This document shows, one piece after another, positions 1-64,000 of a stretch of DNA of 64,000 nt. The stretch comes from Nitratireductor luteus (lineage in GTDB: Bacteria > Pseudomonadota > Alphaproteobacteria > Rhizobiales > Rhizobiaceae). The translations under genes were made by a program, and so were the position numbers. The notes under the pieces are model-generated. The model was not told where the DNA came from, searched no databases, and saw only the letters and a program-made list of their open reading frames with translations. Each line of letters starts with the position of its first letter. Position 1 is the stretch's first letter. The stretch lies in NCBI RefSeq assembly GCF_026162365.1, contig NZ_JAOANW010000005.1, positions 248,001 through 312,000 on the forward strand, given 5' to 3'.

Positions 1-2806
1 GTTCGAGCAGCACGGGCACGTGCACCTGGTCGGATTTGTAGTTGCCCGTCAGCATGTACATCATGATGTTCACCCCCGCGCGCAGGGCGTAGACGCGCTG
101 CAGCGGGTCGGAAGGCACGGTCGGCAGCAGGGGCTGCCCCTGCTCGTCGATGGCCCAGGCGCCGGCCAGATCGTTGCCGGTGATCATGATCGGGCTCACG
201 CCGTCGCCGGTGCGCACCGGCCGGTCCGTGCGGGTGGGGGCGTTGAGCGAAGCCTCGACCCATAGCTGGCTGCCCCGGTAGCGGCCCGGAAACTCCGACA
301 GAATGTAGAAGGCCTTGGTCAGCACATGGTCGTCCGGTACCGGCTCCAGGGGCGGAACGTTGAGGCCCGACAGGATGTCGCGCAGACGCTGGGTCTCCGG
401 GCTTACGGAACCCGTGGAACCGAAGCCTGAAGAATACTGGTCGCGCGTATCGAAAAGCACGGTTCCGCCTTCCTGCATATAGGCGTCGATGCGGGCGATT
501 GCGTCCTCGGTCGGCATGGGCGCATCGGTGGAGATCGGCCAGTAGATCAGCGGATAGAATGACAATTCGTCCGCGGCGATATCGACGGCGGCCGGTTCGC
601 CCGGCTCCAGCGCCGTCTTGTCCGCCAGAAAGCGCGACAGGCCGGTGATGCCGGCGCGGCTGACAGCATCCACCGACGAAACGCCGGTCACCACATAGGC
701 GATGCGCGTTGCGGAGATAGCGGCGATCGCTTCGGCATCTTGCGGCTGCGGGCTTTGAGCGCGCGCGGCGTCGGGTGCCGCGGCCAGGGCCAGACCCATG
801 GTGAAAGCTGCGACGGTGGCTGTTGCCGCACGCCGCCCGCGTCGGCCGGGCATCATGCCGCCCAACCAAAGTACGGCGAGCGTATCCAGCGCGAGCAGCG
901 CAAGGGCGGCAGCCATCAGCGGTCCCTTGAGCGGCCGTGACGTGTCGAAGGCGTAGCGCAGTGTTTGCGTGGCCACCGGCGCCTGCGGGCGGGCAAGACC
1001 CTGCAGCGTGGCATCGGCCGGCAGCAGATTGTGCGCGATCACGCCTTCTTCCGAACCGTATAGCCCTGGCGGGTTTTCAAGGCTGACGCGCGGCGTCTGC
1101 CCGGCAGCCAGCGGCTCGGCCTCCGGGCCCGGCGGCACAAGCGCCCCGCTGGCCGAAATCATGCGGTAAGGCGCGAGCCGCCCCGCATCATCCTCGGTTT
1201 CCGAGGTCAGGCTGCCCTGGTTGCGCGACAATTGCACGATGCGCCGGAGCATTTCGACGAAACTTCCTGAAATGGGCAGGTTCGACCACGTTGCCTCGGG
1301 CGTGACATGGAACAGGATGACCCGTCCATCGCCACGCGCAGCACCGGTAACGAGCGGGGTTCCGTCGGCCAGATTGGCCCATGTGCGCTCGACGATATCC
1401 GGCGAGGGTTCGGCCAGAATCTGCCGGTTGACGGCAACGTCGCGCGGCGGGGTAAGGTCGGAAAACGGTCCGCTGGCGGGAAATTCGGCCACCGGCTGCG
1501 GTTCCGACCAGGAAAGGGCTCCGCCCAGCGAGCGCTCGCCCACGCGCAGCCGTACCGGCAACAGCGTTTCGTCATTGCCGGCGGCCGCCACGCGCGGGCC
1601 GGCGAACCGGATCAGCGTACCGCCGTTTTCCATCCATTCGATCAGGCTTTGACGGGCCGAATCCGGCAAGGTGCCCACGTCGGCCATGATGATTGCCGCC
1701 GGCTTCTGCTCCAGAAGCTCGGGAATAGCCTCCGTCAGCGCCGGGTTGGAAGGTTCGATCAGGTCTGCGAAGGGGGAGAGAGCCCTGCGGATATAGTAGA
1801 GCGGAGAGAGCAGGGGCTGCGCCCTGTCGCCCTCGTTCTGCGACAACAGGCCGATGCGGCGCCGGCGGGCATTCTCGTCCAACACCCGCAGCGCGCCTGC
1901 ATGGTTCTCGCCTTCCAGAGCGACGGTGGCGAAGTCGTTGCGCAGTTCGAATGGCACGCGCATCTCGCCTTCCGCTTCGCGCGCGCCGGGACCGAAGGCG
2001 ATCGTCGTCTCGGCGATGCGCCGCCCCTTCTCGTCGGAGGCGTATGCGATCAACTGCCGGGGCGCGGCGGCATCCGGCCCGCGCACGGCCTTGACGAGGA
2101 AACGTTCCGGCTCGTTGGCGGTGTCGGTCAAGGCGACGGTGGAAAGACCCTGCGGCGCGATCCACAGCAGATCGGAAAGCTGCACTGCCAAAAGCGTTTC
2201 GAACGCCGCCTCGTCCTCATCGCCCGCCAGCCCGTCCGCCAGCACGGCTAGCGTCGCGCCGGGCAGGTTCTCCAGCGCATCGGCCACCCGCGCATAGACC
2301 GAAAGCCGGTCGGTCGGAACCGGCCTCGGCTCGGCCGCGTTCAGCCGCTCCAGCGCCGTATCGGCATTGAACGGGCCGATGTCCTGCGCCGGTTTCTCGG
2401 CGGTCAATGCGAGCACCACTGGCACATCGCTTTCCTTTGCATCGACGATCAGCCTTTCAGCCGTCGCCACCCGGCGTTCCCAATCGGGCGCAGCGTTCCA
2501 GCCGTTGTCCATCACGATGGCCAGCGCCTGGCCCTCGACGGCGATTTTTTCGCGCGGATTGAACACCGGGTCGGCCAGCGCCAGGATGACCAGCGCGGCC
2601 AGCAGCAGGCGCAGCAGCGTCAGCCACCACGGGCTCTTGTGGGGCGTCTCTTCCTTGCGCAGCACCCGCGCCAATATTTTCAGCGGCGGAAACGTCTCCG
2701 TCTGCGGCTTGGGCGGCGTCAGACGCAGCAGCCACCAGATGACGGGCAGGGCAAGGAGACCCCACAGGACCATCGGCGCGCCAAAGGAGAGGGGCAGGAA
2801 ATTCAT
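1..2806 (-). CDS. DUF4159 protein with BatA-like N-terminus (partial)
   Basis: Large membrane-anchored protein running off the left edge, at least 935 codons with no stop in frame. It begins MNFLPLSFGAPMVLWGLLAL, a hydrophobic segment, then a second hydrophobic stretch near residues 65-85 (LLRLLLAALVILALADPV). This two-helix start is the aerotolerance-regulator (BatA) N-terminal module. The part nearest the edge reads AIARIDAYMQEGGTVLFDTR and NIMMYMLTGNYKSDQ, which matches the C-terminal DUF4159 domain. Its ATG overlaps the stop of the DUF58 gene (ATGA), so it is the third gene of a moxR-DUF58-DUF4159 operon. Role inferred: MoxR-associated envelope or stress assembly; the substrate is unknown. 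Confidence 0.88.
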   Translation of the reverse strand, partial: MNFLPLSFGAPMVLWGLLALPVIWWLLRLTPPKPQTETFPPLKILARVLRKEETPHKSPWWLTLLRLLLAALVILALADPVFNPREKIAVEGQALAIVMDNGWNAAPDWERRVATAERLIVDAKESDVPVVLALTAEKPAQDIGPFNADTALERLNAAEPRPVPTDRLSVYARVADALENLPGATLAVLADGLAGDEDEAAFETLLAVQLSDLLWIAPQGLSTVALTDTANEPERFLVKAVRGPDAAAPRQLIAYASDEKGRRIAETTIAFGPGAREAEGEMRVPFELRNDFATVALEGENHAGALRVLDENARRRRIGLLSQNEGDRAQPLLSPLYYIRRALSPFADLIEPSNPALTEAIPELLEQKPAAIIMADVGTLPDSARQSLIEWMENGGTLIRFAGPRVAAAGNDETLLPVRLRVGERSLGGALSWSEPQPVAEFPASGPFSDLTPPRDVAVNRQILAEPSPDIVERTWANLADGTPLVTGAARGDGRVILFHVTPEATWSNLPISGSFVEMLRRIVQLSRNQGSLTSETEDDAGRLAPYRMISASGALVPPGPEAEPLAAGQTPRVSLENPPGLYGSEEGVIAHNLLPADATLQGLARPQAPVATQTLRYAFDTSRPLKGPLMAAALALLALDTLAVLWLGGMMPGRRGRRAATATVAAFTMGLALAAAPDAARAQSPQPQDAEAIAAISATRIAYVVTGVSSVDAVSRAGITGLSRFLADKTALEPGEPAAVDIAADELSFYPLIYWPISTDAPMPTEDAIARIDAYMQEGGTVLFDTRDQYSSGFGSTGSVSPETQRLRDILSGLNVPPLEPVPDDHVLTKAFYILSEFPGRYRGSQLWVEASLNAPTRTDRPVRTGDGVSPIMITGNDLAGAWAIDEQGQPLLPTVPSDPLQRVYALRAGVNIMMYMLTGNYKSDQVHVPVLLE

Positions 2807-3732
2807 CGCCCGACGCCCGTCTGTGCACCCGTCCCAACGCCTGTCTCTGCGGTCATGGCAAGATGAACCGCTATCAGCGCTTCCGATGCCAGCCGGTCGG
2901 TGTGGTTCACCGTATAGCTCCAGCCGAGCTTCTTGCACCAGCGGGAAAGCGTCTCACGGCGGGCGAGGTAGAGCTGGCGGTAATCGTCACCCAGCGTCTC
3001 GGCACGCCCGGCCGTCAGCTTCTCGCCCGTCTCGGGATCGCGGAATTCGGTGCGGCCGGAATAGGGAAAATTCTCTTCCGCCGGGTCGGCTATCTCGATC
3101 AGATGCGCGCGCGCTCCGGTGCGGGCCAGCGTGTCGAGCCAGCGCATGGTTTCGTCGGGCGTATCCAGGAAATCGCCGGCCAGCACCACGTCGGAGAAGC
3201 GGCGCACCGGCGTCAGGTCCGGCTTGTCGCCCTGCTCGGGCGCATGGCCAAGGTGCTGGGCCAGGCGTTCGGCGCCATTGCGCGTGGAGAAGGGGTCAGT
3301 GAGGCCCGGCCAGGCGATGCGTTCGCCGCTGCGCGACAGGAGCTCGGCCAGTGCGAAGATCAGCACGAGCGCACGCGATTCCTTGGAAACGTCCGCGTGG
3401 GCGGACTTGTAGAGCATCGATGCGGATTTATCGGCCCACAGCCAGACGGTGTGCGCTGCTTCCCATTCCCGGTCGCGCACATAAAGATGTTCGTCGCGGG
3501 CCGAGCGCCGCCAGTCGATCCGAGCGACGGCTTCGCCTTCGACATAGGGGCGGAACTGCCAGAAATTTTCCCCGATGCCGCGCTGGCGTCGGCCGTGCCA
3601 GCCGGCGATCACGTTGTTGGCGACCCGGCGAGCCTCCACCAGCAGGTCCGGGACGAGCGCAGCCCGCGCCCTTGCGCGCGCCACCACATCCGGGGTGGCT
3701 GCAGGGGAGGTGGCTTCGCCCAGCCTGGCCAT
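2803..3732 (-). CDS. DUF58 domain-containing protein
   Basis: A 309-residue cytosolic protein of the DUF58 family, the usual partner of MoxR ATPases. The family core is visible as FRPYVEGEAVARIDWRRSAR, followed by a degenerate vWA-like region (VWLWADKSASM). The start at 3732 is preferred over an upstream ATG at 3783 because GAAGAGA lies just before it and it leaves 22 bp after moxR, whereas the longer form would overlap moxR. Its stop overlaps the start of the DUF4159 gene. In characterised systems such proteins are thought to be conformational clients of MoxR; the function here is inferred from that pairing. Confidence 0.9.
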   Translation of the reverse strand: MARLGEATSPAATPDVVARARARAALVPDLLVEARRVANNVIAGWHGRRQRGIGENFWQFRPYVEGEAVARIDWRRSARDEHLYVRDREWEAAHTVWLWADKSASMLYKSAHADVSKESRALVLIFALAELLSRSGERIAWPGLTDPFSTRNGAERLAQHLGHAPEQGDKPDLTPVRRFSDVVLAGDFLDTPDETMRWLDTLARTGARAHLIEIADPAEENFPYSGRTEFRDPETGEKLTAGRAETLGDDYRQLYLARRETLSRWCKKLGWSYTVNHTDRLASEALIAVHLAMTAETGVGTGAQTGVGR

Positions 3733-3754
3733 CAGCGTCTCTTCGGGCCGGCCA

Positions 3755-4777
3755 TCAGCCGAGCGCCTTGACGAGCCGCGCAATCACATCGCGCACGCTC
3801 ATGCCCTCGGCGCGGGCGGCGAAGGTGAGCGCCATGCGGTGCTGGAGCACGGGTTCGGCAAGTGCGCGCACGTCGTCGACGGAAGGCGCCAGCCGCCCGT
3901 CGTAAAGCGCGCGGGCGCGGGCGCACAGGGTCAGTGCCTGGCTTGCGCGCGGGCCGGGGCCCCAGGCGACATGGCGGTCGGTTTCAGGGTGGCCGAGGCC
4001 TGGACGGGCGAGGCGCACGAGGGCCAGAATCGCCTCCACCACGCTGTCGGGCACCGGCATCCGGCGGATCAGAAGCTGAATCTGCTTAAGCCGCTCGGGC
4101 GTCAGCACGTTTTCCGGCCTGGCCTCGTTGATGCCGGTGGTTTCCAAAAGGATGCGCCGCTCCGCGTCGATCTCGGGATAAAGTATGTCCACCTGCATCA
4201 GGAACCGGTCCAGCTGGGCTTCGGGCAGGGGATATGTCCCTTCCTGCTCCAGCGGGTTCTGGGTGGCCAGCACATGGAACGGGCTCGGCAGGTCGTGGCG
4301 GTGGCCGGCCACCGTCACGTGATATTCCTGCATCGATTGAAGAAGCGCGGACTGGGTGCGCGGGCTCGCGCGGTTGATCTCGTCGGCCATCAGAAGCTGC
4401 GCGAAGACCGGGCCGGGCAGGAAACGGAAGCCGCGCTTTCCCTCGCTGTCCTGCTCCATCACCTCGGAGCCCAGAATGTCCGATGGCATCAGGTCGGGCG
4501 TGAACTGGATGCGGCGGGCGTCGAGCCCCAGCACCACGCCCAGCGTTTCCACCAGCTTGGTCTTGGCCAGCCCCGGCACACCCACCAGCAGTGCATGACC
4601 GCCGGCGAGGATCGCCACCATGGTGCGCTCGACCACAGCCTCCTGACCGAAAATGACGCGCCCCACGCCGTCGCGCACCTTGGCAATGTCCCCAAGGGCA
4701 GCCTCGGCTTCCGCCACCAGTTTTTTCTCGTCGACCTTGCCGGCTGCCGTATCCTGATCCCGGGCTATGATGCTCAT
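3755..4777 (-). CDS. MoxR family AAA+ ATPase
   Basis: A 340-residue AAA+ ATPase. Walker A is GVPGLAKT and Walker B is LMADEINR, followed by the family-typical SPRTQSALLQSMQE and the sensor region LATQNPLEQEGTYPLPEAQLDRF. The C-terminal lid domain is complete. MoxR proteins act as chaperone-like ATPases that mature partner complexes. The first gene of the operon with DUF58 and DUF4159, it diverges from the DUF1285 gene across a 138-bp gap that should hold both promoters. The family is sure; the specific client is not. Confidence 0.95.
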   Translation of the reverse strand: MSIIARDQDTAAGKVDEKKLVAEAEAALGDIAKVRDGVGRVIFGQEAVVERTMVAILAGGHALLVGVPGLAKTKLVETLGVVLGLDARRIQFTPDLMPSDILGSEVMEQDSEGKRGFRFLPGPVFAQLLMADEINRASPRTQSALLQSMQEYHVTVAGHRHDLPSPFHVLATQNPLEQEGTYPLPEAQLDRFLMQVDILYPEIDAERRILLETTGINEARPENVLTPERLKQIQLLIRRMPVPDSVVEAILALVRLARPGLGHPETDRHVAWGPGPRASQALTLCARARALYDGRLAPSVDDVRALAEPVLQHRMALTFAARAEGMSVRDVIARLVKALG

Positions 4778-4915
4778 GCGCTGTCGTCCCTCGTTTGTGC
4801 CAATCTCATTGGCCCACGACGCCTTGCGACCGGAAACGCGAAAATCGCGGCGGCGCTCTGCTAGAAGCTTAAATCACTCCGTGAGGCTGACAAGCCGATT
4901 GAGAGTGACTATTTC

Positions 4916-5569
4916 GTGACCATGCACAGGCAAAGCGACAAGAATGTGAGCAACGATCCGAGACTTTCCAAGATGCAGGATGCCAGCGGGCTGGAGGCTC
5001 TGATCGCGCGCGCGGCGCGCTCGGGTCGGGGCGCACCGCCCGTAGAGCGCTGGGATCCGCCCTTTTGCGGCGACCTGGATATGGAAATCAAAAGCGACGG
5101 CACCTGGTTCTATCTGGGCACGCCGATCGGCCGTATGCCGCTGGTGCAGCTTTTCTCCTCGGTCCTGCGCAAGGACGAGGACGGCAAGACCTATCTCGTA
5201 ACACCGGTGGAAAAGGTCGGTATCCGCGTCGAAGACGCGCATTTCGTAGCCGTCGAGATGGCGGTTTCCGGGGCTGGCGCGAATCAATCCCTCACATTCC
5301 GTACCAATGTGGGCGACGTGGTGGAGGCCGGACCCGAACACCGGCTGCGTTTCGTGGAGGAAGAGGCGACGGGCGGCGTGAAACCATATCTGGCCGTTCG
5401 CGGGCGGCTGGAGGCGCTGGTGGCCCGGCCGGTCATGTATGAGATGATCGACATCGGCGAGGAGATCGATGTCGACGGCGTCGCCATGTTCGCGGTGCGC
5501 TCGCAAGGCACTGTTTTTCCCATAATGCCGGTTTCCCGGCTGAACAGGCTGGCCGGCCAGGATGACTGA
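4916..5569 (+). CDS. DUF1285 domain-containing protein
   Basis: A 217-residue alphaproteobacterial DUF1285 protein of unknown function, with no signal peptide or membrane segment. Conserved features include VERWDPPFCGDLDMEI, GTWFYLGTPIGR and LVTPVEKVGIRVEDAHFVAV. Translation may start at GTG 4916 or ATG 4922, and neither has a strong ribosome-binding site. The end overlaps the Nudix gene by 8 bp, so the two are translationally coupled, with cca following. This three-gene order is common in rhizobia, to my knowledge, and suggests a shared transcript, although the link in function is not obvious. Confidence 0.9.
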   Translation: MTMHRQSDKNVSNDPRLSKMQDASGLEALIARAARSGRGAPPVERWDPPFCGDLDMEIKSDGTWFYLGTPIGRMPLVQLFSSVLRKDEDGKTYLVTPVEKVGIRVEDAHFVAVEMAVSGAGANQSLTFRTNVGDVVEAGPEHRLRFVEEEATGGVKPYLAVRGRLEALVARPVMYEMIDIGEEIDVDGVAMFAVRSQGTVFPIMPVSRLNRLAGQDD

Positions 5570-6203
5570 CGCGCTGATCCATCCTCCGTTTTCGGCACAG
5601 GAATTCCGCCGGCGCGCGGCCGCGCAGGATCCCGACGTGGACGGCGACGACTATGGCGACCACCGCCTCAACCCCGATCTGAAGCATATGATCGTGCGCG
5701 ACGGGCTGCACGATGCGGCGGTGCTTGTCCCCGTGGTCGATCACGGCGACGAGGCAACGCTCATCCTGACCCAGCGCGCCGAGAAGCTGCGTGCCCATTC
5801 CGGGCAGATCGCGCTGCCAGGCGGGCGGATAGACCCCACCGACGTCTCGCCCGAACACGCGGCGCTGCGCGAGGCGGAGGAGGAGATCGGCCTTGAGCCG
5901 GAGCGCATCGACGTGGTGGGCCGTATGCCGGACTATGTCACGGGAAGCGGCTACCGCATCCGGCCGGTGCTCTCCGTCGTGAGGCCCGGATTCTCGTTGA
6001 AGCTCAATCCCGACGAGGTGGATGCGGCCTTCGAGGTGCCCTTGTCCTTCCTGATGGACCCGGGCAATCACCGCCGGGAAAGCCGCCTGTGGCAAAGCCG
6101 TGAACGGTTTTATTATACAATGCCTTACGGTGATCGCTTCATATGGGGTGTTACCGCCGGCATCCTGCGCACGCTGTATGAAAGGCTCTATGCCGATGAG
6201 TGA
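5562..6203 (+). CDS. Nudix hydrolase, CoA pyrophosphatase type
   Basis: A 213-residue Nudix hydrolase of the NudL/CoA diphosphatase group. The Nudix box is present around residues 86-108, with the elements PGGRIDPTD, ALREAEEEIGL and the REAEEE metal-binding helix. Upstream it carries LRAHSGQIALPGG, the group's UPF0035-type signature, in which the Q and G residues mark CoA or acyl-CoA diphosphates as likely substrates. The product would be phosphopantetheine plus adenosine 3',5'-bisphosphate. It overlaps the gene before it and the cca gene after it. The substrate assignment is from family knowledge, not from the sequence alone. Confidence 0.9.
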   Translation: MTDALIHPPFSAQEFRRRAAAQDPDVDGDDYGDHRLNPDLKHMIVRDGLHDAAVLVPVVDHGDEATLILTQRAEKLRAHSGQIALPGGRIDPTDVSPEHAALREAEEEIGLEPERIDVVGRMPDYVTGSGYRIRPVLSVVRPGFSLKLNPDEVDAAFEVPLSFLMDPGNHRRESRLWQSRERFYYTMPYGDRFIWGVTAGILRTLYERLYADE

Positions 6204-7458
6204 GGAAACCATTGCCGGACGCGCTCCCTGGCTCGCCGAGCCGGGTCTGCAGGCGCTGCTCGCCGCGCTTGCTCAGGGCGGGCAGGAGGCGCGGATTGCC
6301 GGCGGCGCGGTGCGCAACGCGCTGATGGGGCAGGGCGTAACCGATGTCGATATCGCCACCACCACGCCTCCCGATGAGACCATCACGCGGGCGAGGGCCG
6401 CCGGCTTCAAGGCAATTCCGACAGGCTATGAGCACGGCACGATCACCGTCGTGGCCAGCGGAAAACCCTACGAGGTCACCACGCTGCGCGACGATGTGGA
6501 AACCTTCGGCCGGCATGCGCGCGTCGTCTTCGGTACCGACTGGAAGCGCGATGCGGAGCGGCGCGACTTCACCATCAATGCGCTTTATGCCGAGGCTGAC
6601 GGGCGCGTGGTCGATCTCGTCGGCGGACTGGACGACATCGCCGCCCGGAGGCTCCGCTTCATCGGCGAGGCCGAGCAGCGCATCCGCGAGGACTATCTGC
6701 GCATCCTCCGCTTCTTCCGCTTCTTCGCCTGGTATGGCGATGGCAGACCCGATGCGGAGGGGCTGAAGGCAGCGACCAGGCTGCGGGCCGGGCTGGCCGA
6801 GCTTTCGGCGGAGCGCGTGTGGAGCGAATTGAAGAAGCTCCTGTCCGCGCCCGATCCTTCCCGCGCCCTCTTGTGGATGCGGCAAACGGGCGTACTGACG
6901 GCCGTTCTTCCCGAAAGCGAGAAATGGGGCATCGACGGCATACATCCGCTGGCCGAGACGGAAAGGGCGCTGGGCTGGCCGGTCGATCCCATGCTTCGGC
7001 TGATGGCGATGGTCCCGCCGGACGCCGCGCGCCTCGAAGCGATGGCTTCCAGGCTGCGCATGTCCAAGGCCGAAGCCGCGATTCTCGTCGCCTGGGCGCG
7101 GTCGCCCACGCCCGACCCGCAGATGAAGCGCGGCGACTTCGAAAAGCTGCTCTACGGTTCAGACGCGCGGGGTCTTGAGACACGCTTGCGGCTGGCGCTG
7201 ACAGGTGCGCGCGCCAGAGCGGCAGAAGATGGCGAGGCACTGATGGCCGCTGCCGGCTGCCGGCGCCTGCTCGATATTCTGAAAGACTGGGAAAAGCCCG
7301 CCTTTCCGGTCGGCGGCGAAGACCTGATTGCCCGCGGCATCAAGCCCGGCAGGGAAATGGGGGAAATGCTGTCAGCGCTTGAGAACCGCTGGATCGAGAG
7401 CGGGTTCCAGCTGTCGCGGGAGGAGTTGCTCGAGCAAGCGGCTAGTCCTGATGACTGA
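6190..7458 (+). CDS. cca: CCA tRNA nucleotidyltransferase
   Basis: About 422 residues, class II poly(A) polymerase/CCA-adding fold. The head domain shows RIAGGAVRNALMG and the paired acidic residues of TDVDIATT, then GTDWKRDAERRDFTINALY and the RIREDYLRILRFFRF helix that binds RNA. It builds or repairs the 3' CCA end of tRNA. Start 6190 (ATG) follows AAAGG closely; ATG 6196 is an equally possible start and overlaps the Nudix stop. A much longer open frame beginning at 6100 is rejected because it would run deep into the Nudix gene. Confidence 0.94.
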   Translation: MPMSEETIAGRAPWLAEPGLQALLAALAQGGQEARIAGGAVRNALMGQGVTDVDIATTTPPDETITRARAAGFKAIPTGYEHGTITVVASGKPYEVTTLRDDVETFGRHARVVFGTDWKRDAERRDFTINALYAEADGRVVDLVGGLDDIAARRLRFIGEAEQRIREDYLRILRFFRFFAWYGDGRPDAEGLKAATRLRAGLAELSAERVWSELKKLLSAPDPSRALLWMRQTGVLTAVLPESEKWGIDGIHPLAETERALGWPVDPMLRLMAMVPPDAARLEAMASRLRMSKAEAAILVAWARSPTPDPQMKRGDFEKLLYGSDARGLETRLRLALTGARARAAEDGEALMAAAGCRRLLDILKDWEKPAFPVGGEDLIARGIKPGREMGEMLSALENRWIESGFQLSREELLEQAASPDD

Positions 7459-7507
7459 CCGACAGCGAGCGCAAGCGGTCATTCATCAGGATCGTTGATA
7501 TTGCCTG

Positions 7508-7693
7508 TCAGGCAGCGTTTTTCGCCCGATCGATGCGCGAGCGAATGGCTTCGATCATGCTTTCGCGGATGATGGTCTCGCCATGCGCCTCGCGCATGTG
7601 CTCGACCGCCCGGCGAATGACTTCGGCTTCTTCCTCGTGGCGCGTGTGCCAATCGCAGCCGGGCACAAGCGTTCCGCAATGAAATTCCTTCAT
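7508..7693 (-). CDS. DUF1059 small protein
   Basis: A 61-residue soluble protein, MKEFHCGTLVPGCDW followed by HMREAHGETI. This matches the small DUF1059 family, in which paired Cys and His residues (C6, C13, H16 and later H residues) are conserved and may bind metal. A perfect AAGGAGGA ribosome-binding site lies before the ATG, so it should be well translated. It stands alone on the minus strand between cca and a LysR gene. The function is unknown. Confidence 0.88.
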   Translation of the reverse strand: MKEFHCGTLVPGCDWHTRHEEEAEVIRRAVEHMREAHGETIIRESMIEAIRSRIDRAKNAA

Positions 7694-7842
7694 GGTTCGG
7701 TCCTCCTTGTTGGTGGTTGCCCGTTGGCCCCATACCTCCACTATAGCATTTAATGTGGCTTCGCGTTGACATGAGACAAGGCAATCCGTCCGATTCTTTT
7801 GAGTCTCTGATGCCCTCAGCGACGGGTTCATCGGCTGGGCTC

Positions 7843-8733
7843 TTACGTTTGAACCGTTCTTGAAATCTCGTCGCGCAGCCAGTCCTTGAAATCCTTCACC
7901 TTTTTGCGTTCCGTCCGCTCTTTTGACGTGATGAGCCAATAAGCGAGGCCGGTTGGCTGCCGTTCCTTGAATGGGCATACCAGGAGGCCCGCTGCCAGCG
8001 CGTCGTGGGCCAGCGTTTGCCAGGCCAGCAGAACACCCTGGCCGGCGATGGCCGCATCCAGCGCCAGCGCGGCGTCGGTGAAGGTGTAGCCGCCGCCCAG
8101 CGCCTCCTCCGTCAGGCCGTGCAGCTTCAGCCAGATATCCCAGCTGATATTCGCGTTGGCATCGCGGACAATCGGCACATGGCGAAGGTCTTCGGGTGTC
8201 TTCAGGTGCTGTGCAAGCGCCGGTGTGCATACCGGAAAGACTTCCTGTGGCAGCAAATGCTCGGCCTTCACCCCCGGCCAGTCTCCCTCGCCGACGCGGA
8301 TGGCCATGTCGATGTCGGAAGCGTCCGGGTCGACCAGCGCCACCGAGGCGTCGAGGCGCACGCGCATGCGGGGGTGGAGCCGCGAATAGCCGGCAAGGCG
8401 GGGCACCAGCCATTTGGCGGCGAAGACGGGGGCAACTGAGATGGTCAGGACATCGTCGCTCTCGCGTTGCGCCAGCGCCACGGCCTCATCAAGACGCGCA
8501 AAACCCTCGTTGAGCCGGCCCGCGATCTGCCGTCCGAAGGCTGTTGGAGCAAGCCCGCGCGCGCTGCGGTCGAAGACCTTGCGGCCCATCTGCTTCTCGC
8601 AGCGAATGACGTGCTGGCTCACTGCGCCGACCGTCACGCCCAGCTCTTCGGCGGCTGCGGCCAGCGAGCCCAGGCGCAGGACCGATTCGACGGCTTTCAG
8701 GGCGTTCAGATGGATGCGGTTCAAGTTCTTCAT
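7843..8733 (-). CDS. LysR-family regulator, GcvA-like
   Basis: A 296-residue LysR-type regulator. The N-terminal winged helix-turn-helix covers residues 1-62 (LNALKAVESVLRLGSLAAAAEELGVTVGAVSQHVIRCEK), and the rest is the two-lobe effector domain. The RIHLNALKAVESV start and the DIDMAIRVGEGDWPG segment are typical of the GcvA subgroup. It diverges from a small DUF1127-like ORF starting at 8825 across a 91-bp gap that could carry its operator. The effector is unknown. Another regulator of the same family lies at 47831. Confidence 0.92.
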   Translation of the reverse strand: MKNLNRIHLNALKAVESVLRLGSLAAAAEELGVTVGAVSQHVIRCEKQMGRKVFDRSARGLAPTAFGRQIAGRLNEGFARLDEAVALAQRESDDVLTISVAPVFAAKWLVPRLAGYSRLHPRMRVRLDASVALVDPDASDIDMAIRVGEGDWPGVKAEHLLPQEVFPVCTPALAQHLKTPEDLRHVPIVRDANANISWDIWLKLHGLTEEALGGGYTFTDAALALDAAIAGQGVLLAWQTLAHDALAAGLLVCPFKERQPTGLAYWLITSKERTERKKVKDFKDWLRDEISRTVQT

Positions 8734-8824
8734 GCAGTTTTTCTATATGATCCTGCATGTAAACTCCATTGATATCCCCGCCTGCAAGGCAAATTATGAC
8801 CTGATTCTTGCTGGAGATGGAGAT

Positions 8825-9016
8825 ATGTTCAAGTTTTTATCGATACTTTCCCGGCGCGAATTCATTCCTCGGACGCAGCCGCAGGACGACGGGGAAGCAT
8901 GGCGCCGCGATCCGCTGGCACACCCTGTGCTTCAAGCGATGAGCCAGCGCGAGCTTGCGGATTTACCGCTTGGGGCAGGTTTCATTCGCGCGGCGGACCA
9001 GCCGCCGCGACGCTGA
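8825..9016 (+). CDS. DUF1127-like small protein
   Basis: A predicted 63-residue protein beginning MFKFLSILSRREF. Its C-terminal half reads AHPVLQAMSQRELADLPLGAG, which resembles the DUF1127 pattern of a short helix followed by S-x-R-E-L-x-D-L/I-G. GGAG sits 8 nt before the ATG. It diverges from the LysR gene and ends 2 bp before the converging ABC exporter gene. DUF1127 proteins in alphaproteobacteria are small Arg-rich regulators, some involved in RNA turnover. The match is weak, so treat the function as open. Confidence 0.55.
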   Translation: MFKFLSILSRREFIPRTQPQDDGEAWRRDPLAHPVLQAMSQRELADLPLGAGFIRAADQPPRR

Positions 9017-9018
9017 AT

Positions 9019-10917
9019 TCATTCCGCCGCTAGGCGCTCGCCGAGGAAGCCGCCGGACTGTCGCTTCCACAGTTGGGCATAGAGCCCGCCTTTCCCGACG
9101 AGTGCTTCATGGGTGCCTTCTTCCACAACGCGCCCCTCATCGAGCACGATCACGCGGTCGAGCGCGGCGATGGTCGACAGGCGGTGCGCCACGGCTATCA
9201 CCGTCTTGCCTTCCATGAGGTTCTGCAAATTCTCCTGGATCACCGACTCGATCTCCGAGTCCAGCGCAGAGGTCGCTTCGTCCAGAATGAGCACCGGCGC
9301 ATTCTTCAGCATCATGCGGGCAATGGCGACGCGCTGGCGCTGCCCGCCCGAAAGCTTGACGCCGCGCTCGCCCACATGGGCGTCATAGCCGGTGCGGCCC
9401 TTGGGGTCGCTGACGCCGAGGATGAAGTCATGGGCGGAGGCGCGCTTGGCGGCCGCTATGATCTCCGCTTCGCTGGCGCCGGGCTTGCCATAGGCTATGT
9501 TCTCGCGGATCGAGCGGTGCATCAGCATCGGTTCCTGGCTGACGACACCGAATTGCGCGCGCAGCGAGGCCTGGGTGACGCTGCGGATATCCTGCCCGTC
9601 GACCAGGATGCGTCCCTCCTCGACGTCGAACAGCCGCAGCAGCAGGTTGACGATCGTCGTCTTGCCGGCGCCCGAAGGGCCGACCAGCGCAACGCGCTCG
9701 CCCGGACGGATATGCAGGTTCAACCGTTCGATCACGCCGGGATGGTCCTCGTCGCTGTCCTTGCCGTAGCTGAAGGAGACATTGTCGAAGCGGATGTCGC
9801 CGGTGACGGGTTCCATCGTGGCGGCATCGGCCGCATCGCGAATGGCCGGCTTCCTCGAGATGACGCCGGTGGCATCCTGCACGGTGGCGAAGGCGCGGAT
9901 CAGGCCGTTGATGTTGAACATCATGTAGCCGGACATCTGGTTGAGCCTGTAGACGAGCCCCATGGCGGCGGCGATCTCGCCGGTGGTGGCGGCACCGTTC
10001 ATCCATCTCGTCACGGCAAGGGTGCCGATGGCGAACATCATGAAGCCGTTAAGAATGGCGACGGCGGCGCGCACGCGGGTGATGGCCCGGGTGAGTTTGC
10101 GCACGGCGGCCAGGAAGCGTGCCATGCCTTCGCGCACATAGCCATGCTCGCGCTTGCCGCTGTCGAACAGCTTCACGGCCATGATATTGGTGAAGGCGTC
10201 GACCATGCGGCCATTGAGGATCGAGCGTTCGTCGGCGGTGCGGCGGCCGGCTTCGCGCAGCGGCGGCAGGAGATAGCGCGCCGTGACGAGAAACGCCGCG
10301 AACCAGACCGCCAGCACCACGCCCATCATCGGGTCGAGCACGGTCAGGATGGTACCGGCTAGCACCAGGAAGGTCAGAAAGCTCCACATGGTCTGGAGCG
10401 AGGAAACGATGAAATCGCCCGTTGCCTCACCGCCCTGCATGATCTTGGTGGCGATGCGGCCTGCGAAGTCGTTCTGGTAGAACTCGTAAGTCTGATCCAT
10501 CACCCGGCGGAAGGACTGCCAGCGCACGCGCTGATAGAAGGACGGCGCGATGACCTGTTCTTCCAGCACGGTATTGACGATCATGATCGCCGCTCGGCCG
10601 AAAAGCACCAGAAAGGCGAATCCCGCCAGCATCGGCCAGTGGTCGGCCAGCAGTGTCGCCGGCGTCGAATTGTCGAGTGCGTCGATCAGCCAGCCGAGCG
10701 CCCAGTAGAGCGCGGCATCGACCGATCCCATCAGCCCGCCCGCCAGCAGCAGCAGGATGAACGGCCATTTGGCCTGGCGGGCGAAGAACCAGATGAAATC
10801 GCGGGCGGAAGAGGGCAGCACTTCGCGGTCGGTATCGCCGAAGGGGTCGATCACCCCTTCGGCGCGCCGCCATGCGCGCTCGCTCAAATTGCGCGGCGTG
10901 CCTTCCTCGGTGCTCAT
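9019..10917 (-). CDS. ABC exporter half-transporter (membrane plus ATPase)
   Basis: A 632-residue type IV ABC exporter. An N-terminal membrane domain with about six segments (residues 50-330) is followed by a complete ATPase domain: Walker A GPSGAGKTT, signature LSGGQRQRVAIAR, Walker B VLILDEATSALD and an H-loop histidine in AHRLSTIAAL. Its ATG overlaps the stop of the upstream paralogue (ATGA), so the two are made in equal amounts and probably form a heterodimer. Both ATPase sites look catalytic. The substrate is unknown; lipid, peptide or drug export are all possible. Confidence 0.94.
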   Translation of the reverse strand: MSTEEGTPRNLSERAWRRAEGVIDPFGDTDREVLPSSARDFIWFFARQAKWPFILLLLAGGLMGSVDAALYWALGWLIDALDNSTPATLLADHWPMLAGFAFLVLFGRAAIMIVNTVLEEQVIAPSFYQRVRWQSFRRVMDQTYEFYQNDFAGRIATKIMQGGEATGDFIVSSLQTMWSFLTFLVLAGTILTVLDPMMGVVLAVWFAAFLVTARYLLPPLREAGRRTADERSILNGRMVDAFTNIMAVKLFDSGKREHGYVREGMARFLAAVRKLTRAITRVRAAVAILNGFMMFAIGTLAVTRWMNGAATTGEIAAAMGLVYRLNQMSGYMMFNINGLIRAFATVQDATGVISRKPAIRDAADAATMEPVTGDIRFDNVSFSYGKDSDEDHPGVIERLNLHIRPGERVALVGPSGAGKTTIVNLLLRLFDVEEGRILVDGQDIRSVTQASLRAQFGVVSQEPMLMHRSIRENIAYGKPGASEAEIIAAAKRASAHDFILGVSDPKGRTGYDAHVGERGVKLSGGQRQRVAIARMMLKNAPVLILDEATSALDSEIESVIQENLQNLMEGKTVIAVAHRLSTIAALDRVIVLDEGRVVEEGTHEALVGKGGLYAQLWKRQSGGFLGERLAAE

Positions 10918-12761
10918 TCAGCTGCCTCCGCCTGGTCGACGTCCAGAAACCCGCCCGATTGCCTTTGCCACAGGCCGGCATAGATCCCCCCGGCGACAAC
11001 CAGCGTATCATGGCTGCCTTCCTCCACGATGCTGCCCTTGTCCATCACGATAAGCCGGTCCATGGCCGCGATGGTCGAGAGGCGGTGGGCAATGGCGATC
11101 ACGGTCTTTCCTTCCATGAGCCTGTACAGGTTTTCCTGGATGGCGGCTTCGGCTTCCGAATCGAGCGCCGATGTCGCCTCGTCCAGGATGAGGATGGGCG
11201 CATCCTTCAACATCACACGGGCAATGGCGATGCGCTGGCGCTGGCCGCCCGAAAGCTTGACGCCACGCTCGCCTACATGCGCATCGAACCCTTTGCGCCC
11301 CTTTATGTCGGTAAGCGCCTCGATGAATTCCAGTGCCTCGGCGCGGCGCGCCGCCTCGATCACCTGTTCTTCGGTCGCGTCCGGCCTGCCATAGGCGATG
11401 TTGTCGCGCAGTGAGCGGTGCAGGAGCGAGGTATCCTGTGTCACCACGCCGATCTGCTCGCGCAGGCTCTCCTGTCTGACATCGGTGATGTCCGTCCCGT
11501 CGATCAGGATACGGCCCCCCTGCAGGTCGTGAAACCGCAGGAGAAGGTTCACGAGCGTCGACTTGCCGGCGCCCGAGCGGCCGACGAGGCCGACCTTCTC
11601 GCCGGGCCGGATGGCGAGCGACAGATCGTCGATGACGCCGCCGGCCTTGCCGTAGTGGAAGCCGATCCGGTCGAAGACGATCTCGCCCCGGGGCACCTGC
11701 AGTTCCCCGGCGCCGGGCTTGTCGTCGACCACGCGGGGAAGCGAGATGGAGGCTATGCCGTCCTGCACCGTGCCGACATTTTCGAACAGCGCGGTCAGTT
11801 CCCACATGATCCACTGCGACATGCCCCACAGCCTCAGCACGAGGCCGAGCACCACCGCGACGGAGCCCACGGTAACGGCTTCGGCAAGCCACAGCTGGAT
11901 CGACAGCGCGCCGACCGCCACCAGGCACAACGCATTGAGCAGGTAGAGCATGCCGTAGAGGCCGGTGATCAGGCGGAACTGCCGATAGACGGTGCCGAGG
12001 AACCCGTTCATGCCCTCGCGCGCGAAGCTCGCCTCGCGGCGGGCGTGGGAGAACAGCTTGACCGTCTGGATGTTGGTGTAGCTGTCGACGATACGGCCGG
12101 TCATGATCGAGCGTGCGTCGGCCTGCTTCTCCGCCACTTTTCCGAGCAGGGGAATGTAGTGCCGCATCAACAGGGCGTAGCCCGCCAGCCAGACCAGGAG
12201 GGGAGCGGCCAGCTGCCAATCGGCCGAGGCGGCAAGGAACAGCATCCCGGCGAAATAGACCGTCACGTAGTTCATCACGTCGACCAGCTTGATCACGCAT
12301 TCGCGCACGGCGAGCGCGGTCTGCATGAGCTTTGTGGCGATGCGCCCGGCGAACTCTTCCTGGTAGAAGCTCATCGATTGCTTGAGCAGGTAGCGATGCA
12401 CCTGCCAGCGGACGCGCATGGGATAGTTGCCCATCAGCACCTGATGGGTGATGAGGCCGTAGAGATAGACCGTCGCCGGCAGGACGACGGCGACGATCAG
12501 TGCCATGCCTGCAAGCTTCAGTCCCTCTTCTTCGAGGAAGGTCGCACGGTCCCTGGCCGCCAGCCAGTCGACTATGTTGCCCAGGAAGGAGAACATCCAC
12601 ACTTCCGCAAGGGCAATGATCATCATCAGCACCGCCGACATGGCGATGAAGGGCCAAGCACCCTTGGTGAAGTGCAGGCAGAAGGTAAGGAATGTGCGCG
12701 GCGGCTCCTCCGGCTCCTCTCCGGGGAAGGGGTTCAGTCGTCGTTCAAACCAGTCAAACAT
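10914..12761 (-). CDS. ABC exporter half-transporter (membrane plus ATPase)
   Basis: The first gene of the exporter pair, 615 residues, same architecture as the partner: membrane domain around residues 35-320, then Walker A GRSGAGKST, signature LSGGQRQRIAIAR and Walker B LILDEATSALD. Start 12761 (MFDWFERRLNPF) is chosen because GAGGA precedes it and homologous proteins begin similarly; the open frame continues upstream to 12851 without a better start. A 9-bp hairpin lies just upstream of the ribosome-binding site. Confidence 0.93.
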   Translation of the reverse strand: MFDWFERRLNPFPGEEPEEPPRTFLTFCLHFTKGAWPFIAMSAVLMMIIALAEVWMFSFLGNIVDWLAARDRATFLEEEGLKLAGMALIVAVVLPATVYLYGLITHQVLMGNYPMRVRWQVHRYLLKQSMSFYQEEFAGRIATKLMQTALAVRECVIKLVDVMNYVTVYFAGMLFLAASADWQLAAPLLVWLAGYALLMRHYIPLLGKVAEKQADARSIMTGRIVDSYTNIQTVKLFSHARREASFAREGMNGFLGTVYRQFRLITGLYGMLYLLNALCLVAVGALSIQLWLAEAVTVGSVAVVLGLVLRLWGMSQWIMWELTALFENVGTVQDGIASISLPRVVDDKPGAGELQVPRGEIVFDRIGFHYGKAGGVIDDLSLAIRPGEKVGLVGRSGAGKSTLVNLLLRFHDLQGGRILIDGTDITDVRQESLREQIGVVTQDTSLLHRSLRDNIAYGRPDATEEQVIEAARRAEALEFIEALTDIKGRKGFDAHVGERGVKLSGGQRQRIAIARVMLKDAPILILDEATSALDSEAEAAIQENLYRLMEGKTVIAIAHRLSTIAAMDRLIVMDKGSIVEEGSHDTLVVAGGIYAGLWQRQSGGFLDVDQAEAAE

Positions 12762-12778
12762 CAATTCGTCCTCGAAGC

Positions 12779-12802
12779 GGCGCCGGCACTCGCGCCGGCG
12801 CC
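12779..12802 (-). other. GC hairpin ahead of the ABC exporter genes
   Basis: GGCGCCGGC (12779-12787) pairs perfectly with GCCGGCGCC (12794-12802) around a 6-nt loop. On the minus strand it ends about 18 nt before the exporter start and just before the GAGGA site. It has no T-run on the minus-strand side, so it is not a clear terminator for that strand; on the plus strand it is followed by TTTTCC. It might modulate translation or stability of the exporter mRNA. Confidence 0.45.
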
Positions 12803-12813
12803 TTTTCCTTCGG

Positions 12814-13080
12814 TTATCTGTGGCCCTTGCGCGGTGCGGCCGGCGCTCCATGCTGTATGTCGTTCAAGGGCCGTAATCCGCCCTTGCCGGCCAGTTGCCG
12901 GAGCGCGGTCTTTCGGCCGCTCAGTGGCTCGTTGAAGGGATGCTCCTTTTGTTTCCCCGCGCCAAGCGCGGCTGCAAAAGCTCCTGACAGTGTCGTGGCA
13001 GGAGATTGCGGCGTTGCGGCGGGACGGGCGGAGCGGTCGGTTTCAGGCGCGTCAGCGCCGTTGTTGGTCGATTTTCGCAT
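12814..13080 (-). CDS. possible small basic protein
   Basis: An 88-codon open frame beginning MRKSTNNGADAPETDRS and ending in an Arg/Lys- and Gly-rich tail (GRKTALRQLAGKGG, APRKGHR). It is low-complexity and hydrophilic, without a clear ribosome-binding site. It lies upstream of the ABC exporter genes on the same strand. I do not recognise a family. It may be a real conserved hypothetical or a chance frame in high-G+C DNA. The rest of 12762-13391 holds no other convincing gene. Confidence 0.35.
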   Translation of the reverse strand: MRKSTNNGADAPETDRSARPAATPQSPATTLSGAFAAALGAGKQKEHPFNEPLSGRKTALRQLAGKGGLRPLNDIQHGAPAAPRKGHR

Positions 13081-13391
13081 GAGACGAATCCATTGGGTGT
13101 TCCGGAAACGATTTCCGGCGGATTCGCTTGCGAATGCTGAATGATTTCAGGGTAAGCTTGGTCGCGAAACCGCCGTCAGGCCTTCTGGCCGACCCCTGCC
13201 CAGGGGCGCGCGCAGAATGGGGCAACGAAAATCATGTAGTCCATTTCTGCCTCCAGCGGTTTGCGTCGATGCGGGTGAACTTATAAGTGGCCCGTGCGTT
13301 ATTGACCAGTCTCTGGTCGATTCTGTGAACACGCATTTGGTGTGGGTGTTGCGCCCCGGATACAGTCGGTTGCATCGTGAATGACTACATC

Positions 13392-13868
13392 ATGAACCAG
13401 ACAGGGCTTCGAGTTGCACTATTCCAACCGGATATCGCCGGCAATACCGGGGCAATCCTCCGACTGGCGGCGTGTATGGGGGTGCATGTCGACCTGATCG
13501 AGCCGGCGGGATTCGAAATCTCGGACAAGGCGCTCAAACGCGCTGGGATGGACTACCTCGAAATGTGCAGGTTGCAGCGTCATCCTTCCTGGGAGAATTT
13601 CAACGCGTGGCGTCTGCGCGGGGAGCGGCGGCTGATTCTCTTCACAACCAAGGCTTGTGTGCCCTACACAGCGTTCGCCTACAAGTCGGACGACATCCTC
13701 CTCTTCGGCAGGGAATCGGCGGGGGTTCCGGATTTCGTGCATCAGGCCGCCGCTCATCGCCTGGTCATCCCGATACGAAAGGAAGCGCGCAGCCTCAATC
13801 TCGCCATATCGGTGGCGATGGCGGTCGGCGAAGCCACCAGACAGGCGGTGAATCTCAACAAACCCTGA
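13392..13868 (+). CDS. trmL: tRNA (cytidine(34)-2'-O)-methyltransferase TrmL
   Basis: A 158-residue SPOUT-class methyltransferase that 2'-O-methylates the wobble base of certain leucine tRNAs. The family order is clear: VALFQPDIAGNTGAILRLAA, then IEPAGFEISDKALKRAGMDY, then the knotted SAM site with LLFGRESAGVP and a final RIPIR...SLNLAISVAMAVGEA region. Start is ATG 13392, which aligns with E. coli TrmL; a GTG at 13377 is an alternative. No obvious ribosome-binding site precedes either. The gene stands alone. Confidence 0.93.
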   Translation: MNQTGLRVALFQPDIAGNTGAILRLAACMGVHVDLIEPAGFEISDKALKRAGMDYLEMCRLQRHPSWENFNAWRLRGERRLILFTTKACVPYTAFAYKSDDILLFGRESAGVPDFVHQAAAHRLVIPIRKEARSLNLAISVAMAVGEATRQAVNLNKP

Positions 13869-13893
13869 AGCGGCGGGCCGACGCCCCGCCGCT
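13869..13893 (+). terminator. hairpin after trmL
   Basis: AGCGGCGGG (13869-13877) and CCCGCCGCT (13885-13893) form a perfect 9-bp stem directly after the trmL stop. No T-run follows, so it may act as a 3' stabiliser or a weak terminator rather than a strong intrinsic one. Confidence 0.45.
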
Positions 13894-14030
13894 CCAGGCG
13901 GTCGAAATGACCCGCCGGCAGACTAGGCGGCGCGGGCAGAACGAAAAAGCTCAATGCCGTTCAAGTTTGCGGCGATTTCCGTCAATTCCGTTTGATAAGG
14001 TCGGGGTGATATTATGGTTGCCGGATGGCT

Positions 14031-14288
14031 TCAGTCTGCGGTCGGCAACCGGCGCATGGTGAATTCGATCACGCCGCCGGGGCGCTCGCACCAGCTCTCG
14101 ATCTCCGTCCAATAGGCCTGCTTGGGCCAACGCTCCAGCCATTCGCGCGCCTTGGCGCGGGCCTGATCCCGCGGCAGCGAAAAACTCTCGCGCAGGAAGC
14201 CGTCGCGCGGCATCCTGTGTCCGTTGGCGCGCTGCTTGTCGAGGGTGCGCTTGAGGCCCTCTAGCGGCGGTTTGGCGGGTACACGCAC
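14031..14288 (-). CDS. conserved hypothetical protein next to hemF
   Basis: An 85-residue soluble protein starting VRVPAKPPLEGLKRTLDKQR and containing REWLERWPKQAYWTEIESW. GTG 14288 is the start because AAGGAG lies 7 nt upstream. I recall such a protein as a common neighbour of hemF in rhizobia, but I know no function. It diverges from hemF, whose start lies 112 bp away, so the two share a promoter region. Confidence 0.75.
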   Translation of the reverse strand: MRVPAKPPLEGLKRTLDKQRANGHRMPRDGFLRESFSLPRDQARAKAREWLERWPKQAYWTEIESWCERPGGVIEFTMRRLPTAD

Positions 14289-14372
14289 GAAAGAACTCCT
14301 TGACCCGACTGTCAGGAAGATTAGGTCTCGCCCGTGAGAATTGCGAGTCATTTATGCTACAGCGCCGTGCGT

Positions 14373-14394
14373 CCTTTCGCGGTGGCGCGAAAGG
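14373..14394 (+). promoter_or_regulatory. hairpin overlapping the hemF ribosome-binding site
   Basis: CCTTTCGCG (14373-14381) and CGCGAAAGG (14386-14394) form a perfect 9-bp stem with a 4-nt loop. The right arm includes the AAAGG of the hemF Shine-Dalgarno (AAAGGAAAG, 14390-14398), 2-6 nt before the ATG at 14401. Folding would hide part of the ribosome-binding site. The hairpin follows a short sequence AGCGCCGTGCGTCCTTT that also occurs in the palindrome at 48786-48819, so it may be the edge of a repeat element. Confidence 0.5.
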
Positions 14395-14400
14395 AAAGCG

Positions 14401-15315
14401 ATGGAACGTCCCGACCTGCCTGCCGGCATCCCCGACAATATCGAAGAAAAGAAGAACGCTGCCAGGCAATGGTTCGAGACGCTACGCGACCGCACCTGCA
14501 TGGCCTTCGAAAGGCTGGAGGACGAACTGACGGGGCCTCTTTCCACCCGCGCACCCGGCCGTTTTGAGCGGACCCCTTGGCTGCGTGACGAAGGCGAAGG
14601 CGGTGGCGGCGTCATGTCGGTGATGCATGGCCGCGTGTTCGAGAAGGTCGGTGTGCACACTTCCACCGTCCATGGCGAATTCTCGCACGACTTCCGCAAG
14701 CAGATACCGGGCGCAGAGGAGGATCCGCGCTTCTGGGCGTCCGGTATTTCGCTGATCGCCCATCCGCAGAACCCGCATGTGCCGGCAGTCCATATGAACA
14801 CGCGCATGGTGATCACCACGCGGCAATGGTTTGGCGGCGGCGCCGATCTAACGCCGGTGCTCGACCGCCGCCGCACCCAGGAGGACGCCGACACGGTGGC
14901 CTTCCACAAGGCCATGCAGTTCGTCTGCGACAAGCACTTCGGTGTCGCCGACCACACTAAGTTCAAGAACTGGTGCGACGAGTATTTCTACCTTCCGCAC
15001 CGGCATGAGCCGCGCGGCGTGGGCGGCATCTTCTACGACTGGCTGAAGACGCCGGAGGAAAAGGGCGGCTGGAACGCCGATTTCTCCTTCACCCAGGATG
15101 TCGGCCGCGCTTTCCTCGTCGTTTACCAGCATCTGGTCCGCAAGAACTTCAACACCAACTGGACCGAGGCGGATCGCGAGGAGCAGCTCATCCGCCGTGG
15201 ACGCTACGTGGAATTTAACCTGCTCTACGATCGCGGCACGATCTTCGGCCTGAAGACCGGCGGCAATGTTGATTCCATCCTGTCCAGCATGCCTCCAGTG
15301 GTGAAGTGGCCGTAG
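14401..15315 (+). CDS. hemF: oxygen-dependent coproporphyrinogen-III oxidase
   Basis: A 304-residue cytosolic enzyme of heme synthesis that oxidatively decarboxylates two propionates of coproporphyrinogen III to give protoporphyrinogen IX. Family signatures are present: [51 protein letters not shown], and RGGIF-like GVGGIFYDW, ending with [16 protein letters not shown]. Start 14401 follows AAAGGAAAG; the frame extends upstream to 14341 but without a site. It sits opposite a divergent hypothetical gene, with a hairpin over its ribosome-binding site. Confidence 0.96.
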
Positions 15316-15343
15316 GAGCGCGTTGCGGAAAGTGCGCCATGAT

Positions 15344-15976
15344 CTAAGGCCTTAATGTCGCCAGTTTCAGTCCGAACCCGACGAACACAGCGCCGGTAAC
15401 GGCTTTCAGCCAGCGCTGCATCCACTGTTTGCCGGCGAGTGTTCGCAGGGAAGCGAGCAGCAGCACGAGGGCGGAGAACCAGATCACGTTGAGGAGGGAG
15501 TGAATCACCACCAGGGCGAAGGCCCAGATGGTGGCTTCCGCGGTTGCCGGGATGAACTGCGGGAAGGCGGCCAGGTAGAACATGGAGACCTTGGGATTGA
15601 GTGCATTGGTGAGGAACCCTTCGCCGACGGCCCGCGCCAGCGTTCGCCTCCGCTTGGCAGGGGCAGTGGCGACCGGCGCGGCTACGCCGCGCCATGCCTG
15701 CCACAACGCCTTGGCACCGATGTAGCAGAGATACGCCGCACCCAGCATCTTCACGATGAAGAAAGCCTCGGCCGATTGCACCAGGATGATCGATATCCCG
15801 AGGATCGACAGCGCGCCGTGCACATAGAAGGCGGCGAAGAAGCCGGCAATGTTGGCGAAGCCCGCTGCCTTACCGGAAGTGGGCACCGTCTTGGCGACTA
15901 GTACCCCGTTGGGGCCGGGCGACACTACCAGCAGTGCAGCCACGAAGGTAAAGGCAAGCAGTTCGAGCATGGTCAT
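15344..15976 (-). CDS. LysE-family exporter
   Basis: About 210 residues of mostly hydrophobic sequence, the LysE/RhtB fold with roughly six membrane segments. The signature TFVAALLVVSPGPNGVLVAKT sits at the N-terminus and FLTNALNPKVSMFYLAAFPQF in the middle. These are amino-acid or small-metabolite exporters; the substrate is not clear. Start 15976 follows GGAAA; ATG 15970 is close. It converges with hemF and diverges from the small gene at 16199. Confidence 0.9.
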   Translation of the reverse strand: MTMLELLAFTFVAALLVVSPGPNGVLVAKTVPTSGKAAGFANIAGFFAAFYVHGALSILGISIILVQSAEAFFIVKMLGAAYLCYIGAKALWQAWRGVAAPVATAPAKRRRTLARAVGEGFLTNALNPKVSMFYLAAFPQFIPATAEATIWAFALVVIHSLLNVIWFSALVLLLASLRTLAGKQWMQRWLKAVTGAVFVGFGLKLATLRP

Positions 15977-16198
15977 GGGAATTTCCGGCAATCGACCAAA
16001 CGGCATATGGCAGATGGGACGCCATTGCGGTGCAATATTCAATTTCAATTGTGTCACCGCTGCAATTTTGGGTTTGAAGGAGAAAGATTGTCGCTGCCGT
16101 TCGGTCCAATGCGGCTGGCTGCTCTTGCAAGCCCCGCACTCCGTATTGTTTGATGAGGTCACGGTCGCATGCATGGCCGCCATGGTGGCGAGGACGGA

Positions 16199-16495
16199 AT
16201 GCTTGGCAATCCGAAAAACAGCCGGTCCAGAACCGGCGTCGATACGCTCGACTACGAGTTGGTGGAGGAGATGGCCATCGCGCTTGGCGAGGCGGGCCGG
16301 AGGGCCGAACGCGCGCTGGGCCGGCTACACGCGCAGGCCCCCGATGAGGTCGATCCGGAGCTGTTGAAGGTGGCGACGGATGCCGTCTACGCCTATTTCA
16401 TCCAGCGCGAACTCTGCGGGCTCAAGCGCCACGACGCAGTAATTCGGGACATGGGCATTCCCCGCAAGGTGCTGGCGCGCCTGGGCAGCTGCTGA
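16199..16495 (+). CDS. DUF6665-like small protein
   Basis: A 98-residue soluble, helix-rich protein with VDTLDYELVEEMAIALGEAG, AVYAYFIQRELCGLKRHDAV and a terminal MGIPRKVLARLG. This pattern resembles the DUF6665 family as I recall it. Start 16199 has GAGGA a few nt before it; an earlier ATG at 16169 lacks such a site. The function is unknown. It converges with the MarR gene. Confidence 0.7.
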   Translation: MLGNPKNSRSRTGVDTLDYELVEEMAIALGEAGRRAERALGRLHAQAPDEVDPELLKVATDAVYAYFIQRELCGLKRHDAVIRDMGIPRKVLARLGSC

Positions 16496-16513
16496 TCGCG
16501 CCGGCTGCCGGGG

Positions 16514-16960
16514 TCATCCCTTCTCGCCGGCCGCCCGCTCCAGCGAGCCGATGATCTTCTTCAGGGCCCCGAAATAAGCCTCCGCCTCGTCGGACGAAAG
16601 ATTCGACAGCGCATCGTTGTTGACGGCGCGGGTTGCCGCGACGACCTCTTCGAGCTTGTCACGGGCCGACGGGGCGAGGCTTATCAGACTGGCGCGCTTG
16701 TCCCTCGGGTCGGGCGTGCGCTCGATCAGGCCGTCACGCTCCATCCGCGAAAGCGTCGCGGCCATGGTGGGCTGTTCGATCGACGCCGCCCTGGCCAGTT
16801 GCTTCTGGGTCAGCGCGTTGCCGCCGGCAAGCGCGAAGAAGACCGGCAGGTATCCCGACGAAAGCCTCAGCGGCTTCAGTCTCCTGTCAATGGCGCGGGC
16901 GAACAGGCGCGCCGCCCAGTTGGTCAGATAGCCGGCGGATTCGTGGCGGTCGAGGGACAT
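16514..16960 (-). CDS. MarR-family transcriptional regulator
   Basis: A 148-residue winged-helix regulator. The DNA-binding part reads LTQKQLARAASIEQPTMAATLSRMERDGLIERTPDPRDKRAS, with the DPRDKR wing. Dimerisation helices flank it. It diverges from a small membrane protein gene at 17040, and several palindromes fill the 79-bp gap between them, so it probably represses itself and that gene. The ligand is unknown. Confidence 0.93.
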   Translation of the reverse strand: MSLDRHESAGYLTNWAARLFARAIDRRLKPLRLSSGYLPVFFALAGGNALTQKQLARAASIEQPTMAATLSRMERDGLIERTPDPRDKRASLISLAPSARDKLEEVVAATRAVNNDALSNLSSDEAEAYFGALKKIIGSLERAAGEKG

Positions 16961-16961
16961 T

Positions 16962-16999
16962 TACATAGCTTGCTATATAATTGCATCGTATGCTATGTA
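16962..16999. promoter_or_regulatory. candidate MarR operator cluster
   Basis: Between the divergent marR (start 16960) and membrane-protein gene (start 17040) lie overlapping symmetries. TACATAGC (16962-16969) is mirrored by GCTATGTA (16992-16999), and inside are ATAGC-TT-GCTAT (16965-16976) and GCAT-CGT-ATGC (16983-16993). The stretch also contains a direct repeat, TGCTATATAATTGCAT then TGCTATGTATTTCAT. This AT-rich block is the natural site for the MarR protein to bind and block both promoters. Confidence 0.6.
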
Positions 17000-17039
17000 T
17001 TTCATATCGCTCACACGGACGCAAGTTGGAGTTCCAATC

Positions 17040-17516
17040 ATGAACCGGAACCGTCTCATCCCGCGCCTGCATGCCTTTGCCGGCATCCTGGCCTTCGCCA
17101 TCATTGCGGCCTTCCTTATTGCATCCGCCGCCGTCGAACTCGGCGGGACCCGGCAGGCGGTCGCGTCGGTAAAGACGACGGTGGCCTGGGCGCTGACGAT
17201 CCTGGTCCCCGCGCTCATGGCGACAGGTCTCACGGGCTTTCTCATGGCTGGGGCGCGGCCGCGGGGGCGGGCCGGAATAAAGCTGGCGCGCATGCGCGTC
17301 GTCGCGGCCAACGGACTCCTGGTGCTGGTGCCGTCGGCGATCTTCCTGGCGTTGAAGGCCGGAGCGGGCGAATTCGATGCGATCTTCGCGACCGTTCAGG
17401 GGGTCGAGTTCTTTGCTGGCGGCGTGAATCTGGTGCTCATGGGGCTCAATATTCGCGATGGGCTCGCCATCACGGATCGGCTCGGGCGGTCGCACTCGGC
17501 CCGCTGCGTGGGATAA
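17040..17516 (+). CDS. small four-helix membrane protein
   Basis: A 158-residue protein with four predicted membrane segments (about residues 10-32, 45-68, 88-108 and 118-135). It begins MNRNRLIPRLHAFAGILAF and ends in a short polar tail. I recognise no family with confidence. It is divergent from a MarR regulator and probably under its control, like many MarR-regulated export or redox membrane proteins. The start at 17040 has no strong ribosome-binding site; an upstream in-frame ATG at 16995 falls within the operator palindrome. Confidence 0.75.
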   Translation: MNRNRLIPRLHAFAGILAFAIIAAFLIASAAVELGGTRQAVASVKTTVAWALTILVPALMATGLTGFLMAGARPRGRAGIKLARMRVVAANGLLVLVPSAIFLALKAGAGEFDAIFATVQGVEFFAGGVNLVLMGLNIRDGLAITDRLGRSHSARCVG

Positions 17517-17717
17517 GTGGTTTAAACGTGGCAATTTGCCCGCGACAATGTGCCCTTCCGGGCCTTCGGCGTCTGGACAAGTTCATGCTCGGAGCATAGA
17601 AACCATCGCGAATTGCCGGGGGAAAGGGCCGGTCCGTCGTGCCGAATCCGATGGGCCGTAACGCCTATGAAAACACACTTCCGGCCCACAGGTACAAGGT
17701 GAAAGGACCCCAGTCCC

Positions 17718-18281
17718 GTGAGCGCAACCGATTCGACCGAACCAAATCGTCGCGATTTTCTTTACGTTGCCACAGGCGTTGCCGGCGCGGTCGGCGCGGC
17801 GGGTGTCGCCTGGCCGTTCATCGACCAGATGCGCCCCGATGCGTCCACGCGTGCCCTGGCCTCCGTTCAGGTGGACGTCTCCGGTGTCGAGCCGGGAATG
17901 TCCTTGACCGTGAAGTGGCGCGGCAAGCCGGTCTTCGTTCGCAACCGGACGGAGGCCGAGATCGAGGCGGCGCGGCAGACGCCGCTCGACGACCTCAAGG
18001 ATCCGGTCGCTCGCAACGCGAACATCGCGGGCGATGCGCCGGCGACGGACATCGCCCGTTCGGCAGGCGAGGGTCGCGAAAACTGGCTGATAATGGTGGG
18101 CGTGTGCACGCATCTGGGCTGCGTGCCGCTTGGCCAGGCCGGTGATTTCGGCGGCTGGTTCTGCCCCTGCCACGGCTCGCACTACGACACGGCCGGCCGC
18201 ATCCGCAAAGGCCCGGCGCCGGAGAATCTGCCCGTGCCGACGCTTGCATTCATCTCCGATACCATGATCGAAATCGGCTAG
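17718..18281 (+). CDS. petA: ubiquinol-cytochrome c reductase iron-sulfur subunit (Rieske)
   Basis: The Rieske 2Fe-2S subunit of the bc1 complex, 187 residues. It starts with GTG after GAAAGGA. The N-terminus has a twin-arginine-type [10 protein letters not shown] and a membrane helix (residues 15-35). The cluster ligands are in CTHLGC and CPCHGSHYD near residues 130-155. It is exported folded and stays anchored, carrying electrons from ubiquinol to cytochrome c1. First gene of the petABC operon, with 17 bp to petB. Confidence 0.97.
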
Positions 18282-18298
18282 GGCAGGGAGCATAATCA

Positions 18299-19582
18299 AT
18301 GAGCGGTGGACACTCTACCTATAAGCCACAAAGCGGTCTTGGACGCTGGGTCGACGCGCGCCTTCCCTTGCCGCGTCTGATCTACGATTCCTTCGTTGCC
18401 TATCCGGTGCCGCGCAACCTCAACTACGCCTATACGTTCGGCGGCATTCTGACCATCATGCTGGTGGCGCAGATCCTGACCGGCGTCGTGCTGGCCATGC
18501 ATTATGCGGCCAATACGGAGATCGCGTTCCTCTCGGTCGAGAAGATCATGCGCGACGTCAATTCCGGCTGGCTGCTGCGCTATCTGCACGCCAACGGCGC
18601 CTCCATGTTCTTCGTCGCCGTCTATATCCACATCTTCCGCGGGCTCTATTACGGTTCCTACAAGGCGCCGCGCGAGCTCCTGTGGATCCTCGGCTGCATC
18701 ATCTATCTCCTCATGATGGCGACCGCCTTCATGGGCTACGTGCTTCCTTGGGGACAGATGAGCTTCTGGGGCGCGACGGTGATCACCAGTTTCTTCACCG
18801 CCATTCCGCTGGTCGGCACCTGGATCCAGGAATTGCTGCTCGGTGGCTTCGCGGTCGACAATCCAACGCTTAACCGCTTCTTTTCGTTGCATTATCTGCT
18901 GCCCTTCATGATCGCCGGCGTGGTCGTTCTGCATGTGTGGGCTCTGCATGTGACCGGCCAGTCCAACCCGACCGGCATCGAGGTCAAGTCGAAGACGGAC
19001 ACCGTTCGCTTCACGCCCTATGCGACCGTCAAGGACGGCTTCGCCATGGTGTTGTTCCTCATCCTGTTCGCCTATTTCGTCTTCTACATCCCCAACTTCC
19101 TGGGGCATGCGGACAACTATATCGAGGCCGATCCGCTCAAGACGCCGGCGCATATCGTGCCCGAGTGGTACTTCCTGCCCTTCTACGCGATCCTGCGCGC
19201 CATCACCTTCAACATCGGTCCCATCGATTCCAAGCTTGGCGGCGTGCTCGCCATGTTCGGGGCAATCGCCGTGCTGTTCGTGGTGCCGTGGCTCGATACA
19301 TCGAAGGTGCGTTCGGCGGTCTATCGTCCCTGGTACAAGCTGTTCTTCTGGCTCTTCGTGGTCGATTCCATCTTCCTCGGCTGGCTGGGTTCCCGCCCGG
19401 CGGAAGGTGTCTACGTGGCGATGGCCCAGGGGGCGACGCTCTACTACTTCGCCTTCTTCGTGGCGATCATGCCGGTGCTCGGCCTCATCGAGACGCCTCG
19501 GCGCCTGCCCAACTCGATCACGGAAGCCGTGCTTGAGAGGAACAAGGGCGGGGCGGCCTCCACTACCCAGCCCGCGGAGTGA
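18299..19582 (+). CDS. petB: cytochrome b of the bc1 complex
   Basis: A 427-residue integral membrane protein with eight helices and two b-type hemes. The bis-histidine ligands lie in the helix containing [23 protein letters not shown] and in the one containing [21 protein letters not shown]. The Qo-site PEWY motif is present ([17 protein letters not shown]). It catalyses ubiquinol oxidation and quinone reduction in the Q cycle. Its TGA overlaps the start of petC by one base, so the two are translationally coupled. Confidence 0.97.
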
Positions 19583-20442
19583 TGAACGAGCGCATGCGCA
19601 AAGGAATGTTGAAAATGAAGCTTTTGCTCCAAGGATTTGCGGCGCTCGGACTGGGCTTGGCCATCGTCGCCACTGCCGATGCCGCGGAATACCCGATCAA
19701 GAAGCCGGTCGAACAGGACTGGTCGTTCGAGGGGCCGTTCGGCACCTACGACATCGGCCAGCTCCAGCGCGGTTTCAAGGTCTATCGGGAGGTCTGCTCC
19801 TCCTGCCATTCGCTCGATCTGGTCGCCTTCCGCAACCTTGAAGACCTTGGCTACTCGGAAGAGCAGGTACGGGCGATCGCCGCCGAATACGAGGTCGAGG
19901 ATGGACCGGACGAGGCGGGCGACATGTTCATGCGTACCGCCACGCCGTCGGATTACTTCCCGGCGCCTTTCGCCAACCCGCAGCAGGCGGCCGCCTCCAA
20001 CAACGGCGCTGTCCCACCCGATTTCTCGCTGATCGCCAAGGCGCGGGCCGTCGAGCGTGGTTTCCCCACCTTTGTCTTCGACATCTTCACCCAGTATGCC
20101 GAAGGCGGGGTAGACTACATCTACGCGCTCCTCACCGGCTATGATGAGGACCCGCATGGTCACGAAGTGCCCGAAGGCACCTACTACAACCCCTATTTCA
20201 TCAGCGCTGCCTCGCTGGCGATGGCTCCGCCGCTTTCGGACGGCATGGTAACCTATGACGACGGTGCGCCGGAAACGGTCGATCAGTATGCGCGTGACGT
20301 ATCGGCTTTCCTGATGTGGGCGGCCGAGCCGCACATGGTCGAGCGCAAGGCCACCGGCTTCACGGTGATGGTGTTTCTGCTCCTGTTCGGCGGCCTGGTC
20401 TATCTGACCAAGCGCAAGATCTGGGCCGACGTCGCACACTGA
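19582..20442 (+). CDS. petC: cytochrome c1 of the bc1 complex
   Basis: About 286 residues. A signal peptide (MKLLLQGFAALGLGLAIVAT...ADA) is followed by the heme site CSSCH near residues 72-76 and a C-terminal membrane anchor (GFTVMVFLLLFGGLVYL). The axial methionine is probably in ASLAMAPPLSDGM. It passes electrons to soluble cytochrome c. ATG 19582 is coupled to the petB stop; ATG 19615, which has AAAGGA at good spacing and gives a tidier signal peptide, is a serious alternative. Confidence 0.95.
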   Translation: MNERMRKGMLKMKLLLQGFAALGLGLAIVATADAAEYPIKKPVEQDWSFEGPFGTYDIGQLQRGFKVYREVCSSCHSLDLVAFRNLEDLGYSEEQVRAIAAEYEVEDGPDEAGDMFMRTATPSDYFPAPFANPQQAAASNNGAVPPDFSLIAKARAVERGFPTFVFDIFTQYAEGGVDYIYALLTGYDEDPHGHEVPEGTYYNPYFISAASLAMAPPLSDGMVTYDDGAPETVDQYARDVSAFLMWAAEPHMVERKATGFTVMVFLLLFGGLVYLTKRKIWADVAH

Positions 20443-20463
20443 CATCCAAACCGGCAATCGTTG

Positions 20464-20490
20464 AAAAGGGCGCGCAAGCGCCCTTTTCTT
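20464..20490 (+). terminator. intrinsic terminator after petABC
   Basis: AAAAGGGCGC (20464-20473) pairs with GCGCCCTTTT (20478-20487) around a GCAA tetraloop and is followed by CTTTTGG. This is a textbook intrinsic terminator 22 bp after the petC stop, so apt at 20540 is a separate transcript. Confidence 0.9.
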
Positions 20491-20539
20491 TTGGACGCCA
20501 ACACGGCACAACAATGCGGACAGGCAGGATCGGGGCACC

Positions 20540-21085
20540 ATGAAGCAATCGCTGGAAGAGGCGCTGCGCGCGTCCATCAGGACCATACCGGACTATCCCA
20601 AGCCCGGAATCCAGTTCCGCGACATCACCACCCTGCTCGGCGACGCACGTGCGTTCCGGCGTTCGGTCGACGGGCTGGTTCATCCCTATGCAGGCTTGAA
20701 GATCGACAAGGTAGCCGGCATAGAGGCGCGCGGCTTCATCCTGGGCGGGGCGATGGCGCACCAGCTCTCCTCCGGCTTCATCCCGATCCGCAAGAAGGGC
20801 AAGCTGCCGCACGAGACCGTGCGGGTGGCCTACAGCCTCGAATACGGCATCGACGAGATGGAAATGCACCGCGATGCGGTAAACGCTGGCGACAAGGTCA
20901 TCCTCGTCGACGACCTGATCGCCACCGGCGGCACCGCCGAAGGCGCGGTCAAACTCCTGCGCCAGATGGGCGCCGAGATCGTCGCCGCCTGCTTCGTCAT
21001 CGACCTGCCGGACCTCGGCGGCCGGGCGAAACTGGAAGCGCTCGGGGTGGAGGTCAACACGCTGATTTCCTACGAAGGGGATTGA
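20540..21085 (+). CDS. apt: adenine phosphoribosyltransferase
   Basis: A 181-residue purine-salvage enzyme that makes AMP from adenine and PRPP. The PRPP-binding loop is [21 protein letters not shown], and the N-terminal [16 protein letters not shown] and EARGFILGG are typical. Cytosolic and dimeric in known cases. It lies between the petC terminator and converging dehydratase genes. Confidence 0.97.
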
Positions 21086-21097
21086 TCTTCCGGGTTT

Positions 21098-21568
21098 TCA
21101 TGCCGTGCGCAGCAGCACCGCATTGTCGAAAGCCAGGACGGCGGCGCCGTCCTGATTCCTTGCGCCGCCTTCCAGCTTGACGAGCCGCCAGCCGGGCCGG
21201 GACGCGAGCGGCCTATGGGAGACGGCCTTGCGCGTGAAGGTGATCGTATCGCCCACATAGACCGGCTTGGGCCATTTCATGCCGGAGAAGCCGGGGGAGG
21301 GGCCGAATTCCGGCATGGGTCCACCGCCGCTCCAGTCTGTTGGCCCATCGCGTTCCAGGCTTTGCAGATTGTACCGCATCCACATCGCGCCCGTGTGCCA
21401 GCCTGAGGCGCACAGCGCGCCGAAGACGCTGGCCTCGGCGACCTTCTCGTTGACGTGGAATGGCTGGGGATCGTATTTGCGCGCGAACGCCTTGATCTCG
21501 TCGGCGGAGAAGGTGTGGGACCCGAGCGTGACGGTCTCGCCCAGCCTGAGAAAGGTATCGATGCTCAC
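21098..21568 (-). CDS. MaoC-family dehydratase
   Basis: A 156-residue hot-dog fold protein. The hydratase motif region shows AFARKYDPQPFHVNEKVAEASVFGALCASGWHTGAMWMR, in which D-x2-P-x-H is the conserved active-site element, and later PVYVGDTITF. It starts at GTG 21568, overlapping the stop of the gene upstream. These proteins hydrate or dehydrate enoyl-CoA or related thioesters. Paired with a second MaoC copy, it may form a heterodimer. Confidence 0.9.
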   Translation of the reverse strand: MSIDTFLRLGETVTLGSHTFSADEIKAFARKYDPQPFHVNEKVAEASVFGALCASGWHTGAMWMRYNLQSLERDGPTDWSGGGPMPEFGPSPGFSGMKWPKPVYVGDTITFTRKAVSHRPLASRPGWRLVKLEGGARNQDGAAVLAFDNAVLLRTA

Positions 21569-22041
21569 GCCGCCGTCTCTTTCGCACTGGCCCTGCGGAG
21601 GGCGAACATGATGGGATTCTCCATCTCCAGCACCGTCTCGCCCCGCTGGTTCGAAACCGAATGGCGGAATGTCACGAGACCGATGCCGGGGCGGGACCTC
21701 ATCTCCCGCTTCGACAGCACTTCGGAACAGCCGGTCAGTGTGTCGCCGGCCAGAACGGGCTTTCTCCACTTCAGCTCGGTAATCCCGGGGGACCCCTGTG
21801 AGGTCGAATGGAGTAGGAAGCCGTCGCACAGCATGCGCATGAACATGGCGCTGGTGTGCCAGCCCGACGCCGACAGCCCGCCCAGTATGCTGGCCTTTCC
21901 CGCTTCCTCGTCCAGATGCATGGGCTGCGCGTCGAACTCGGAGGCGAACTCGACGATCTCCTCCTTGGAGACCGTCTTGGTGGCAAGCTCGATCACGATA
22001 CCCTCCACAAAGTCCTCATAGGCCCACAGCTTTTCGTCCAT
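21565..22041 (-). CDS. MaoC-family dehydratase
   Basis: The upstream partner, 158 residues, start ATG 22041 with AAGGAA before it. It carries the same motif: FASEFDAQPMHLDEEAGKASILGGLSASGWHTSAMFMR, then KPVLAGDTLTG. It is about as long as its neighbour and clearly a paralogue, the outcome of an ancient tandem duplication. Its TGA overlaps the next start as GTGA. The substrate is unknown. Confidence 0.9.
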   Translation of the reverse strand: MDEKLWAYEDFVEGIVIELATKTVSKEEIVEFASEFDAQPMHLDEEAGKASILGGLSASGWHTSAMFMRMLCDGFLLHSTSQGSPGITELKWRKPVLAGDTLTGCSEVLSKREMRSRPGIGLVTFRHSVSNQRGETVLEMENPIMFALRRASAKETAA

Positions 22042-22091
22042 CGCCGGTTCCTTCTGCCCCTCGGGTCGATGTTCTCGTTGCACATTGTGCC

Positions 22092-22129
22092 AAAATAAAA
22101 AAGCCCCGGCGCGCAATCGGCCGGGGCTT
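22092..22129 (-). terminator. intrinsic terminator of the peroxiredoxin gene
   Basis: On the minus strand AAGCCCCGG (22129-22121) pairs with CCGGGGCTT (22109-22101) around an 11-nt loop, then a T-rich run TTTTTATTTTG follows. It lies 28 bp after the stop of the peroxiredoxin gene, and only 50 bp before the start of the MaoC pair. Confidence 0.85.
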
Positions 22130-22157
22130 CGGGTAGCGCCTCTGCTGCGCGGGCCGG

Positions 22158-22700
22158 TTACGCTGCCGCCGATTCCCGCGTGCGCAGGTTCTGCAGGATA
22201 TTCTGCGGCGAGGACACGCCGTAGGGGTCTGCGTCGCAATTGTCCGAGAAGCCCTCCTCCTCGAACCACTGCTCGACCAGCCCGTCATTCACGACGGCGG
22301 CGTAGCGCCAGGAGCGCATGCCGAAGCCGAGATTGTCCTTGGCCACCAGCATGCCCATCTTGCGGGTGAACTCGCCCGAGCCGTCAGGAATGAGCTTGAT
22401 ACGCTCGATGCCCTGGTGCTTCGCCCAGGCATTCATGACGAAGGCATCGTTGACCGAGATGCAGTAGATCTCGTCGATCCCTTCCGCCTTGAACTCGTCG
22501 AACAGCTTCTCGAAATCGGGAAGCTGGTAGGTGGAGCAGGTGGGCGTGAAGGCGCCCGGCAGTGAGAACAGCACGACCCGTTTTCCGCCGAAATAGTCGG
22601 CGGTGCTCTTGTCTTCCCAGCGGAAAGGATTCGGTCCTTCGATGGATTCGTCGCGAACGCGGGTGCGGAAGGTCACGTCAGGTACTTTGCGGTTGAGCAT
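22158..22700 (-). CDS. peroxiredoxin, Prx5/AhpE type
   Basis: A 180-residue thiol peroxidase. The peroxidatic cysteine is in LPGAFTPTCSTYQLPDF, the Prx5-class PxxxT(S)xxC pattern. Further on are DEIYCISVNDAFVMNAW and GLVEQWFEEEG, which contribute the Arg/Trp active-site shell. It reduces hydrogen peroxide and alkyl hydroperoxides, probably using glutaredoxin or thioredoxin. ATG 22700 follows GGGAG. Single gene with its own terminator. Confidence 0.93.
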   Translation of the reverse strand: MLNRKVPDVTFRTRVRDESIEGPNPFRWEDKSTADYFGGKRVVLFSLPGAFTPTCSTYQLPDFEKLFDEFKAEGIDEIYCISVNDAFVMNAWAKHQGIERIKLIPDGSGEFTRKMGMLVAKDNLGFGMRSWRYAAVVNDGLVEQWFEEEGFSDNCDADPYGVSSPQNILQNLRTRESAAA

Positions 22701-22911
22701 CGATTGGCTCCCTATATCAATAATGGACCGCAGCGCAGCATCTCCTGCCGCACCGGATCGACTAGCCCTAATGAAATGGCGTCTCTTGGGAGGAAAACGC
22801 CGATATTGCGACGCAAAAATAAGGGCTCCACATGGCAGTGCCAAGACGGGCGCGGCGCATAAATGCTGCATGTGCGAAAGAGTCACAGATTTTTGGCTCG
22901 AAAACAGGCTC

Positions 22912-23880
22912 TCAGAGCCAGCCGCGCCTCTTGAAGTACAAGAAGGGCAGGACTGCCGAGGCGACCATGATGACCAGCGCCAGCGGATAGCCGAAGCTCC
23001 AGGAAAGCTCGGGCATCTTCTCGAAGTTCATGCCGTATATCGACGCCACCAGGGTCGGCGGAAGGAAGATCACGGCGACGACCGAGAATATCTTGATGAT
23101 GGCGTTCTGCTCGATGCTGATCATGCCGAGCGTTGCGTCGAGCAGGAAAGTGATCTTCTGGGACAGCGTGGCGGCATGGTCCGAAATCGAAGCCACGTCG
23201 CGCTGCAGCGTTTTCACTCGGGCACGCGCCTCACGGTCGCTTTTCCCCATGAGTGTACTCAGGAAACCGCACAGGCGCTGCAGCGACAGGAGGCTGTCCT
23301 GCATGTTGGAGAGAAGCTCCTCCTTGCGGCCGATCTTGCGCAGGATGATCTGAAAGTTGCGGTCCCGCTTGGAGACCTGCCGTTCTGCCGGGTGGAAGAT
23401 CCCGTGCGCGATCTCGCCGATCTCCCGGCCGGCGCGCTCCAGAATATCGGCCTCGCGGTCGACGATCACCTCCAGCAGGGCGATCAGGATGGATTCGCCG
23501 TCCTGGCAGCCCAGCGCCACCTTTTCGGCACGCTGCGGAAACGTCTCGAAGGAGCGCGGCTCGTGATAGCGGATGGTGGCGAGCTTGCCGGCGGCAAGGA
23601 CGAAGGTCACCGGCGCCATCTCCGGCCGGTCGCCATCGGCCTTGGCGGGCAGGGTGGCGGTCATGAAATGGGCGCCATCCTCGGCATAAAGGCGGCTGGA
23701 GATCTCGATCTCTTCCATTTCGTCCCGGGTCGGAACGCCCACTCCCAGCCACGCCTCGACGGCCTGTTCCTCCTCGTCCGTAGGCGACAGCAAATCCACC
23801 CAGACAACGGCGGCGTCGTGCGCCTCAACGCTGTCCGCGGACTGCAGGCGTCCATTGTCCGGCGTATAGGCCTTAAGCAT
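22912..23880 (-). CDS. CorA-family magnesium transporter
   Basis: A 322-residue CIS-type metal transporter. A long acidic and helical cytosolic domain precedes two C-terminal membrane helices, with the selectivity motif YGMNFE between them (IFLPPTLVASIYGMNFEKMP). The tail ends FLYFKRRGWL. It carries Mg2+ and possibly Co2+ or Ni2+ inward. Start ATG 23880 (MLKAYTPDNGRL) fits the family length; a longer open frame upstream to 23925 is unlikely. Confidence 0.9.
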   Translation of the reverse strand: MLKAYTPDNGRLQSADSVEAHDAAVVWVDLLSPTDEEEQAVEAWLGVGVPTRDEMEEIEISSRLYAEDGAHFMTATLPAKADGDRPEMAPVTFVLAAGKLATIRYHEPRSFETFPQRAEKVALGCQDGESILIALLEVIVDREADILERAGREIGEIAHGIFHPAERQVSKRDRNFQIILRKIGRKEELLSNMQDSLLSLQRLCGFLSTLMGKSDREARARVKTLQRDVASISDHAATLSQKITFLLDATLGMISIEQNAIIKIFSVVAVIFLPPTLVASIYGMNFEKMPELSWSFGYPLALVIMVASAVLPFLYFKRRGWL

Positions 23881-23987
23881 GGGCGATCTCCCGGTTCGAC
23901 AACGACTGATGCCGGCATCCGACATGCAACGTCAAGCGTGCGTGCCGGCGGATGGGTGCGGCATGCAACGGCAATGCTGCGGCAATG

Positions 23988-25091
23988 CTACGTATTGAAC
24001 TTGAACAGCATCACGTCGCCATCGCTGACGACATATTCCTTGCCCTCGTCGCGCGCCTTGCCGGCATCGCGCGCGGCGACTTCGCCGCCCAGCGACACGA
24101 AGTCGTCAAAGGCGATCGTCTGCGCCCGGATGAAGCCGCGTTCGAAATCGGTGTGGATGACGCCGGCCGCCTGCGGGGCTTTCGCCCCCTTGGTGACCGT
24201 CCATGCACGGGTTTCCTTCGGGCCCGCCGTGAAGAAGGTAATGAGGTCCAGAAGTTCGTAGCCCGCCCGGATCAGTCGGTTGAGTCCTGGCTCTTCGAGT
24301 CCCATGGCTTCCAGATATTCGGCCGCCTCGGCATCGGGGAGTTGGGAAACCTCGGCCTCGATGGCGGCTGAAATGACGACGGTGCCAGCGCCTTGCGCCG
24401 CGGCCATCTCTTCCACGCGTTTGCTCTGGGCGTTGCCGTCAGCCGCGTCCTCTTCGGCCACGTTGCAGACATAAAGCACCGGCTTCGATGTCAAGAGGTT
24501 GAGACTGCGCAGGATATTGAGGTCTTCGGCGGCGATGCCGTCCAAGAGCAGGCGCGCCGGTTTGCCCTCCTGCAGCAGTGTCAGCGCCTGCTCCATCATC
24601 GGCAGAAGGGTGGCGGCCTCCTTGTCCTTGCCGGTGGCGCGCTTGCGCATCTGGGTCGTGCGCCGCTCGAGGCTTTCGAGGTCGGCAAGCATCAGCTCCG
24701 TTTCCACGGTCTCGGCGTCGGCCACGGGGTCGATGCGGCCTTCCACATGGGTGATGTCGTCGTCCTCGAAGCAGCGCAGCACGTGGACGATGGCGTCGAC
24801 TTCACGGATATTGGCAAGAAACTGGTTGCCCAGCCCTTCGCCCTTGGACGCCCCGCGCACCAGACCGGCAATGTCGACGAAGGAAATGCGCGTCGGTATG
24901 ATCTCCTTCGAGCCGGCGACACCTGCAATCTTCTTCAGGCGCGGGTCGGGCACGGCCACCTCGCCGGTATTGGGCTCGATGGTGCAAAAGGGATAGTTGG
25001 CCGCCTGCGCGGCCGCCGTCCGGGTGAGAGCGTTGAACAGCGTCGATTTGCCGACATTGGGCAGGCCGACAATGCCGCATTTGAAACCCAT
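23988..25091 (-). CDS. ychF: redox-regulated ATPase YchF
   Basis: A 367-residue Obg-family P-loop protein that favours ATP. G1 is GLPNVGKST, followed by NYPFCTIEPN, the G3 DIAGLVRG, the ATPase-specific YVCNVAE that replaces NKxD, and a C-terminal TGS-type domain (ITFFTAGPKETRAWTVTKG). It binds ribosomes and affects translation and oxidative stress. Downstream of pth on the same strand, now separated by a palindromic element whose end supplies AGAGG 8 nt before the ATG. Confidence 0.95.
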   Translation of the reverse strand: MGFKCGIVGLPNVGKSTLFNALTRTAAAQAANYPFCTIEPNTGEVAVPDPRLKKIAGVAGSKEIIPTRISFVDIAGLVRGASKGEGLGNQFLANIREVDAIVHVLRCFEDDDITHVEGRIDPVADAETVETELMLADLESLERRTTQMRKRATGKDKEAATLLPMMEQALTLLQEGKPARLLLDGIAAEDLNILRSLNLLTSKPVLYVCNVAEEDAADGNAQSKRVEEMAAAQGAGTVVISAAIEAEVSQLPDAEAAEYLEAMGLEEPGLNRLIRAGYELLDLITFFTAGPKETRAWTVTKGAKAPQAAGVIHTDFERGFIRAQTIAFDDFVSLGGEVAARDAGKARDEGKEYVVSDGDVMLFKFNT

Positions 25092-25093
25092 AT

Positions 25094-25363
25094 CTAGTAC
25101 CTCTGCACAGGGATTTTGACTGTTTGACCGGCTTGTCGTGTCTGCTGGCAAGGCGTGGTCCGCGCCGTGGTCCAAGCGACCACAAGCGGGGCACAACGAT
25201 GTCCAGCAGACACGACAAGCCGGCCCTTCGGGTGGGACATAATCGTCCATCGGCGGCGTTGCGCCGCTTGGCCGTATGCCCCATACGCCCGGCGGGACGC
25301 GCCTGGCCGAGTGAACGATTCTGTCTCCATCAAACAATCAAAATCCCTGTGCAGAGGTACTAG
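25094..25363. mobile_element. MITE-like element with nested inverted repeats
   Basis: Long inverted repeats of 34 bp (25094-25127 and 25330-25363, one mismatch) bound this stretch. The outermost bases are CTA on the left and TAG on the right, as expected if an element inserted at the TA of a CTAG site and duplicated TA. Within it lies a second, perfect 21-bp inverted repeat (25128-25148 and 25203-25223). There is no transposase frame. Insertion at CTAG with TA duplication is the preference reported for IS630-family transposases, so this looks like a non-autonomous derivative of such an element. It lies exactly between the pth stop and the ychF start. Confidence 0.8.
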
Positions 25364-26076
25364 TCCTTCTTGCCGAGGATCTTCTTGAGCATGGCCGCCA
25401 TCGGTCCGTCCTCGGGGACCTGCGGTGCAATGTGTTTCGGCCGCGCCTGTCGGATATGGCTTTGGCCCCCGGCGGTCTTGGGCGCGCGTGCGGCCGGTTT
25501 GTCTTCCTTACCCTTCACGGCAAGGCTCGCCTTGTTCATGAAGCCGTTGTCGTCGCCCTTTGCCAGCATGCCGGCATTGTCGGCGATGGCCTCCAGCAGC
25601 GGGTCCAGCCAATCGTGATCCGACTTGGCAAAGTCGCCCAGCACATGACCGTTCACGCGCGCCTTGTCGCCCGGATGGCCGATGCCGATGCGCACGCGCC
25701 GATAATCCTTGCCGCAATGAGCATCGATGGATTTGATGCCGTTGTGGCCGCCGGCCCCGCCGCCGGTCTTGATGCGCAGCTTTCCAGGCGCCAGATCCAG
25801 TTCGTCGTAAAAGACGATCAGGTCGGCCAGGGTCAGCTTGTAGAAGCGCAAGGCTTCGCCGATGGCCTGGCCGGACAGGTTCATGAAGGTCTGCGGCTTG
25901 ATGAGCAGCACCTTTTCACCGTCCAGCTTGCCGTCAGCCACAAGGGCGGAAAACTTTCTCGACCACGGCGAAAAGGAATGGCGGCGGTGTATCGCATCCG
26001 CCGCCATGAAACCGACATTGTGCCGGTGGTTTTCGTATTGCCGGCCCGGATTTCCGAGCCCTGCAATGAGAAGCAT
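25360..26076 (-). CDS. pth: peptidyl-tRNA hydrolase
   Basis: A 238-residue enzyme that frees tRNAs from stalled peptidyl-tRNA. Catalytic and conserved parts are [21 protein letters not shown] (catalytic His), [38 protein letters not shown] and RVRIGIGHP. About 45 residues beyond the catalytic core form a basic tail ending LKKILGKKD. Its TAG stop is part of the CTAG target of the inserted element, and remains intact. The tail codons AAG AAG GAC contain AAGAAGGA, the likely original ribosome-binding site of ychF. Confidence 0.95.
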
Positions 26077-26100
26077 TGAGCTGCCTCCGGGGGTGGAGGA

Positions 26101-26745
26101 CTATTCCTCCCCGCCTTCCTCTTCCTCGGCTTCTTCCGCTTCGCCTTCTTCCTCCTCGGCGCCCTCGGACTTCAGTCCGGCGGGAGCAGCCACGGTGGCG
26201 ATGGTGAAGTCGCGGTCGCTGATGGTCGGCTCCACGCCTTCCGGCAGCTTGATCGCCGAAATGTGCACGGAATCGCCGAGGTCCAGGCCGGTCAGGTCAA
26301 CCTCGATGAACTCGGGAATGGACGTGGCGGGGCAGACGAACTCGACCTCGTGACGGACGATGTTCAGCACGCCGCCGCGCTTGAGGCCGGGGCTGGCTTC
26401 CTCGTTGATGAAGTGCACCGGCACGTTCACGGTCACGATGGTGTTCTTGCCGATGCGCAGAAAGTCGACATGCATCGTGAAGTCACGCACCGGATCGAGC
26501 TGGTAATCCTTCGGCAGGACCTGGATCTTCTTGCCGTCGACATCGATGGTGGCGATCGTCGTCATGAAGCCGCCGCCGTGGATCTTCAGCGTCACTTCCT
26601 TGTAGGGAAGGGCGATCGTCAGGGGAGCTTCTTTTTCGCCGTAAATGACGGCGGGAACCATACCGTTGCGCCGAATTGCCCGGGCGGACCCCTTACCGAC
26701 CCGTTCGCGCGCCTCGGCCTTCAGTTCATAGGTCTGATGGCTCAT
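26101..26745 (-). CDS. rplY: 50S ribosomal protein L25/general stress protein Ctc
   Basis: A 214-residue L25 of the long, two-domain (TL5/Ctc) type that binds 5S rRNA. The N-terminal domain begins [22 protein letters not shown] and the second domain has [35 protein letters not shown]. The C-terminal tail is strongly acidic (Glu-rich, about residues 190-214). AAAGGAAA precedes the ATG. It is followed by pth on the same strand, the usual rplY-pth-ychF order of alphaproteobacteria. Confidence 0.96.
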
Positions 26746-26971
26746 CAGGCTTTCCTTTCTTGTTGTCGGAGCGCCAACGAAAACGGCCAGGCCGTCCGCG
26801 AAAGCGTGAAAGCCATCCCGGCCAGCCAACGATGCGCCGCCAGCGGCGGCTACCATCGATCATTCGGGAATGGGACTTCCATCCGCGTTGCCTCCAAGGG
26901 TGTCTACGCGGACGGCGGGTCTATAGCCGATGAGCGGGCGGCACGCAAGGCCGCGGCCGGCCTGCCTTCGG

Positions 26972-27394
26972 TCAGTTGAGCCGCAAGGGTTGCGGCTTGC
27001 GTTTCGGCGGCGCACTGGGCGGCGGCACCTCGTACCGTTCGTCATAGACGGCCCGGGCCTCGTCCATACGGTCGCGGTTTTCGAGCGCGAAGCGCGTCAG
27101 CGCCATCACAGGTTCGGCCAGGTCGCGGCCGAACAGGGTGAGGCGGTAGTCCACGCAGGGCGGGACGGTCGGATACTCCGTCCGTTCGATGAAGCCGTCG
27201 CGCTCCAGCGCGCGCAGCGAGGACGTCAGCACCTTCTGGGATATGCCATGCACACGGCGCTTCAATTCATTGAAGCGGAGCGGGCCTTCCGTCAGGCGAG
27301 CGATGATGAGGGCCGTCCATTTATCGCCGATGAGCGAGAGCACCTCGCTGATCGGCCGGCAGCTGTCCGATATGTGTCCGCGACGTGGTTTCAT
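26972..27394 (-). CDS. HxlR-family transcriptional regulator
   Basis: A 140-residue winged-helix regulator: SCRPISEVLSLIGDKWTALIIARLTEGPLRFNELKRRVHGISQKVLTSSLRALERDGFIERTEYPTVPPCVDYRLT. The WTALII and YPTVPP elements are diagnostic. ATG 27394 has AAGAAGG before it. It diverges from an FMN reductase gene (27494) and probably regulates it, as YodB/HypR-like regulators do in response to quinones or diamide. It has a Cys at residue 12 in the SDSCRP context, the position of the redox-sensing Cys in YodB-type proteins. Confidence 0.92.
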   Translation of the reverse strand: MKPRRGHISDSCRPISEVLSLIGDKWTALIIARLTEGPLRFNELKRRVHGISQKVLTSSLRALERDGFIERTEYPTVPPCVDYRLTLFGRDLAEPVMALTRFALENRDRMDEARAVYDERYEVPPPSAPPKRKPQPLRLN

Positions 27395-27438
27395 AAAAGT
27401 GCCTTCTTGTTCGCACCGCACAACGGAAAGATATAGGC

Positions 27439-27459
27439 GTGGTTACCAATGGATACCAC
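27439..27459. promoter_or_regulatory. candidate HxlR operator
   Basis: GTGGT (27439-27443) and ACCAC (27455-27459) are inverted arms, with two near-identical inner blocks GGTTACCA and GGATACCA in tandem 10 bp apart. It lies between the divergent hxlR-like gene and the FMN reductase gene, about 45 bp upstream of hxlR and 35 bp upstream of the reductase start. Confidence 0.45.
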
Positions 27460-27493
27460 CGGGAAATTGAGCCCGGCAGGGAAAGGAACCAAC

Positions 27494-28051
27494 ATGAAGA
27501 AGATTGCTGTGCTCGTCGGCTCCAATCGCAAGGAGTCCGTCAACCTCAAATTCGCTCGCGCCCTGGAAAAGCTGGCGGCCGGACGGCTTGCCTTCGACTA
27601 TGTCGATCTGTCGGCGCTGCCTATGTACAACGACGATCACATGGACCCGTTTCCCGAGGCGGCCCGGAGCATGAAGGACCGTATCGAGGCGGCCGACGGT
27701 GTGCTTCTGGTCACGCCGGAGTACAACCGCTCCGTTCCGCCGCTGCTCAAGAACGCGATTGACTGGGCTTCACGGCCCTATGGCAAGAATTCCTGGGTCG
27801 ACAAGCCCGCCGCCATCGTGGGCGCCAGCCCCGGCGTGATCGGCACTGCCGCCGCGCAGATGCATCTGCGCTCCATCATGGTGGGTCTCGGTACCGTTTT
27901 GATGGGGCGCCCGGAGGTCTATCTTCACGTGAAGCCGGGCCTGATCGACGACGACGACGACGTCACCGATCCCGAAGCCGAGACCTTTCTGCGGGGCTTC
28001 CTGGAGAGCCTGATCGGCTGGGTCTCGGTCGAAAAGCGCTCGGCCGCCTAA
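27494..28051 (+). CDS. NADPH-dependent FMN reductase
   Basis: A 185-residue flavodoxin-fold protein of the NADPH:FMN/quinone reductase family. It starts MKKIAVLVGSNRKESVNLKFA, the phosphate-binding loop, and later has TPEYNRSVPPLLKNAIDWASRP, the conserved flavin loop. It reduces quinones, chromate or azo compounds with NADPH in homologues. ATG 27494 has AAAGGA upstream; an earlier ATG at 27449 falls in the operator. Divergent from an HxlR regulator, which likely induces it under electrophile stress. Confidence 0.93.
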   Translation: MKKIAVLVGSNRKESVNLKFARALEKLAAGRLAFDYVDLSALPMYNDDHMDPFPEAARSMKDRIEAADGVLLVTPEYNRSVPPLLKNAIDWASRPYGKNSWVDKPAAIVGASPGVIGTAAAQMHLRSIMVGLGTVLMGRPEVYLHVKPGLIDDDDDVTDPEAETFLRGFLESLIGWVSVEKRSAA

Positions 28052-28066
28052 AGGACGCTCTAACAC

Positions 28067-28127
28067 TTTGAATCTACGCATCGCGCTTTCCGAAAATCGA
28101 TTTCGATTTTCGGGCCGATGCTGTAGC
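28067..28127 (+). repeat. rhizobial intergenic palindromic repeat, copy 1
   Basis: A 61-bp stretch centred on the palindrome CCGAAAATCGATTTCGATTTTCGG. The same sequence occurs in reverse orientation at 48718-48778, 59 of 61 bases alike. It resembles the mosaic palindromic elements (RIME, ABC-type) common between rhizobial genes. It follows the FMN reductase gene and a short remnant GGACGCTCTAACAC that matches the neighbouring module of copy 2. Confidence 0.85.
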
Positions 28128-28218
28128 AATTCCAGGAAAGTGGAAGCTGGTTCTCTGTCCGGAATTGCGAAGGCATTTGATCTCATGCAATTCCGGGCGG
28201 AGGCGGTGTCCGCAGGCC

Positions 28219-28554
28219 CTATTCCTTGCGGCATTCGAAGGGCAGGAAGGAGCCCGTCGCGCCGGCATATATCATTTGCAGAGAAACGATATTGGCGAAA
28301 TCCAGCTCCTGCGGCGATGCCGGGCAGACTTTCACCCGCTTCGTGCAGCCCGATCGTATGAAGGCTTCCTGCGCTTCCAGGAAAGCCGTTCCAAGGCCCG
28401 CGCCGCCGAACCGGGCCGCCGCCTCCTGCTGAAAGCCCTCATAGAGCGAGCACTTCTTCTGCCGCCAGGCGCGGTTGTATTCCGGATCCGCATCTGCGGC
28501 ATGGGCCGGGGCTGCGGCTGTAACAGCCGCCATCAGGATAAGCAGGCGCAACAT
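28219..28554 (-). CDS. exported hypothetical protein with cysteines
   Basis: A 111-residue protein with a clean signal peptide (MLRLLILMAAVTAAAPAHA-AD) and about 90 mature residues containing four Cys (CSLYEGFQQEA, SGCTKRVKVCPASP, FECRKE), which could form two disulfides in the periplasm. GAAGAGA precedes the ATG. I do not recognise the family. Single gene downstream of a repeat, convergent with the FMN reductase. Confidence 0.75.
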   Translation of the reverse strand: MLRLLILMAAVTAAAPAHAADADPEYNRAWRQKKCSLYEGFQQEAAARFGGAGLGTAFLEAQEAFIRSGCTKRVKVCPASPQELDFANIVSLQMIYAGATGSFLPFECRKE

Positions 28555-28669
28555 GGAAATCTCTTCGTCATGAAATGGTATGGACGGCCGTGCGGCCGAC
28601 TATCCGTGTCCAGTGAAGAAGAATTGTGCCGCCATCGTGGCGACTGGGCCGTGAAGCGGAGACGGCAAA

Positions 28670-29602
28670 TCAGTCGAACAGGCTCGATACCGATTCTTCG
28701 GTCGCCGTCCTCGATATGGCCTCGCCGATAAGGTCGGCGATGGTGATCACCCGCACATTGCGGCCGGCTTCGACCGCCGAAGTCGGCTGGATGGAATCGG
28801 TAATGACCAGTTCCTTGAGCTTCGAGCCGGCAATGCGTGCCACTGCTCCGCCGGAAAGGACGCCATGGGTAATATAGGCGGTCACGCTGGTCGCGCCGCC
28901 CTTGAGCAGCGCTTCGGCTGCATTGCATAGCGTGCCGCCGCTATCGACAATATCGTCGATCAGCAGGCAATCCTTGCCGCGTACGTCGCCGATCACGTTC
29001 ATGACCTCGGATTCGCCCGGTCGGTCGCGGCGCTTGTCGACGATGGCCAGCGGCGCGTCGATGCGTTTGGCGAGAGAGCGGGCCCGCACCACACCGCCCA
29101 CGTCGGGAGAAACCACCATGACGTTGGACAGGTTGTAGTGCGCCTTTACGTCGCGGGCCATGACGGGCACCGCAAAGAGATTGTCGGTCGGAATGTCGAA
29201 GAAGCCCTGGATCTGCCCGGCATGCAGGTCCAGCGTCAATACGCGGTCCGCGCCGGCGCGAGTGATCAGATTGGCCACCAGCTTGGCTGAAATCGGCGTG
29301 CGGCCCGAGGTGCGCCGATCCTGCCTTGCGTAGCCGAAATAGGGAAGGACAGCCGTGATGCGCCGCGCCGACGAGCGGCGGAAGGCGTCGATCATGATCA
29401 GGAGTTCCATCAGATGGTCGTTCGCCGGATAGGACGTCGACTGAAGGATGAAAACGTCCTCGCCGCGCACATTTTCCTGTATCTCGACGAAGATTTCCTG
29501 ATCGGCGAACCGCCGGACCATAGCCTTGCCAAGGGAAAGATTGAGATATCGGGTGACGGATTCCGCCAGCACCCTGTTTGAATTGCCCGAAAAGAGCTTC
29601 AT
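28670..29602 (-). CDS. prs: ribose-phosphate pyrophosphokinase
   Basis: A 310-residue class I PRPP synthase. The ATP-binding region ([34 protein letters not shown]), the flexible loop [22 protein letters not shown] and the ribose-phosphate loop [22 protein letters not shown] are all present. It supplies PRPP for purine, pyrimidine, histidine and NAD synthesis. Length matches the family exactly from ATG 29602; the start is weakly supported by GGGGA. No operon partner. Confidence 0.97.
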
Positions 29603-29770
29603 GGAGTGTCCCCGGCCCAGCGGCTTCAAGTACTGACCGGGCTTTTAGCGGTGTGGCCGGCTAATGCAAGCGCACAGGAGCAAAAAAGCGCGGCTATCCC
29701 AAGGACAGCTCGGAGGGAAGCCTTACCAGGGGTTGAAAATCGGGGAAACCCGGCGCTCTTGCTGTGCACC

Positions 29771-30358
29771 CTACCCGTTCTGCGAAAGCCATGCCGCCAG
29801 TTCGTCGATCGTCCGATTGGCGATTGCCTGCATCGTAGCGCCGTCGACCGACGACCAGCCGTCACCGGTGCTGCCCGGCGCCCGCTGTTGGCCCTGTATG
29901 CGGTGCAGGCGATTGCCGGTTGGGTCCAGCACGTCCCAGACATAGATGACGGTCGTCTGGCTGCCGTCGGCGATGGCCGAGAAATAGCCCTTCACGACAT
30001 GGGTTGCGCGGGACTGCGTAATGGCGATGCCGCGCTGGCTGGCGCGGGCTGAAAGTTGGCTCGACAGCGGCCGTGTCGCCTCGGCGGTAGCACCGATAAC
30101 GGGGGCGAACTGCACGCGGGCGGTGGTGTTGATTGCAGCCGGGGCGGCGGCCACGGCGTTTTCCTCTCCCGTAGGGACAAGGGCCGTTTGCGTCGTGGCA
30201 CCGAGGGTCGCCTGATTGGAATCCTGCGTCGTCGTGAGACCGCCACCGGGCAGCGCGGCTTGAGGCCGCACAGACGGATCGAGCGCGTCCGTGCCCGTGC
30301 AGCCGGCAACAATCGCTGACACGATGCAGACCGCAATCAAACCCGCGATGCGTTTCAT
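29771..30358 (-). CDS. predicted lipoprotein
   Basis: A 195-residue protein with a signal peptide and lipobox, MKRIAGLIAVCIVSAIVAGCTGT (Cys about residue 20). A low-complexity Thr/Ala/Pro region is followed by a C-terminal domain with ARASQRGIAITQSRATHVVKGYFSAIADGSQTTVIYVWDVLDPTGNRLHRIQG and a final helix IANRTIDELAAWL. It should be attached to the outer or inner membrane. I do not recognise a specific family. AAGGA lies just before the start. Confidence 0.8.
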   Translation of the reverse strand: MKRIAGLIAVCIVSAIVAGCTGTDALDPSVRPQAALPGGGLTTTQDSNQATLGATTQTALVPTGEENAVAAAPAAINTTARVQFAPVIGATAEATRPLSSQLSARASQRGIAITQSRATHVVKGYFSAIADGSQTTVIYVWDVLDPTGNRLHRIQGQQRAPGSTGDGWSSVDGATMQAIANRTIDELAAWLSQNG

Positions 30359-30413
30359 TCCTTCCCTCTCCCATTGGCCGCGCCCGGTCGGGCAGGGCAA
30401 CCAAGTCCCTTCA

Positions 30414-31565
30414 CTACTTCACGATCAGCTCCAGCCCGTGCCGCGACAGCGGATCGGGCTCGGTCTCGGTCGTCAGATATGTGCGGCCGAGGCACATCGC
30501 GCTGTTCGTTTCGGAATCCATGATAATCATGTGTGCAAAGAGTGTCATGCCGGGCGCAATCGGCTCCGGGTTGCCGGCATAGAACATCGGCGGATCCATC
30601 CACGATGGCGAGAACCGCGCTCCTAGCGAATAGCCGCAGGCATTCAGCCGGTGCTTGGTCAGCCCGGTGGCCTCCATGACACGGGCATGGGCATCGAACA
30701 CGTCGCCGAACGTGTTGCCCGGCGCCATCGCCTTCTCGCAGGCCAGAAGGGCCTCGCGGCCCGCATTGAACAGCTCCTGATGGCGCTTCGAAACCTTGCC
30801 CGTCAGCACGGTGTGCATCATGGCTGCATGGTAGCGGTGGTAGACGCCCGCCCATTCGAGCGTGAGCTGGTCGTTCTTGGTCAGCTTGCGCCGGCCGGCT
30901 TTATAACGGCACAAAAGCGCATCGTCGCCGGAGCCGATGACGAACTCGTTGGCCGGATAGTCGCCGCCGCCCGCCAGCACCGCGCCCTGCATGGCGGCCA
31001 GTATCGCCGCCTCGTCGCCGCCCTGCTTGATCAGGGGCAGCGCCGCGTCCAGCGCCTCGTCGGCCAGCTTGGCCGCGCGCTTGACCTTCGTGATTTCGGC
31101 CTCGCTCTTCAAGAGCCTGAGCCCCGAGACGAGGTTGGAAGCGTCCTCGATCTTGCCGAATGTCTGCAACTGCTCGTCCAGCAGGCGGCCGTTGCGGGCG
31201 GTCAGGCCGTGCGTGTCATATTCAACGCCGATGCGGGCGCCCAAAAGGTCCAGATCGTTCAAGAGGTTGCGCAGATCGACCGCCGGATTCGCCCCGTGCC
31301 GATCGCTCCACAACACGATATTCTCGATGATGGATGTGTGCCGCGCCTGGCGCAGGTCGGCCGAGCGCGTCAGGAGCACCATCGAGCCGTCCGCCTTCAC
31401 GATCAGGCTCTGGAAGAAGCAGAAGCCGAACGTGTCGTAGCCGGTCAGCCAGTACATGCTCTCCTGCGCGAACAGGAGCAGGGCGTCGAGCTTGCGCTCC
31501 GCCATCTCCATGACCAGCCGGTCACGCCTTGCGTCGAATTCCGCGCGGTCGAAATGAAGCGCCAT
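30414..31565 (-). CDS. M24/creatinase-fold protein lacking the metal ligands
   Basis: A 383-residue pita-bread-fold protein, the family of Xaa-Pro aminopeptidases. The N-terminal creatinase domain (residues 1-150) and C-terminal domain (155-383) are intact, but the residues that bind two metals in aminopeptidase P are replaced: the first Asp by Glu (LTLEWAG, E237), the second by His (YHAAMMHT, H246), and the GHG histidine region by CGYSLG (Y312). The usual Glu ligands near the end are also not seen. It is therefore probably not a metal-dependent peptidase. Its ATG overlaps the pgeF stop (ATGA). Confidence 0.85.
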   Translation of the reverse strand: MALHFDRAEFDARRDRLVMEMAERKLDALLLFAQESMYWLTGYDTFGFCFFQSLIVKADGSMVLLTRSADLRQARHTSIIENIVLWSDRHGANPAVDLRNLLNDLDLLGARIGVEYDTHGLTARNGRLLDEQLQTFGKIEDASNLVSGLRLLKSEAEITKVKRAAKLADEALDAALPLIKQGGDEAAILAAMQGAVLAGGGDYPANEFVIGSGDDALLCRYKAGRRKLTKNDQLTLEWAGVYHRYHAAMMHTVLTGKVSKRHQELFNAGREALLACEKAMAPGNTFGDVFDAHARVMEATGLTKHRLNACGYSLGARFSPSWMDPPMFYAGNPEPIAPGMTLFAHMIIMDSETNSAMCLGRTYLTTETEPDPLSRHGLELIVK

Positions 31566-32371
31566 CAGTCGTTCTCCAGGACAATCGCCGAAATCTGGCG
31601 TCCATAATCGGTTTCGCCGCGATGGGTGGCGCGACGATATGAAAAGAAGCGTTCCTCGTCGGCATAGGTGCACAGACCCAGCATGTGCGCCCTCACGCCA
31701 GCGCGAGTCAGCCGGTCGACTGTATAAAGGTTGAGATCGAAGAACGCATGCCCCTCTCTTGACCCTTTAGTGGACGAAGCGCGAAAATAGGCCTCGTTCG
31801 AGGGATCGGCCTCAACGAAGCGCGCCACGAATTCGGGCCCGACCTCGTAATTGTCCCGGCTTATCGAGGGTCCAAGCGCGGCGGCGATCCCCTGCCGGCG
31901 CGCACCAAGCCTTTCCATCGCCTCGATGGTTGCCTCGATTATACCCGACAGGGCGCCCTGCCAGCCGGCATGGGCCGCGCCGATCACGCGTGCTTCGGGG
32001 TCGGCGAAAAGCACGGGTCCGCAATCAGCCGCCAGCACGCCAAGCGCCAGGCCGGGCTTGTTCGTCACCATGGCGTCGGCCTTGGGCCGTACAGCGGGGA
32101 AGGGGGCTTTCACCTCGACGGCGTCTGCCGAGTGGCACTGGTGAAGGGTCAGAAGCGCATCCTCGGCCACACCCATCTCGCGCGCCACGCGCCGCCTGTT
32201 CTCCTCCACCGCCGCGCGCGCATCGCCCGAGCCCAGCCCGACATTGAGGCCCCGGTAGAGGCCGTCGGAGACGCCGCCGGCGCGGGTGAAGAACCCGTGT
32301 GCTATGCCTTCCGAAGCCGCTTCCTCCAGAAGTGGGGACCGGATCGGCTCCGGCCTCGTATCGTTCAGCAT
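31565..32371 (-). CDS. pgeF: peptidoglycan editing factor PgeF (laccase domain)
   Basis: A 268-residue YfiH/DUF152 protein. The three-part metal site is visible in LHQCHSADAV, VLAADCGPVLF and GAAHAGWQGAL. In E. coli PgeF hydrolyses wrongly incorporated L-serine from peptidoglycan precursors, and other family members act on nucleosides. It is followed by the M24-like gene with an ATGA overlap and preceded by a methyltransferase gene, a minus-strand operon starting at lgt. Confidence 0.92.
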   Translation of the reverse strand: MLNDTRPEPIRSPLLEEAASEGIAHGFFTRAGGVSDGLYRGLNVGLGSGDARAAVEENRRRVAREMGVAEDALLTLHQCHSADAVEVKAPFPAVRPKADAMVTNKPGLALGVLAADCGPVLFADPEARVIGAAHAGWQGALSGIIEATIEAMERLGARRQGIAAALGPSISRDNYEVGPEFVARFVEADPSNEAYFRASSTKGSREGHAFFDLNLYTVDRLTRAGVRAHMLGLCTYADEERFFSYRRATHRGETDYGRQISAIVLEND

Positions 32372-32429
32372 CCGCCGCCTTCATCCATGCTCAATGCGGG
32401 CCGGATCGTGGGGCAGGGTGGGGCGCAAG

Positions 32430-33521
32430 TCAATCCGACGGCGGGAAGGGATGAGCGGTAGTTGTGGAAGGCAACAGGGCCATCGCCTTGAAGAGGCTCC
32501 CCATCCCTTCCGGCCCCGCCAGCCTTTCGACCACGTCGCGGATCGCCTCCTGGTCGCTGGCGCTGCGGCCGGCGCCCAGCCTGCCGGCGCGTTCCAGCAG
32601 GCCGAGGCCCAGCAGGAATTCTCCTTGCGTGAGGGTCGGCGCGCGCAGCCCGTGCCCGCGCGCCACCGCCGCAAGGGCGGCGAAATCGACATGGGCGGTC
32701 AGGTCGGCTTCCCCAGCCGCTTCCAGCACCGGCGCATATTCATGCCGCCGGACGGCCTGCAGCGTGTCGCCGAGCGATGGTTGGAGATAGCCATAGTCTA
32801 TGAAAAGCCCGGCCCCGCCGGCGCGGCGGATGCGCTCGCAGATCGTGTCCATGAGCGCGCTCCTGGCGGGCGCCAGTTCCGCGATCGCGCCGGCAGGCGC
32901 CTGTCCGGCATCGGGGGGCAGCAGGGCCGCATCGATGGCGCCCGCGCCCGCCATGAAGCGCAGCGCTCCTGTCTTGTCGAGCCCGATCACCCGCTCGCGC
33001 CAGCCCTCCTCCGTCTTGACCGCCTGGCGGATCGGCATGGCATCGAACAGCTCGTTCCCCACGATGAAGAGCGGCCCCGGCGGAAGGTCCTCGATGCGGG
33101 AGAACCATTCGACCGCCGCCGGGGCGTCCTCCAGCGTCCTGCGCTGCACCTCCGTCAGGCGCGGGCTGGCCTCGACCAAGGCCAACCGGGCGTCCGCGGC
33201 AAAGTCCGCGTCGAGCCGGACGAGGGTGCGGATCATGTCCGTCATCAGCGTTCCCCGGCCTGGACCGATCTCGGCCAGCACCGGGCGTTGCGGCGCTCCC
33301 GCCGCCTTCCAGGCGCCGTAGAGCCAGACGGCGACGAGCTCACCGAACATCTGGCTTATTTCGGGAGCGGTGGTGAAATCGCCCTCGGTGCCGAATGGCT
33401 CCCGCGTCGTGTAGTAGCCGTGCTCGGGATCAAAGAGGCAATTCGCCATGTAGTCGGCCACGCTCATCGGGCCGGCCGCCTCGATCAGGCGGACAATCTT
33501 CTTTTCGAGCGGGGTCCTCAT
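32430..33521 (-). CDS. SAM-dependent methyltransferase, MidA/NDUFAF7 family
   Basis: A 363-residue class I methyltransferase of the DUF185 family. The glycine-rich SAM motif is VLAEIGPGRGTLMTDMIR, and FDPEHGYYTTREPFGTEGDFTTAPEISQMFGE is the family signature, together with GNELFDAMPIRQ. The mitochondrial homologue NDUFAF7 methylates an Arg of complex I subunit NDUFS2, so a role in respiratory complex I assembly is plausible here. 10 bp after lgt. Confidence 0.88.
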   Translation of the reverse strand: MRTPLEKKIVRLIEAAGPMSVADYMANCLFDPEHGYYTTREPFGTEGDFTTAPEISQMFGELVAVWLYGAWKAAGAPQRPVLAEIGPGRGTLMTDMIRTLVRLDADFAADARLALVEASPRLTEVQRRTLEDAPAAVEWFSRIEDLPPGPLFIVGNELFDAMPIRQAVKTEEGWRERVIGLDKTGALRFMAGAGAIDAALLPPDAGQAPAGAIAELAPARSALMDTICERIRRAGGAGLFIDYGYLQPSLGDTLQAVRRHEYAPVLEAAGEADLTAHVDFAALAAVARGHGLRAPTLTQGEFLLGLGLLERAGRLGAGRSASDQEAIRDVVERLAGPEGMGSLFKAMALLPSTTTAHPFPPSD

Positions 33522-33531
33522 ATCGGTATCG

Positions 33532-34383
33532 TCACGCGGCCGCGTGCTTGGCCGGCTCCCTCGCGCTGGCCATGGCCCAGAGCCCGATGAGCACCATCGG
33601 CAGCGAAAGCACCATGCCCATGGTCAGCCAGCCGCCCAGAAGATATCCAATATGGGCGTCGGGCTCGCGGAAGAATTCCACGAAGATGCGCGACAGGCCA
33701 TAGCCGCAGATGAATGCGCCGCCGACGAAGCGGGGCCTCTTCAGCTTCAGCGCCTGATGGCTGAGGAGACGCAGCACGAGGAACAGGATGAGCCCTTCCA
33801 GCGCCGCCTCGTAGAGCTGACTCGGATGGCGCGGCAGCGGTCCGCCATCGGGAAAGACGAAGCCCCAGGGCACATCTGTCGGCCGCCCCCACAATTCCGA
33901 ATTGATGAAATTGGCGACGCGGACGAGCCCGAGCCCGACCGGAGCTGCCGCCGCGATCGTGTCGAGCATGCTCCACGGGTTGATGTCTCGGGTGCGGGCG
34001 AAGACGACCATCGCGACGATCGTGCCCAGCATGCCGCCATGGAACGACATGCCGCCCTGCCATACGGCGAAGATGTCGAGCGGGTTCTGGATATAGCGCG
34101 CCAGGTCGTAAAACAGGACATAGCCGAGCCTGCCGCCGAGCACGACGCCGAGCGCTGCCCACACGACGAAATCATCGAGATCTTCCGGCCTCATCGGCGG
34201 GGTCTCATGGGCCCACAGCCGGTTGTTCGCGACGAGGCGCTTTGCGTACCACCAGGCAAACAGGATGCCGACGACATAGCCGAGCCCATACCAGTGCACG
34301 GCAAGCGGACCTATCTGGAAGATCACGGGGTCGATCTGCGGAAAAGGCAGAGCGGCCACGGGAAGAAGAAGATAGTCGCTCAT
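33532..34383 (-). CDS. lgt: prolipoprotein diacylglyceryl transferase
   Basis: A 283-residue membrane enzyme with about seven helices. It transfers diacylglycerol from phosphatidylglycerol to the lipobox Cys of preprolipoproteins. Signature residues are in [62 protein letters not shown] and [12 protein letters not shown]. Start ATG 34383 ([20 protein letters not shown]). It diverges from ubiK, with 226 bp between. First gene of an operon running to the M24 gene. Confidence 0.96.
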
Positions 34384-34609
34384 AAGGCTCTGGGCCTCCT
34401 CGTTTTCGGCACGCGGCAGGCTATGCGCGAGCAATATGTCACGGTCAAGCCCGCCGGCACTGCTTTGCCGTGCCTGTTCCAGAGCAAAGAGGGCAGGCTT
34501 TGCCCGCCCGTCGACAATGCCAAAACGCTTGCATTCAGCCCGCCGGAGTCCTACCTCATTTTCAATCCAACCGGCCGTCCCCGGCCCTGACAATCGGTGA
34601 GGAAGCAAG

Positions 34610-34915
34610 ATGACAAATGGACCGAACCGCATCCTCGACGAGTTCGCAAAGCTCATGACCGATGCGGCGGGCGCCGCCCAGGGCGTGCGGCGCGAGGTCG
34701 AGACGGCGTTCAGGTCGCAGGCCGAGCGCGTGCTCAACTCCATGGATATCGTCCAGCGCGAGGAATTCGAGGCCGTGCGCGATATGGCGATCAAGGCGCG
34801 CGAGGAAAATGCCGCGCTCACCGCTCGAATCGAAGCGCTCGAGGCAAGGCTGGCTGCCGGCGACGCTCCCGCGGGCGGTGGAAAAGTTTCCCCAAAGCCT
34901 TCTTCCAAAAAATAA
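34610..34915 (+). CDS. UbiK/BMFP accessory factor
   Basis: A 101-residue protein of the membrane fusogenic (BMFP, YqiC) family, with an amphipathic helix ([36 protein letters not shown]) and a coiled coil ([31 protein letters not shown]). UbiK in E. coli aids aerobic ubiquinone synthesis. The tail after residue 83 is low-complexity. GAGGAAG precedes the start. Confidence 0.9.
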
Positions 34916-35251
34916 TTCAGACTTTCTTAACCCTGTGTGAAACTGCAAAAAGTGCAGTTTGGAGAGTCGCTTAGGCGTTCCTCTGAATCTTCCACAAAAT
35001 CGACTATCCACATGCAGGAAGCTTTCCCGCCAAAAAAGGGCTGGTCTCGCGTCAGCGCATCAATACACTGAATTTGCTGCATGATTCGGAACAGGGTCGG
35101 CAGCCGGGCTGGGGTGGGCTCGTTGCCTTGTTCTTGCGTTCATTGTCGCTCCGCTCAGTGTGTCGGAATTTTGGTTGCGTATGCCTTGAACCGCATGTGC
35201 CACATCGCGGGGCCCTTTGGCGCTCGCTTAGATAAACGGGAAAGCAGATTT
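34916..35251. other. 336-bp intergenic stretch after ubiK
   Basis: Contains the hairpin AAACTGCA/TGCAGTTT (34940-34960) just after ubiK and probably the promoter of the YbjN gene. I see no other gene. The sequence near 34975-35100 is lower in G+C than its surroundings and includes no clear repeat. Confidence 0.5.
34940..34960 (+). terminator. hairpin after ubiK
   Basis: AAACTGCA (34940-34947) pairs with TGCAGTTT (34953-34960) around AAAAG, 24 bp after the ubiK stop. A run of only three Ts ends the stem, so it is a weak intrinsic terminator. Confidence 0.45.
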
Positions 35252-35752
35252 ATGAGCCTTCTTGAACTCGACATGGCGCGTGAGGCCCATCCGGTCGATG
35301 TCATCGAACATGTCGCCCATTCCAACGATTGGAGCTTCGAGCGCAACGGCGAGGATGAAATCGCCATTGCCGTGGCCGGCACGTGGACCGACTACCACGT
35401 CTCCTTTTCATGGATGGAGGAGTTCGAAGCACTGCATGTCGCCTGCGCCTTCGACCTGAAAGTGCCGGAAAAGCGCGCTCTGGAGGTCATGCGCCTCATC
35501 TCGCTGATCAACGAGCAGATGCTGTTCGGCCATTTTGACCTGTGGGAGCGCGAGGACGTCATCATGTTCCGCCAGTCACTGGTGCTTGCCGGCGGCGTGG
35601 AGCCGACCGGCCAGCAGGTCGAGGTCATGCTCAACAGCGCACTGGAAGCCTGCGAGTGCTACTATCAGGCCTTCCAATACGTCATCTGGTCGAACACCAG
35701 CGCGCAGCAGGCGCTGAACGCCGTTCTGTTCGAGACCTACGGCACCGCCTGA
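35252..35752 (+). CDS. YbjN domain-containing protein
   Basis: A 166-residue soluble protein of the YbjN family, which adopts a fold like type III secretion chaperones. It reads MSLLELDMAREAHPVDVIEHVAHSND, then a beta-rich core (VAGTWTDYHVSFSWMEEFEALHVACAFDLKVPEKR). The start at 35252 has GGGAAAG upstream; the open frame back to 35081 is not protein-like. It lies 18 bp before the tRNA-binding protein gene. Function not established. Confidence 0.88.
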   Translation: MSLLELDMAREAHPVDVIEHVAHSNDWSFERNGEDEIAIAVAGTWTDYHVSFSWMEEFEALHVACAFDLKVPEKRALEVMRLISLINEQMLFGHFDLWEREDVIMFRQSLVLAGGVEPTGQQVEVMLNSALEACECYYQAFQYVIWSNTSAQQALNAVLFETYGTA

Positions 35753-35770
35753 GGAAGCCCCGGGGGACCC

Positions 35771-36124
35771 ATGTCATCGGAAAAGGCGCCGGACATCGGC
35801 TTCGACGATTTCCTGAAGGTCGACATTAGAGCGGGCACGGTCGTCGAGGCCGAGCCCTTTCCCGAGGCGCGCAAGCCCGCACTCAAGCTCAAGATCGACT
35901 TCGGCCCGGAAATCGGCGTGAAGAAATCCTCGGCCCAGATCACGGTGCACTATCGGCCGGAAGAACTCGTCGGCCGCCAGGTGATGGCGGTGGTGAACTT
36001 CCCGCCGCGCCAGATCGGCAGGTTCATGTCCGAAGTGCTGACGCTCGGCTTTGCCGACGCGTCCGGCGACGTCGTGCTGGCGGTGCCGGACAAGAACGTG
36101 CCTGACGGCAGCCGGCTGCATTAG
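35771..36124 (+). CDS. csaA: CsaA-type tRNA-binding protein
   Basis: A 117-residue OB-fold protein, the dimeric CsaA type. The core is FDDFLKVDIRAGTVVEAEPFPEARKPALKLKIDFGPEIGVKKSSAQITVHY, then GRQVMAVVNFPPRQIGRFMSEVLTLG and VLAVPDKNVPDGSRLH. These proteins bind tRNA through the OB fold and have been linked to protein export in Bacillus. Here it follows the YbjN gene closely, probably on one transcript. Confidence 0.9.
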   Translation: MSSEKAPDIGFDDFLKVDIRAGTVVEAEPFPEARKPALKLKIDFGPEIGVKKSSAQITVHYRPEELVGRQVMAVVNFPPRQIGRFMSEVLTLGFADASGDVVLAVPDKNVPDGSRLH

Positions 36125-36308
36125 CGCGAGGAAGCTGGTCGACACGTCTTGGAAAACGGGAGACATCCCGCGGTTCGTCATCCAGGCCGACCGTAGGGAG
36201 AGCCGGCACCCATTGAGAGGCGCAGCCGGTCTCCGCAGAAAGGGCTGCCGGTGCTGAAGTGCACTCGGGCGAGGACCGGGCCGTGCCCCATGCGGCTCTT
36301 CCAATAGG

Positions 36309-36337
36309 CCCCGGATAGCCCTTGTGGGCTTCCGGGG
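36309..36337. repeat. REP-like palindrome before the beta-lactamase
   Basis: CCCCGGA (36309-36315) plus AGCCC (36317-36321) pair with GGGCT (36326-36330) and TCCGGGG (36331-36337) around TTGT, a 12-bp stem with one bulged base. It lies in the 325-bp gap between csaA and the beta-lactamase gene. It differs from the CCTCGGGC family at 52685 and 56328. The rest of the gap holds no convincing gene. Confidence 0.7.
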
Positions 36338-36449
36338 TGACGGCGTGGCGCCGGGGAGCGGTTACGCCTCATACTCGTCACAGATCGAGTCTACCCAGCG
36401 TTGGCGGGGGCTTCGTCTATCGATCTATTGACGATTTTGGAGCTTTTTC

Positions 36450-37358
36450 ATGCATATGATTATTTCACGGCGCGGTTTCGCGCTTGCGGCCGGCGCGTTC
36501 ATGGCGGTCGGCATTGCTTCGAGTACTCATCTTACTCAGGCCCAGGCGCAGACCCGGATGGACGATCCGCTTTCCTTCAAGCTCGTGGAGATCGAGGCGC
36601 GGCTGGGCGCGCGGCTCGGCGCGGTCGTGCTGGACACGGAAACGGGAACGAAGTGGAGCCACCGCCCCGATGAGCGGTTTCCCCTCAACAGCACCTTCAA
36701 GGCGTTCGCCTGTGCGGCGGTTCTGGCGCGCGTCGACCGGGGCGAGGAAGATCTGAGCCGATCTATAGTCTTCCAGAAGAGCGATCTCGTCACATACTCG
36801 CCGGTCACGGAACTGCGCATAGCCGGCGAGGGGATGACTGTCGGTGAATTGTGCGAGGCCGCCACGGCCATGAGCGATAACACGGCCGCCAATCTGGTGC
36901 TGGGCAGCATCGGCGGGCCGGAAGGCTTTACCCGCTTCATGCGTTTCCTCGGCGACGAAGCAACCCGCCTCGACCGATGGGAAACGGAACTCAACGAGGC
37001 CGTACCCGGCGATCCCCGCGACACAACGACGCCAAACGCCATCGTGGAGAGCCTCCGCAAGCTGGTCCTTGCCGAAACCCTTTCGTCCGGCTCGCGCGGC
37101 CAGCTCGAAAGCTGGCTGGTCGGCAACAAGGTGGGCGGGCCGCTGCTGCGCGCGGGCCTGCCGGGGTCCTGGCGCATCGCCGACAGAACAGGAGCGGGCA
37201 GCTATGGCTCGCGCGGCATCGTAGCCGTGATCTGGCCGCCCCAACGCAAGCCTGTCGTCGCCGCCGTCTACATCACCCAGACCCAAGCATCCATGGACGC
37301 GCGCAACGCCGCCATCGCAGAGATCGGCAACACGCTCGCAACACTGATCGCCAAATAG
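36450..37358 (+). CDS. class A beta-lactamase, RTG type
   Basis: A 302-residue serine beta-lactamase. The signal sequence has a twin-arginine start (SRRGFALAAG, residues 6-15), so it is probably exported folded through Tat. The catalytic motifs are S81-T-F-K84, S142-D-N144, E178 in WETELN, and R246-T-G248 in place of the usual K-T-G. The Arg form is seen in some carbenicillinases. It hydrolyses penicillins or cephalosporins; the spectrum cannot be read from sequence. It carries no sign of transfer: base composition matches neighbours and no mobile element adjoins it. Confidence 0.93.
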   Translation: MHMIISRRGFALAAGAFMAVGIASSTHLTQAQAQTRMDDPLSFKLVEIEARLGARLGAVVLDTETGTKWSHRPDERFPLNSTFKAFACAAVLARVDRGEEDLSRSIVFQKSDLVTYSPVTELRIAGEGMTVGELCEAATAMSDNTAANLVLGSIGGPEGFTRFMRFLGDEATRLDRWETELNEAVPGDPRDTTTPNAIVESLRKLVLAETLSSGSRGQLESWLVGNKVGGPLLRAGLPGSWRIADRTGAGSYGSRGIVAVIWPPQRKPVVAAVYITQTQASMDARNAAIAEIGNTLATLIAK

Positions 37359-37409
37359 ACTGGAGAAGCGGCCCGCTTGCCGGGCCAAACCAAGAGAACA
37401 GGCGACCCC

Positions 37410-38021
37410 TCAGGCACTCGGCCGAGCAAACGCCGCTCGCGCATGTTCAACCTCGGGTCGGATTGAACAGCCTTCAGCGTGGTCGTTGATGAGGCCCATG
37501 GCCTGCATGAAGGCATAGACCGTTGTGGGACCGACGAACTTCCAGCCGCGCTTCCGCATGTCCTTCGACAATGCAATAGAGGCGATGGAAGTCGAGGCCG
37601 TTTGCGGCACAGCCAGTTCTTTGCGGCTCGGCTCAAAGCGCCACAGATAGGCAGCCAGCGAACCTTCCTCCGCGACGAGCGATTGCGCCCGCTTGGCGTT
37701 GTTGATGACCGCCTCGATCTTGCCGCGATGGCGCACGATCCCCTTATCGCCAAGCAGACGCTGGACATCGGCTTCGTCAAAACGCGCGATCCTGTCGAAG
37801 TCGAAGTGCCAGAAGGCTGCGCGAAAATTCTCTCGCTTGGCAAGGATGGTGCGCCAGCTTAGCCCGGACTGGAAGCTTTCCAGGCAGAGTTTTTCGAACA
37901 GTCGGCGGTCGTCATCAACCGGAAAGCCCCATTCGTTGTCGTGGTAGGCGAAAAACTCGGGCGCGGTGCCACACCAGCGACAGCGCGGTTTTCCATCGGG
38001 CCCGGGGATCGTTTTGCTCAT
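37410..38021 (-). CDS. tag: DNA-3-methyladenine glycosylase I
   Basis: A 203-residue helix-hairpin-helix repair glycosylase that removes 3-methyladenine. The zinc site is built from CRWC near the N-terminus with the following His, and HAEGC near the C-terminus. Other conserved parts are YHDNEWGFPVDDDRRLFEKLCLESFQSGLSW and GWKFVGPTTVYAFMQAMGLINDH. Convergent with the beta-lactamase gene, and possibly in one operon with the YCII gene. Confidence 0.94.
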   Translation of the reverse strand: MSKTIPGPDGKPRCRWCGTAPEFFAYHDNEWGFPVDDDRRLFEKLCLESFQSGLSWRTILAKRENFRAAFWHFDFDRIARFDEADVQRLLGDKGIVRHRGKIEAVINNAKRAQSLVAEEGSLAAYLWRFEPSRKELAVPQTASTSIASIALSKDMRKRGWKFVGPTTVYAFMQAMGLINDHAEGCSIRPEVEHARAAFARPSA

Positions 38022-38055
38022 CTGAAGGCTCTTTTGTGCGGGAAGAGGCAGGTGT

Positions 38056-38343
38056 TCAGCCCATAAGGAAGCTCAGCCGATCATCGGTGCGGTTGGGTGT
38101 GATTTCGAGAATTTCGGCGCTTACCACATTTTCCTCGACGAAAGGGTCTTCCCGAACGCGCATCTCGAGCTCGGCAAGCGCCGTGCCATGCGCCAGAATC
38201 ACGCCGCCCGCATTGGGCTGAAGGCTGCCGACGAGGAGAAAGATGCCGTCTTCGACACCGCGCTGGATCCATGCCTTGTGCCCTTCCATAAATTGGGCAG
38301 CATGGGCCTTATTGTCGGAAAATTTGAGCAGAATGACAAACAT
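38056..38343 (-). CDS. YCII-family protein
   Basis: A 95-residue ferredoxin-like fold protein: MFVILLKFSDNKAHAAQFMEGHKAWIQRGVEDGIFLLVGSLQP, with the conserved His (H22) and Asp (D32, in GVEDGIF) of the YciI active site. The pattern ends GTALAELEMRVREDPFVEENVVSAEILEITP. Known YciI proteins are small enzymes or sensors with unclear substrates. It lies 34 bp after tag on the minus strand and 40 bp after the TetR gene. Confidence 0.88.
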   Translation of the reverse strand: MFVILLKFSDNKAHAAQFMEGHKAWIQRGVEDGIFLLVGSLQPNAGGVILAHGTALAELEMRVREDPFVEENVVSAEILEITPNRTDDRLSFLMG

Positions 38344-38383
38344 GAGATGAACTCCTCTGAAACTGTTGAATCAACATCCGGGC

Positions 38384-38995
38384 CTACGGCGACGCGGCCT
38401 TCTGAACCTGTGCCTCCAGCCACGCATACATCTGGTCGACCTCCTGACGAATGAATGCTTCGTCGTGAAAGGCATTGGCCAGCGAGGCCACACCCTGGCT
38501 GCGGGCGAGGATGTGCATGGCGAGTGCATCGGCCTCGGCTTTCAGACCGAGCAGCACGAATTGACGGCGTAGCCAGTCCCGGAAAAGCGTGAAAATCGTC
38601 GTGGCGCCGTCCTGTGCCACATGGTCGAGCTTGGCCAACTCGGCACAAAGCGTTCCAACAGGGCAGCCATAGGCCATGATCTTCGCGCGGTTCGCGATGA
38701 GGATGCGGATGAAGCTTCGAATGCGCTCGGCCGGGCTACCCCCCTCAGCCTCCCATCGATCGAGCATCTCTTGGGTGTTGGCCAAGCGCAGGGCAACAAC
38801 GGCGTCGAGAATCTGGTCCTTCGTCTTGAAATGATAGTAGAAATTCCCGCGTGAAATCCGCACGACGTCGGCGACGTCCGCAAACGAGGTATGCTCGTAA
38901 CCTTGCCGATAGAACAGATGGTCGGCAGCTTCGACAATCTGCCTTCGCGTTTTCTCGGCGCTCACGGAACTCGGCTCCTTTGGCTGCATTATCAC
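38384..38995 (-). CDS. TetR-family transcriptional regulator
   Basis: A 203-residue regulator. The helix-turn-helix domain is AEKTRRQIVEAADHLFYRQGYEHTSFADVADVVRISRGNFYYHFKTKDQILDAVV. The C-terminal ligand domain is helical and has two Cys (CPVGTLCAEL). It precedes the YCII and tag genes on the same strand, so an operon is possible. A palindrome with a half repeat lies upstream of its start. Confidence 0.92.
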   Translation of the reverse strand: MIMQPKEPSSVSAEKTRRQIVEAADHLFYRQGYEHTSFADVADVVRISRGNFYYHFKTKDQILDAVVALRLANTQEMLDRWEAEGGSPAERIRSFIRILIANRAKIMAYGCPVGTLCAELAKLDHVAQDGATTIFTLFRDWLRRQFVLLGLKAEADALAMHILARSQGVASLANAFHDEAFIRQEVDQMYAWLEAQVQKAASP

Positions 38996-39002
38996 TTATG
39001 AA

Positions 39003-39048
39003 ATTAGGACGGTTGACCTACAGCCAAAATTAGGACAAGCGCCCTAAT
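39003..39048. promoter_or_regulatory. candidate TetR operator
   Basis: ATTAGG (39029-39034) and CCTAAT (39043-39048) make an inverted repeat with 8-bp spacing, and an extra copy ATTAGGAC (39003-39010) lies 26 bp away in the same orientation. The block begins 8 bp upstream of the TetR start on the minus strand and fits a self-regulating operator. Confidence 0.55.
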
Positions 39049-39300
39049 CAGTCAAGGAGCAGGGATCAAGTCGAAGCATTTCCGACGGGCGGAATAACCG
39101 CTTGGATCACGACGACGCTTCTTTATCGTCATCGTGATTTATCCCCTTGCTGGAGCGTGATCTTTTCCGAAAACCGATGTCTACAGATCCTAGCTGCCCG
39201 ACGCGTCCCTCGACTCAGAGCTGATCGGGCCCCAGCCGCAATGGCAGGTTGCTTCCAGCATGGTCCAGAACCTCCGCTTTCCCTCACGACCTGCCACCCA

Positions 39301-40713
39301 TCACGCCGGCACGCGCACCACCACCCTCAAGCCACCCCGCGGGCTGTCCTCCAGCATCACGTCGCCACCGTGGCTGCGGGCGATGTCGCGGGCTATGGAG
39401 AGGCCGAGGCCGGTGCCGCTTTCGTCCTGGTTGCGCGCCGTGTCGAGCCTTACGAACGGCTTGAACACGTCCTCGCGCATCTCCTCCGGTATGCCGGGGC
39501 CGTCGTCGTCGACAGTGATCAGCAGCGTGCCGGTGCCGTGCCTGGCATCCACCTCCACGCTCGATGCATAGCGAAAGGCGTTGCCCACGACATTGTTCAG
39601 GAGCCGGGCGAAGGCGTTCGGGCGCACCGTGATTTCCGGTGAGCCGTTAAGCCTGGTCTTGAAGGCGCATTCGTGCAGTTTCGCCTGTTCCGCCAGCCTC
39701 TCGAAGCAGGTCTGCAGGTCGAAGGTGCCGGGGTCTTCGGAAGCTTCGCCGCGCGCGAAGGCCAGATAGCCCTCCAGCATCGAGCGCATGTCCTCGATGT
39801 CCTGGTCGAGCGCCTTCATGTCGGCCTTGGTGGAAGCGAGGGCGAGTTGCAGCTTGAACCGGGTGAGGATGGTGCGCAGATCGTGGCTGACGCCGGTCAG
39901 CATCGCCGTGCGCTGCTCGATCTGGCGCTCGATGCGCTCGCGCATCTGCAGGAAGGCGCTGCCCGCCCGGCGCACTTCCTCGGCGCCGCGCGGGCGGAAG
40001 TCGCTGGGCGTCGGGCGTCCCTTGCCGAAACTCTCGGCAGCTTCGGCAAGCTGCAGGATCGGCTTGATCTGGTTGCGCAGGAAGGCGACGGCGATCGTCA
40101 GCAGCACCAGCGAGGTGCCCACCATCCACAACAGGAAGATATGAGTGTTCGACGCATAGGCCTGGCTGCGCCGCGCGAAGACGCGCAGCACCTTGTCCGC
40201 AAGTTGGATACGGATTTCGACGACGTTTGAATCGCCCACCGTATCCAGCCAGAAGGGCCGGTTGATCTGGTGGGTGATCTCCTCGCTCAGCGTCTGGTCG
40301 AGAATGGAGAAGAAGGGTTTCGGCCCCGGCGCAGGCAGGGGATCGGGCGGTTCGATGCTGACCCGCAGCGACAGCCGCTCCTGCGCGATGCGGATGATGT
40401 TGGCGTAGTCTTCTTCGGTCGGATAGGTCTCTATGAGATCGATCACGGCGGCGATGTCGCGGGTGACCGCCTGCGACAGGCGCTGCGTAACCGTCTGCCA
40501 GTGCCGTTCCATGAAGACGAAGGCGATGACCGATTGCAGCAGGATCATCGGCGCGATCACGATGATGAGCGAGCGCGCATAAAGGCGCTTGGGCAGGAAC
40601 CGCGAGATCCCCCGCCAGAACCGCCGCCACGGCCGGTTCAAGGCCCGCCAGAACCGCGCCGCGCGCACCACTGCTCCATGGCCGTGGGCAAAAGGCAGTT
40701 CGTATCTCGCCAT
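39301..40713 (-). CDS. sensor histidine kinase, EnvZ-like
   Basis: A 470-residue inner-membrane kinase. Two membrane helices (residues 46-68 and 190-212) flank a periplasmic sensor domain of about 120 residues; then a HAMP linker and the H-box GVSHDLRT with phospho-acceptor H277, and the ATPase elements N-box NAFARLLNNVVGNAFRY, G1 DDDGPGIPEE and G2 GTGLGLSIARDI. The first 45 residues are unusually basic. It follows the OmpR-type response regulator 129 bp downstream and is its likely partner. Confidence 0.93.
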   Translation of the reverse strand: MARYELPFAHGHGAVVRAARFWRALNRPWRRFWRGISRFLPKRLYARSLIIVIAPMILLQSVIAFVFMERHWQTVTQRLSQAVTRDIAAVIDLIETYPTEEDYANIIRIAQERLSLRVSIEPPDPLPAPGPKPFFSILDQTLSEEITHQINRPFWLDTVGDSNVVEIRIQLADKVLRVFARRSQAYASNTHIFLLWMVGTSLVLLTIAVAFLRNQIKPILQLAEAAESFGKGRPTPSDFRPRGAEEVRRAGSAFLQMRERIERQIEQRTAMLTGVSHDLRTILTRFKLQLALASTKADMKALDQDIEDMRSMLEGYLAFARGEASEDPGTFDLQTCFERLAEQAKLHECAFKTRLNGSPEITVRPNAFARLLNNVVGNAFRYASSVEVDARHGTGTLLITVDDDGPGIPEEMREDVFKPFVRLDTARNQDESGTGLGLSIARDIARSHGGDVMLEDSPRGGLRVVVRVPA

Positions 40714-40842
40714 TCCTTCCTTCCGTGCATCCGCGCGCGACCGACGCCAAAAAGGCGCAAGGCGCTGTAACGCATACTGAAGGATGACACTATAGCAATC
40801 GTCGCGGAATCCGGAATCGCTCGCCCGCGCGAGGGTGGAGGA

Positions 40843-41580
40843 CTATTGCTCCACGCTCAGCTTGTAGCCGATGCCGCGCACGGTCTGCAGCCAGATGGGG
40901 TTGGAGGGATCCTGTTCGATCTTTCGGCGCAGGCGGTTGATCTGGACGTCGATGGTGCGCTCGCCCACTTCCGACTCCTCGCCCACCAGTTCGTGGCGGG
41001 GAATGGTCTCGCCGGCGCGTTCGGCGAAGATCACCATGATCTCGCGCTCGCGGTCGGTCAGCCTGATGGCGTGGCCGCCGCGTTTCAGTTCGCGCCTTGG
41101 GATCTGAAACGTATAGGGCCCGAATACGATCTGCTCCAGCTTGGGCGGCATCTGCTGGCCGCCGCGGCGCAGGATGTTGTTGACGCGCAGAACGAGTTCG
41201 CGCGGGTCGAAAGGCTTGGGCAGATAATCGTCGGCGCCGGCCTCCAATCCCGTCACGCGGCTGTCGGTCTCCGACAGGGCAGTCAGCATGAGGATAGGTA
41301 CGCTCTTTTCCGCGCGCAGCCCGCGCGTCAGCGTAACGCCGTCCTCGCCCGGCATCATCACGTCGAGGATCAACAGGTCGAAGTCGAGACCGTCGAGCTT
41401 GCGACGTGCCTCGGCGGCGTTGCCTGCCACCGTCACCCGGAAGCCCTGCTCGCGGAGGAACCGGTTGAGCAGCGTGCGGATGCGCGTATCGTCGTCCACC
41501 ACCAGCAGATGCGGTGCGTCGTCCGGCGGCGCGACTGGCGGTGCGGCTACGCTGTTTTCACTGGTCTGTATTGCGGTCAT
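40843..41580 (-). CDS. petR: OmpR-family response regulator (PetR-like)
   Basis: A 245-residue two-component regulator. Receiver: VVDDDTRIR, phospho-Asp D73 in LLILDVMMPGEDG, MLTALSE, and K in LPKPFDP. C-terminal winged helix ends RTIDVQINRLRRKIEQDPSNPIWLQTVRGIGYKL. A 20-residue N-terminal extension precedes the receiver. Its ATG overlaps the MarR stop (ATGA). In Rhodobacter capsulatus an OmpR-type petR and MarR-type petP form a similar pair that is required for expression of the bc1 complex. The match of gene order suggests PetR. Confidence 0.88.
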   Translation of the reverse strand: MTAIQTSENSVAAPPVAPPDDAPHLLVVDDDTRIRTLLNRFLREQGFRVTVAGNAAEARRKLDGLDFDLLILDVMMPGEDGVTLTRGLRAEKSVPILMLTALSETDSRVTGLEAGADDYLPKPFDPRELVLRVNNILRRGGQQMPPKLEQIVFGPYTFQIPRRELKRGGHAIRLTDREREIMVIFAERAGETIPRHELVGEESEVGERTIDVQINRLRRKIEQDPSNPIWLQTVRGIGYKLSVEQ

Positions 41581-42101
41581 CTGTCCGAATCTCCCTCGCC
41601 CGAAGGAACGCCGCCACTGGAGGGCTCATCCACCTGAACCCTCAGTTCGGGGTTCACCATGGCCCGCAGGAACCGTTCGAGTGCGGCGCGGTCATCCAGC
41701 CCCGCTTCCTCAATTGCCGCACGGATGCGGCGGGACTGTGGCAGCGCCAGCGCCATCGCCAGCGCCTGTCCCTTCTTCGTCGGATAAAGCTCGCGCTGGC
41801 GCCGGTCGCGCGGCCCCTGCACCTGCACCACGTAGCCGGTGTCGACAAGCTGCTTGAGCACGCGGGCAAGACTCTGCTTGGTGATGCGCAGCACGTCCAG
41901 CAGTTCGGCCACGGTCAGGCCGGGCCGGCGGTTGACGAAATGCAGCACGCGGTGGTGCGCCCGGCCGAAGCCATAGCTGTCAAGTATCGCATCGGGGTCC
42001 GAAATGAAGTCCCGATAGGCAAAGAACAGCAGTTCGATCAGCGTGAAATCGATGTCTTCGCTCTCGGATGGATCAGCCCTTTTGGGCGCGCTCGGCTTCA
42101 T
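41577..42101 (-). CDS. petP: MarR-family regulator (PetP-like)
   Basis: A 174-residue winged-helix regulator: FGRAHHRVLHFVNRRPGLTVAELLDVLRITKQSLARVLKQLVDTGYVVQVQGPRDRRQRELYPT. Start 42101 follows GAGGAAC; the upstream frame to 42245 includes a Met at 42146, but that lies in an operator palindrome. The gene is translationally coupled to the response regulator after it, like petPR of Rhodobacter capsulatus. The petABC operon is also in this window (17718-20442), a likely but unproven target. Confidence 0.85.
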   Translation of the reverse strand: MKPSAPKRADPSESEDIDFTLIELLFFAYRDFISDPDAILDSYGFGRAHHRVLHFVNRRPGLTVAELLDVLRITKQSLARVLKQLVDTGYVVQVQGPRDRRQRELYPTKKGQALAMALALPQSRRIRAAIEEAGLDDRAALERFLRAMVNPELRVQVDEPSSGGVPSGEGDSDR

Positions 42102-42131
42102 GGATCGGCGGTTCCTCGTTTGCTTGACCAA

Positions 42132-42158
42132 AATTATGTCAGCCATATTGACATAATT
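42132..42158. promoter_or_regulatory. candidate operator of the PetP-like regulator
   Basis: AATTATGTCA (42132-42141) and TGACATAATT (42149-42158) are a perfect 10-bp inverted repeat with a 7-bp spacer. It lies 31 bp upstream of the petP-like start and 181 bp upstream of ilvE on the opposite strand. Dimeric MarR proteins bind such palindromes, and this one would allow self-repression. Confidence 0.7.
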
Positions 42159-42338
42159 AGGGCCGCTTGATAATTTTTGACAAGGTTTTCGGCCAATGGC
42201 GAACAAAAAGACGTCCACAGGTCGATTTTTCGGAACTTCCTGCAAGCTTGATTTGCTTCACATTGTAGTGTTCCGGCATATTGTTTTCAGTTCGCGCTCC
42301 TTTTGAATAGGCAGAAGGCGCATGCGGGAGAGGCTAGG

Positions 42339-43232
42339 ATGGCATCGGTTCCTTTCGACCAACTGGATGGTTATATCTGGTTTAATGGCGAATTCGTTAA
42401 GTGGACGGACGCCAAGATCCATGTGCTCACCCATGGTCTGCACTATGCCAGTGCCGTGTTCGAGGGCGAGCGCGCCTATGGCGGGCAGATCTTCAAGCTG
42501 AGGGAGCATACGGAGCGGCTGCATGAATCCGCGCGCATCCTTGGCTTCACCATTCCCTATTCGGTTGAGGAAATCGACGCGGCCTGCAACGAACTCCTGG
42601 TCAAGCAGCGTCTGGAGGACGCCTATGTGCGCCCCATCGCCTGGCGCGGCAGCGAGATGATGGGCGTTTCGGCCCAGAAGAACCGCATCAACCTGGCCAT
42701 CGCCATCTGGGAGTGGCCGAGCTATTTCGATCCGGAGCAGCGCCTGAAGGGCATCCGGCTCGACATCGCCGAATATTGCCGGCCCGATCCGCGCACCGCC
42801 CCGTCGAAGTCGAAGGCGGCCGGCCTCTACATGATCTGCACGCTGTCCAAGCATGCGGCGGAGGCCAAGGGCTACACGGATGCCATGATGCTCGACTGGC
42901 GTGGCCAGGTCGCCGAAGCCACCGGCGCCAACATCTTCTTCGTCAAGGATGGCGTGCTGCACACGCCGGTGCCGGACTGCTTCCTGGATGGAATCACCCG
43001 CCGCACCGTCATCGATCTGGCGCGCCGGCGCGGCCTCGAAGTGGTCGAGCGGGTCATCATGCCCGATGAGCTGGAAGGCTTCGAGCAGTGCTTCCTGTGT
43101 GGTACGGCGGCCGAGGTGACCCCGGTGTCCGAGATCGGTCGCTATTCGTTCGAAGTCGGTGAAATCACACGGCTTTTGATGAACGACTACGCCGAGGAAG
43201 TGCGGCCCCGTCAGCGCATGGCTGCCGAATAG
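42339..43232 (+). CDS. ilvE: branched-chain amino-acid aminotransferase
   Basis: A 297-residue fold type IV PLP enzyme catalysing the last step of Leu, Ile and Val synthesis. Signatures: IWFNGEFVKWTDAKIHVLTHGLHYASAVFEGERAY, DAMMLDWRGQVAEATGANIFFVKDG and the final GTAAEVTPVSEIG. The PLP lysine is in SKSKAAGLYM. ATG 42339 has GGAG upstream. It diverges from petP. Confidence 0.95.
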   Translation: MASVPFDQLDGYIWFNGEFVKWTDAKIHVLTHGLHYASAVFEGERAYGGQIFKLREHTERLHESARILGFTIPYSVEEIDAACNELLVKQRLEDAYVRPIAWRGSEMMGVSAQKNRINLAIAIWEWPSYFDPEQRLKGIRLDIAEYCRPDPRTAPSKSKAAGLYMICTLSKHAAEAKGYTDAMMLDWRGQVAEATGANIFFVKDGVLHTPVPDCFLDGITRRTVIDLARRRGLEVVERVIMPDELEGFEQCFLCGTAAEVTPVSEIGRYSFEVGEITRLLMNDYAEEVRPRQRMAAE

Positions 43233-43351
43233 CGCCGCTGTCGTCAGCGCAACTTAAGCGCGATGAAGCCAGCCTTATTTGACTTTGGTTGTATTCGCGG
43301 TTTCATGTACACGCCGGTCAGCAAGGCCGGCGTTTGCGTGAGGGAGCAGAC

Positions 43352-43627
43352 ATGGAAGCACTTCTTCCAATTATCGTTCAGGCGGTGACAGGCATCATCG
43401 GCGGCGAAGCCGTCGGCACGGTCGTCAAGCAGGCGGCCATGAGTCACGGCGTGAAGATCCTGAGCGGCATCATCGGCGGCGTCGGCGGTGGCGCGTTGCT
43501 TTCGAGCCTCGGAGGCGATGCGGGAGCGCTCGGCGGACTTTTGGGCGATGCTGTCGGCGGCGTTGCCGGCGGCGGTATCCTGACCGCCATTGTAGGCGCC
43601 GTCATGGGCGCGATGAAGAAAAGCTGA
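43352..43627 (+). CDS. small Gly-rich membrane protein
   Basis: A 91-residue protein, start ATG 43352 with GAGGGAG. The sequence is dominated by Gly-zipper-like stretches (TGIIGGEAVGTVV, LSGIIGGVGGGALLSSLGG, LLGDAVGGVAGGGILTAIVGAVMGAMKKS). It is probably an integral or membrane-inserting protein. Function unknown. Followed by an intrinsic terminator. Confidence 0.75.
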   Translation: MEALLPIIVQAVTGIIGGEAVGTVVKQAAMSHGVKILSGIIGGVGGGALLSSLGGDAGALGGLLGDAVGGVAGGGILTAIVGAVMGAMKKS

Positions 43628-43648
43628 AGCCAGTTTCCAAGAGTTGCG

Positions 43649-43675
43649 AACGGGCGGCAAGTGCCGCCCGTTCTG
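43649..43675 (+). terminator. intrinsic terminator
   Basis: AACGGGCGGC (43649-43658) and GCCGCCCGTT (43663-43672) form a 10-bp stem with an AAGT loop, followed by CTGTTAT. It ends the transcript of the small Gly-rich protein. Confidence 0.75.
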
Positions 43676-43696
43676 TTATAAGAAGGAGGGGAGTGA

Positions 43697-43787
43697 GGGA
43701 ATAGGGCAGTAGGGCAAGGGGCGACAGTCCTTTAACGGCCTTTCCCTGCTGCCTCGCTGCCCTATTCCCCTGCTTCCCTACTGCCCT
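43697..43787 (+). repeat. alternative inverted repeats in a TAGGG-rich block
   Basis: GGGAATAGGGCAG (43697-43709) pairs perfectly with CTGCCCTATTCCC (43757-43769), and the overlapping AGGGCAGTAGGG (43703-43714) pairs perfectly with CCCTACTGCCCT (43776-43787). The left arm can therefore use only one partner at a time. The sequence is built of small TAGGGCA/TAGGGAA units and lies in the 5' leader of the MBL gene at 43805. Confidence 0.75.
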
Positions 43788-43804
43788 AAAACCGGACCCC
43801 GACC

Positions 43805-44440
43805 ATGCTCAAAGCCGCCATCGTTACCGTCACGCCTTTCCAGCAAAATTGCGCGATCCTTTTCGACGCCGAGCAAATGCGCGGTGTTGTGGTGGATCCG
43901 GGCGGGGAGGTCGACCGCATCCGCGCGACCATCGCCGAGACGGGCGTCATGATCGAGGCGATCTGGCTGACGCATGGCCATATCGACCATGCCGGCGGCG
44001 CGATGGATTTGAAGGAGGCATTGGGGGTAGACCTGATCGGCCCGCACGAGGCCGACCGGGAACTGTTGTCGAACCTGGCAACGCAGGCAAGGATGTTCGG
44101 CCTGACCGAGCCCGTGCGCAACGTTACACCGGACCGCTATCTTGAGGAGGGCGAGACCGTCTCCTTCGCCGGGCACGTCTTCGAGGTCTTCCATTGTCCC
44201 GGCCATGCGCCGGGCCATGTGGTCTTCTACAATGCGGCCGCGGGCTTCGCCCATGTGGGCGATGTCCTGTTCAGCGGCTCCGTCGGCCGCACAGACCTGC
44301 CCGGCGGCGACCATGCCGCGCTGATCCGCTCGATCAAGGAGAAGCTGTTGCCGCTCGGCGACGATGTAGGTTTTCTCTGCGGCCACGGCCCGGGAGGCCG
44401 CTTCGGCGACGAGCGCCGAAGCAATCCGTTCCTGGTGTAG
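43805..44440 (+). CDS. MBL-fold hydrolase (glyoxalase II-like)
   Basis: A 211-residue metallo-beta-lactamase-fold hydrolase. Two-metal site: THGHIDH, then H in CPGHAPGHVVF, D in GDVLFSGSVGRTDLPGG, and H in GHGPGG. This short form, like YcbL, acts on S-lactoylglutathione or other thioesters in homologues. No ribosome-binding site is visible near the ATG; the leader holds the repeat at 43697. Confidence 0.93.
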   Translation: MLKAAIVTVTPFQQNCAILFDAEQMRGVVVDPGGEVDRIRATIAETGVMIEAIWLTHGHIDHAGGAMDLKEALGVDLIGPHEADRELLSNLATQARMFGLTEPVRNVTPDRYLEEGETVSFAGHVFEVFHCPGHAPGHVVFYNAAAGFAHVGDVLFSGSVGRTDLPGGDHAALIRSIKEKLLPLGDDVGFLCGHGPGGRFGDERRSNPFLV

Positions 44441-44446
44441 GCCCGA

Positions 44447-44920
44447 TCAGGGCTGGCAGAACCTCTGTTCGCCGCCATAGGTGGTGAATGTCCCGGTGCT
44501 CGGGTTGAAGCTCCGGTATCTCGCGCTGCAGGCCCGGTACCATTCGCGGCTCCAGGGTTCGAGCCCCGCCGACACGGTCACCGACCGGCGGACCGGGGCC
44601 GGACGATAATACTCATAGCTGCGATAGCGATATTCCGGCTCCCGGTAAGTCCGGTAGACCGGACGGGGGTAGGGGTCGTAGGGCGGATCGATATAGACGG
44701 GTTGCGCCCGCCTTGGCGGCTGCGCAAGGACGCTGCCAACGATGGCGCCCACTGCAAGACCGGCTATGCCGGCTGCGAGGGCGTCGGAGCCCCGGTCCCG
44801 TTCGACATAGACACGGCGATCATGTCCGTGCCAGCCGTCACCCGCCTGGGCGGGAATGGCCGAAACGGCGGTGGCCGCAACGGCGGCGGCAAGGATGGTG
44901 TTCCTCAAGATGGATGTCAT
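44447..44920 (-). CDS. exported BA14K-like protein
   Basis: A 157-residue protein with signal peptide (to about residue 26, ...AIPAQA-GD), a Gly-rich hydrophobic patch (ALAAGIAGLAVGAIVGSVLA), a Tyr/Pro/Arg-rich linker, and a C-terminal domain WYRACSARYRSFNPSTGTFTTYGGEQRFC. That domain is typical of the BA14K family, lectin-like surface proteins first found in Brucella. A second copy is at 58534. Confidence 0.85.
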   Translation of the reverse strand: MTSILRNTILAAAVAATAVSAIPAQAGDGWHGHDRRVYVERDRGSDALAAGIAGLAVGAIVGSVLAQPPRRAQPVYIDPPYDPYPRPVYRTYREPEYRYRSYEYYRPAPVRRSVTVSAGLEPWSREWYRACSARYRSFNPSTGTFTTYGGEQRFCQP

Positions 44921-45036
44921 GGCAGTCTGTCTCCTGTCGCGCGCTTCCAGCCGGCGCGATGCTGTGAGAAACCTAGCGCCCCCTAGCTGAACGGTAGCTG
45001 AATGGTAAACGCGGCATAAATAGGAACTCGAAAGCA

Positions 45037-45063
45037 GAAACGCCGGCGCGAGGCCGGCGTTTC
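45037..45063 (-). terminator. terminator of the first cold-shock gene
   Basis: GAAACGCCGGC (45037-45047) and GCCGGCGTTTC (45053-45063) form an 11-bp perfect stem 40 bp downstream of the stop at 45104, followed on the minus strand by TGCTTTCG. Also located between converging ends, so it may work for both strands. Confidence 0.7.
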
Positions 45064-45103
45064 AAAGATTCTTCTGCTGTGCTGGTATTGCGTCGGACCG
45101 GGA

Positions 45104-45316
45104 TCAGCCGAGTTGCAGGTTGACGGCTTTGGGTCCCTTGCCGCGTTTGTCTGGCTCGGTGTCGAAAGCTACTTTCTGACCGTCCTCGAGTCCTGTGAGC
45201 CCCGATGCCTGAACGGCCGAGATGTGGACGAACACGTCCTTCTCGCCGTCATCCGGAGTGATGAAGCCGAAGCCCTTGGCGTGGTTGAAGAATTTCACGG
45301 TACCGGTTTGTGACAT
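45104..45316 (-). CDS. cold-shock protein
   Basis: A 70-residue OB-fold protein with RNP1 KGFGFI and RNP2 [41 protein letters not shown]. It binds single-stranded RNA or DNA and melts RNA structure. GGAAGGA lies just before the start. A near-identical paralogue is at 45660 on the same strand; each has its own terminator. Confidence 0.96.
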
Positions 45317-45659
45317 GGGAAGGATCCTTTTCTCCCGTCAATCTGTAGTGCTGCGAGCCTGGCGCGGTGAGGCCACGCTCTTCTTGTCTCGGTCGTTTAC
45401 TGGGGGAGAAGAAACAGTCAGCTTCACGCTGGGATCCCTGACGGATTTGGTCGCGCGACATCCGGCTGCCTTATATGTCGTATACCGGGCATGCTATTCC
45501 AGTCTCCGGGCCGGCAAATACCCGAACGGCGGAAATCTTCCCTCATTTTCGGAAAACGGGCAAGCGAAAGTTTTGTGACCTATCAGCGGTTGTCGCGTGT
45601 CAAAGAAAAAGGCGCGGCAGTTGCCTGCCGCGCCTTTTGAAATTCGATTGCTGCCTTGT
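45317..45659. other. 343-bp region between two cold-shock genes
   Basis: Holds the promoter and long leader of the cold-shock gene at 45104, and the terminator of the one at 45660. I see no gene. Long 5' leaders are common for csp genes and control them by RNA folding. Confidence 0.5.
45608..45639 (-). terminator. terminator of the second cold-shock gene
   Basis: On the minus strand AAAAGGCGCGGCA (45639-45627) pairs with TGCCGCGCCTTTT (45620-45608), a 13-bp stem, followed by TCTTTGAC. A strong intrinsic terminator 20 bp after the stop at 45660. Confidence 0.9.
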
Positions 45660-45872
45660 TTAGGCGGCGGAAAGATTCACGGCCTTGGGGCCTTTGCCCA
45701 TGCGGTCGGGTTCGACGTCGAAGGAAACCTTCTGCCCGTCGACGAGCGTGCGCATGCCCGAACCCTCGACTGCGGAAATGTGGACGAAGACGTCCTTCGC
45801 GCCGTCGTCAGGCGTGATGAAGCCAAAGCCTTTGGTGGCGTTGAAGAATTTTACGGTGCCGGTCTGGGCCAT
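45660..45872 (-). CDS. cold-shock protein
   Basis: A 70-residue paralogue of the protein at 45104: [36 protein letters not shown], with RNP1 and RNP2 intact. AAAGGAG lies 6 nt before ATG 45872. The two proteins differ in the loop after RNP2 and at the C-terminus. The sequence upstream to 45911 is the leader. Confidence 0.96.
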
Positions 45873-46168
45873 GGGAAACTCCTTTTCCCGTTGGAGAGCA
45901 GGCGTCTGCACAACGTGCGCAGCTTCGCCGTCGTCGAGAGCTTAACAAGTCGGGGAAAGGGGTCGTCAAATCAAACGCTTCCAGTCTCCGGGTCTGCAAC
46001 CACCCGAGCGCATGACTCATATCGCACGAAAAGGATTATCGCACAAGATAGTAGCGATGCCATCACGGGACGTTTCGTTCTGCCCGTGATGGATCGTGTT
46101 TCGGTGTGCAGGGTGGGCGGGTCCGTCTGTCATGTGCGTGGCTTTGCGGTTGCAGTTGGGAATAGGCG

Positions 46169-46930
46169 CTAGCGCAGGAGCGACCGTGCTGTAGGCTCCA
46201 GCCGAAGCTCTGTGGCCTCGATGGCGGATGCGCCTTTTGCTCGGGACGCACCCAGAAGACTCCAGAAGCCGGAACGCGACAACGCGCTCCGAAACGCTTC
46301 GTGACGTTCGGCATTCTCAAAGCGGTTTATCCAGATGAACGCCCTGTCGGTCCGCACGGGCAGGCGCGGATAGTTGTTTGGCATGTCCAACGTGGCAAAG
46401 GTGCCCAAAGGGCTTGCGCCGGCCTGGACAAGCAAGGGGTTGTAGGTGCTGTCGAACAGTTCCGCAAAGTCATTCACTTTCGTTTCCTTCAGGGAAATAA
46501 TCGTGATCGCAAGCAGGTTCGGCGGCGCCTGCTCGGAAAGGCCCGGACGGGTGGCACCGACGAAATCGAAGCCGGGGCCGCAAGGACGCAGCAGATGGAC
46601 GTCGTCGGAACATTCCATCGTCGCATTGGCAGCGTCCTTGTGTGCGCTCCATACGGGGCCGTCGTAGAAGGCGGCAAGCGCCTCGGCGCGCTGCTGCATG
46701 CCGGCAAAGCCTCTGAGCCATACGAAATCGTCCGGCCGGTCGAGGTCGCGGAACTGGCCGAGTACGGACATGCCACAGGTTTCCTGGCTTTCGATGAACT
46801 CTCGCTCGAAGAGGTCGATGAGATCTTCTCTCCGGTCCGGATGCAAACGATAGCGGCGAAGCTCGACAATCGATTGGAAGGGCGAAGAAAGAACTTCTGT
46901 GAAGGGCGTGGACGGCGAAGACTGGCTCAT
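46169..46930 (-). CDS. NIPSNAP-family protein
   Basis: A 253-residue protein made of two ferredoxin-like repeats of the NIPSNAP type. The first begins IVELRRYRLHPDRREDLIDLFEREFIESQETCGM and contains DRPDDFVWLRGFAGMQQRAEALAAFYDGPVW; the second begins LLAITIISLKETKVNDFAELFDSTYNPLLVQAGASPLGTF. NIPSNAP proteins are dimeric alpha-beta barrels of unclear function. Single gene. Confidence 0.88.
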   Translation of the reverse strand: MSQSSPSTPFTEVLSSPFQSIVELRRYRLHPDRREDLIDLFEREFIESQETCGMSVLGQFRDLDRPDDFVWLRGFAGMQQRAEALAAFYDGPVWSAHKDAANATMECSDDVHLLRPCGPGFDFVGATRPGLSEQAPPNLLAITIISLKETKVNDFAELFDSTYNPLLVQAGASPLGTFATLDMPNNYPRLPVRTDRAFIWINRFENAERHEAFRSALSRSGFWSLLGASRAKGASAIEATELRLEPTARSLLR

Positions 46931-47091
46931 TTTCTCTCCGATTCAGGACGTTGAGCCCGTTCTAAGCCGTACCTGCTGCCAGCGTCCTGTCAGGAGCGCC
47001 GCATAGTTGCAGCTGTTCCCGGCGTGGCAATTGCCCTCCATTCGCAGACCAGCCGTGCAGGCCGGGGCGTTGCCGGTGCTTTGCGGCTCCT

Positions 47092-47718
47092 TCAAATTTT
47101 CCTGGCGACGATGAAATGAGCCGGCGGTCTGCGGGGAAAATCTCCCGTCTCGAGTATCTCGAAACCTGCAGCAGCGATCGTCCGCTCCAGCCCCTCCGTG
47201 GAAAGAAAATTCACATAGGGTGCCTTCCCGATGCGTTGGAGAAAGCCGATCAGCGCGCGGATCGCAAAGCCCTGCCCGGCGAAGCAGGGCGTCTTGGAGA
47301 TGAAATGGCCGCCCGGCCTCACCAGCCTGCCGATCCGCTCCACAGCCGTCGGTACGTCCCCGATCAGGTGCAGCAGGTTGAAAGCCAGCGCCGCGTCGAA
47401 GGACGCTTCTGCGAATGGCGCGTCGAAGGGCGTGGCCCGTTCGAAATCCACATTGCCCACATTCTGCCGGGCGGCCTTCTCCCTGCCGATGGCCAGCATG
47501 GCCTCGGAAATGTCGGTGGCCGTGATGCGGCGCGCCGCGTTCGAAAGCAGCAGCGCCGTCGTCCCCGTGCCGCAGCCCAGTTCCAGGACCCGGTCCTCGC
47601 TGGAAAGGTAGGAGCGGGTCCGCTCGAGCGTCGTTTCGTAGGCGGCCTGGTCCTTGACCGGCCTTTTGGCGTAGCGCCTGGCGGTCCGGTCCCAGAAAGC
47701 CGCATCCGTGTTCGTCAT
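47092..47718 (-). CDS. class I SAM-dependent methyltransferase
   Basis: A 208-residue methyltransferase. Motif I is VLELGCGTGTTAL, followed by ITATDISEAMLAIG and LAFNLLHLIGDV. It is of the Methyltransf_11/UbiE-like type and acts on a small molecule or lipid not identified here. ATG 47718 (or 47721) has GAGG upstream. It diverges from a LysR regulator with a palindrome between, so it is probably its target. Confidence 0.88.
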   Translation of the reverse strand: MTNTDAAFWDRTARRYAKRPVKDQAAYETTLERTRSYLSSEDRVLELGCGTGTTALLLSNAARRITATDISEAMLAIGREKAARQNVGNVDFERATPFDAPFAEASFDAALAFNLLHLIGDVPTAVERIGRLVRPGGHFISKTPCFAGQGFAIRALIGFLQRIGKAPYVNFLSTEGLERTIAAAGFEILETGDFPRRPPAHFIVARKI

Positions 47719-47796
47719 CATTGCCTCGCCCTGGCCATCGGCCGCTGCCACATTGCTCGTCCGCTGATTGTAGCTATGCAAACTTTCGTTATAAAC

Positions 47797-47810
47797 TGCC
47801 GAAATCGGCA
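47797..47810. promoter_or_regulatory. candidate LysR-binding palindrome
   Basis: TGCCGA-AA-TCGGCA is a perfect 6-bp inverted repeat in the 112-bp gap between the divergent methyltransferase and LysR genes. Two looser arms, ATGCAAACTTTCGT and ACGAATTTGCAT, lie either side. LysR proteins normally bind such dyads and regulate both genes. Confidence 0.5.
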
Positions 47811-47830
47811 TTAGCTTCATACGAATTTGC

Positions 47831-48715
47831 ATGAACTGGCAGAACATCTCCTTCGATTGGAACCAGGCCCGCGCCTTTCTGGCGACAGCGGAAGCGGGCT
47901 CCTTTTCGGCTGCGGCGCGTGCCATGGGGCTCACCCAGCCCACGCTGAGCCGGCAGGTGGCCGCGCTCGAATCCGGTCTCGGCGTCCTGCTCTTTCAGCG
48001 CGTTGGCCGCACCCTGCGGCTTACCGAGCCGGGGCTGGACCTGCTCGACCATTTTCGCGCGATGGGCGATGCCGCGCTGCAGATCTCGCTTGCCGCCTCC
48101 GGCCGTTCGCAGGCCGTCAGCGGGCGCGTGAGCATCACCGCGACGGATGTCATGTCGGCCTTTCGGCTGCCCGAGGCAATCAAGCGCATTGCCGAGGAGG
48201 CGCCCGGGATCGAGATCGACCTGGTGGTCTCCAATCAGATTCAGGATTTGCGAAGGCGCGAGGCGGACATCGCCATTCGCCATGTCCGCCCGCAGGAGGG
48301 AGACCTGGTGGCGCGCCTGTTGGGGGAGACGACCGCCCATCTTTATGCCGCCGCCAGCCTGCTGGACCGGCTGGGCCGCCCGTCCACGGTCGATGATTTG
48401 CGGGAGTTCCCCTTTGTCGGCTTCGCGCCCGTGGACCGGGTTCGCTCCGTCCTCAACGGCATGGGCCTGCCGGTCGACCGCAGCCAGTTCAAGGTCGTCA
48501 CCGACAATGGCATCGCCATGTGCGAGCTGGTGAAGCACGGTCTCGGCGTCGGCGTCATGACGCGCGAGATGAGCCGGATGCTGCCGGGCGTGGAATGCGT
48601 GCTGCCGGATTTTCAACCGTTTCCCGTGCCGGTCTGGCTCACCACCCACCGCGAGCTCCACACCAGCAAGCGCATCAGGCTCGTCTTCGACATACTGGCG
48701 GAGGTGCTGCGTTGA
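47831..48715 (+). CDS. LysR-family transcriptional regulator
   Basis: A 294-residue LysR regulator. The winged helix spans FDWNQARAFLATAEAGSFSAAARAMGLTQPTLSRQVAALESGLGVLLFQR. The effector domain includes ADIAIRHVRPQEGDLVARLLGE and LVKHGLGVGVMTREM. It is divergent from a methyltransferase gene that it may control. A rhizobial repeat begins 2 bp after its stop codon. Confidence 0.93.
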   Translation: MNWQNISFDWNQARAFLATAEAGSFSAAARAMGLTQPTLSRQVAALESGLGVLLFQRVGRTLRLTEPGLDLLDHFRAMGDAALQISLAASGRSQAVSGRVSITATDVMSAFRLPEAIKRIAEEAPGIEIDLVVSNQIQDLRRREADIAIRHVRPQEGDLVARLLGETTAHLYAAASLLDRLGRPSTVDDLREFPFVGFAPVDRVRSVLNGMGLPVDRSQFKVVTDNGIAMCELVKHGLGVGVMTREMSRMLPGVECVLPDFQPFPVPVWLTTHRELHTSKRIRLVFDILAEVLR

Positions 48716-48717
48716 GA

Positions 48718-48778
48718 GCTACAGCATCGGCCCGAAAATCGGAATCGATTTTCGGAAAGCACGATGCGTAGATTCAAA
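48718..48778 (-). repeat. rhizobial intergenic palindromic repeat, copy 2
   Basis: The reverse-orientation copy of the 61-bp repeat at 28067-28127, differing at 2 positions. It includes CCGAAAATCGGAATCGATTT with palindromic symmetry. Immediately downstream is a second module, the hairpin 48786-48819. Confidence 0.85.
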
Positions 48779-48785
48779 CCTGTTG

Positions 48786-48819
48786 GAGCGCCGTGTGTCC
48801 AAAAGGACGCACGGCGCTC
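48786..48819. terminator. hairpin between LysR and DUF2239 genes
   Basis: GAGCGCCGTGTGTCC (48786-48800) and GGACGCACGGCGCTC (48805-48819) form a 15-bp stem with a single G-T pair and an AAAA loop. It abuts the DUF2239 stop codon and can end both converging transcripts, but it is also a mobile repeat module; a partial copy lies before hemF (14356-14375). Confidence 0.65.
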
Positions 48820-49400
48820 TAACGGGCAAAAGCCGGTTCGGCCAGCCTTTGCACATAGGCTCGCAGATCGCCCGGCCATTCGGCGATCCGTTTGCCGAAA
48901 GCCGCGCCGTCGCCCGCATACAGCGCACGCGCTGCCTCCTCGTAACCCGGCTTGTCGCCCAGCATCGCCAGCATGAAGCGGTCGGCTGCCGCGGCGGCCT
49001 TGCGCGCACGGTCCCGGCCGCCATTGGCCGCGCGGGCTGCATCGACCAGTTTCCGCAGCGTCGCCGAAGCGCCGCCCGGCTGGCCGGCGAGCCAGTCCCA
49101 GTGGCGGGGCAGCAACGTCACTTCACGGGCAACGACGCCGATTTTCGGCCGCCCCGGGCCGCGCGCCGGCGAGGCCGTGCGGGCAGGGGGCGTTGCCGCC
49201 GGTACGTCGAGCCGGGCGAGCATCTCCGCTTCGCTACCGGTCAGGTCGAAATCGACCTGACGGCCCGTGGCGTCGTCGAATATCAGCACGTTCTCGGTTC
49301 TGCCGTCGCGTTTCAGTTTCAGCGCGACATCGCGCTTGGCCCCTTGCGCAACACAGCGCTCGCCGTCGAAGGCCGTAAAGCCGTCTGTTTCCGCATCCAT
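48819..49400 (-). CDS. DUF2239 family protein
   Basis: A 193-residue protein: TAFDGERCVAQGAKRDVALKLKRDG followed by LIFDDATGRQVDFDLTGSEAEMLARL, then a Pro/Arg linker and REVTLLPRHWDWLAGQPGGASATLRKLVDAAR, a pattern typical of DUF2239. Start 49400 follows GGAG. Function unknown. Two identical ACCCGGGT palindromes occupy its promoter. Confidence 0.88.
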   Translation of the reverse strand: MDAETDGFTAFDGERCVAQGAKRDVALKLKRDGRTENVLIFDDATGRQVDFDLTGSEAEMLARLDVPAATPPARTASPARGPGRPKIGVVAREVTLLPRHWDWLAGQPGGASATLRKLVDAARAANGGRDRARKAAAAADRFMLAMLGDKPGYEEAARALYAGDGAAFGKRIAEWPGDLRAYVQRLAEPAFAR

Positions 49401-49429
49401 TGATCGCACTCCATTTGCCAGCGCATTTA

Positions 49430-49464
49430 TACCCGGGTAAAAGACAAGTCAATATCACCCGGGT
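49430..49464 (-). promoter_or_regulatory. twin ACCCGGGT operators in the DUF2239 promoter
   Basis: TACCCGGGTA (49430-49439) and ACCCGGGT (49457-49464) are centred 26 bp apart, on the same face of the helix to within half a turn. On the minus strand a TTGACT -35-like site lies between them and TATAAA overlaps the proximal one, so a bound dimer would block transcription of the DUF2239 gene. The regulator is not identified; none lies next to it. Confidence 0.55.
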
Positions 49465-49529
49465 AATAATATGCGTTTACGCAGCCGGCCCCTATGTGCT
49501 ACCGGCGGAGAGTGACGAAGGAGGCGGGA

Positions 49530-50048
49530 TTGCGCGAACTGATCCTGATGCGGCACGGCAAGTCGAGCTGGGACGATCCTTCGCTCGACGATTTCGACCG
49601 GCCGCTGGCGCCGCGCGGGCGCAAGGCGGCGTCGCGCATGGGCACGGAGATCGCCGCGCGGGGCTGGCTGCCCGACCACGTCGTCGTGTCGGCGGCGCTG
49701 CGCACGCGGCAGACCTGGCGCCGCGTCGCGACGGAACTGGGCGGAGCGGCGCCGCGGCCGCAATATGACGAGACGCTCTACATGGCTTCAGCCGACCGGA
49801 TGCTCGCCATCGTTCGCGCCGTGCCGGCCGATGTCTCACGCGTTCTGTTGGTCGGCCACAATCCCGGCATGGAGGATCTGGCGCGCGGGCTGGCCGGGCC
49901 GGGCTCCGACGCCGAGGCGCTGGCGGCCATGCGCGCCAAGTTTCCGACCGCGGCCCTTGCCGGATTCGAGCTCGATGGCGGATGGGCGGGCGTCGGCTTT
50001 GCCGCGGCAAGACTGAGGCATTTCCTGCGCCCCAGGACGCTGGATTAA
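49530..50048 (+). CDS. SixA-like histidine phosphatase
   Basis: A 172-residue histidine phosphatase. The RHG motif is LILMRHGKSSWDD and the second His is in LLVGHNPGMEDL; ALRTRQTW provides the Arg. The start is unusual: a TTG at 49530 with a perfect AAGGAGG 5 nt upstream is more likely than GTG 49512. SixA proteins dephosphorylate histidine phosphotransfer proteins. It precedes uvrB by about 100 bp. Confidence 0.85.
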   Translation: MRELILMRHGKSSWDDPSLDDFDRPLAPRGRKAASRMGTEIAARGWLPDHVVVSAALRTRQTWRRVATELGGAAPRPQYDETLYMASADRMLAIVRAVPADVSRVLLVGHNPGMEDLARGLAGPGSDAEALAAMRAKFPTAALAGFELDGGWAGVGFAAARLRHFLRPRTLD

Positions 50049-50149
50049 AAAGGCCATCCTGACAGCCTCCTGTCAGCAGAGCGCGGCGGTCTCAACTTCC
50101 TGACCGCGACCCCCTTTCCATCCGGCGCGCGAGGTTCCATATTCCGCCG

Positions 50150-53032
<2,883 letters not shown>

Positions 53033-53186
53033 TGCGCGGCGCCCAATCGCTCCTGCTGCGGGAGAGAGGACCGATGTCAGCCATCCCTTTGCCGAGCGGT
53101 CATCCCACGAAGGCGCGCCACCTGATCCACCCGCTCATGCCGATATAGCGCGTGCAACTGCACTCTGAGAACCCTTTCGGGTTGTC

Positions 53187-55781
53187 ATGAGCAGTAGTTG
53201 GGATACCCTTACCGCGCTCGATCATTTGGATCGGCTCTTTCGTAGCGGGGGAAGCGTAGTGACGTTTGATTTTGGGGGGCTTGATAAGCCGAAAGCTGGT
53301 GCCAAGGCGACCAATCCAAGGGAAATTTTCAGAAACCGCCCATCGGGAAAAGCAAAAATCAAGGAGCTTTGGCAGGGCCAAGCACAGGCGCTGGACGAGT
53401 GGTTTAAAGATCCCAAGAAAGATACACTGATATCGATGTATACTGGCGCCGGAAAGACGCTAGTTGGGGTCCTAATTGCGCAGAGTTTTCTTCATCAAGG
53501 CTTTCGAAACGTCGTTTATGTGTGCCCGACCATCGATCTGATTCATCAGACAGTCAAGGAAGCCAATGACATAGGCATCACTCCAACCACATACCATCAG
53601 AAGGTATTTTCGGACGAAAATTTCGCGAGATCGAAATCGTTCTGCGTGACCAGCTATCAGGCTCTCTTCAACACCCGCAACAAATTCCGGGGTGAGAAGA
53701 CGCCCGGAGCAGTCATATTCGATGATGCCCACGTCGGTGAGCGTCTAGTTCGAGACGCTTTTACAATCTCCGTGAGAAAGTCTAAGCACTCTCAATTTTA
53801 CGAACAGTTGGCGAGGGTGATTCGAGACTGCTTTCAGGACATCGGGCAGCGGCATAACTTTGATCAGGTGGTTTCGGATGTCTCTTCTGGCTCGGTGGCA
53901 TTGTGTCCACCGAATGGGGTTCACAATCGAAGCGCTGAGATAGAGAATATCATCAACGCTTTCGCCGACAGCGATATTGGATTTGCTCTACCGTTTGACT
54001 ATCTACGAGGTCATATCCAGTATTGTGCAATCACGATCAGTAAGTTTACAATTGAGATAACTCCACCATTCCTTCCAGCACTTCAGGTGGGAGCTCTCGA
54101 GGACCGGTCCGTTCCAAAGGTCTTCCTTTCTGCTACAGTTCAGTCAAAGGGAGATATTATCAGAGCCTTCGGTAGATCTCCCCGCGTGATCGAACCCGAT
54201 GTCGATGCGGGGCTAGGGGAGCGCCTCATGTTGTTTGGGTCCGCCCTGAATGAGTTCAGCAAAGACACCACTGGGGTTAAATCCGTCAGTGAACAGGCCA
54301 AAGTTTTGATTGCGGTGCCGAGTGACCGCGTGGCCGATAAATGGAAAGACCTGGCGGAGGCGCCTACGACGGCAAACGATTTTACTGCGAAGCTGAACGC
54401 ATTCAGGGGCGCTGAAACAGGCGCCTTCCTTCTGATGGGGCGTTACGACGGGATCGACTTACCTGACGACGACTGCAGGGTCATGGTAGTGGATGGTGTG
54501 CCGATCGGATCGGCGCAGCTGGAGCGTTACCTTTTCGATCGCATTAAGCTCGATCAAACTTTCTTCCCACGCATTGCCAATCGCCTCACTCAACTTTTCG
54601 GCAGAATTAACCGCGGAAAAAACGATTACGGCATTTATTTTATCCAATCGAGCGACGCCGAAAATTGGTTGCGAAATGTAGCTAATCAAGCCTTCTTCCC
54701 AAAGGTTCTTCAGGAGCAAATCAGACTTTCAGAAGAATTCTGCGACCAATTAAAGAACGTCACCCCGGAGGTTGTCCGCTCGATTGTGAGGCAGATCATC
54801 GAGCGCGACCCTCAATGGCTAGGATATTACCAAGCGCAGATTGGGAAGAACCCCATTGAGGAGAAACGGATAACGGATCGGGAGGCCTACACAAAGCTGG
54901 ACGATGAGTTGGCGAAGAGAGAAGCTAACTTTATGCTCAAGCTTTGGCAAGGTGACCCTGCTGGCGCCATTAGCCAATTGGCCGACAGGATCGAGGAAGT
55001 GCGGATCGCAAATCCTCGATTAGCAGGCTGGTATGCACTTTGGATCGGAACGGCAAACTGTGTCCAGAATGAACCCGAAGCGATGTTTGACTGGTTCGAC
55101 GAGGCCCGAAACCGCCTTGGCGGGAAACTTCCTCTGCCTCGCCGCCCGGCTGCCGATGTCGGTGTCCTGCAAACGACACAGACAGTCATTGAGGAAGGGT
55201 TACGCGCGTTTTGTGTTGGTAGTATTCCCGAACTCATAAGGCGTTTAACGAAATTAATCGATCATTCGCAGCCTGCGTTTGAGGATGCTGATCACAAGAA
55301 GGCCGAGGAGGCCGTCCGGATCATAGGTGCAGCCTTGGGCTTTGACTCATCGCGCCCGTGCACCGACGTCAATGATGGACCTGACAATCTTTGGGTCGAT
55401 CATCACTCGATGACAGCGATTCCCATCGAGCTAAAGACCGAGAAGGGAGCAGGATCGTCGCTCAATTCGGAAGAGGTCGGGCAAATATTTCAGCACTACC
55501 AGTGGACGATTGACAATTATCCAGAACACTCAGTTCCTGGGATACTCGTCTACACGGAGACCGCCACGGTTACCGATAGCAGCAACCCGTCTGAGCACAT
55601 GTTCTTTTCAAATAGGGAGGCAATGAAGGCTATATTCAACGCGTTCACGGTTACGGTTCAGGATTTTGGCAAGCTCACCCCGGTTGAGCGCTACGCACGT
55701 GCATCTTTGATTGGCGAAGAGGCCGAATGGTCCGCTACTGGAATTTTCAAAAGACTGGCCACGAAGCCGTTAAGGCCCTGA
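53187..55781 (+). CDS. Rad3-like helicase fused to a PD-(D/E)xK nuclease
   Basis: An 864-residue protein. Helicase part: Walker A YTGAGKT (85-91), Walker B FDDAH (178-182), SAT motif (315-317), LLMGRYDGIDLP (415-426) and motif VI QLFGRINRG (469-477), a superfamily 2, Rad3/DinG-like pattern without the iron-sulfur cysteines. C-terminal part (about 700-800): GPD 731-733 and ELK 748-750 in IPIELKTEKG, a PD-(D/E)xK nuclease motif. Between them lies a helical region without known motifs. The gene is clearly less G+C-rich than its neighbours and stands alone between uvrB and clpS. I infer a phage-defence or DNA-restriction protein; this is not shown by sequence. No strong ribosome-binding site precedes the ATG. 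Confidence 0.85.
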   Translation: MSSSWDTLTALDHLDRLFRSGGSVVTFDFGGLDKPKAGAKATNPREIFRNRPSGKAKIKELWQGQAQALDEWFKDPKKDTLISMYTGAGKTLVGVLIAQSFLHQGFRNVVYVCPTIDLIHQTVKEANDIGITPTTYHQKVFSDENFARSKSFCVTSYQALFNTRNKFRGEKTPGAVIFDDAHVGERLVRDAFTISVRKSKHSQFYEQLARVIRDCFQDIGQRHNFDQVVSDVSSGSVALCPPNGVHNRSAEIENIINAFADSDIGFALPFDYLRGHIQYCAITISKFTIEITPPFLPALQVGALEDRSVPKVFLSATVQSKGDIIRAFGRSPRVIEPDVDAGLGERLMLFGSALNEFSKDTTGVKSVSEQAKVLIAVPSDRVADKWKDLAEAPTTANDFTAKLNAFRGAETGAFLLMGRYDGIDLPDDDCRVMVVDGVPIGSAQLERYLFDRIKLDQTFFPRIANRLTQLFGRINRGKNDYGIYFIQSSDAENWLRNVANQAFFPKVLQEQIRLSEEFCDQLKNVTPEVVRSIVRQIIERDPQWLGYYQAQIGKNPIEEKRITDREAYTKLDDELAKREANFMLKLWQGDPAGAISQLADRIEEVRIANPRLAGWYALWIGTANCVQNEPEAMFDWFDEARNRLGGKLPLPRRPAADVGVLQTTQTVIEEGLRAFCVGSIPELIRRLTKLIDHSQPAFEDADHKKAEEAVRIIGAALGFDSSRPCTDVNDGPDNLWVDHHSMTAIPIELKTEKGAGSSLNSEEVGQIFQHYQWTIDNYPEHSVPGILVYTETATVTDSSNPSEHMFFSNREAMKAIFNAFTVTVQDFGKLTPVERYARASLIGEEAEWSATGIFKRLATKPLRP

Positions 55782-55911
55782 TATTTGGTACTGCTTCCTT
55801 GTCTGCCCTTTAGGAAGATGGTTGGGAGGTGGCTGGTTGGTATAGGAGAGCACGTCAGAGCCAGTAGCAGCAGTGGCAGATCCTTCGCTGGGTGCGAAGC
55901 CCTCTCCAACG

Positions 55912-56217
55912 TTACTCCTCCGGCTCCGTCTCAAACCTCAACGGATACCCCTGCGCCCGCCCGGCATCCGTTGCCCGCGCCGCCTTGGTCTCCGCCACGT
56001 CCTTCGGAAACACCGCCACCACGCACGCGCCGCGCCGGTGGGCGGTGATCATGACGCGGTAGGCCTGGTCCTCGGAGAGCCGGAACTCCCCCTTCAGCAC
56101 CGTCACGACGAAGTCGCGCGGCGTGAAATCGTCATTGATCAGAATGACCTTGTGCAGGCGCGGGCGCTCGATCTTCGGCCGGGTCTTCACGAGCCGTTTC
56201 GTTTCGGTGTCGCTCAT
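55912..56217 (-). CDS. clpS: ATP-dependent Clp protease adaptor ClpS
   Basis: A 101-residue N-recognin that delivers N-end-rule substrates to ClpA-ClpP. The core is RLHKVILINDDFTPRDFVVTVLKGEFRLSEDQAYRVMITAHRRGACVVAVFPKDVAETKAARATDAGRAQGYPL; the DD pair and hydrophobic pocket residues bind the N-degron. Start ATG 56217. Alphaproteobacteria often carry two ClpS forms, and this may be either. The upstream region is rich in REP-like palindromes. Confidence 0.94.
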   Translation of the reverse strand: MSDTETKRLVKTRPKIERPRLHKVILINDDFTPRDFVVTVLKGEFRLSEDQAYRVMITAHRRGACVVAVFPKDVAETKAARATDAGRAQGYPLRFETEPEE

Positions 56218-56327
56218 CGGGAAATCCCTTTCCGGGCCGGCGGGCGGCTGATGCGCGGCCCGATTTTGGCATGGCGATCCGCGCGCGTCCATAAGGCCGG
56301 GAACGGGCACCGCCCCGCGCGTCCGCA

Positions 56328-56370
56328 CCGTTCCGGCATGAATCCTCGGGTCAAGCCCGAGGATGACGAG
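56328..56370 (-). repeat. REP-like palindrome, reverse copy
   Basis: Contains ATCCTCGGGTCAAGCCCGAG, a perfect inverted stem. Read on the minus strand it matches the unit in uvrB (52685) and the forward copy at 56431. Together with that copy it makes a head-to-head pair 60 bp apart, like a BIME. Confidence 0.85.
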
Positions 56371-56430
56371 GAGGAGAGGGGCTTGCCAATCGCCGGCGCC
56401 GGCGTTTTGCCACCATCCCTTCTGCCATTC

Positions 56431-56469
56431 GTCATCCTCGGGCTTGACCCGAGGACCCATGCCTGAATG
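56431..56469 (+). repeat. REP-like palindrome, forward copy
   Basis: GTCATCCTCGGGCTTGACCC followed by GAGGACCCATGCCTGAATG. Differs from the uvrB copy at only a few positions. Confidence 0.85.
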
Positions 56470-57063
56470 CTGGCGGCGGCCATCGGCATTCCCATAAAGC
56501 CACCCGCCCCCGTGGACGGAAAACGCCCCCCGTTCCGGCCAAGCTCTTGTCCCGACACGCCTTTTCAATTTTCCTCGCGAAGACTTATCCCCACTCTCCC
56601 GGCCGCCCTTATCATCCTCCCCATCGCCCTCGCGGGAACCGGGTCCGGACCGGGGATCAGGGAGGGCGGCGGCAGCCTCCCCTTCCGGGTCGGTACCGGA
56701 GGCATGTGAGGGCCTGCAGCAGGCCGGAGTCCTGTGTCCTGAGCTTGTCGAAGGACGCAGGGCGCGGAGAAGCCGCGGGAGGTTCGGTCCAGGCGTCTCA
56801 GTGACGAGCCTGGGCGCCCCAAAAGGGCAATGGGAACCTTCCTTGACCGGTCACGCAGGACAGCGGCCGGCGGGGCGCGTTGATCGCGCCACATAAACTA
56901 CACAGAGAGGCACGGACAACGCGCCCCGCTTCCCACCCCTGTCGAAGGGATCAATGGCCAGACGCGAAAGCGGGCGTGGCGGCGATGAAGCGCGCGCCCG
57001 CATGGCCCCTCGGCGGCATCGGCCCGATTTCAACCAAACCAGCTTCAACCAAAGGAGAACGAG

Positions 57064-57459
57064 ATGGACAAGATCGACCCGCGGCTGCGCGAAATGGTGA
57101 AAAGGCTCGGGGAGGCGCTCGAGACCGAGCCATCGCCCGTGAAGTCGCCGGACGACCTGTTCGCGCCGCCGCCATGGCCGCGCGCGCAGATGAATGTGAT
57201 GTTCCGCCTGCTTGCCGGCGACATGGACCTGCCGTCGCGCTGCCCCGACCGGCGTTGCCGGCGCAGCGGCCATTGCCGCGGCGGGCTCGGCGGCGATTGC
57301 GAGGCCTGCGTGCCCCTATGGAGCGCGGCCGAACTCGCCCGCCTTGAGGCCGCCTGGCTCGCCCTCGCGCTGGCCTGGAGCTGCGAGACGGAGCGCCATC
57401 ACGTGCTGGCGGCGATGCTCGGCTATGGAGACCGGCCCGCCGGCGCCTCGTGGCAATGA
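57064..57459 (+). CDS. Cys-rich hypothetical protein
   Basis: A 131-residue soluble protein with AAAGGAG before the ATG. It has a cluster C60-x4-C65-x5-C71-x7-C79-x2-C82 (CPDRRC, HCRGGLGGDCEAC) that may bind zinc or an iron-sulfur centre. The rest is helical: LREMVKRLGEALE at the N-terminus and LAALRLEAAWLALALAW-like helices after the cluster. No family recognised. Confidence 0.7.
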   Translation: MDKIDPRLREMVKRLGEALETEPSPVKSPDDLFAPPPWPRAQMNVMFRLLAGDMDLPSRCPDRRCRRSGHCRGGLGGDCEACVPLWSAAELARLEAAWLALALAWSCETERHHVLAAMLGYGDRPAGASWQ

Positions 57460-57635
57460 TCAATCCCTTCCCCCTCTGCCCGCCAGGCAAAGGGGGAAGG
57501 GCGCGCCGCGAAATGCGACTGTCCTGTCAGTCCCGCCTTGTCATGCCCCATATCGGATTCCTCCATGTCGGATTTCCCCATGTCGGATTCCGGCGTTCTC
57601 CTTCGTCCTGGAGGAGCAACCGAAAGGAGTTTCCC

Positions 57636-57989
57636 ATGTCCTATGTCGATGGTTTCATTCTCGCCGTGCCGAAGGAGAAGATCGAAGACTACAAGGCGAT
57701 GGCCCGCCTTGCGGGGGCCGTGTGGAAGGAACACGGCGCGCTGGCCACCGTCGAGGCGGTCGGCGACGACGTGCCCTATGGCGAGGTCACCTCGTTTCCG
57801 CGCGCCGTCCAGGCGAAGGACGACGAGGTCGTCATCTTCTCGTGGATCGTCTACGCATCCCGCGAGGCGCGCGATGCGATCAACAAGAAGGTCATGGCCG
57901 ATCCCCGCCTGCAGGGCGACGGGTGGAAGGATGTGTTCGACGGCAAGCGGATGATCTTTGGCGGGTTCACCCCGTTCATGGAGCTTTGA
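57636..57989 (+). CDS. DUF1428 family protein
   Basis: A 117-residue protein like E. coli YbaA: MSYVDGFILAVPKEKIEDYKAMARLAGAVWKEHGALATVEAVGDDVPYGEVTSFPRAVQAKDDEVVIFSWIVYASREARDAINKKVMADPRL, then GKRMIFGGFTPFMEL. The family has a ferredoxin-like dimeric fold. Function unknown. AAAGGAG is well placed before the ATG. Confidence 0.9.
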   Translation: MSYVDGFILAVPKEKIEDYKAMARLAGAVWKEHGALATVEAVGDDVPYGEVTSFPRAVQAKDDEVVIFSWIVYASREARDAINKKVMADPRLQGDGWKDVFDGKRMIFGGFTPFMEL

Positions 57990-58061
57990 GGGGAGTTTCG
58001 GATAGTCGCGTTCGACGCTCGGCCCTGGCGGTCGGGCCGATGCGGCAACGCTCTGCTGCCG

Positions 58062-58307
58062 TCAGGCCGTGCCGTCGAGACCCGCCTGGACAAGGCCGAG
58101 CGGCGTGCGCCGGCCGGCCGCCCAGGAGCGCATCATGCGGCTTGCCACGCGCTCGCGGCCGACCATGTCGGTGCGCTCGATGCCAAGCTCGTCGCATACC
58201 GCGTCGACGGCTCCGGCGATGGCGGCAATGTCGCGCGCATTGTAGACGCCGTTCTCCATGCGCATGACATTGTTGCTCTTGTTCTTCCCTGTTCCGGACT
58301 CGATCAT
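58062..58307 (-). CDS. small conserved hypothetical protein
   Basis: An 81-residue protein, ATG 58307 with AAGGAGG 6 nt upstream: YNARDIAAIAGAVDAVCDELGIERTDMVGRERVASRMMRSWAAGRRTPLGLVQAGLDG. Likely all-alpha and soluble. I know no family for it. It converges with the DUF1428 gene. Confidence 0.7.
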   Translation of the reverse strand: MIESGTGKNKSNNVMRMENGVYNARDIAAIAGAVDAVCDELGIERTDMVGRERVASRMMRSWAAGRRTPLGLVQAGLDGTA

Positions 58308-58533
58308 GTCCGGCCTCCTTCCTGGGACAACAGCCTTCATTACCCGAATGGCCTTCCCTCCAGCTCGCGACCTTGCTATTTTGCCATCGGATTGTGGCCG
58401 CCGAATGAAGCTTCGATTCGCAGCGAACCGCCGTCAAGAAGAATCTTGAGAAAAAATTTCTGGCGCCGTGAACCTTTCTCCCCGCCGGGCCGACAGACGG
58501 GCATCGAATGCCTGAAACCGAAGGAGAAAAGCC

Positions 58534-58851
58534 ATGAACTTCCAGCGCAAGATCGCCGTCGGCCTGCTGGCCGCAGCCATTGCCGCCGCCACGCTCGGCG
58601 GGGCGGTGCAGGAAAGCCGGGCGGGCGGCCTGTCGCCGGCGGAAGCCGCCGCCATCGCCGGTGTCGGCGGGCTCATCGTCGGCGGCCTGATCGTCGGCTC
58701 GGCCCAGCGCCATCACGGCCACCACCATGTCGGCGGCGGCTATGGCTGGGACGCCCATGTCGCCCGCTGCGCCGCCCGCTACCGGTCCTACGATCCCTAC
58801 AGCGACACCTATCTGGGCTACGACGGATACCGCCATTACTGCCGCCTGTAA
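58534..58851 (+). CDS. exported BA14K-like protein
   Basis: A 105-residue protein with signal peptide (to about residue 30), a Gly-rich hydrophobic segment (AAAIAGVGGLIVGGLIVGSA), a His-rich stretch (QRHHGHHHVGGG) and the short C-terminal domain HVARCAARYRSYDPYSDTYLGYDGYRHYC, the BA14K pattern. GAAGGAG precedes it. The His stretch might bind metal. A longer paralogue is at 44447. Confidence 0.85.
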   Translation: MNFQRKIAVGLLAAAIAAATLGGAVQESRAGGLSPAEAAAIAGVGGLIVGGLIVGSAQRHHGHHHVGGGYGWDAHVARCAARYRSYDPYSDTYLGYDGYRHYCRL

Positions 58852-58920
58852 CAAAAGGAGGTCCCGAACGCGCTGGCTGCGTCCTCGACCCGTCCTTTCC
58901 TCCCAACGCAGCCATCGCCT

Positions 58921-58947
58921 GCCGGCGCCCCTCGCGGGCGCCGGCTT
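58921..58947 (+). terminator. GC hairpin after the BA14K-like gene
   Basis: GCCGGCGCCC (58921-58930) and GGGCGCCGGC (58936-58945) form a perfect 10-bp stem, followed by TTCTG. Likely transcription end of the BA14K-like gene. Confidence 0.6.
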
Positions 58948-59077
58948 CTGTGCCGCCATTGACGCCGGCAGGCTTCATCGATACCGCCGCTTCTCAACAG
59001 GATCGGTCCGGCATAGAATTGCTGTCACAAATGCCGGATAAGCAATTGGCTGACTATGCTTGAGAGGATTCGCTAGG

Positions 59078-60298
59078 ATGAAGATTGCTGTACTGGGCGG
59101 TGACGGTTTCGTCGGCTGGCCGACTTCGCTGCATCTTTCGGCCGAAGGGCACGAGGTGCACATCGTCGATAATCTGTCGCGGCGGTGGATCGATACGGAG
59201 CTCGGCGTGCAATCGCTGACGCCGATGGATTCCATCCAGGAGCGCACCCGCATCTGGCACAAGGAAACCGGGCGGCGCATCCGTTTCCACCTCATCGACC
59301 TTGCCCGCGACTACGACGTCCTCAAGGCATGGCTCGCCGAGCACCGGCCGGACGCCATCGTCCATTTCGCCGAACAGCGCGCCGCGCCCTATTCGATGAA
59401 GAGCGACCGGCACAAGAACTACACCGTCAACAACAACGTCAACGCCACGCACAACCTGCTCAATGCGATGGTGGAGATCGGCCTCGACGCGCATCTGGTG
59501 CATCTGGGTACCATGGGCGTCTACGGCTATTCCTCGGTGGGCGCGGCCATTCCCGAGGGTTATCTGCCGGTGGGCGTGGAGACGCTGTCGGGCGAGACGG
59601 CGACCCAGGAGATCCTCTACCCGGCCAATCCGGGCTCCATCTACCACATGACCAAATGCCTGGATCAGCTCCTGTTCCAGTTCTATGCCAAGAATGACGG
59701 CCTGCGCATCACCGATCTGCATCAGGGCATTGTCTGGGGCACCCATACGCGGGAGACGCGGCTGCACGACCAGCTCATCAACCGTTTCGACTATGACGGC
59801 GACTATGGCACGGTGCTCAACCGCTTTCTCATCCAGGCGGCCATCGGCTACCCGCTCACCGTGCACGGGACCGGCGGGCAGACGCGCGCGTTCATCCATA
59901 TCCAGGATTCGGTGCGCTGCATCGAGCTGGCGCTGAAGACCGCGCCGCAGCGGGGCGACAAGGTCAAGATATTCAACCAGATGACCGAGACGCACCGGGT
60001 GCGCGACCTGGCCGAGCTGGTGGCGGGCATGACCGGCGGCCGGGTCGCCTATCTTCCCAATCCGCGCAAGGAAGCGGCGGAAAACGACCTCGTGGTCAGG
60101 AACGAGCAGTTCCTGGAACTCGGCCTCAACCCGACGACGTTGGCCGAGGGCCTGCTTGCCGAGGTGGTGGACGTTGCAAGGAAATATTCCTACCGCGTCG
60201 ACCGCAGCCGCATTCCTTCCGTCTCCGCCTGGACCAAGGACATTGCCTCCACCCTGGAACGCGATCCGGAAGGCAAGCGGCTGAAGAGCGTTTCCTGA
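59078..60298 (+). CDS. sqdB: UDP-sulfoquinovose synthase
   Basis: A 406-residue short-chain dehydrogenase-type enzyme that makes UDP-sulfoquinovose from UDP-glucose and sulfite, the first step of the sulfolipid SQDG. NAD-binding GGDGFVG at the N-terminus, LSRRWIDTELGVQSLTP, HFAEQRAAPYSMKS, LGTMGVYG and catalytic YHMTK agree closely with plant SQD1. Start 59078 (MKIAVLGGDG). First gene of an sqd cluster. SQDG substitutes for phospholipids when phosphate is scarce. Confidence 0.94.
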   Translation: MKIAVLGGDGFVGWPTSLHLSAEGHEVHIVDNLSRRWIDTELGVQSLTPMDSIQERTRIWHKETGRRIRFHLIDLARDYDVLKAWLAEHRPDAIVHFAEQRAAPYSMKSDRHKNYTVNNNVNATHNLLNAMVEIGLDAHLVHLGTMGVYGYSSVGAAIPEGYLPVGVETLSGETATQEILYPANPGSIYHMTKCLDQLLFQFYAKNDGLRITDLHQGIVWGTHTRETRLHDQLINRFDYDGDYGTVLNRFLIQAAIGYPLTVHGTGGQTRAFIHIQDSVRCIELALKTAPQRGDKVKIFNQMTETHRVRDLAELVAGMTGGRVAYLPNPRKEAAENDLVVRNEQFLELGLNPTTLAEGLLAEVVDVARKYSYRVDRSRIPSVSAWTKDIASTLERDPEGKRLKSVS

Positions 60299-60324
60299 CA
60301 GAGCGGAAAATGCCGTTCGGGAGG

Positions 60325-60384
60325 TTGACAGTTTCATCCTGACGGACTCAAACAGGAGCGCCGTCGGCCATCCGCTGACGGCGC
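60325..60384 (+). promoter_or_regulatory. possible promoter and hairpin before dctP
   Basis: TTGACA (60325-60330) lies 27 bp after sqdB, but its -10 (TCAAAC, 17 bp on) is poor. Further on GCGCCGTC (60358-60365) pairs with GACGGCGC (60377-60384). The hairpin is followed by GTTCC, not a T-run. Together these could give the TRAP genes their own start or differential expression from sqdB. Confidence 0.35.
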
Positions 60385-60406
60385 GTTCCATTTCCGGGAG
60401 GATTTC

Positions 60407-61390
60407 ATGTCATTCATGTCCAAGGCGCTGGCATTCGCCGGCGCAGCCGCCACCTCGACACTGGTCGCCGCCGCCGTGCAGGCAGCGGAACTCAAGGTCG
60501 GGTATTCGCTTTCCGAAACCTCCCATTACGGGGTTGCCGCCACGGTTTTCGGCGAGGAGCTGGAAAAGCGTACGGGCGGCAAATACACGATCGAGCAATA
60601 TCCGGCGAATGCGCTGGGCGGCGAGCGTGAGATGGTCGAAGGCGCGCAGATCGGCACGGTTGACGTGGTCATCACCTCCACCGGCCCGGTCGGCAATTTC
60701 GTGCCGGAAACGCTGATCACCGATATTCCGTTCCTGTTCAAGAACTACGAGCATGCACATGCCGTGCTCGATGGACCGATCGGCCAGGAAATCCTCGACA
60801 AGTTTCCCGAGCAGGGGCTGATCGCCCTGGCCTGGGGCGAGAACGGCTTCCGAAACCTCACCAATTCCAAGCGCGCCGTCAAAACGCCGGCCGACGCCGA
60901 AGGGCTGAAGATCCGCACCATGGAGAACCCGGTGCATATGGAAGCCTTCAGCGAGTTCGGCATCCTGCCCACGCCGATGGCGTTCCCCGAGCTTTTCACT
61001 GCGCTCCAGCAGGGGACCGTCGACGGCCAGGAAAACCCCATCGGCGTCATCCTGTCCGCGAAGTTCTCCGAAGTGCAGAAGCATATCTCGCTGACCAACC
61101 ACGTTTATTCGCCGGCGCTCATCATCCTTTCGCCCGTCGTGTGGGACGGTCTCAGCGATGACGAGAAGACGGCTTTCACGGAATCGGCCAAGATTGCCGC
61201 CGCCGCCATGCGCAAGAAGGTGCGCGAGGACGCCGACAACGGCGTGGCAGTGCTCAAGGAGCAGGGCATGGAAGTGGTCGAGGAAGTCGACCGCGCCGCA
61301 TTTGAAAAGGCGCTCGAGCCGCTGATGGCCAAGTATTCGGAGCGGTTCGGCAAGGACCGCCTCGACGCCATCATCAACCACGACTACTGA
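60407..61390 (+). CDS. dctP: TRAP transporter solute-binding protein DctP
   Basis: A 327-residue periplasmic binding protein with signal peptide (MSFMSKALAFAGAAATSTLVAAAVQA-AE). The substrate Arg is in LKIRTMENPVHMEAFSEFG, and the ligand-contact Asn in TALQQGTVDGQENPI; both are conserved in DctP-type proteins that bind carboxylates or sulfonates. GGGAGG precedes the start. The TRAP genes lie between sqdB and a SqdD-like gene. Confidence 0.93.
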   Translation: MSFMSKALAFAGAAATSTLVAAAVQAAELKVGYSLSETSHYGVAATVFGEELEKRTGGKYTIEQYPANALGGEREMVEGAQIGTVDVVITSTGPVGNFVPETLITDIPFLFKNYEHAHAVLDGPIGQEILDKFPEQGLIALAWGENGFRNLTNSKRAVKTPADAEGLKIRTMENPVHMEAFSEFGILPTPMAFPELFTALQQGTVDGQENPIGVILSAKFSEVQKHISLTNHVYSPALIILSPVVWDGLSDDEKTAFTESAKIAAAAMRKKVREDADNGVAVLKEQGMEVVEEVDRAAFEKALEPLMAKYSERFGKDRLDAIINHDY

Positions 61391-61452
61391 TCCCCTCGGG
61401 ATCCTAATCCGGCACCGGGCCCGCTGGGCTCGGCGCCGCCTGGAGGGTGCCG

Positions 61453-61983
61453 ATGGTTGGCGTATTGCGTTTCATGGACCGGCTGATCGTGAAGGCGTCG
61501 CTCGGGCTCGCCATGGCGCTTCTGGCGCTGATGTCCTGTGTCACATTCTATCAGGTCATCACCCGCTTCGTCCTGGAGCGGCCATCGCAGTGGTCCGAGG
61601 TGACGGCGCGTTCGTTGATGATCTGGATGGTCTATCTGGGCCTGGTCGCGGTGCTGCGACGAGGCGCGCTCATCTCCATCGATCTGGTGCTCGACATGGC
61701 GCCGGCCCTGCTGCGCAAGGCGCTGTCGCTGGCCATTGCGGCCATCACGCTTGCGGTTCTTTATGTGATGATCCGTTATGGCTGGCTGATGACCATGCGC
61801 ACCAGCTCACAGAGCCTGGCGGGGCTGACGGATCCCTTCACGGGAGCCCGGATTTCCATTGCGCTGGTTTATGCCGCCGTTCCCGTGGGCGCGGCGCTTT
61901 CCGTCGTTGCCGTGATCGCGCGGCTGGCTGAGGAGCTTGTCGGCAGCGCGCCCGAGGAAAGCAACATCGAGGTGGAAGTCTAG
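61453..61983 (+). CDS. dctQ: TRAP transporter small permease
   Basis: A 176-residue membrane protein with four helices, the DctQ fold: FYQVITRFVLERPSQWSEVTARSLMIWMVYLGLVAVLRRGALISIDLV is the family signature. ATG 61453 has GGAGG 6 nt upstream. It bridges DctP-bound substrate and DctM. The tail SAPEESNIEVEV is acidic. Followed 2 bp later by dctM. Confidence 0.92.
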   Translation: MVGVLRFMDRLIVKASLGLAMALLALMSCVTFYQVITRFVLERPSQWSEVTARSLMIWMVYLGLVAVLRRGALISIDLVLDMAPALLRKALSLAIAAITLAVLYVMIRYGWLMTMRTSSQSLAGLTDPFTGARISIALVYAAVPVGAALSVVAVIARLAEELVGSAPEESNIEVEV

Positions 61984-61985
61984 CC

Positions 61986-63260
61986 ATGTCGACATTCATG
62001 ATGTTCGCCATGGTGGCCTTGTTTGCGCTGGGGGTGCCAATCGCCATCGCCATTGCCGCTGCCTCCATGGGCGGTATCGCCTTTTTCACCCCGCTGCCGC
62101 TGCTGGTGGCTGCGCAGAAGCTGATGACCTCCATCGACTCCTTTCCGCTGATGGCCGTGCCCTTCTTCATCCTGGCGGGTAATCTGATGGAACAGGCAGG
62201 CATCTCGGCACGGCTCGTCGAGTTCGCCAAGACGCTCGTGGGGGGCGTGCAGGGCGGGCTCGCCTGCTCCTGCGTGCTCACCTGCATGATCTTCGCGTCG
62301 GTCTCCGGCTCGTCGGTGGCAACGACCTTCGCCATCGGCGCCATTCTCATCCCGGCGATGACCCGCCATGGCTATCCCACGAGCTTCGCCGCCGCGTTGC
62401 AGGCGACTTCCGCCGAACTGGGCGTGATCATACCGCCGTCGATCCCGCTGATCCTATACGGCGTCAGCGCCGAGGTTTCGATCGGTTCACTCTTCGTGGC
62501 CGGCATCGGTCCGGGCGTGCTGATTGCAGGCGCGCTGATGCTGTTCGTGTATCTTTACTGCCGGGCGAAGGGCTGGGGCGCGAACGACCATGTGGACCGC
62601 CTGAGTTTTTTGACGGCGCTGCGTCAGGCTTTTCTGGCGCTTCTCATGCCGGTGATCATCGTCGGCGGGATCTATCGCGGCATCTTCACCCCTACGGAGG
62701 CGTCAGTGGTCGCGGTGTTCTACGCGCTGCTGCTCGGCGTCTTCATCTACCGCACGATCGGCTGGAACGACCTGCTTCAGGTGCTGCACCGATCGGTCAT
62801 CTCGTCGACCATCATCATGTTCATTATCGCAGCCGCCGGCCTGTTCTCGTTTCTGGTGACCCGGGCAGGTGTACCGGCCGCGGTCGGCGAGTGGATCGCC
62901 GGCCACGTGGAAAGCAAGGTCGCCTTCCTGATCGCGGTCAATTTGTTCCTGTTCGCGGTGGGCATGTTCATCGAGACGTCGGCGGCGATCATCGTGTTGG
63001 CGCCCATATTGGCCCCGGTAGCCGCTCTGTTCGGGGTCGATCTTATTCATTTCGGGCTTATCATGGTGGTCAATCTGGCGCTCGGCATGATCACGCCGCC
63101 GCTGGGCGTCAATCTGTTCGCGGCCTGCCAGGTGGCCAATCTGCCGCTGCAAAAGGTGGTGCCCAAGCTCGTTCCTTTCGTTGCGGTATGTCTTGCCTGT
63201 CTGATGGTCATCACATATTTGCCGCAGATTTCCGTGGGTCTGCTTCCGTATCTGAATTAG
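61986..63260 (+). CDS. dctM: TRAP transporter large permease
   Basis: A 424-residue protein with about 12 helices that moves the substrate with Na+ in known TRAP systems. Signatures include IPPSIPLILYGVSAEVSIGSLFVAGIGPGVL, RGIFTPTEASVVAVFYALL and ITPPLGVNLFAACQVANLP. Its TAG stop falls in the first unit of a 16-bp tandem repeat. Confidence 0.94.
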   Translation: MSTFMMFAMVALFALGVPIAIAIAAASMGGIAFFTPLPLLVAAQKLMTSIDSFPLMAVPFFILAGNLMEQAGISARLVEFAKTLVGGVQGGLACSCVLTCMIFASVSGSSVATTFAIGAILIPAMTRHGYPTSFAAALQATSAELGVIIPPSIPLILYGVSAEVSIGSLFVAGIGPGVLIAGALMLFVYLYCRAKGWGANDHVDRLSFLTALRQAFLALLMPVIIVGGIYRGIFTPTEASVVAVFYALLLGVFIYRTIGWNDLLQVLHRSVISSTIIMFIIAAAGLFSFLVTRAGVPAAVGEWIAGHVESKVAFLIAVNLFLFAVGMFIETSAAIIVLAPILAPVAALFGVDLIHFGLIMVVNLALGMITPPLGVNLFAACQVANLPLQKVVPKLVPFVAVCLACLMVITYLPQISVGLLPYLN

Positions 63261-63293
63261 GCCCCATCTGAATTAGGCCCCATCTGAATTAGG
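63250..63293 (+). repeat. 16-bp tandem repeat at the dctM stop
   Basis: Two full units ATCTGAATTAGGCCCC (63250-63265, 63266-63281) and a shortened third, ATCTGAATTAGG (63282-63293). Each unit contains TAG; the first includes the real stop of dctM. The third unit ends in the AGGA that sits 9 nt before the next gene. Confidence 0.9.
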
Positions 63294-63303
63294 AACGCGC
63301 AGG

Positions 63304-64000
63304 ATGAGTTTACCCAACGCCTACGCCACCCTCGTCACCAACGCCGATTATGCCACGGGCGCGTTGGCGCTGGTGCGCTCGCTGCGGCTTTCAGGAACGG
63401 CGGCGGACATCGTCGTGATGCATACCGGCGGCGTGGCGGAAAGAGCGCTCGAACCCCTGGCAGCGCTCGGCGCACAACTGCGAAGGGCCGAACTTCTGCC
63501 TACCTCCAATGCGTTCAACGAGCGTCACCAGCGGGCGAAGCTGCACGCCGACGCGCCCTTCACCAAGGGCAACAAGCCGGCCTTCCACACGCCGCTGGAT
63601 AATTTCGCAAAGCTGCGCCTGTGGCAGATGACGGAATATGAGCGGGTGGTGTTCATCGATGCCGACGCCATCGTCATCCGCAATATCGACCGGCTGTTCA
63701 GCTATCCGGAATTCTCCGCCGCGCCCAATGTCTATGAGAGCCTTGCCGATTTCCACCGGCTCAATTCCGGCGTGTTCGTCGCAAGGCCATCGTCGGCCAC
63801 TTTCGAGGCGATGCTCGCCATGCTCGATGCGCCCGATGCCTATTGGCGGCGGACGGACCAGACATTCCTTCAGGCGTTCTTTCCTGCATGGCACGGCCTG
63901 CCGGTGTTTTTCAACATGCTGCAATATGTGTGGTTCAACCTGCCCGAGCTTTGGGATTGGAGGTCTGTGTCGGTGGTGCACTACCAGTACGAAAAGCCCT
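63304..64000 (+). CDS. sqdD: glycogenin-like glycosyltransferase, SqdD type (partial)
   Basis: First 232 codons of a GT8-type glycosyltransferase, cut by the right edge. It reads AYATLVTNADYATGALALVRSLR at the start and has the metal-binding DxD in FIDADAIVIRNIDRLF. Its resemblance to glycogenin is that reported for SqdD of Rhodobacter and Sinorhizobium, which helps sulfolipid synthesis after SqdB. I name it by that family and its neighbour sqdB; a plain GT8 enzyme is the alternative. Confidence 0.75.
   Translation, partial: MSLPNAYATLVTNADYATGALALVRSLRLSGTAADIVVMHTGGVAERALEPLAALGAQLRRAELLPTSNAFNERHQRAKLHADAPFTKGNKPAFHTPLDNFAKLRLWQMTEYERVVFIDADAIVIRNIDRLFSYPEFSAAPNVYESLADFHRLNSGVFVARPSSATFEAMLAMLDAPDAYWRRTDQTFLQAFFPAWHGLPVFFNMLQYVWFNLPELWDWRSVSVVHYQYEKP

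Follow-up and report, generated by a model that had tools for sequence, protein, structure and literature searches.

The junction between pth and ychF in the window, the 64,000-nucleotide stretch of DNA analysed here, contains a 264-bp palindromic element that, judged from the sequence comparisons below, is a MITE of the IS630 type, a known kind of element. Taking the evidence jointly, we consider it very probable that this is a MITE mobilised by an IS630 transposase into a CTAG at the pth stop codon; in this explanation its ends would earlier have been exchanged and ychF would now be coupled to pth. The parts of this explanation visible in the sequences are the insertion itself, its borders, its IS630-type ends, and a core of two hairpin modules that has other ends elsewhere. 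For a broader interpretation we regard the evidence as evenly balanced: a class-wide mobile family may keep the two-hairpin core as its lasting unit and change its 31-bp ends across IS630 transposases, one member having coupled ychF to pth. The usual view of a MITE is that of a decayed copy of a single transposon, with ends that match it. What appears to be new here is the two-module core, its spread through the class and the different ends on sister elements. With a conserved interior and varying ends, one can directly test whether ends are exchanged and what the core does.

The gene for the 238-aa peptidyl-tRNA hydrolase, pth (25,360–26,076, minus strand; Pfam PF01195), is followed by that for the GTPase YchF (23,988–25,091, minus strand, assigned by its ORF frame and Pfam PF06071 and PF01926). 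On the minus strand the order is the intact pth TAG (25,362–25,360) within a CTAG, the insert, a second CTAG, and then AT and the ychF ATG, which starts at 25,091. The inserted element (25,097–25,360, minus strand) lies between two TA copies, one at 25,361–25,362 in the CTAG on the pth side (25,360–25,363), which includes the stop codon, and one at 25,095–25,096 in the CTAG on the ychF side (25,094–25,097). Repeat analysis agreed with the earlier note on both sets of inverted repeats, namely the terminal pair of 34 nt including the CTAG (25,094–25,127 and 25,330–25,363; 97% complementary) and a perfect inner pair of 21 nt (25,128–25,148 and 25,203–25,223). A 22-nt end was found at just these two places in the window with up to three mismatches allowed, where 100 shuffles gave an expectation of 0. 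The RNA fold of 270 nt had an energy of −187.5 kcal/mol (z = −16.2 against 200 shuffles). The longest ORFs wholly contained in the element region were of 79 aa, and the element has no transposase gene of its own.

To examine the junction in relatives, YchF was searched for in 41 genomes including the host and was present in 40. The junctions of the host and of the 29 relatives' loci among the matches listed were compared, the start region being readable in 28 of the relatives (not in L063). Of the genomes searched, the one of the same genus whose YchF is most similar (G202, 96% identity) has AAGAAGGACTAGATATGGG, which is letter for letter the ancestral junction that the earlier note had predicted. 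When the window flanks were joined at a single CTAG, 192 of 204 bases were identical to G202 in a gap-free alignment. The other 27 relatives with readable upstream DNA had different junctions. Because G202 holds the empty site and the joined flanks align without gaps, the element is, on this comparison, a genuine insertion into CTAG that is flanked by TA and keeps the TAG stop, as had been proposed. With a single CTAG at the empty site and CTAG...CTAG at the occupied one, a 4-bp duplication of CTAG would look identical to a TA duplication at this one site; the GAGC-ended relatives described below favour TA over CTAG as the duplicated target. The copy in the window and the preserved empty site in a relative together form a clean natural experiment on a long intergenic palindrome, which poses the question of whether such a palindrome is neutral, damaging, or ties the translation of the second gene to that of the first.

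The assignment to IS630, which the earlier note had based on the CTAG target, was borne out by the two 31-bp terminal repeats (25,097–25,127, plus strand; 25,330–25,360, minus strand). A scan of named genomes with the end pattern identified eight stretches, one of which, from Mesorhizobium waimense (L034), leads into a transposase gene of the IS630 type that is truncated; the other end of this truncated copy was not found. The transposase fragment matched 135 plasmid records, including 31 from Bradyrhizobium and 30 from Rhizobium. Seven IS630 loci were examined after this plasmid search, and paired ends adjoining the transposase were identified in six of them (not in L043) and also in L220. 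The resulting group (L041, L042, L044–L047 and L220) consists of copies of 1.45–1.5 kb on alphaproteobacterial plasmids, and the transposase of L041 has a DDE_3 domain (Pfam). All seven copies of this end type with identified ends have a CTAG target. Since the scans for IS630 ends require TA, the presence of TA in them is no independent evidence. Over 25 positions, three ends (two from the window, one from L038) were identical to 11 IS630 ends, listed by hand, at a mean of 19.6 positions and a best of 21. Shuffled window-type ends gave a mean of 6.4 and a largest value of 15 against the same group, and the window-type ends themselves were at chance level (6.4) against the second, GAGC-type IS630 group. 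In addition, the inner TGACTGTTTGA of the window's terminal repeat recurs at the corresponding position of one end in the Acidisoma copy (L044). Ends of the window type were also present on a 107-bp element with another interior in an Acetobacteraceae MAG (L038) and on elements of ~400 bp with an unrelated interior at four Mesorhizobium loci (L032, L033, L036 and L037). None of these small elements contained the hairpin module described below. As a side observation, IS630 copies of this end type (L041–L046 and L220) mostly have a small divergent winged-helix gene with a MarR-like annotation; that of L042, the one tested, matched a LexA DNA-binding domain above the Pfam cut-off.

The earlier note had proposed searching the genome for further copies and for a transposase with the same ends; IS630 copies with matching ends exist elsewhere, but none was found in the host genome (G000; 4.92 Mb in 45 contigs, 99.94% complete). 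No second copy of the window's ends occurred there with up to three mismatches, and the best relative of the L034 transposase fragment had 27% identity over 74 residues. A resident IS630 was rejected as the mover after the host loci examined (L188, L198 and L210) were found to be without the window's ends. Based on the lack of a matching-end transposase in the host, either the element was brought in or its partner was lost. The element is thus short, gene-less and TA-flanked, with ends matching IS630, in keeping with a MITE. These ends are present as a single copy in the host, and the sister elements sharing the core are multi-copy in other genomes.

The interior of the element consists of two hairpin modules of ~102 nt arranged head to head, as identified with R1, a covariance model built from 15 copies of the first module. 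This module, H1 (25,231–25,333, minus strand; 101.8 bits), was among the training sequences, and H2 (25,124–25,225, plus strand; 55.6 bits, E 2.2e-11) was outside them; the first 4 nt of each overlap a terminal repeat. One of the two modules has the inner 21-bp palindrome as its base. The earlier description of a MITE-like palindrome was correct in that the element is a palindromic MITE, but it overlooked that the core has two modules and is spread through the class, and that sister elements have different ends. A census of 123 sources, in which the first alignment comprised the best 150 of 189 matches, gave 187 non-overlapping modules in 120 loci. Modules less than 60 nt apart were head to head in 61 of 62 cases, and 173 of the 187 modules were 101–104 nt long. 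Each forms one long hairpin interrupted by internal loops, and conserved unpaired letters recur over many families. Pairing was found in 93.9% of the cells of the R1 alignment, and 22 of 37 pairs had changes on both sides, compared with 10.5 in shuffles that ignore relatedness (none of 500 as high). These data show a maintained hairpin, for which a function as RNA is possible. Paired changes are no proof of an RNA role because palindromic DNA can self-correct its arms. The window had no match in Rfam 15 at gathering thresholds. A known RNA family was also rejected for eight loci searched at E ≤ 1, which gave three microRNA matches below the cut-off that we took as chance palindromes. A weak module-like match (E 0.25) was noted elsewhere in the window at 59,089–59,190.

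In a BLAST search with the element, 13 of 199 genomes of the family, the host counted, had a match, in several a weak one; the match in G155 covers the end repeat only, and the better matches have the interior in common with different ends. By the model, modules were present in 7 of 16 genomes of the genus (E ≤ 0.01), 43 of 199 of the family (E ≤ 1e-4) and 40 of 385 of the class (E ≤ 1e-5), the last from 28 family codes including that of the host. A module without an Rfam 15 match where tested, yet present in 40 of 385 genomes of its class, matters for annotation. Phage or plasmid spread of the core was considered and set aside: phages searched with the window element gave no match, and in plasmids the window element and L008 each matched one sequence in part, that of Agrobacterium sp. 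MA01, and L006 matched none. The MA01 plasmid has one module pair. No second element combining the window's ends with this core was found, the seven loci of the end-pattern scan tested (all but L039) having no module. An origin of the core in IS630 subterminal DNA was likewise rejected, with no modules in 21 loci that have the ends or IS630 copies. The other module-bearing element of the host (L005, 1,478–1,579, on contig C42) has ends of the TACCAAGGACCATGG kind, and its second module is too diverged for R1 to detect.

The ends of 61 dimers were compared, of which 58 had both flanks available and 46 had flanks alike at 22 or more of 31 positions. Four classes of ends were distinguished: GAGC-type, ATACCAAG-type, one GCGCGC-type (L227) and the window's own; two of these have a matching IS630 partner group and two further classes are unmatched, the ATACCAAG ends resembling neither IS630 group. 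TA was exactly 31 nt outside both sides in only 18 of the 46 sister dimers (49 of 92 sides), and was mostly missing at this distance in ATACCAAG-ended copies and in copies with a shifted register. The GAGC-type ends match the second IS630 group, of ~1.05 kb and from the same genus, which includes the host copy L210: their mean identity was 14.3 of 25 positions to this group, against 6.6 to the other group and 6.3 for shuffled ends. The GAGC-ended IS630 copies were 8 of 19 scanned loci, picked by their ends (L189, L190, L193, L194, L200, L201, L208 and L210; L189 and L208 are near-identical and from one genome). A 37-nt query of the GAGC-type end had no match in plasmids. In a tree of 47 cores without their ends, the window core was placed among the GAGC-ended cores with support of 93/82; the tree rests on ~200 columns, the window branch is long and the bootstrap is unsettled. 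On this placement, a single core would seem to have acquired ends belonging to different transposases. We infer one exchange of ends as the simplest reading, possibly at TTTGA, which is common to the edge of the core and to some IS630 ends of the window's type. The core would earlier have had GAGC-type ends, the outer ~24 bp of which were swapped. The transposase of the matching IS630 group, absent from the host genome as searched, would then have moved the element, which would have entered the CTAG at the pth stop codon and left TA on both sides.

An alternative without exchange is that the terminal repeats drifted stepwise together with their own transposase, so that the window's ends would be diverged GAGC ends. 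Members of an end class mostly group together on the core tree, with two changes of class over 47 cores, as slow co-evolution would also give, and most end classes share the 31-nt register of the repeats. Against this, the window's ends agree with one IS630 group at 19.6 of 25 positions and with the GAGC-type group at the chance level of 6.4, and the 46 dimers compared included none with intermediate ends. We regard gradual drift as rather unlikely. An exchange of ends on a mobile core also has to be weighed against the module being primarily a functional RNA or DNA site kept by its hosts, such as a transcript-processing or protein-binding hairpin, with mobility secondary. The strict length, the strong paired changes and the conserved unpaired letters over many families would be expected of such a site. 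Its distribution is difficult to reconcile with this role: the host has two modules by R1 at E ≤ 0.01 (the window's and that of L005), other genomes have at least 20 and most sampled genomes have none, and the copy in the window is missing at the same site in G202. As the arms can also correct one another in DNA, the paired changes do not establish an RNA role. Host-kept function as the primary role appears improbable.

Membership in an alphaproteobacterial repeat family that has already been described (Bru-RS, CIR or RIME) seemed to us similarly improbable. S. meliloti pSymB, which we take to bear RIMEs, had no module match at E ≤ 0.01. The palindromic Bru-RS1 and Bru-RS2 units of Brucella, at 103–106 bp, are close in length to the 102-nt module and come from the same class; IS630-type ends and head-to-head pairs are unmentioned in the portions of the reports available to us, and the comparison with these units is one of description (PMC2267715, PMC10800456). 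The CIRs of Caulobacter are hairpin repeats of ~110 bp spread over the alphaproteobacteria, but the available part of their description gives them two arms, a linker and an exposed, conserved loop GANTC, treats them as only partly MITE-like and records no MITE-like terminal repeats, whereas the module is a single long hairpin without a conserved loop GANTC (PMC2229807). Outside the class, RUP of Streptococcus pneumoniae is likewise small and gene-less, with IS630-like ends, a TA target and a hairpin transcript, and is mobilised by IS630-Spn1 (PMC2229807). RUP differs in being 107 bp long with one set of ends, where the window element is 264 bp long with two head-to-head modules and has sisters with the ends of another IS630 group. 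Correia elements (NEMIS) of Neisseria share the MITE character, TA ends and a long stem, and differ in length (~107 or 155 bp), sequence and genus; a two-module core is unmentioned in the same portion of that source (PMC2229807). The matching IS630 group (L041 and others) shares the 31-bp ends and the CTAG target with the window element, and differs in encoding a transposase and in having no module matches in the copies tested, which were six of these seven plus L043, together with L220. No description recognised as this element was found in the available portions of the open-licence literature.

The insertion also altered the region from which ychF would be translated. The terminal repeat provides a candidate ribosome-binding site, GAGGT (25,099–25,103, minus strand), 7 nt 5' of the ATG; the earlier note had placed the site correctly within the terminal repeat as AGAGG at 8 nt, and GAGGT at 7 nt is the better reading. 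With a 16S tail sequence that we assumed from general knowledge, the duplex at this site had an energy of −7.2 kcal/mol, compared with −6.4 at the empty site and −2.5 to −6.3 in 19 relatives. The proposal that the insert supplied a replacement site was thus upheld in part, the pairing being about equally strong, but in the fold this site lies hidden in the stem where the two ends of the element pair, with an unpaired probability of 0.0002 in the folded message. Coupling was explored in RNA folds for which a ribosome footprint was assumed. If a ribosome at the pth stop covers the next 6 to 18 nucleotides, the unpaired probability would rise to 0.58–0.62; it was 0.002 with the stop alone masked and 0.47 at the empty site. 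Since GAGGT is hidden in the stem, it should work only behind a ribosome finishing pth. In the pth-ychF message the element would loop out as a long stem with stop and start side by side, a ribosome ending pth would melt the foot of this stem and free GAGGT, and ychF would become dependent on the translation of pth. The keeping of the pth stop, and the bringing together of stop and start by the stem, may be why the insert was tolerated.

It could instead be that the insert merely lowers ychF expression, the stem hiding the start region or being cut by an RNase, and that there is no useful coupling. We consider this a substantial possibility that falls somewhat short of an even chance. The very low accessibility of GAGGT in the full fold would agree with it, as would the finding of no promoter-like or terminator-like site in 24,900–25,900. 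It is countered by the computation in which a ribosome assumed at the pth stop frees the site to ~0.6, against 0.47 at the empty site, and translational coupling is the reading that we prefer.

Two features of the ychF region were noted in addition. The ychF frame is open through most of the element (23,988–25,337 of the window, minus strand; TTG at 25,337; 449 codons), and automatic annotation may therefore start ychF too early. Many loci of the same genus (L050–L065) have a conserved GCTTGAC(G) upstream of ychF that is promoter-like by eye. This motif is missing in the window and in G202, where pth directly adjoins ychF, and their lineage may have lost a ychF promoter.

A further observation concerned GANTC, the methylation site of CcrM (PMC2229807). 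It was present at position 21 or 22 from TA in exactly one end of all 15 IS630 copies with identified ends (eight GAGC-type and seven window-type). Among 19 strictly typed GAGC-ended dimers, GANTC was at position 21 in one arm only in 13, in both arms in none and in neither in six, and the arms differed at position 24, the T of GANTC, in 16. The window's own ends are without GANTC. Transposition of IS10 is tied to methylation at Dam sites. By analogy, a CcrM site in only one end suggests that transposition of the GANTC-bearing IS630 copies and dimers may be controlled by methylation.

Follow-up and report, generated by a model that had tools for sequence, protein, structure and literature searches.

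A single gene lying between uvrB and clpS in Nitratireductor luteus very probably encodes a member of the Hna/PDC-S28 family that was acquired horizontally into a defence hotspot adjoining the uvrB 3' end. The gene was studied within a stretch of 64,000 nucleotides, referred to here as the window, to which coordinates refer unless a locus is named. Its product matches the PDC-S28 models of PADLOC over its full length and the cryo-EM structure of Hna in its predicted fold; the slot that it occupies carries other anti-phage genes in related species.

An intact gene of foreign composition between uvrB and clpS

The first-pass annotation had described a single-gene helicase-nuclease between uvrB and clpS, and one intact open reading frame of 864 aa (53187-55781, + strand) is indeed found there. 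All relatives begin with MxFDF or MxDF at a position equivalent to codon GTG 53259, and translation therefore probably starts at this codon after GGGGGAAG, as judged from the alignment. The resulting product of 840 aa compares with exactly 845 aa for Hna of Sinorhizobium meliloti (pSymA, NC_003037). Residue numbers below are those of the 864-aa version, and the features of the region are as follows.

50150..53032, + strand: uvrB, bounding the hotspot on the left; found in 16/16 genus genomes
53033..55913, no strand: exchanged block; homology to the closest species is lost at the uvrB stop (53028-53032) and regained at 55914, at the end of clpS
53259..55781, + strand: hna-like gene, likely GTG start, 840 aa (ATG 53187 gives the 864-aa version); GGGGGAAG just upstream of the GTG
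53331..54660, + strand: SF2 helicase core (HEL1 and HEL2), residues ~49-491, from Pfam, invariant columns and a structural match to DinG/XPD and Hna
Within the SF2 core, + strand: helicase motifs, namely Q motif Q65, Walker A 86-91, DDAH 179-182 and motif VI 469-477
53343..53375, + strand: counterpart of the Hna dimer loop and R36 in the alignment, residues 53-63
54660..55150, + strand: all-helical linker, residues ~492-655, from the predicted structure, aligned with Hna
55220..55778, + strand: C-terminal PD-(D/E)xK nuclease domain with P732, D733, E748 and K750, then conserved Q766 and W773
55912..56220, - strand: clpS, right border, convergent with uvrB

As first noted, neither a partner methylase nor a transposase adjoins the gene, and integrase and tRNA genes are likewise missing beside it. 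Promoter and terminator scans at the gene gave nothing beyond chance level. Next to clpS (56326-56472) is a long imperfect palindrome (ATCCTCGGGTCAAGCCCGAGGAT); this interspersed repeat has another copy at 52670-52727, seemingly translated in frame as part of the C-terminal tail of uvrB.

The low G+C that had been read as a sign of transfer is borne out by the figures. The hna-like gene has a G+C of 0.514 and a GC3 of 0.566, compared with 0.676 and 0.899 for uvrB and 0.660 and 0.893 for clpS; the 2.5-kb interval at the gene is the lowest in G+C of the entire 64 kb (0.513; lowest elsewhere 0.592). Codon use is thus abnormal, and the gene is far from universal in the genus: a profile search recovered it in 1/16 species, the other 15 lacking it. 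Relatives are found on 231 plasmid records, 108 of these conjugative, and on 29 viral contigs. Comparison of the window gene with a 71% relative yielded a pN of 0.19 at saturated pS, and dN/dS between two close relatives is 0.05; these values indicate purifying selection and hence that the protein is maintained. One copy, in Brucella cytisi (L001 7996-10515), has 96.5% DNA identity to the S. meliloti plasmid copy and is broken by frameshifts, being either a pseudogene or an assembly error.

The product is an Hna-family helicase-nuclease

Although the gene had been thought to match no system that could be named, the full-length PADLOC match and the fold identify it as Hna/PDC-S28. The window protein scores 1089 bits against PDLC04987 (residues 26-862) and 465 bits against PDLC04986, with no evident difference from the family that these models define. 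PDC-S28 is a 'candidate' label only (PADLOC 2023). Because S. meliloti Hna itself matches PDLC04986 at 1016 bits (PDLC04987, 399 bits), this anonymous family is, by sequence comparison, Hna, with two subfamilies. Hna is also the only clear sequence relative of the window protein in the PDB (E 3e-50, residues 65-792; entries 10UJ, 9YKJ and 9YHN). The PDB titles give 9YHN as the Hna monomer and 9YKJ as the dimer; 10UJ and 9YKJ are named as S. meliloti Hna in the data statement of the structural study (PMC13381803).

An AlphaFold2 model of the window protein, built with sequences from the window and from viral-contig loci (mean pLDDT 79, pTM 0.65), has Hna 9YHN as its best structural match (Foldseek E 8.7e-43). 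VIA-align likewise ranks Hna at the top, with a Z of 37.8 over 740 residues; the rmsd of 10.8 despite this score we read as domains shifted in the model. The next match outside Hna is CasDinG, at Z 18; CasDinG and DinG/ExoDinG have the helicase fold in common with the window protein and lack full-length homology to it. The exonuclease domain of ExoDinG is of a different type and sits at the opposite end. In the C-terminal region the model displays an alpha-beta3-alpha-beta nuclease core near residues 703-789, that is, a predicted nuclease fold and not an unrelated one. The long middle region that had been considered devoid of known motifs resolves into the second helicase half, followed by the all-helical linker that is common to Hna.

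The catalytic motifs support the same assignment. Invariant alignment columns, read with an offset of 24 residues, fall on T86/G87/G89/K90/T91, D179/D180, Q469-R476, P732/D733 and E748/K750, so that the Walker A, DDAH, motif VI, GPD and ELK positions assigned at first reading all hold. We also compared 27 aligned proteins drawn from Proteobacteria, Bacillota, Bacteroidota and Actinobacteria: P732, D733, E748 and Q65 of the Q motif occur in 27/27 sequences, and K750 in 26/27. Pfam matches cover residues 60-184 (ResIII/DEAD) and 381-486 (Helicase_C_2). Like Hna, the window protein is the product of a single gene of ~840 aa with full-length homology and the same domain order and fold: an SF2 DinG-like helicase without conserved Fe-S cysteines (the sole invariant Cys column is C406), followed by a C-terminal PD-(D/E)xK domain with the same catalytic residues. 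Hna P712, D713, E727, K729 and Q39 correspond to window P732, D733, E748, K750 and Q65, and mutation of these Hna residues affects nuclease or ATPase activity (PMC13381803). The conserved residues and the fold give good support to the catalytic part of the Hna mechanism, and the effector is likely an ssDNA exonuclease.

The two 71% homologues, from S. meliloti KH35c (plasmid accessoryA) and Agrobacterium pusense (pAt1), have an identical start and identical motifs and are the immediate sisters of the window protein in the tree. Unlike the window gene, they reside on plasmids with a divergent gene for a 586-aa ATP-binding protein upstream (L050 3777-5537 and L051 3799-5559), which is absent from the window. 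Hachiman HamAB resembles the family in its helicase-plus-nuclease logic and in DNA- or SSB-linked sensing, but comprises two genes. Membership in the ResIII, dnd_restrict_1, Cas3, HamB and PbeA families was rejected, as the matches are weak and limited to the first helicase motifs.

Against the Hna assignment stand an identity of 22.5% to the tested protein, the replacement of its dimer-loop residues T30/D31/P34 and of R36, and the merely candidate status of the PADLOC label. We regard membership in the Hna family as virtually certain and a role in phage defence as highly probable; the one-gene defence architecture suspected earlier is supported by the full-length match, the fold and the patchy presence.

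A sister branch with altered dimer-loop residues

Tested Hna is a 3'-5' ssDNA exonuclease that is inactive as an ATP-bound dimer and is freed by phage SSB, leading to abortive infection (PMC13381803; PMC12445080), and it acts alone as a defence (PMC12445080). By analogy, the ATP-bound window protein would be kept nuclease-inactive in the uninfected cell. A phage replication protein, SSB in the case of S. meliloti Hna, would be involved as the trigger upon infection, and the freed protein would degrade ssDNA in the 3'-5' direction and thereby bring about abortive infection. The weakest step of this analogy is the control by ATP and dimer formation, since the dimer-loop residues are missing.

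In the tree, the window protein shares an 8-row clade of 100/100 support with the two plasmid proteins (70-71% identity) and five further members; tested Hna belongs to a separate 17-row clade, and the window protein thus lies outside the S. meliloti-type (PDLC04986) subfamily. Hna T30/D31/P34/R36 correspond to K55/A56/E60/W62 in the window protein, and among the 27 proteins the combination of Pro at Hna position 34 with R36 hardly occurs outside the proteins close to tested Hna. No experimentally characterised member of the sister subfamily was found. As this subfamily has not kept the Hna dimer-loop residues or R36, we would expect the same catalytic output with an autoinhibition interface that is different or shifted, and possibly another phage trigger; judged from these substitutions, its ATP/dimer control and its trigger may differ from those of S. 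meliloti Hna. The chance that the window protein is both SSB-triggered and restrained as an ATP-bound dimer in the manner of its S. meliloti counterpart appears, on this analogy, to fall just short of even.

The deep, fully supported split and the unconserved loop residues also agree with defence by another route within the Hna family, in which phage DNA is sensed by its structure (free 3' ends or replication intermediates), with neither autoinhibition through an ATP-stabilised dimer nor a phage SSB trigger. The core catalytic layout is unchanged, however, and other interfaces could hold the dimer together; we consider this route unlikely, albeit the strongest of the alternatives.

The slot after uvrB carries varied defence genes

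In the closest species (G004), the flanks of the exchanged block are ~95% identical to those of the window and the slot holds ~2.5 kb of DNA that is unrelated and in part low in G+C. This DNA encodes a DUF3800 protein without a PADLOC match and a 123-aa ORF without a Pfam match (L034, 653-3142 after uvrB, uvrB on +), both of them possible candidates for defence cargo.

An association of the site with other anti-phage genes, which had been suggested as a check, is evident in related species. Within the genus, the slot after uvrB contains a UG17 reverse transcriptase (DRT) and SLATT in G006, an NsnA-like DUF262 protein with a HEPN-like partner in G007, type IIG restriction-modification genes in G003 and G010, and SIR2-like genes in G005, G007 and G014. 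In other genera of the family, uvrB is followed by a dCTP deaminase (G609), a retron III-A pair (G617), a retron II-A-like pair (G017), a DUF262 protein (G018), a beta-like protein (G603) or a PDC-S33-like protein (G610). Some species of the genus have only ~1 kb in this interval. A SIR2-like protein (SIR2_2, with weak ThsA similarity) recurs in closely similar form after uvrB in three species, at more normal G+C (L035 1254-2084, L048 2512-3336 and L047 931-1821; uvrB on +). In G001 the slot (L042, 993-2600, uvrB on +) encodes a low-G+C protein of 535 aa that has TPR-like repeats and a hydrophobic segment at its N terminus; no PADLOC match and no Pfam match above cut-off was obtained for it. 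Across the loci inspected (window 53033-55913; L034-L048 and L130-L148), the cargo is compact, low in G+C and different in nearly every species.

In 34 loci taken together, 16.5% of the first 3 kb downstream of uvrB consists of strongly low-G+C bins, against 0.8% of the 4.2 kb beyond (paired Wilcoxon p 0.0008); this comparison serves as a composition control and does not count defence genes. The window site showed neither an integrase, a transposase or a tRNA nor a bordering repeat. Transfer by a mobile element was therefore rejected, and we infer that the cargo is exchanged when the flanking uvrB and clpS undergo homologous recombination.

The variable slot also bears on whether the window gene serves in housekeeping or accessory DNA repair as a helicase-nuclease of the DinG/ExoDinG kind. 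Such a function would suit the DinG/XPD-like fold and the neighbouring uvrB. It is very improbable for a gene that is absent from 15/16 genus species, has a foreign base composition and has relatives on plasmids and viral contigs, whose best structural and full-length match is Hna and not DinG, and whose site holds defence genes elsewhere. Less credible still is a restriction subunit of a modification-based system (type I/III or Dnd-like) with partners elsewhere, to which the weak local matches to ResIII and dnd_restrict_1 might point: these are limited to the first helicase domain (dnd_restrict_1, 31 bits versus a cut-off of 600), the relatives mostly lack a methylase neighbour and have varied surroundings, and tested Hna needs no partner (PMC12445080).

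Implications for the Hna family and the uvrB site

The assignment of the window gene to the Hna family ties both this unnamed gene and the anonymous PDC-S28 to a structurally solved defence. Its second deep branch is of interest because the published dimer-control residues are missing there, which renders the generality of the Hna autoinhibition model testable. The hotspot after uvrB, of which we found no description in the literature searched (mostly outside subscription journals), is apparently undescribed and constitutes the more surprising part of the result. More tentatively, and with somewhat less than an even chance of holding in full, we propose that the subfamily is a functionally distinct branch, with another autoinhibition surface and recognition of another phage component, and that the uvrB 3' end is a family-wide, undescribed hotspot for compact defence with no visible integrase or tRNA site. 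With several of its cargo genes lacking a PADLOC match, the uvrB hotspot offers a practical place to seek new compact defence systems.
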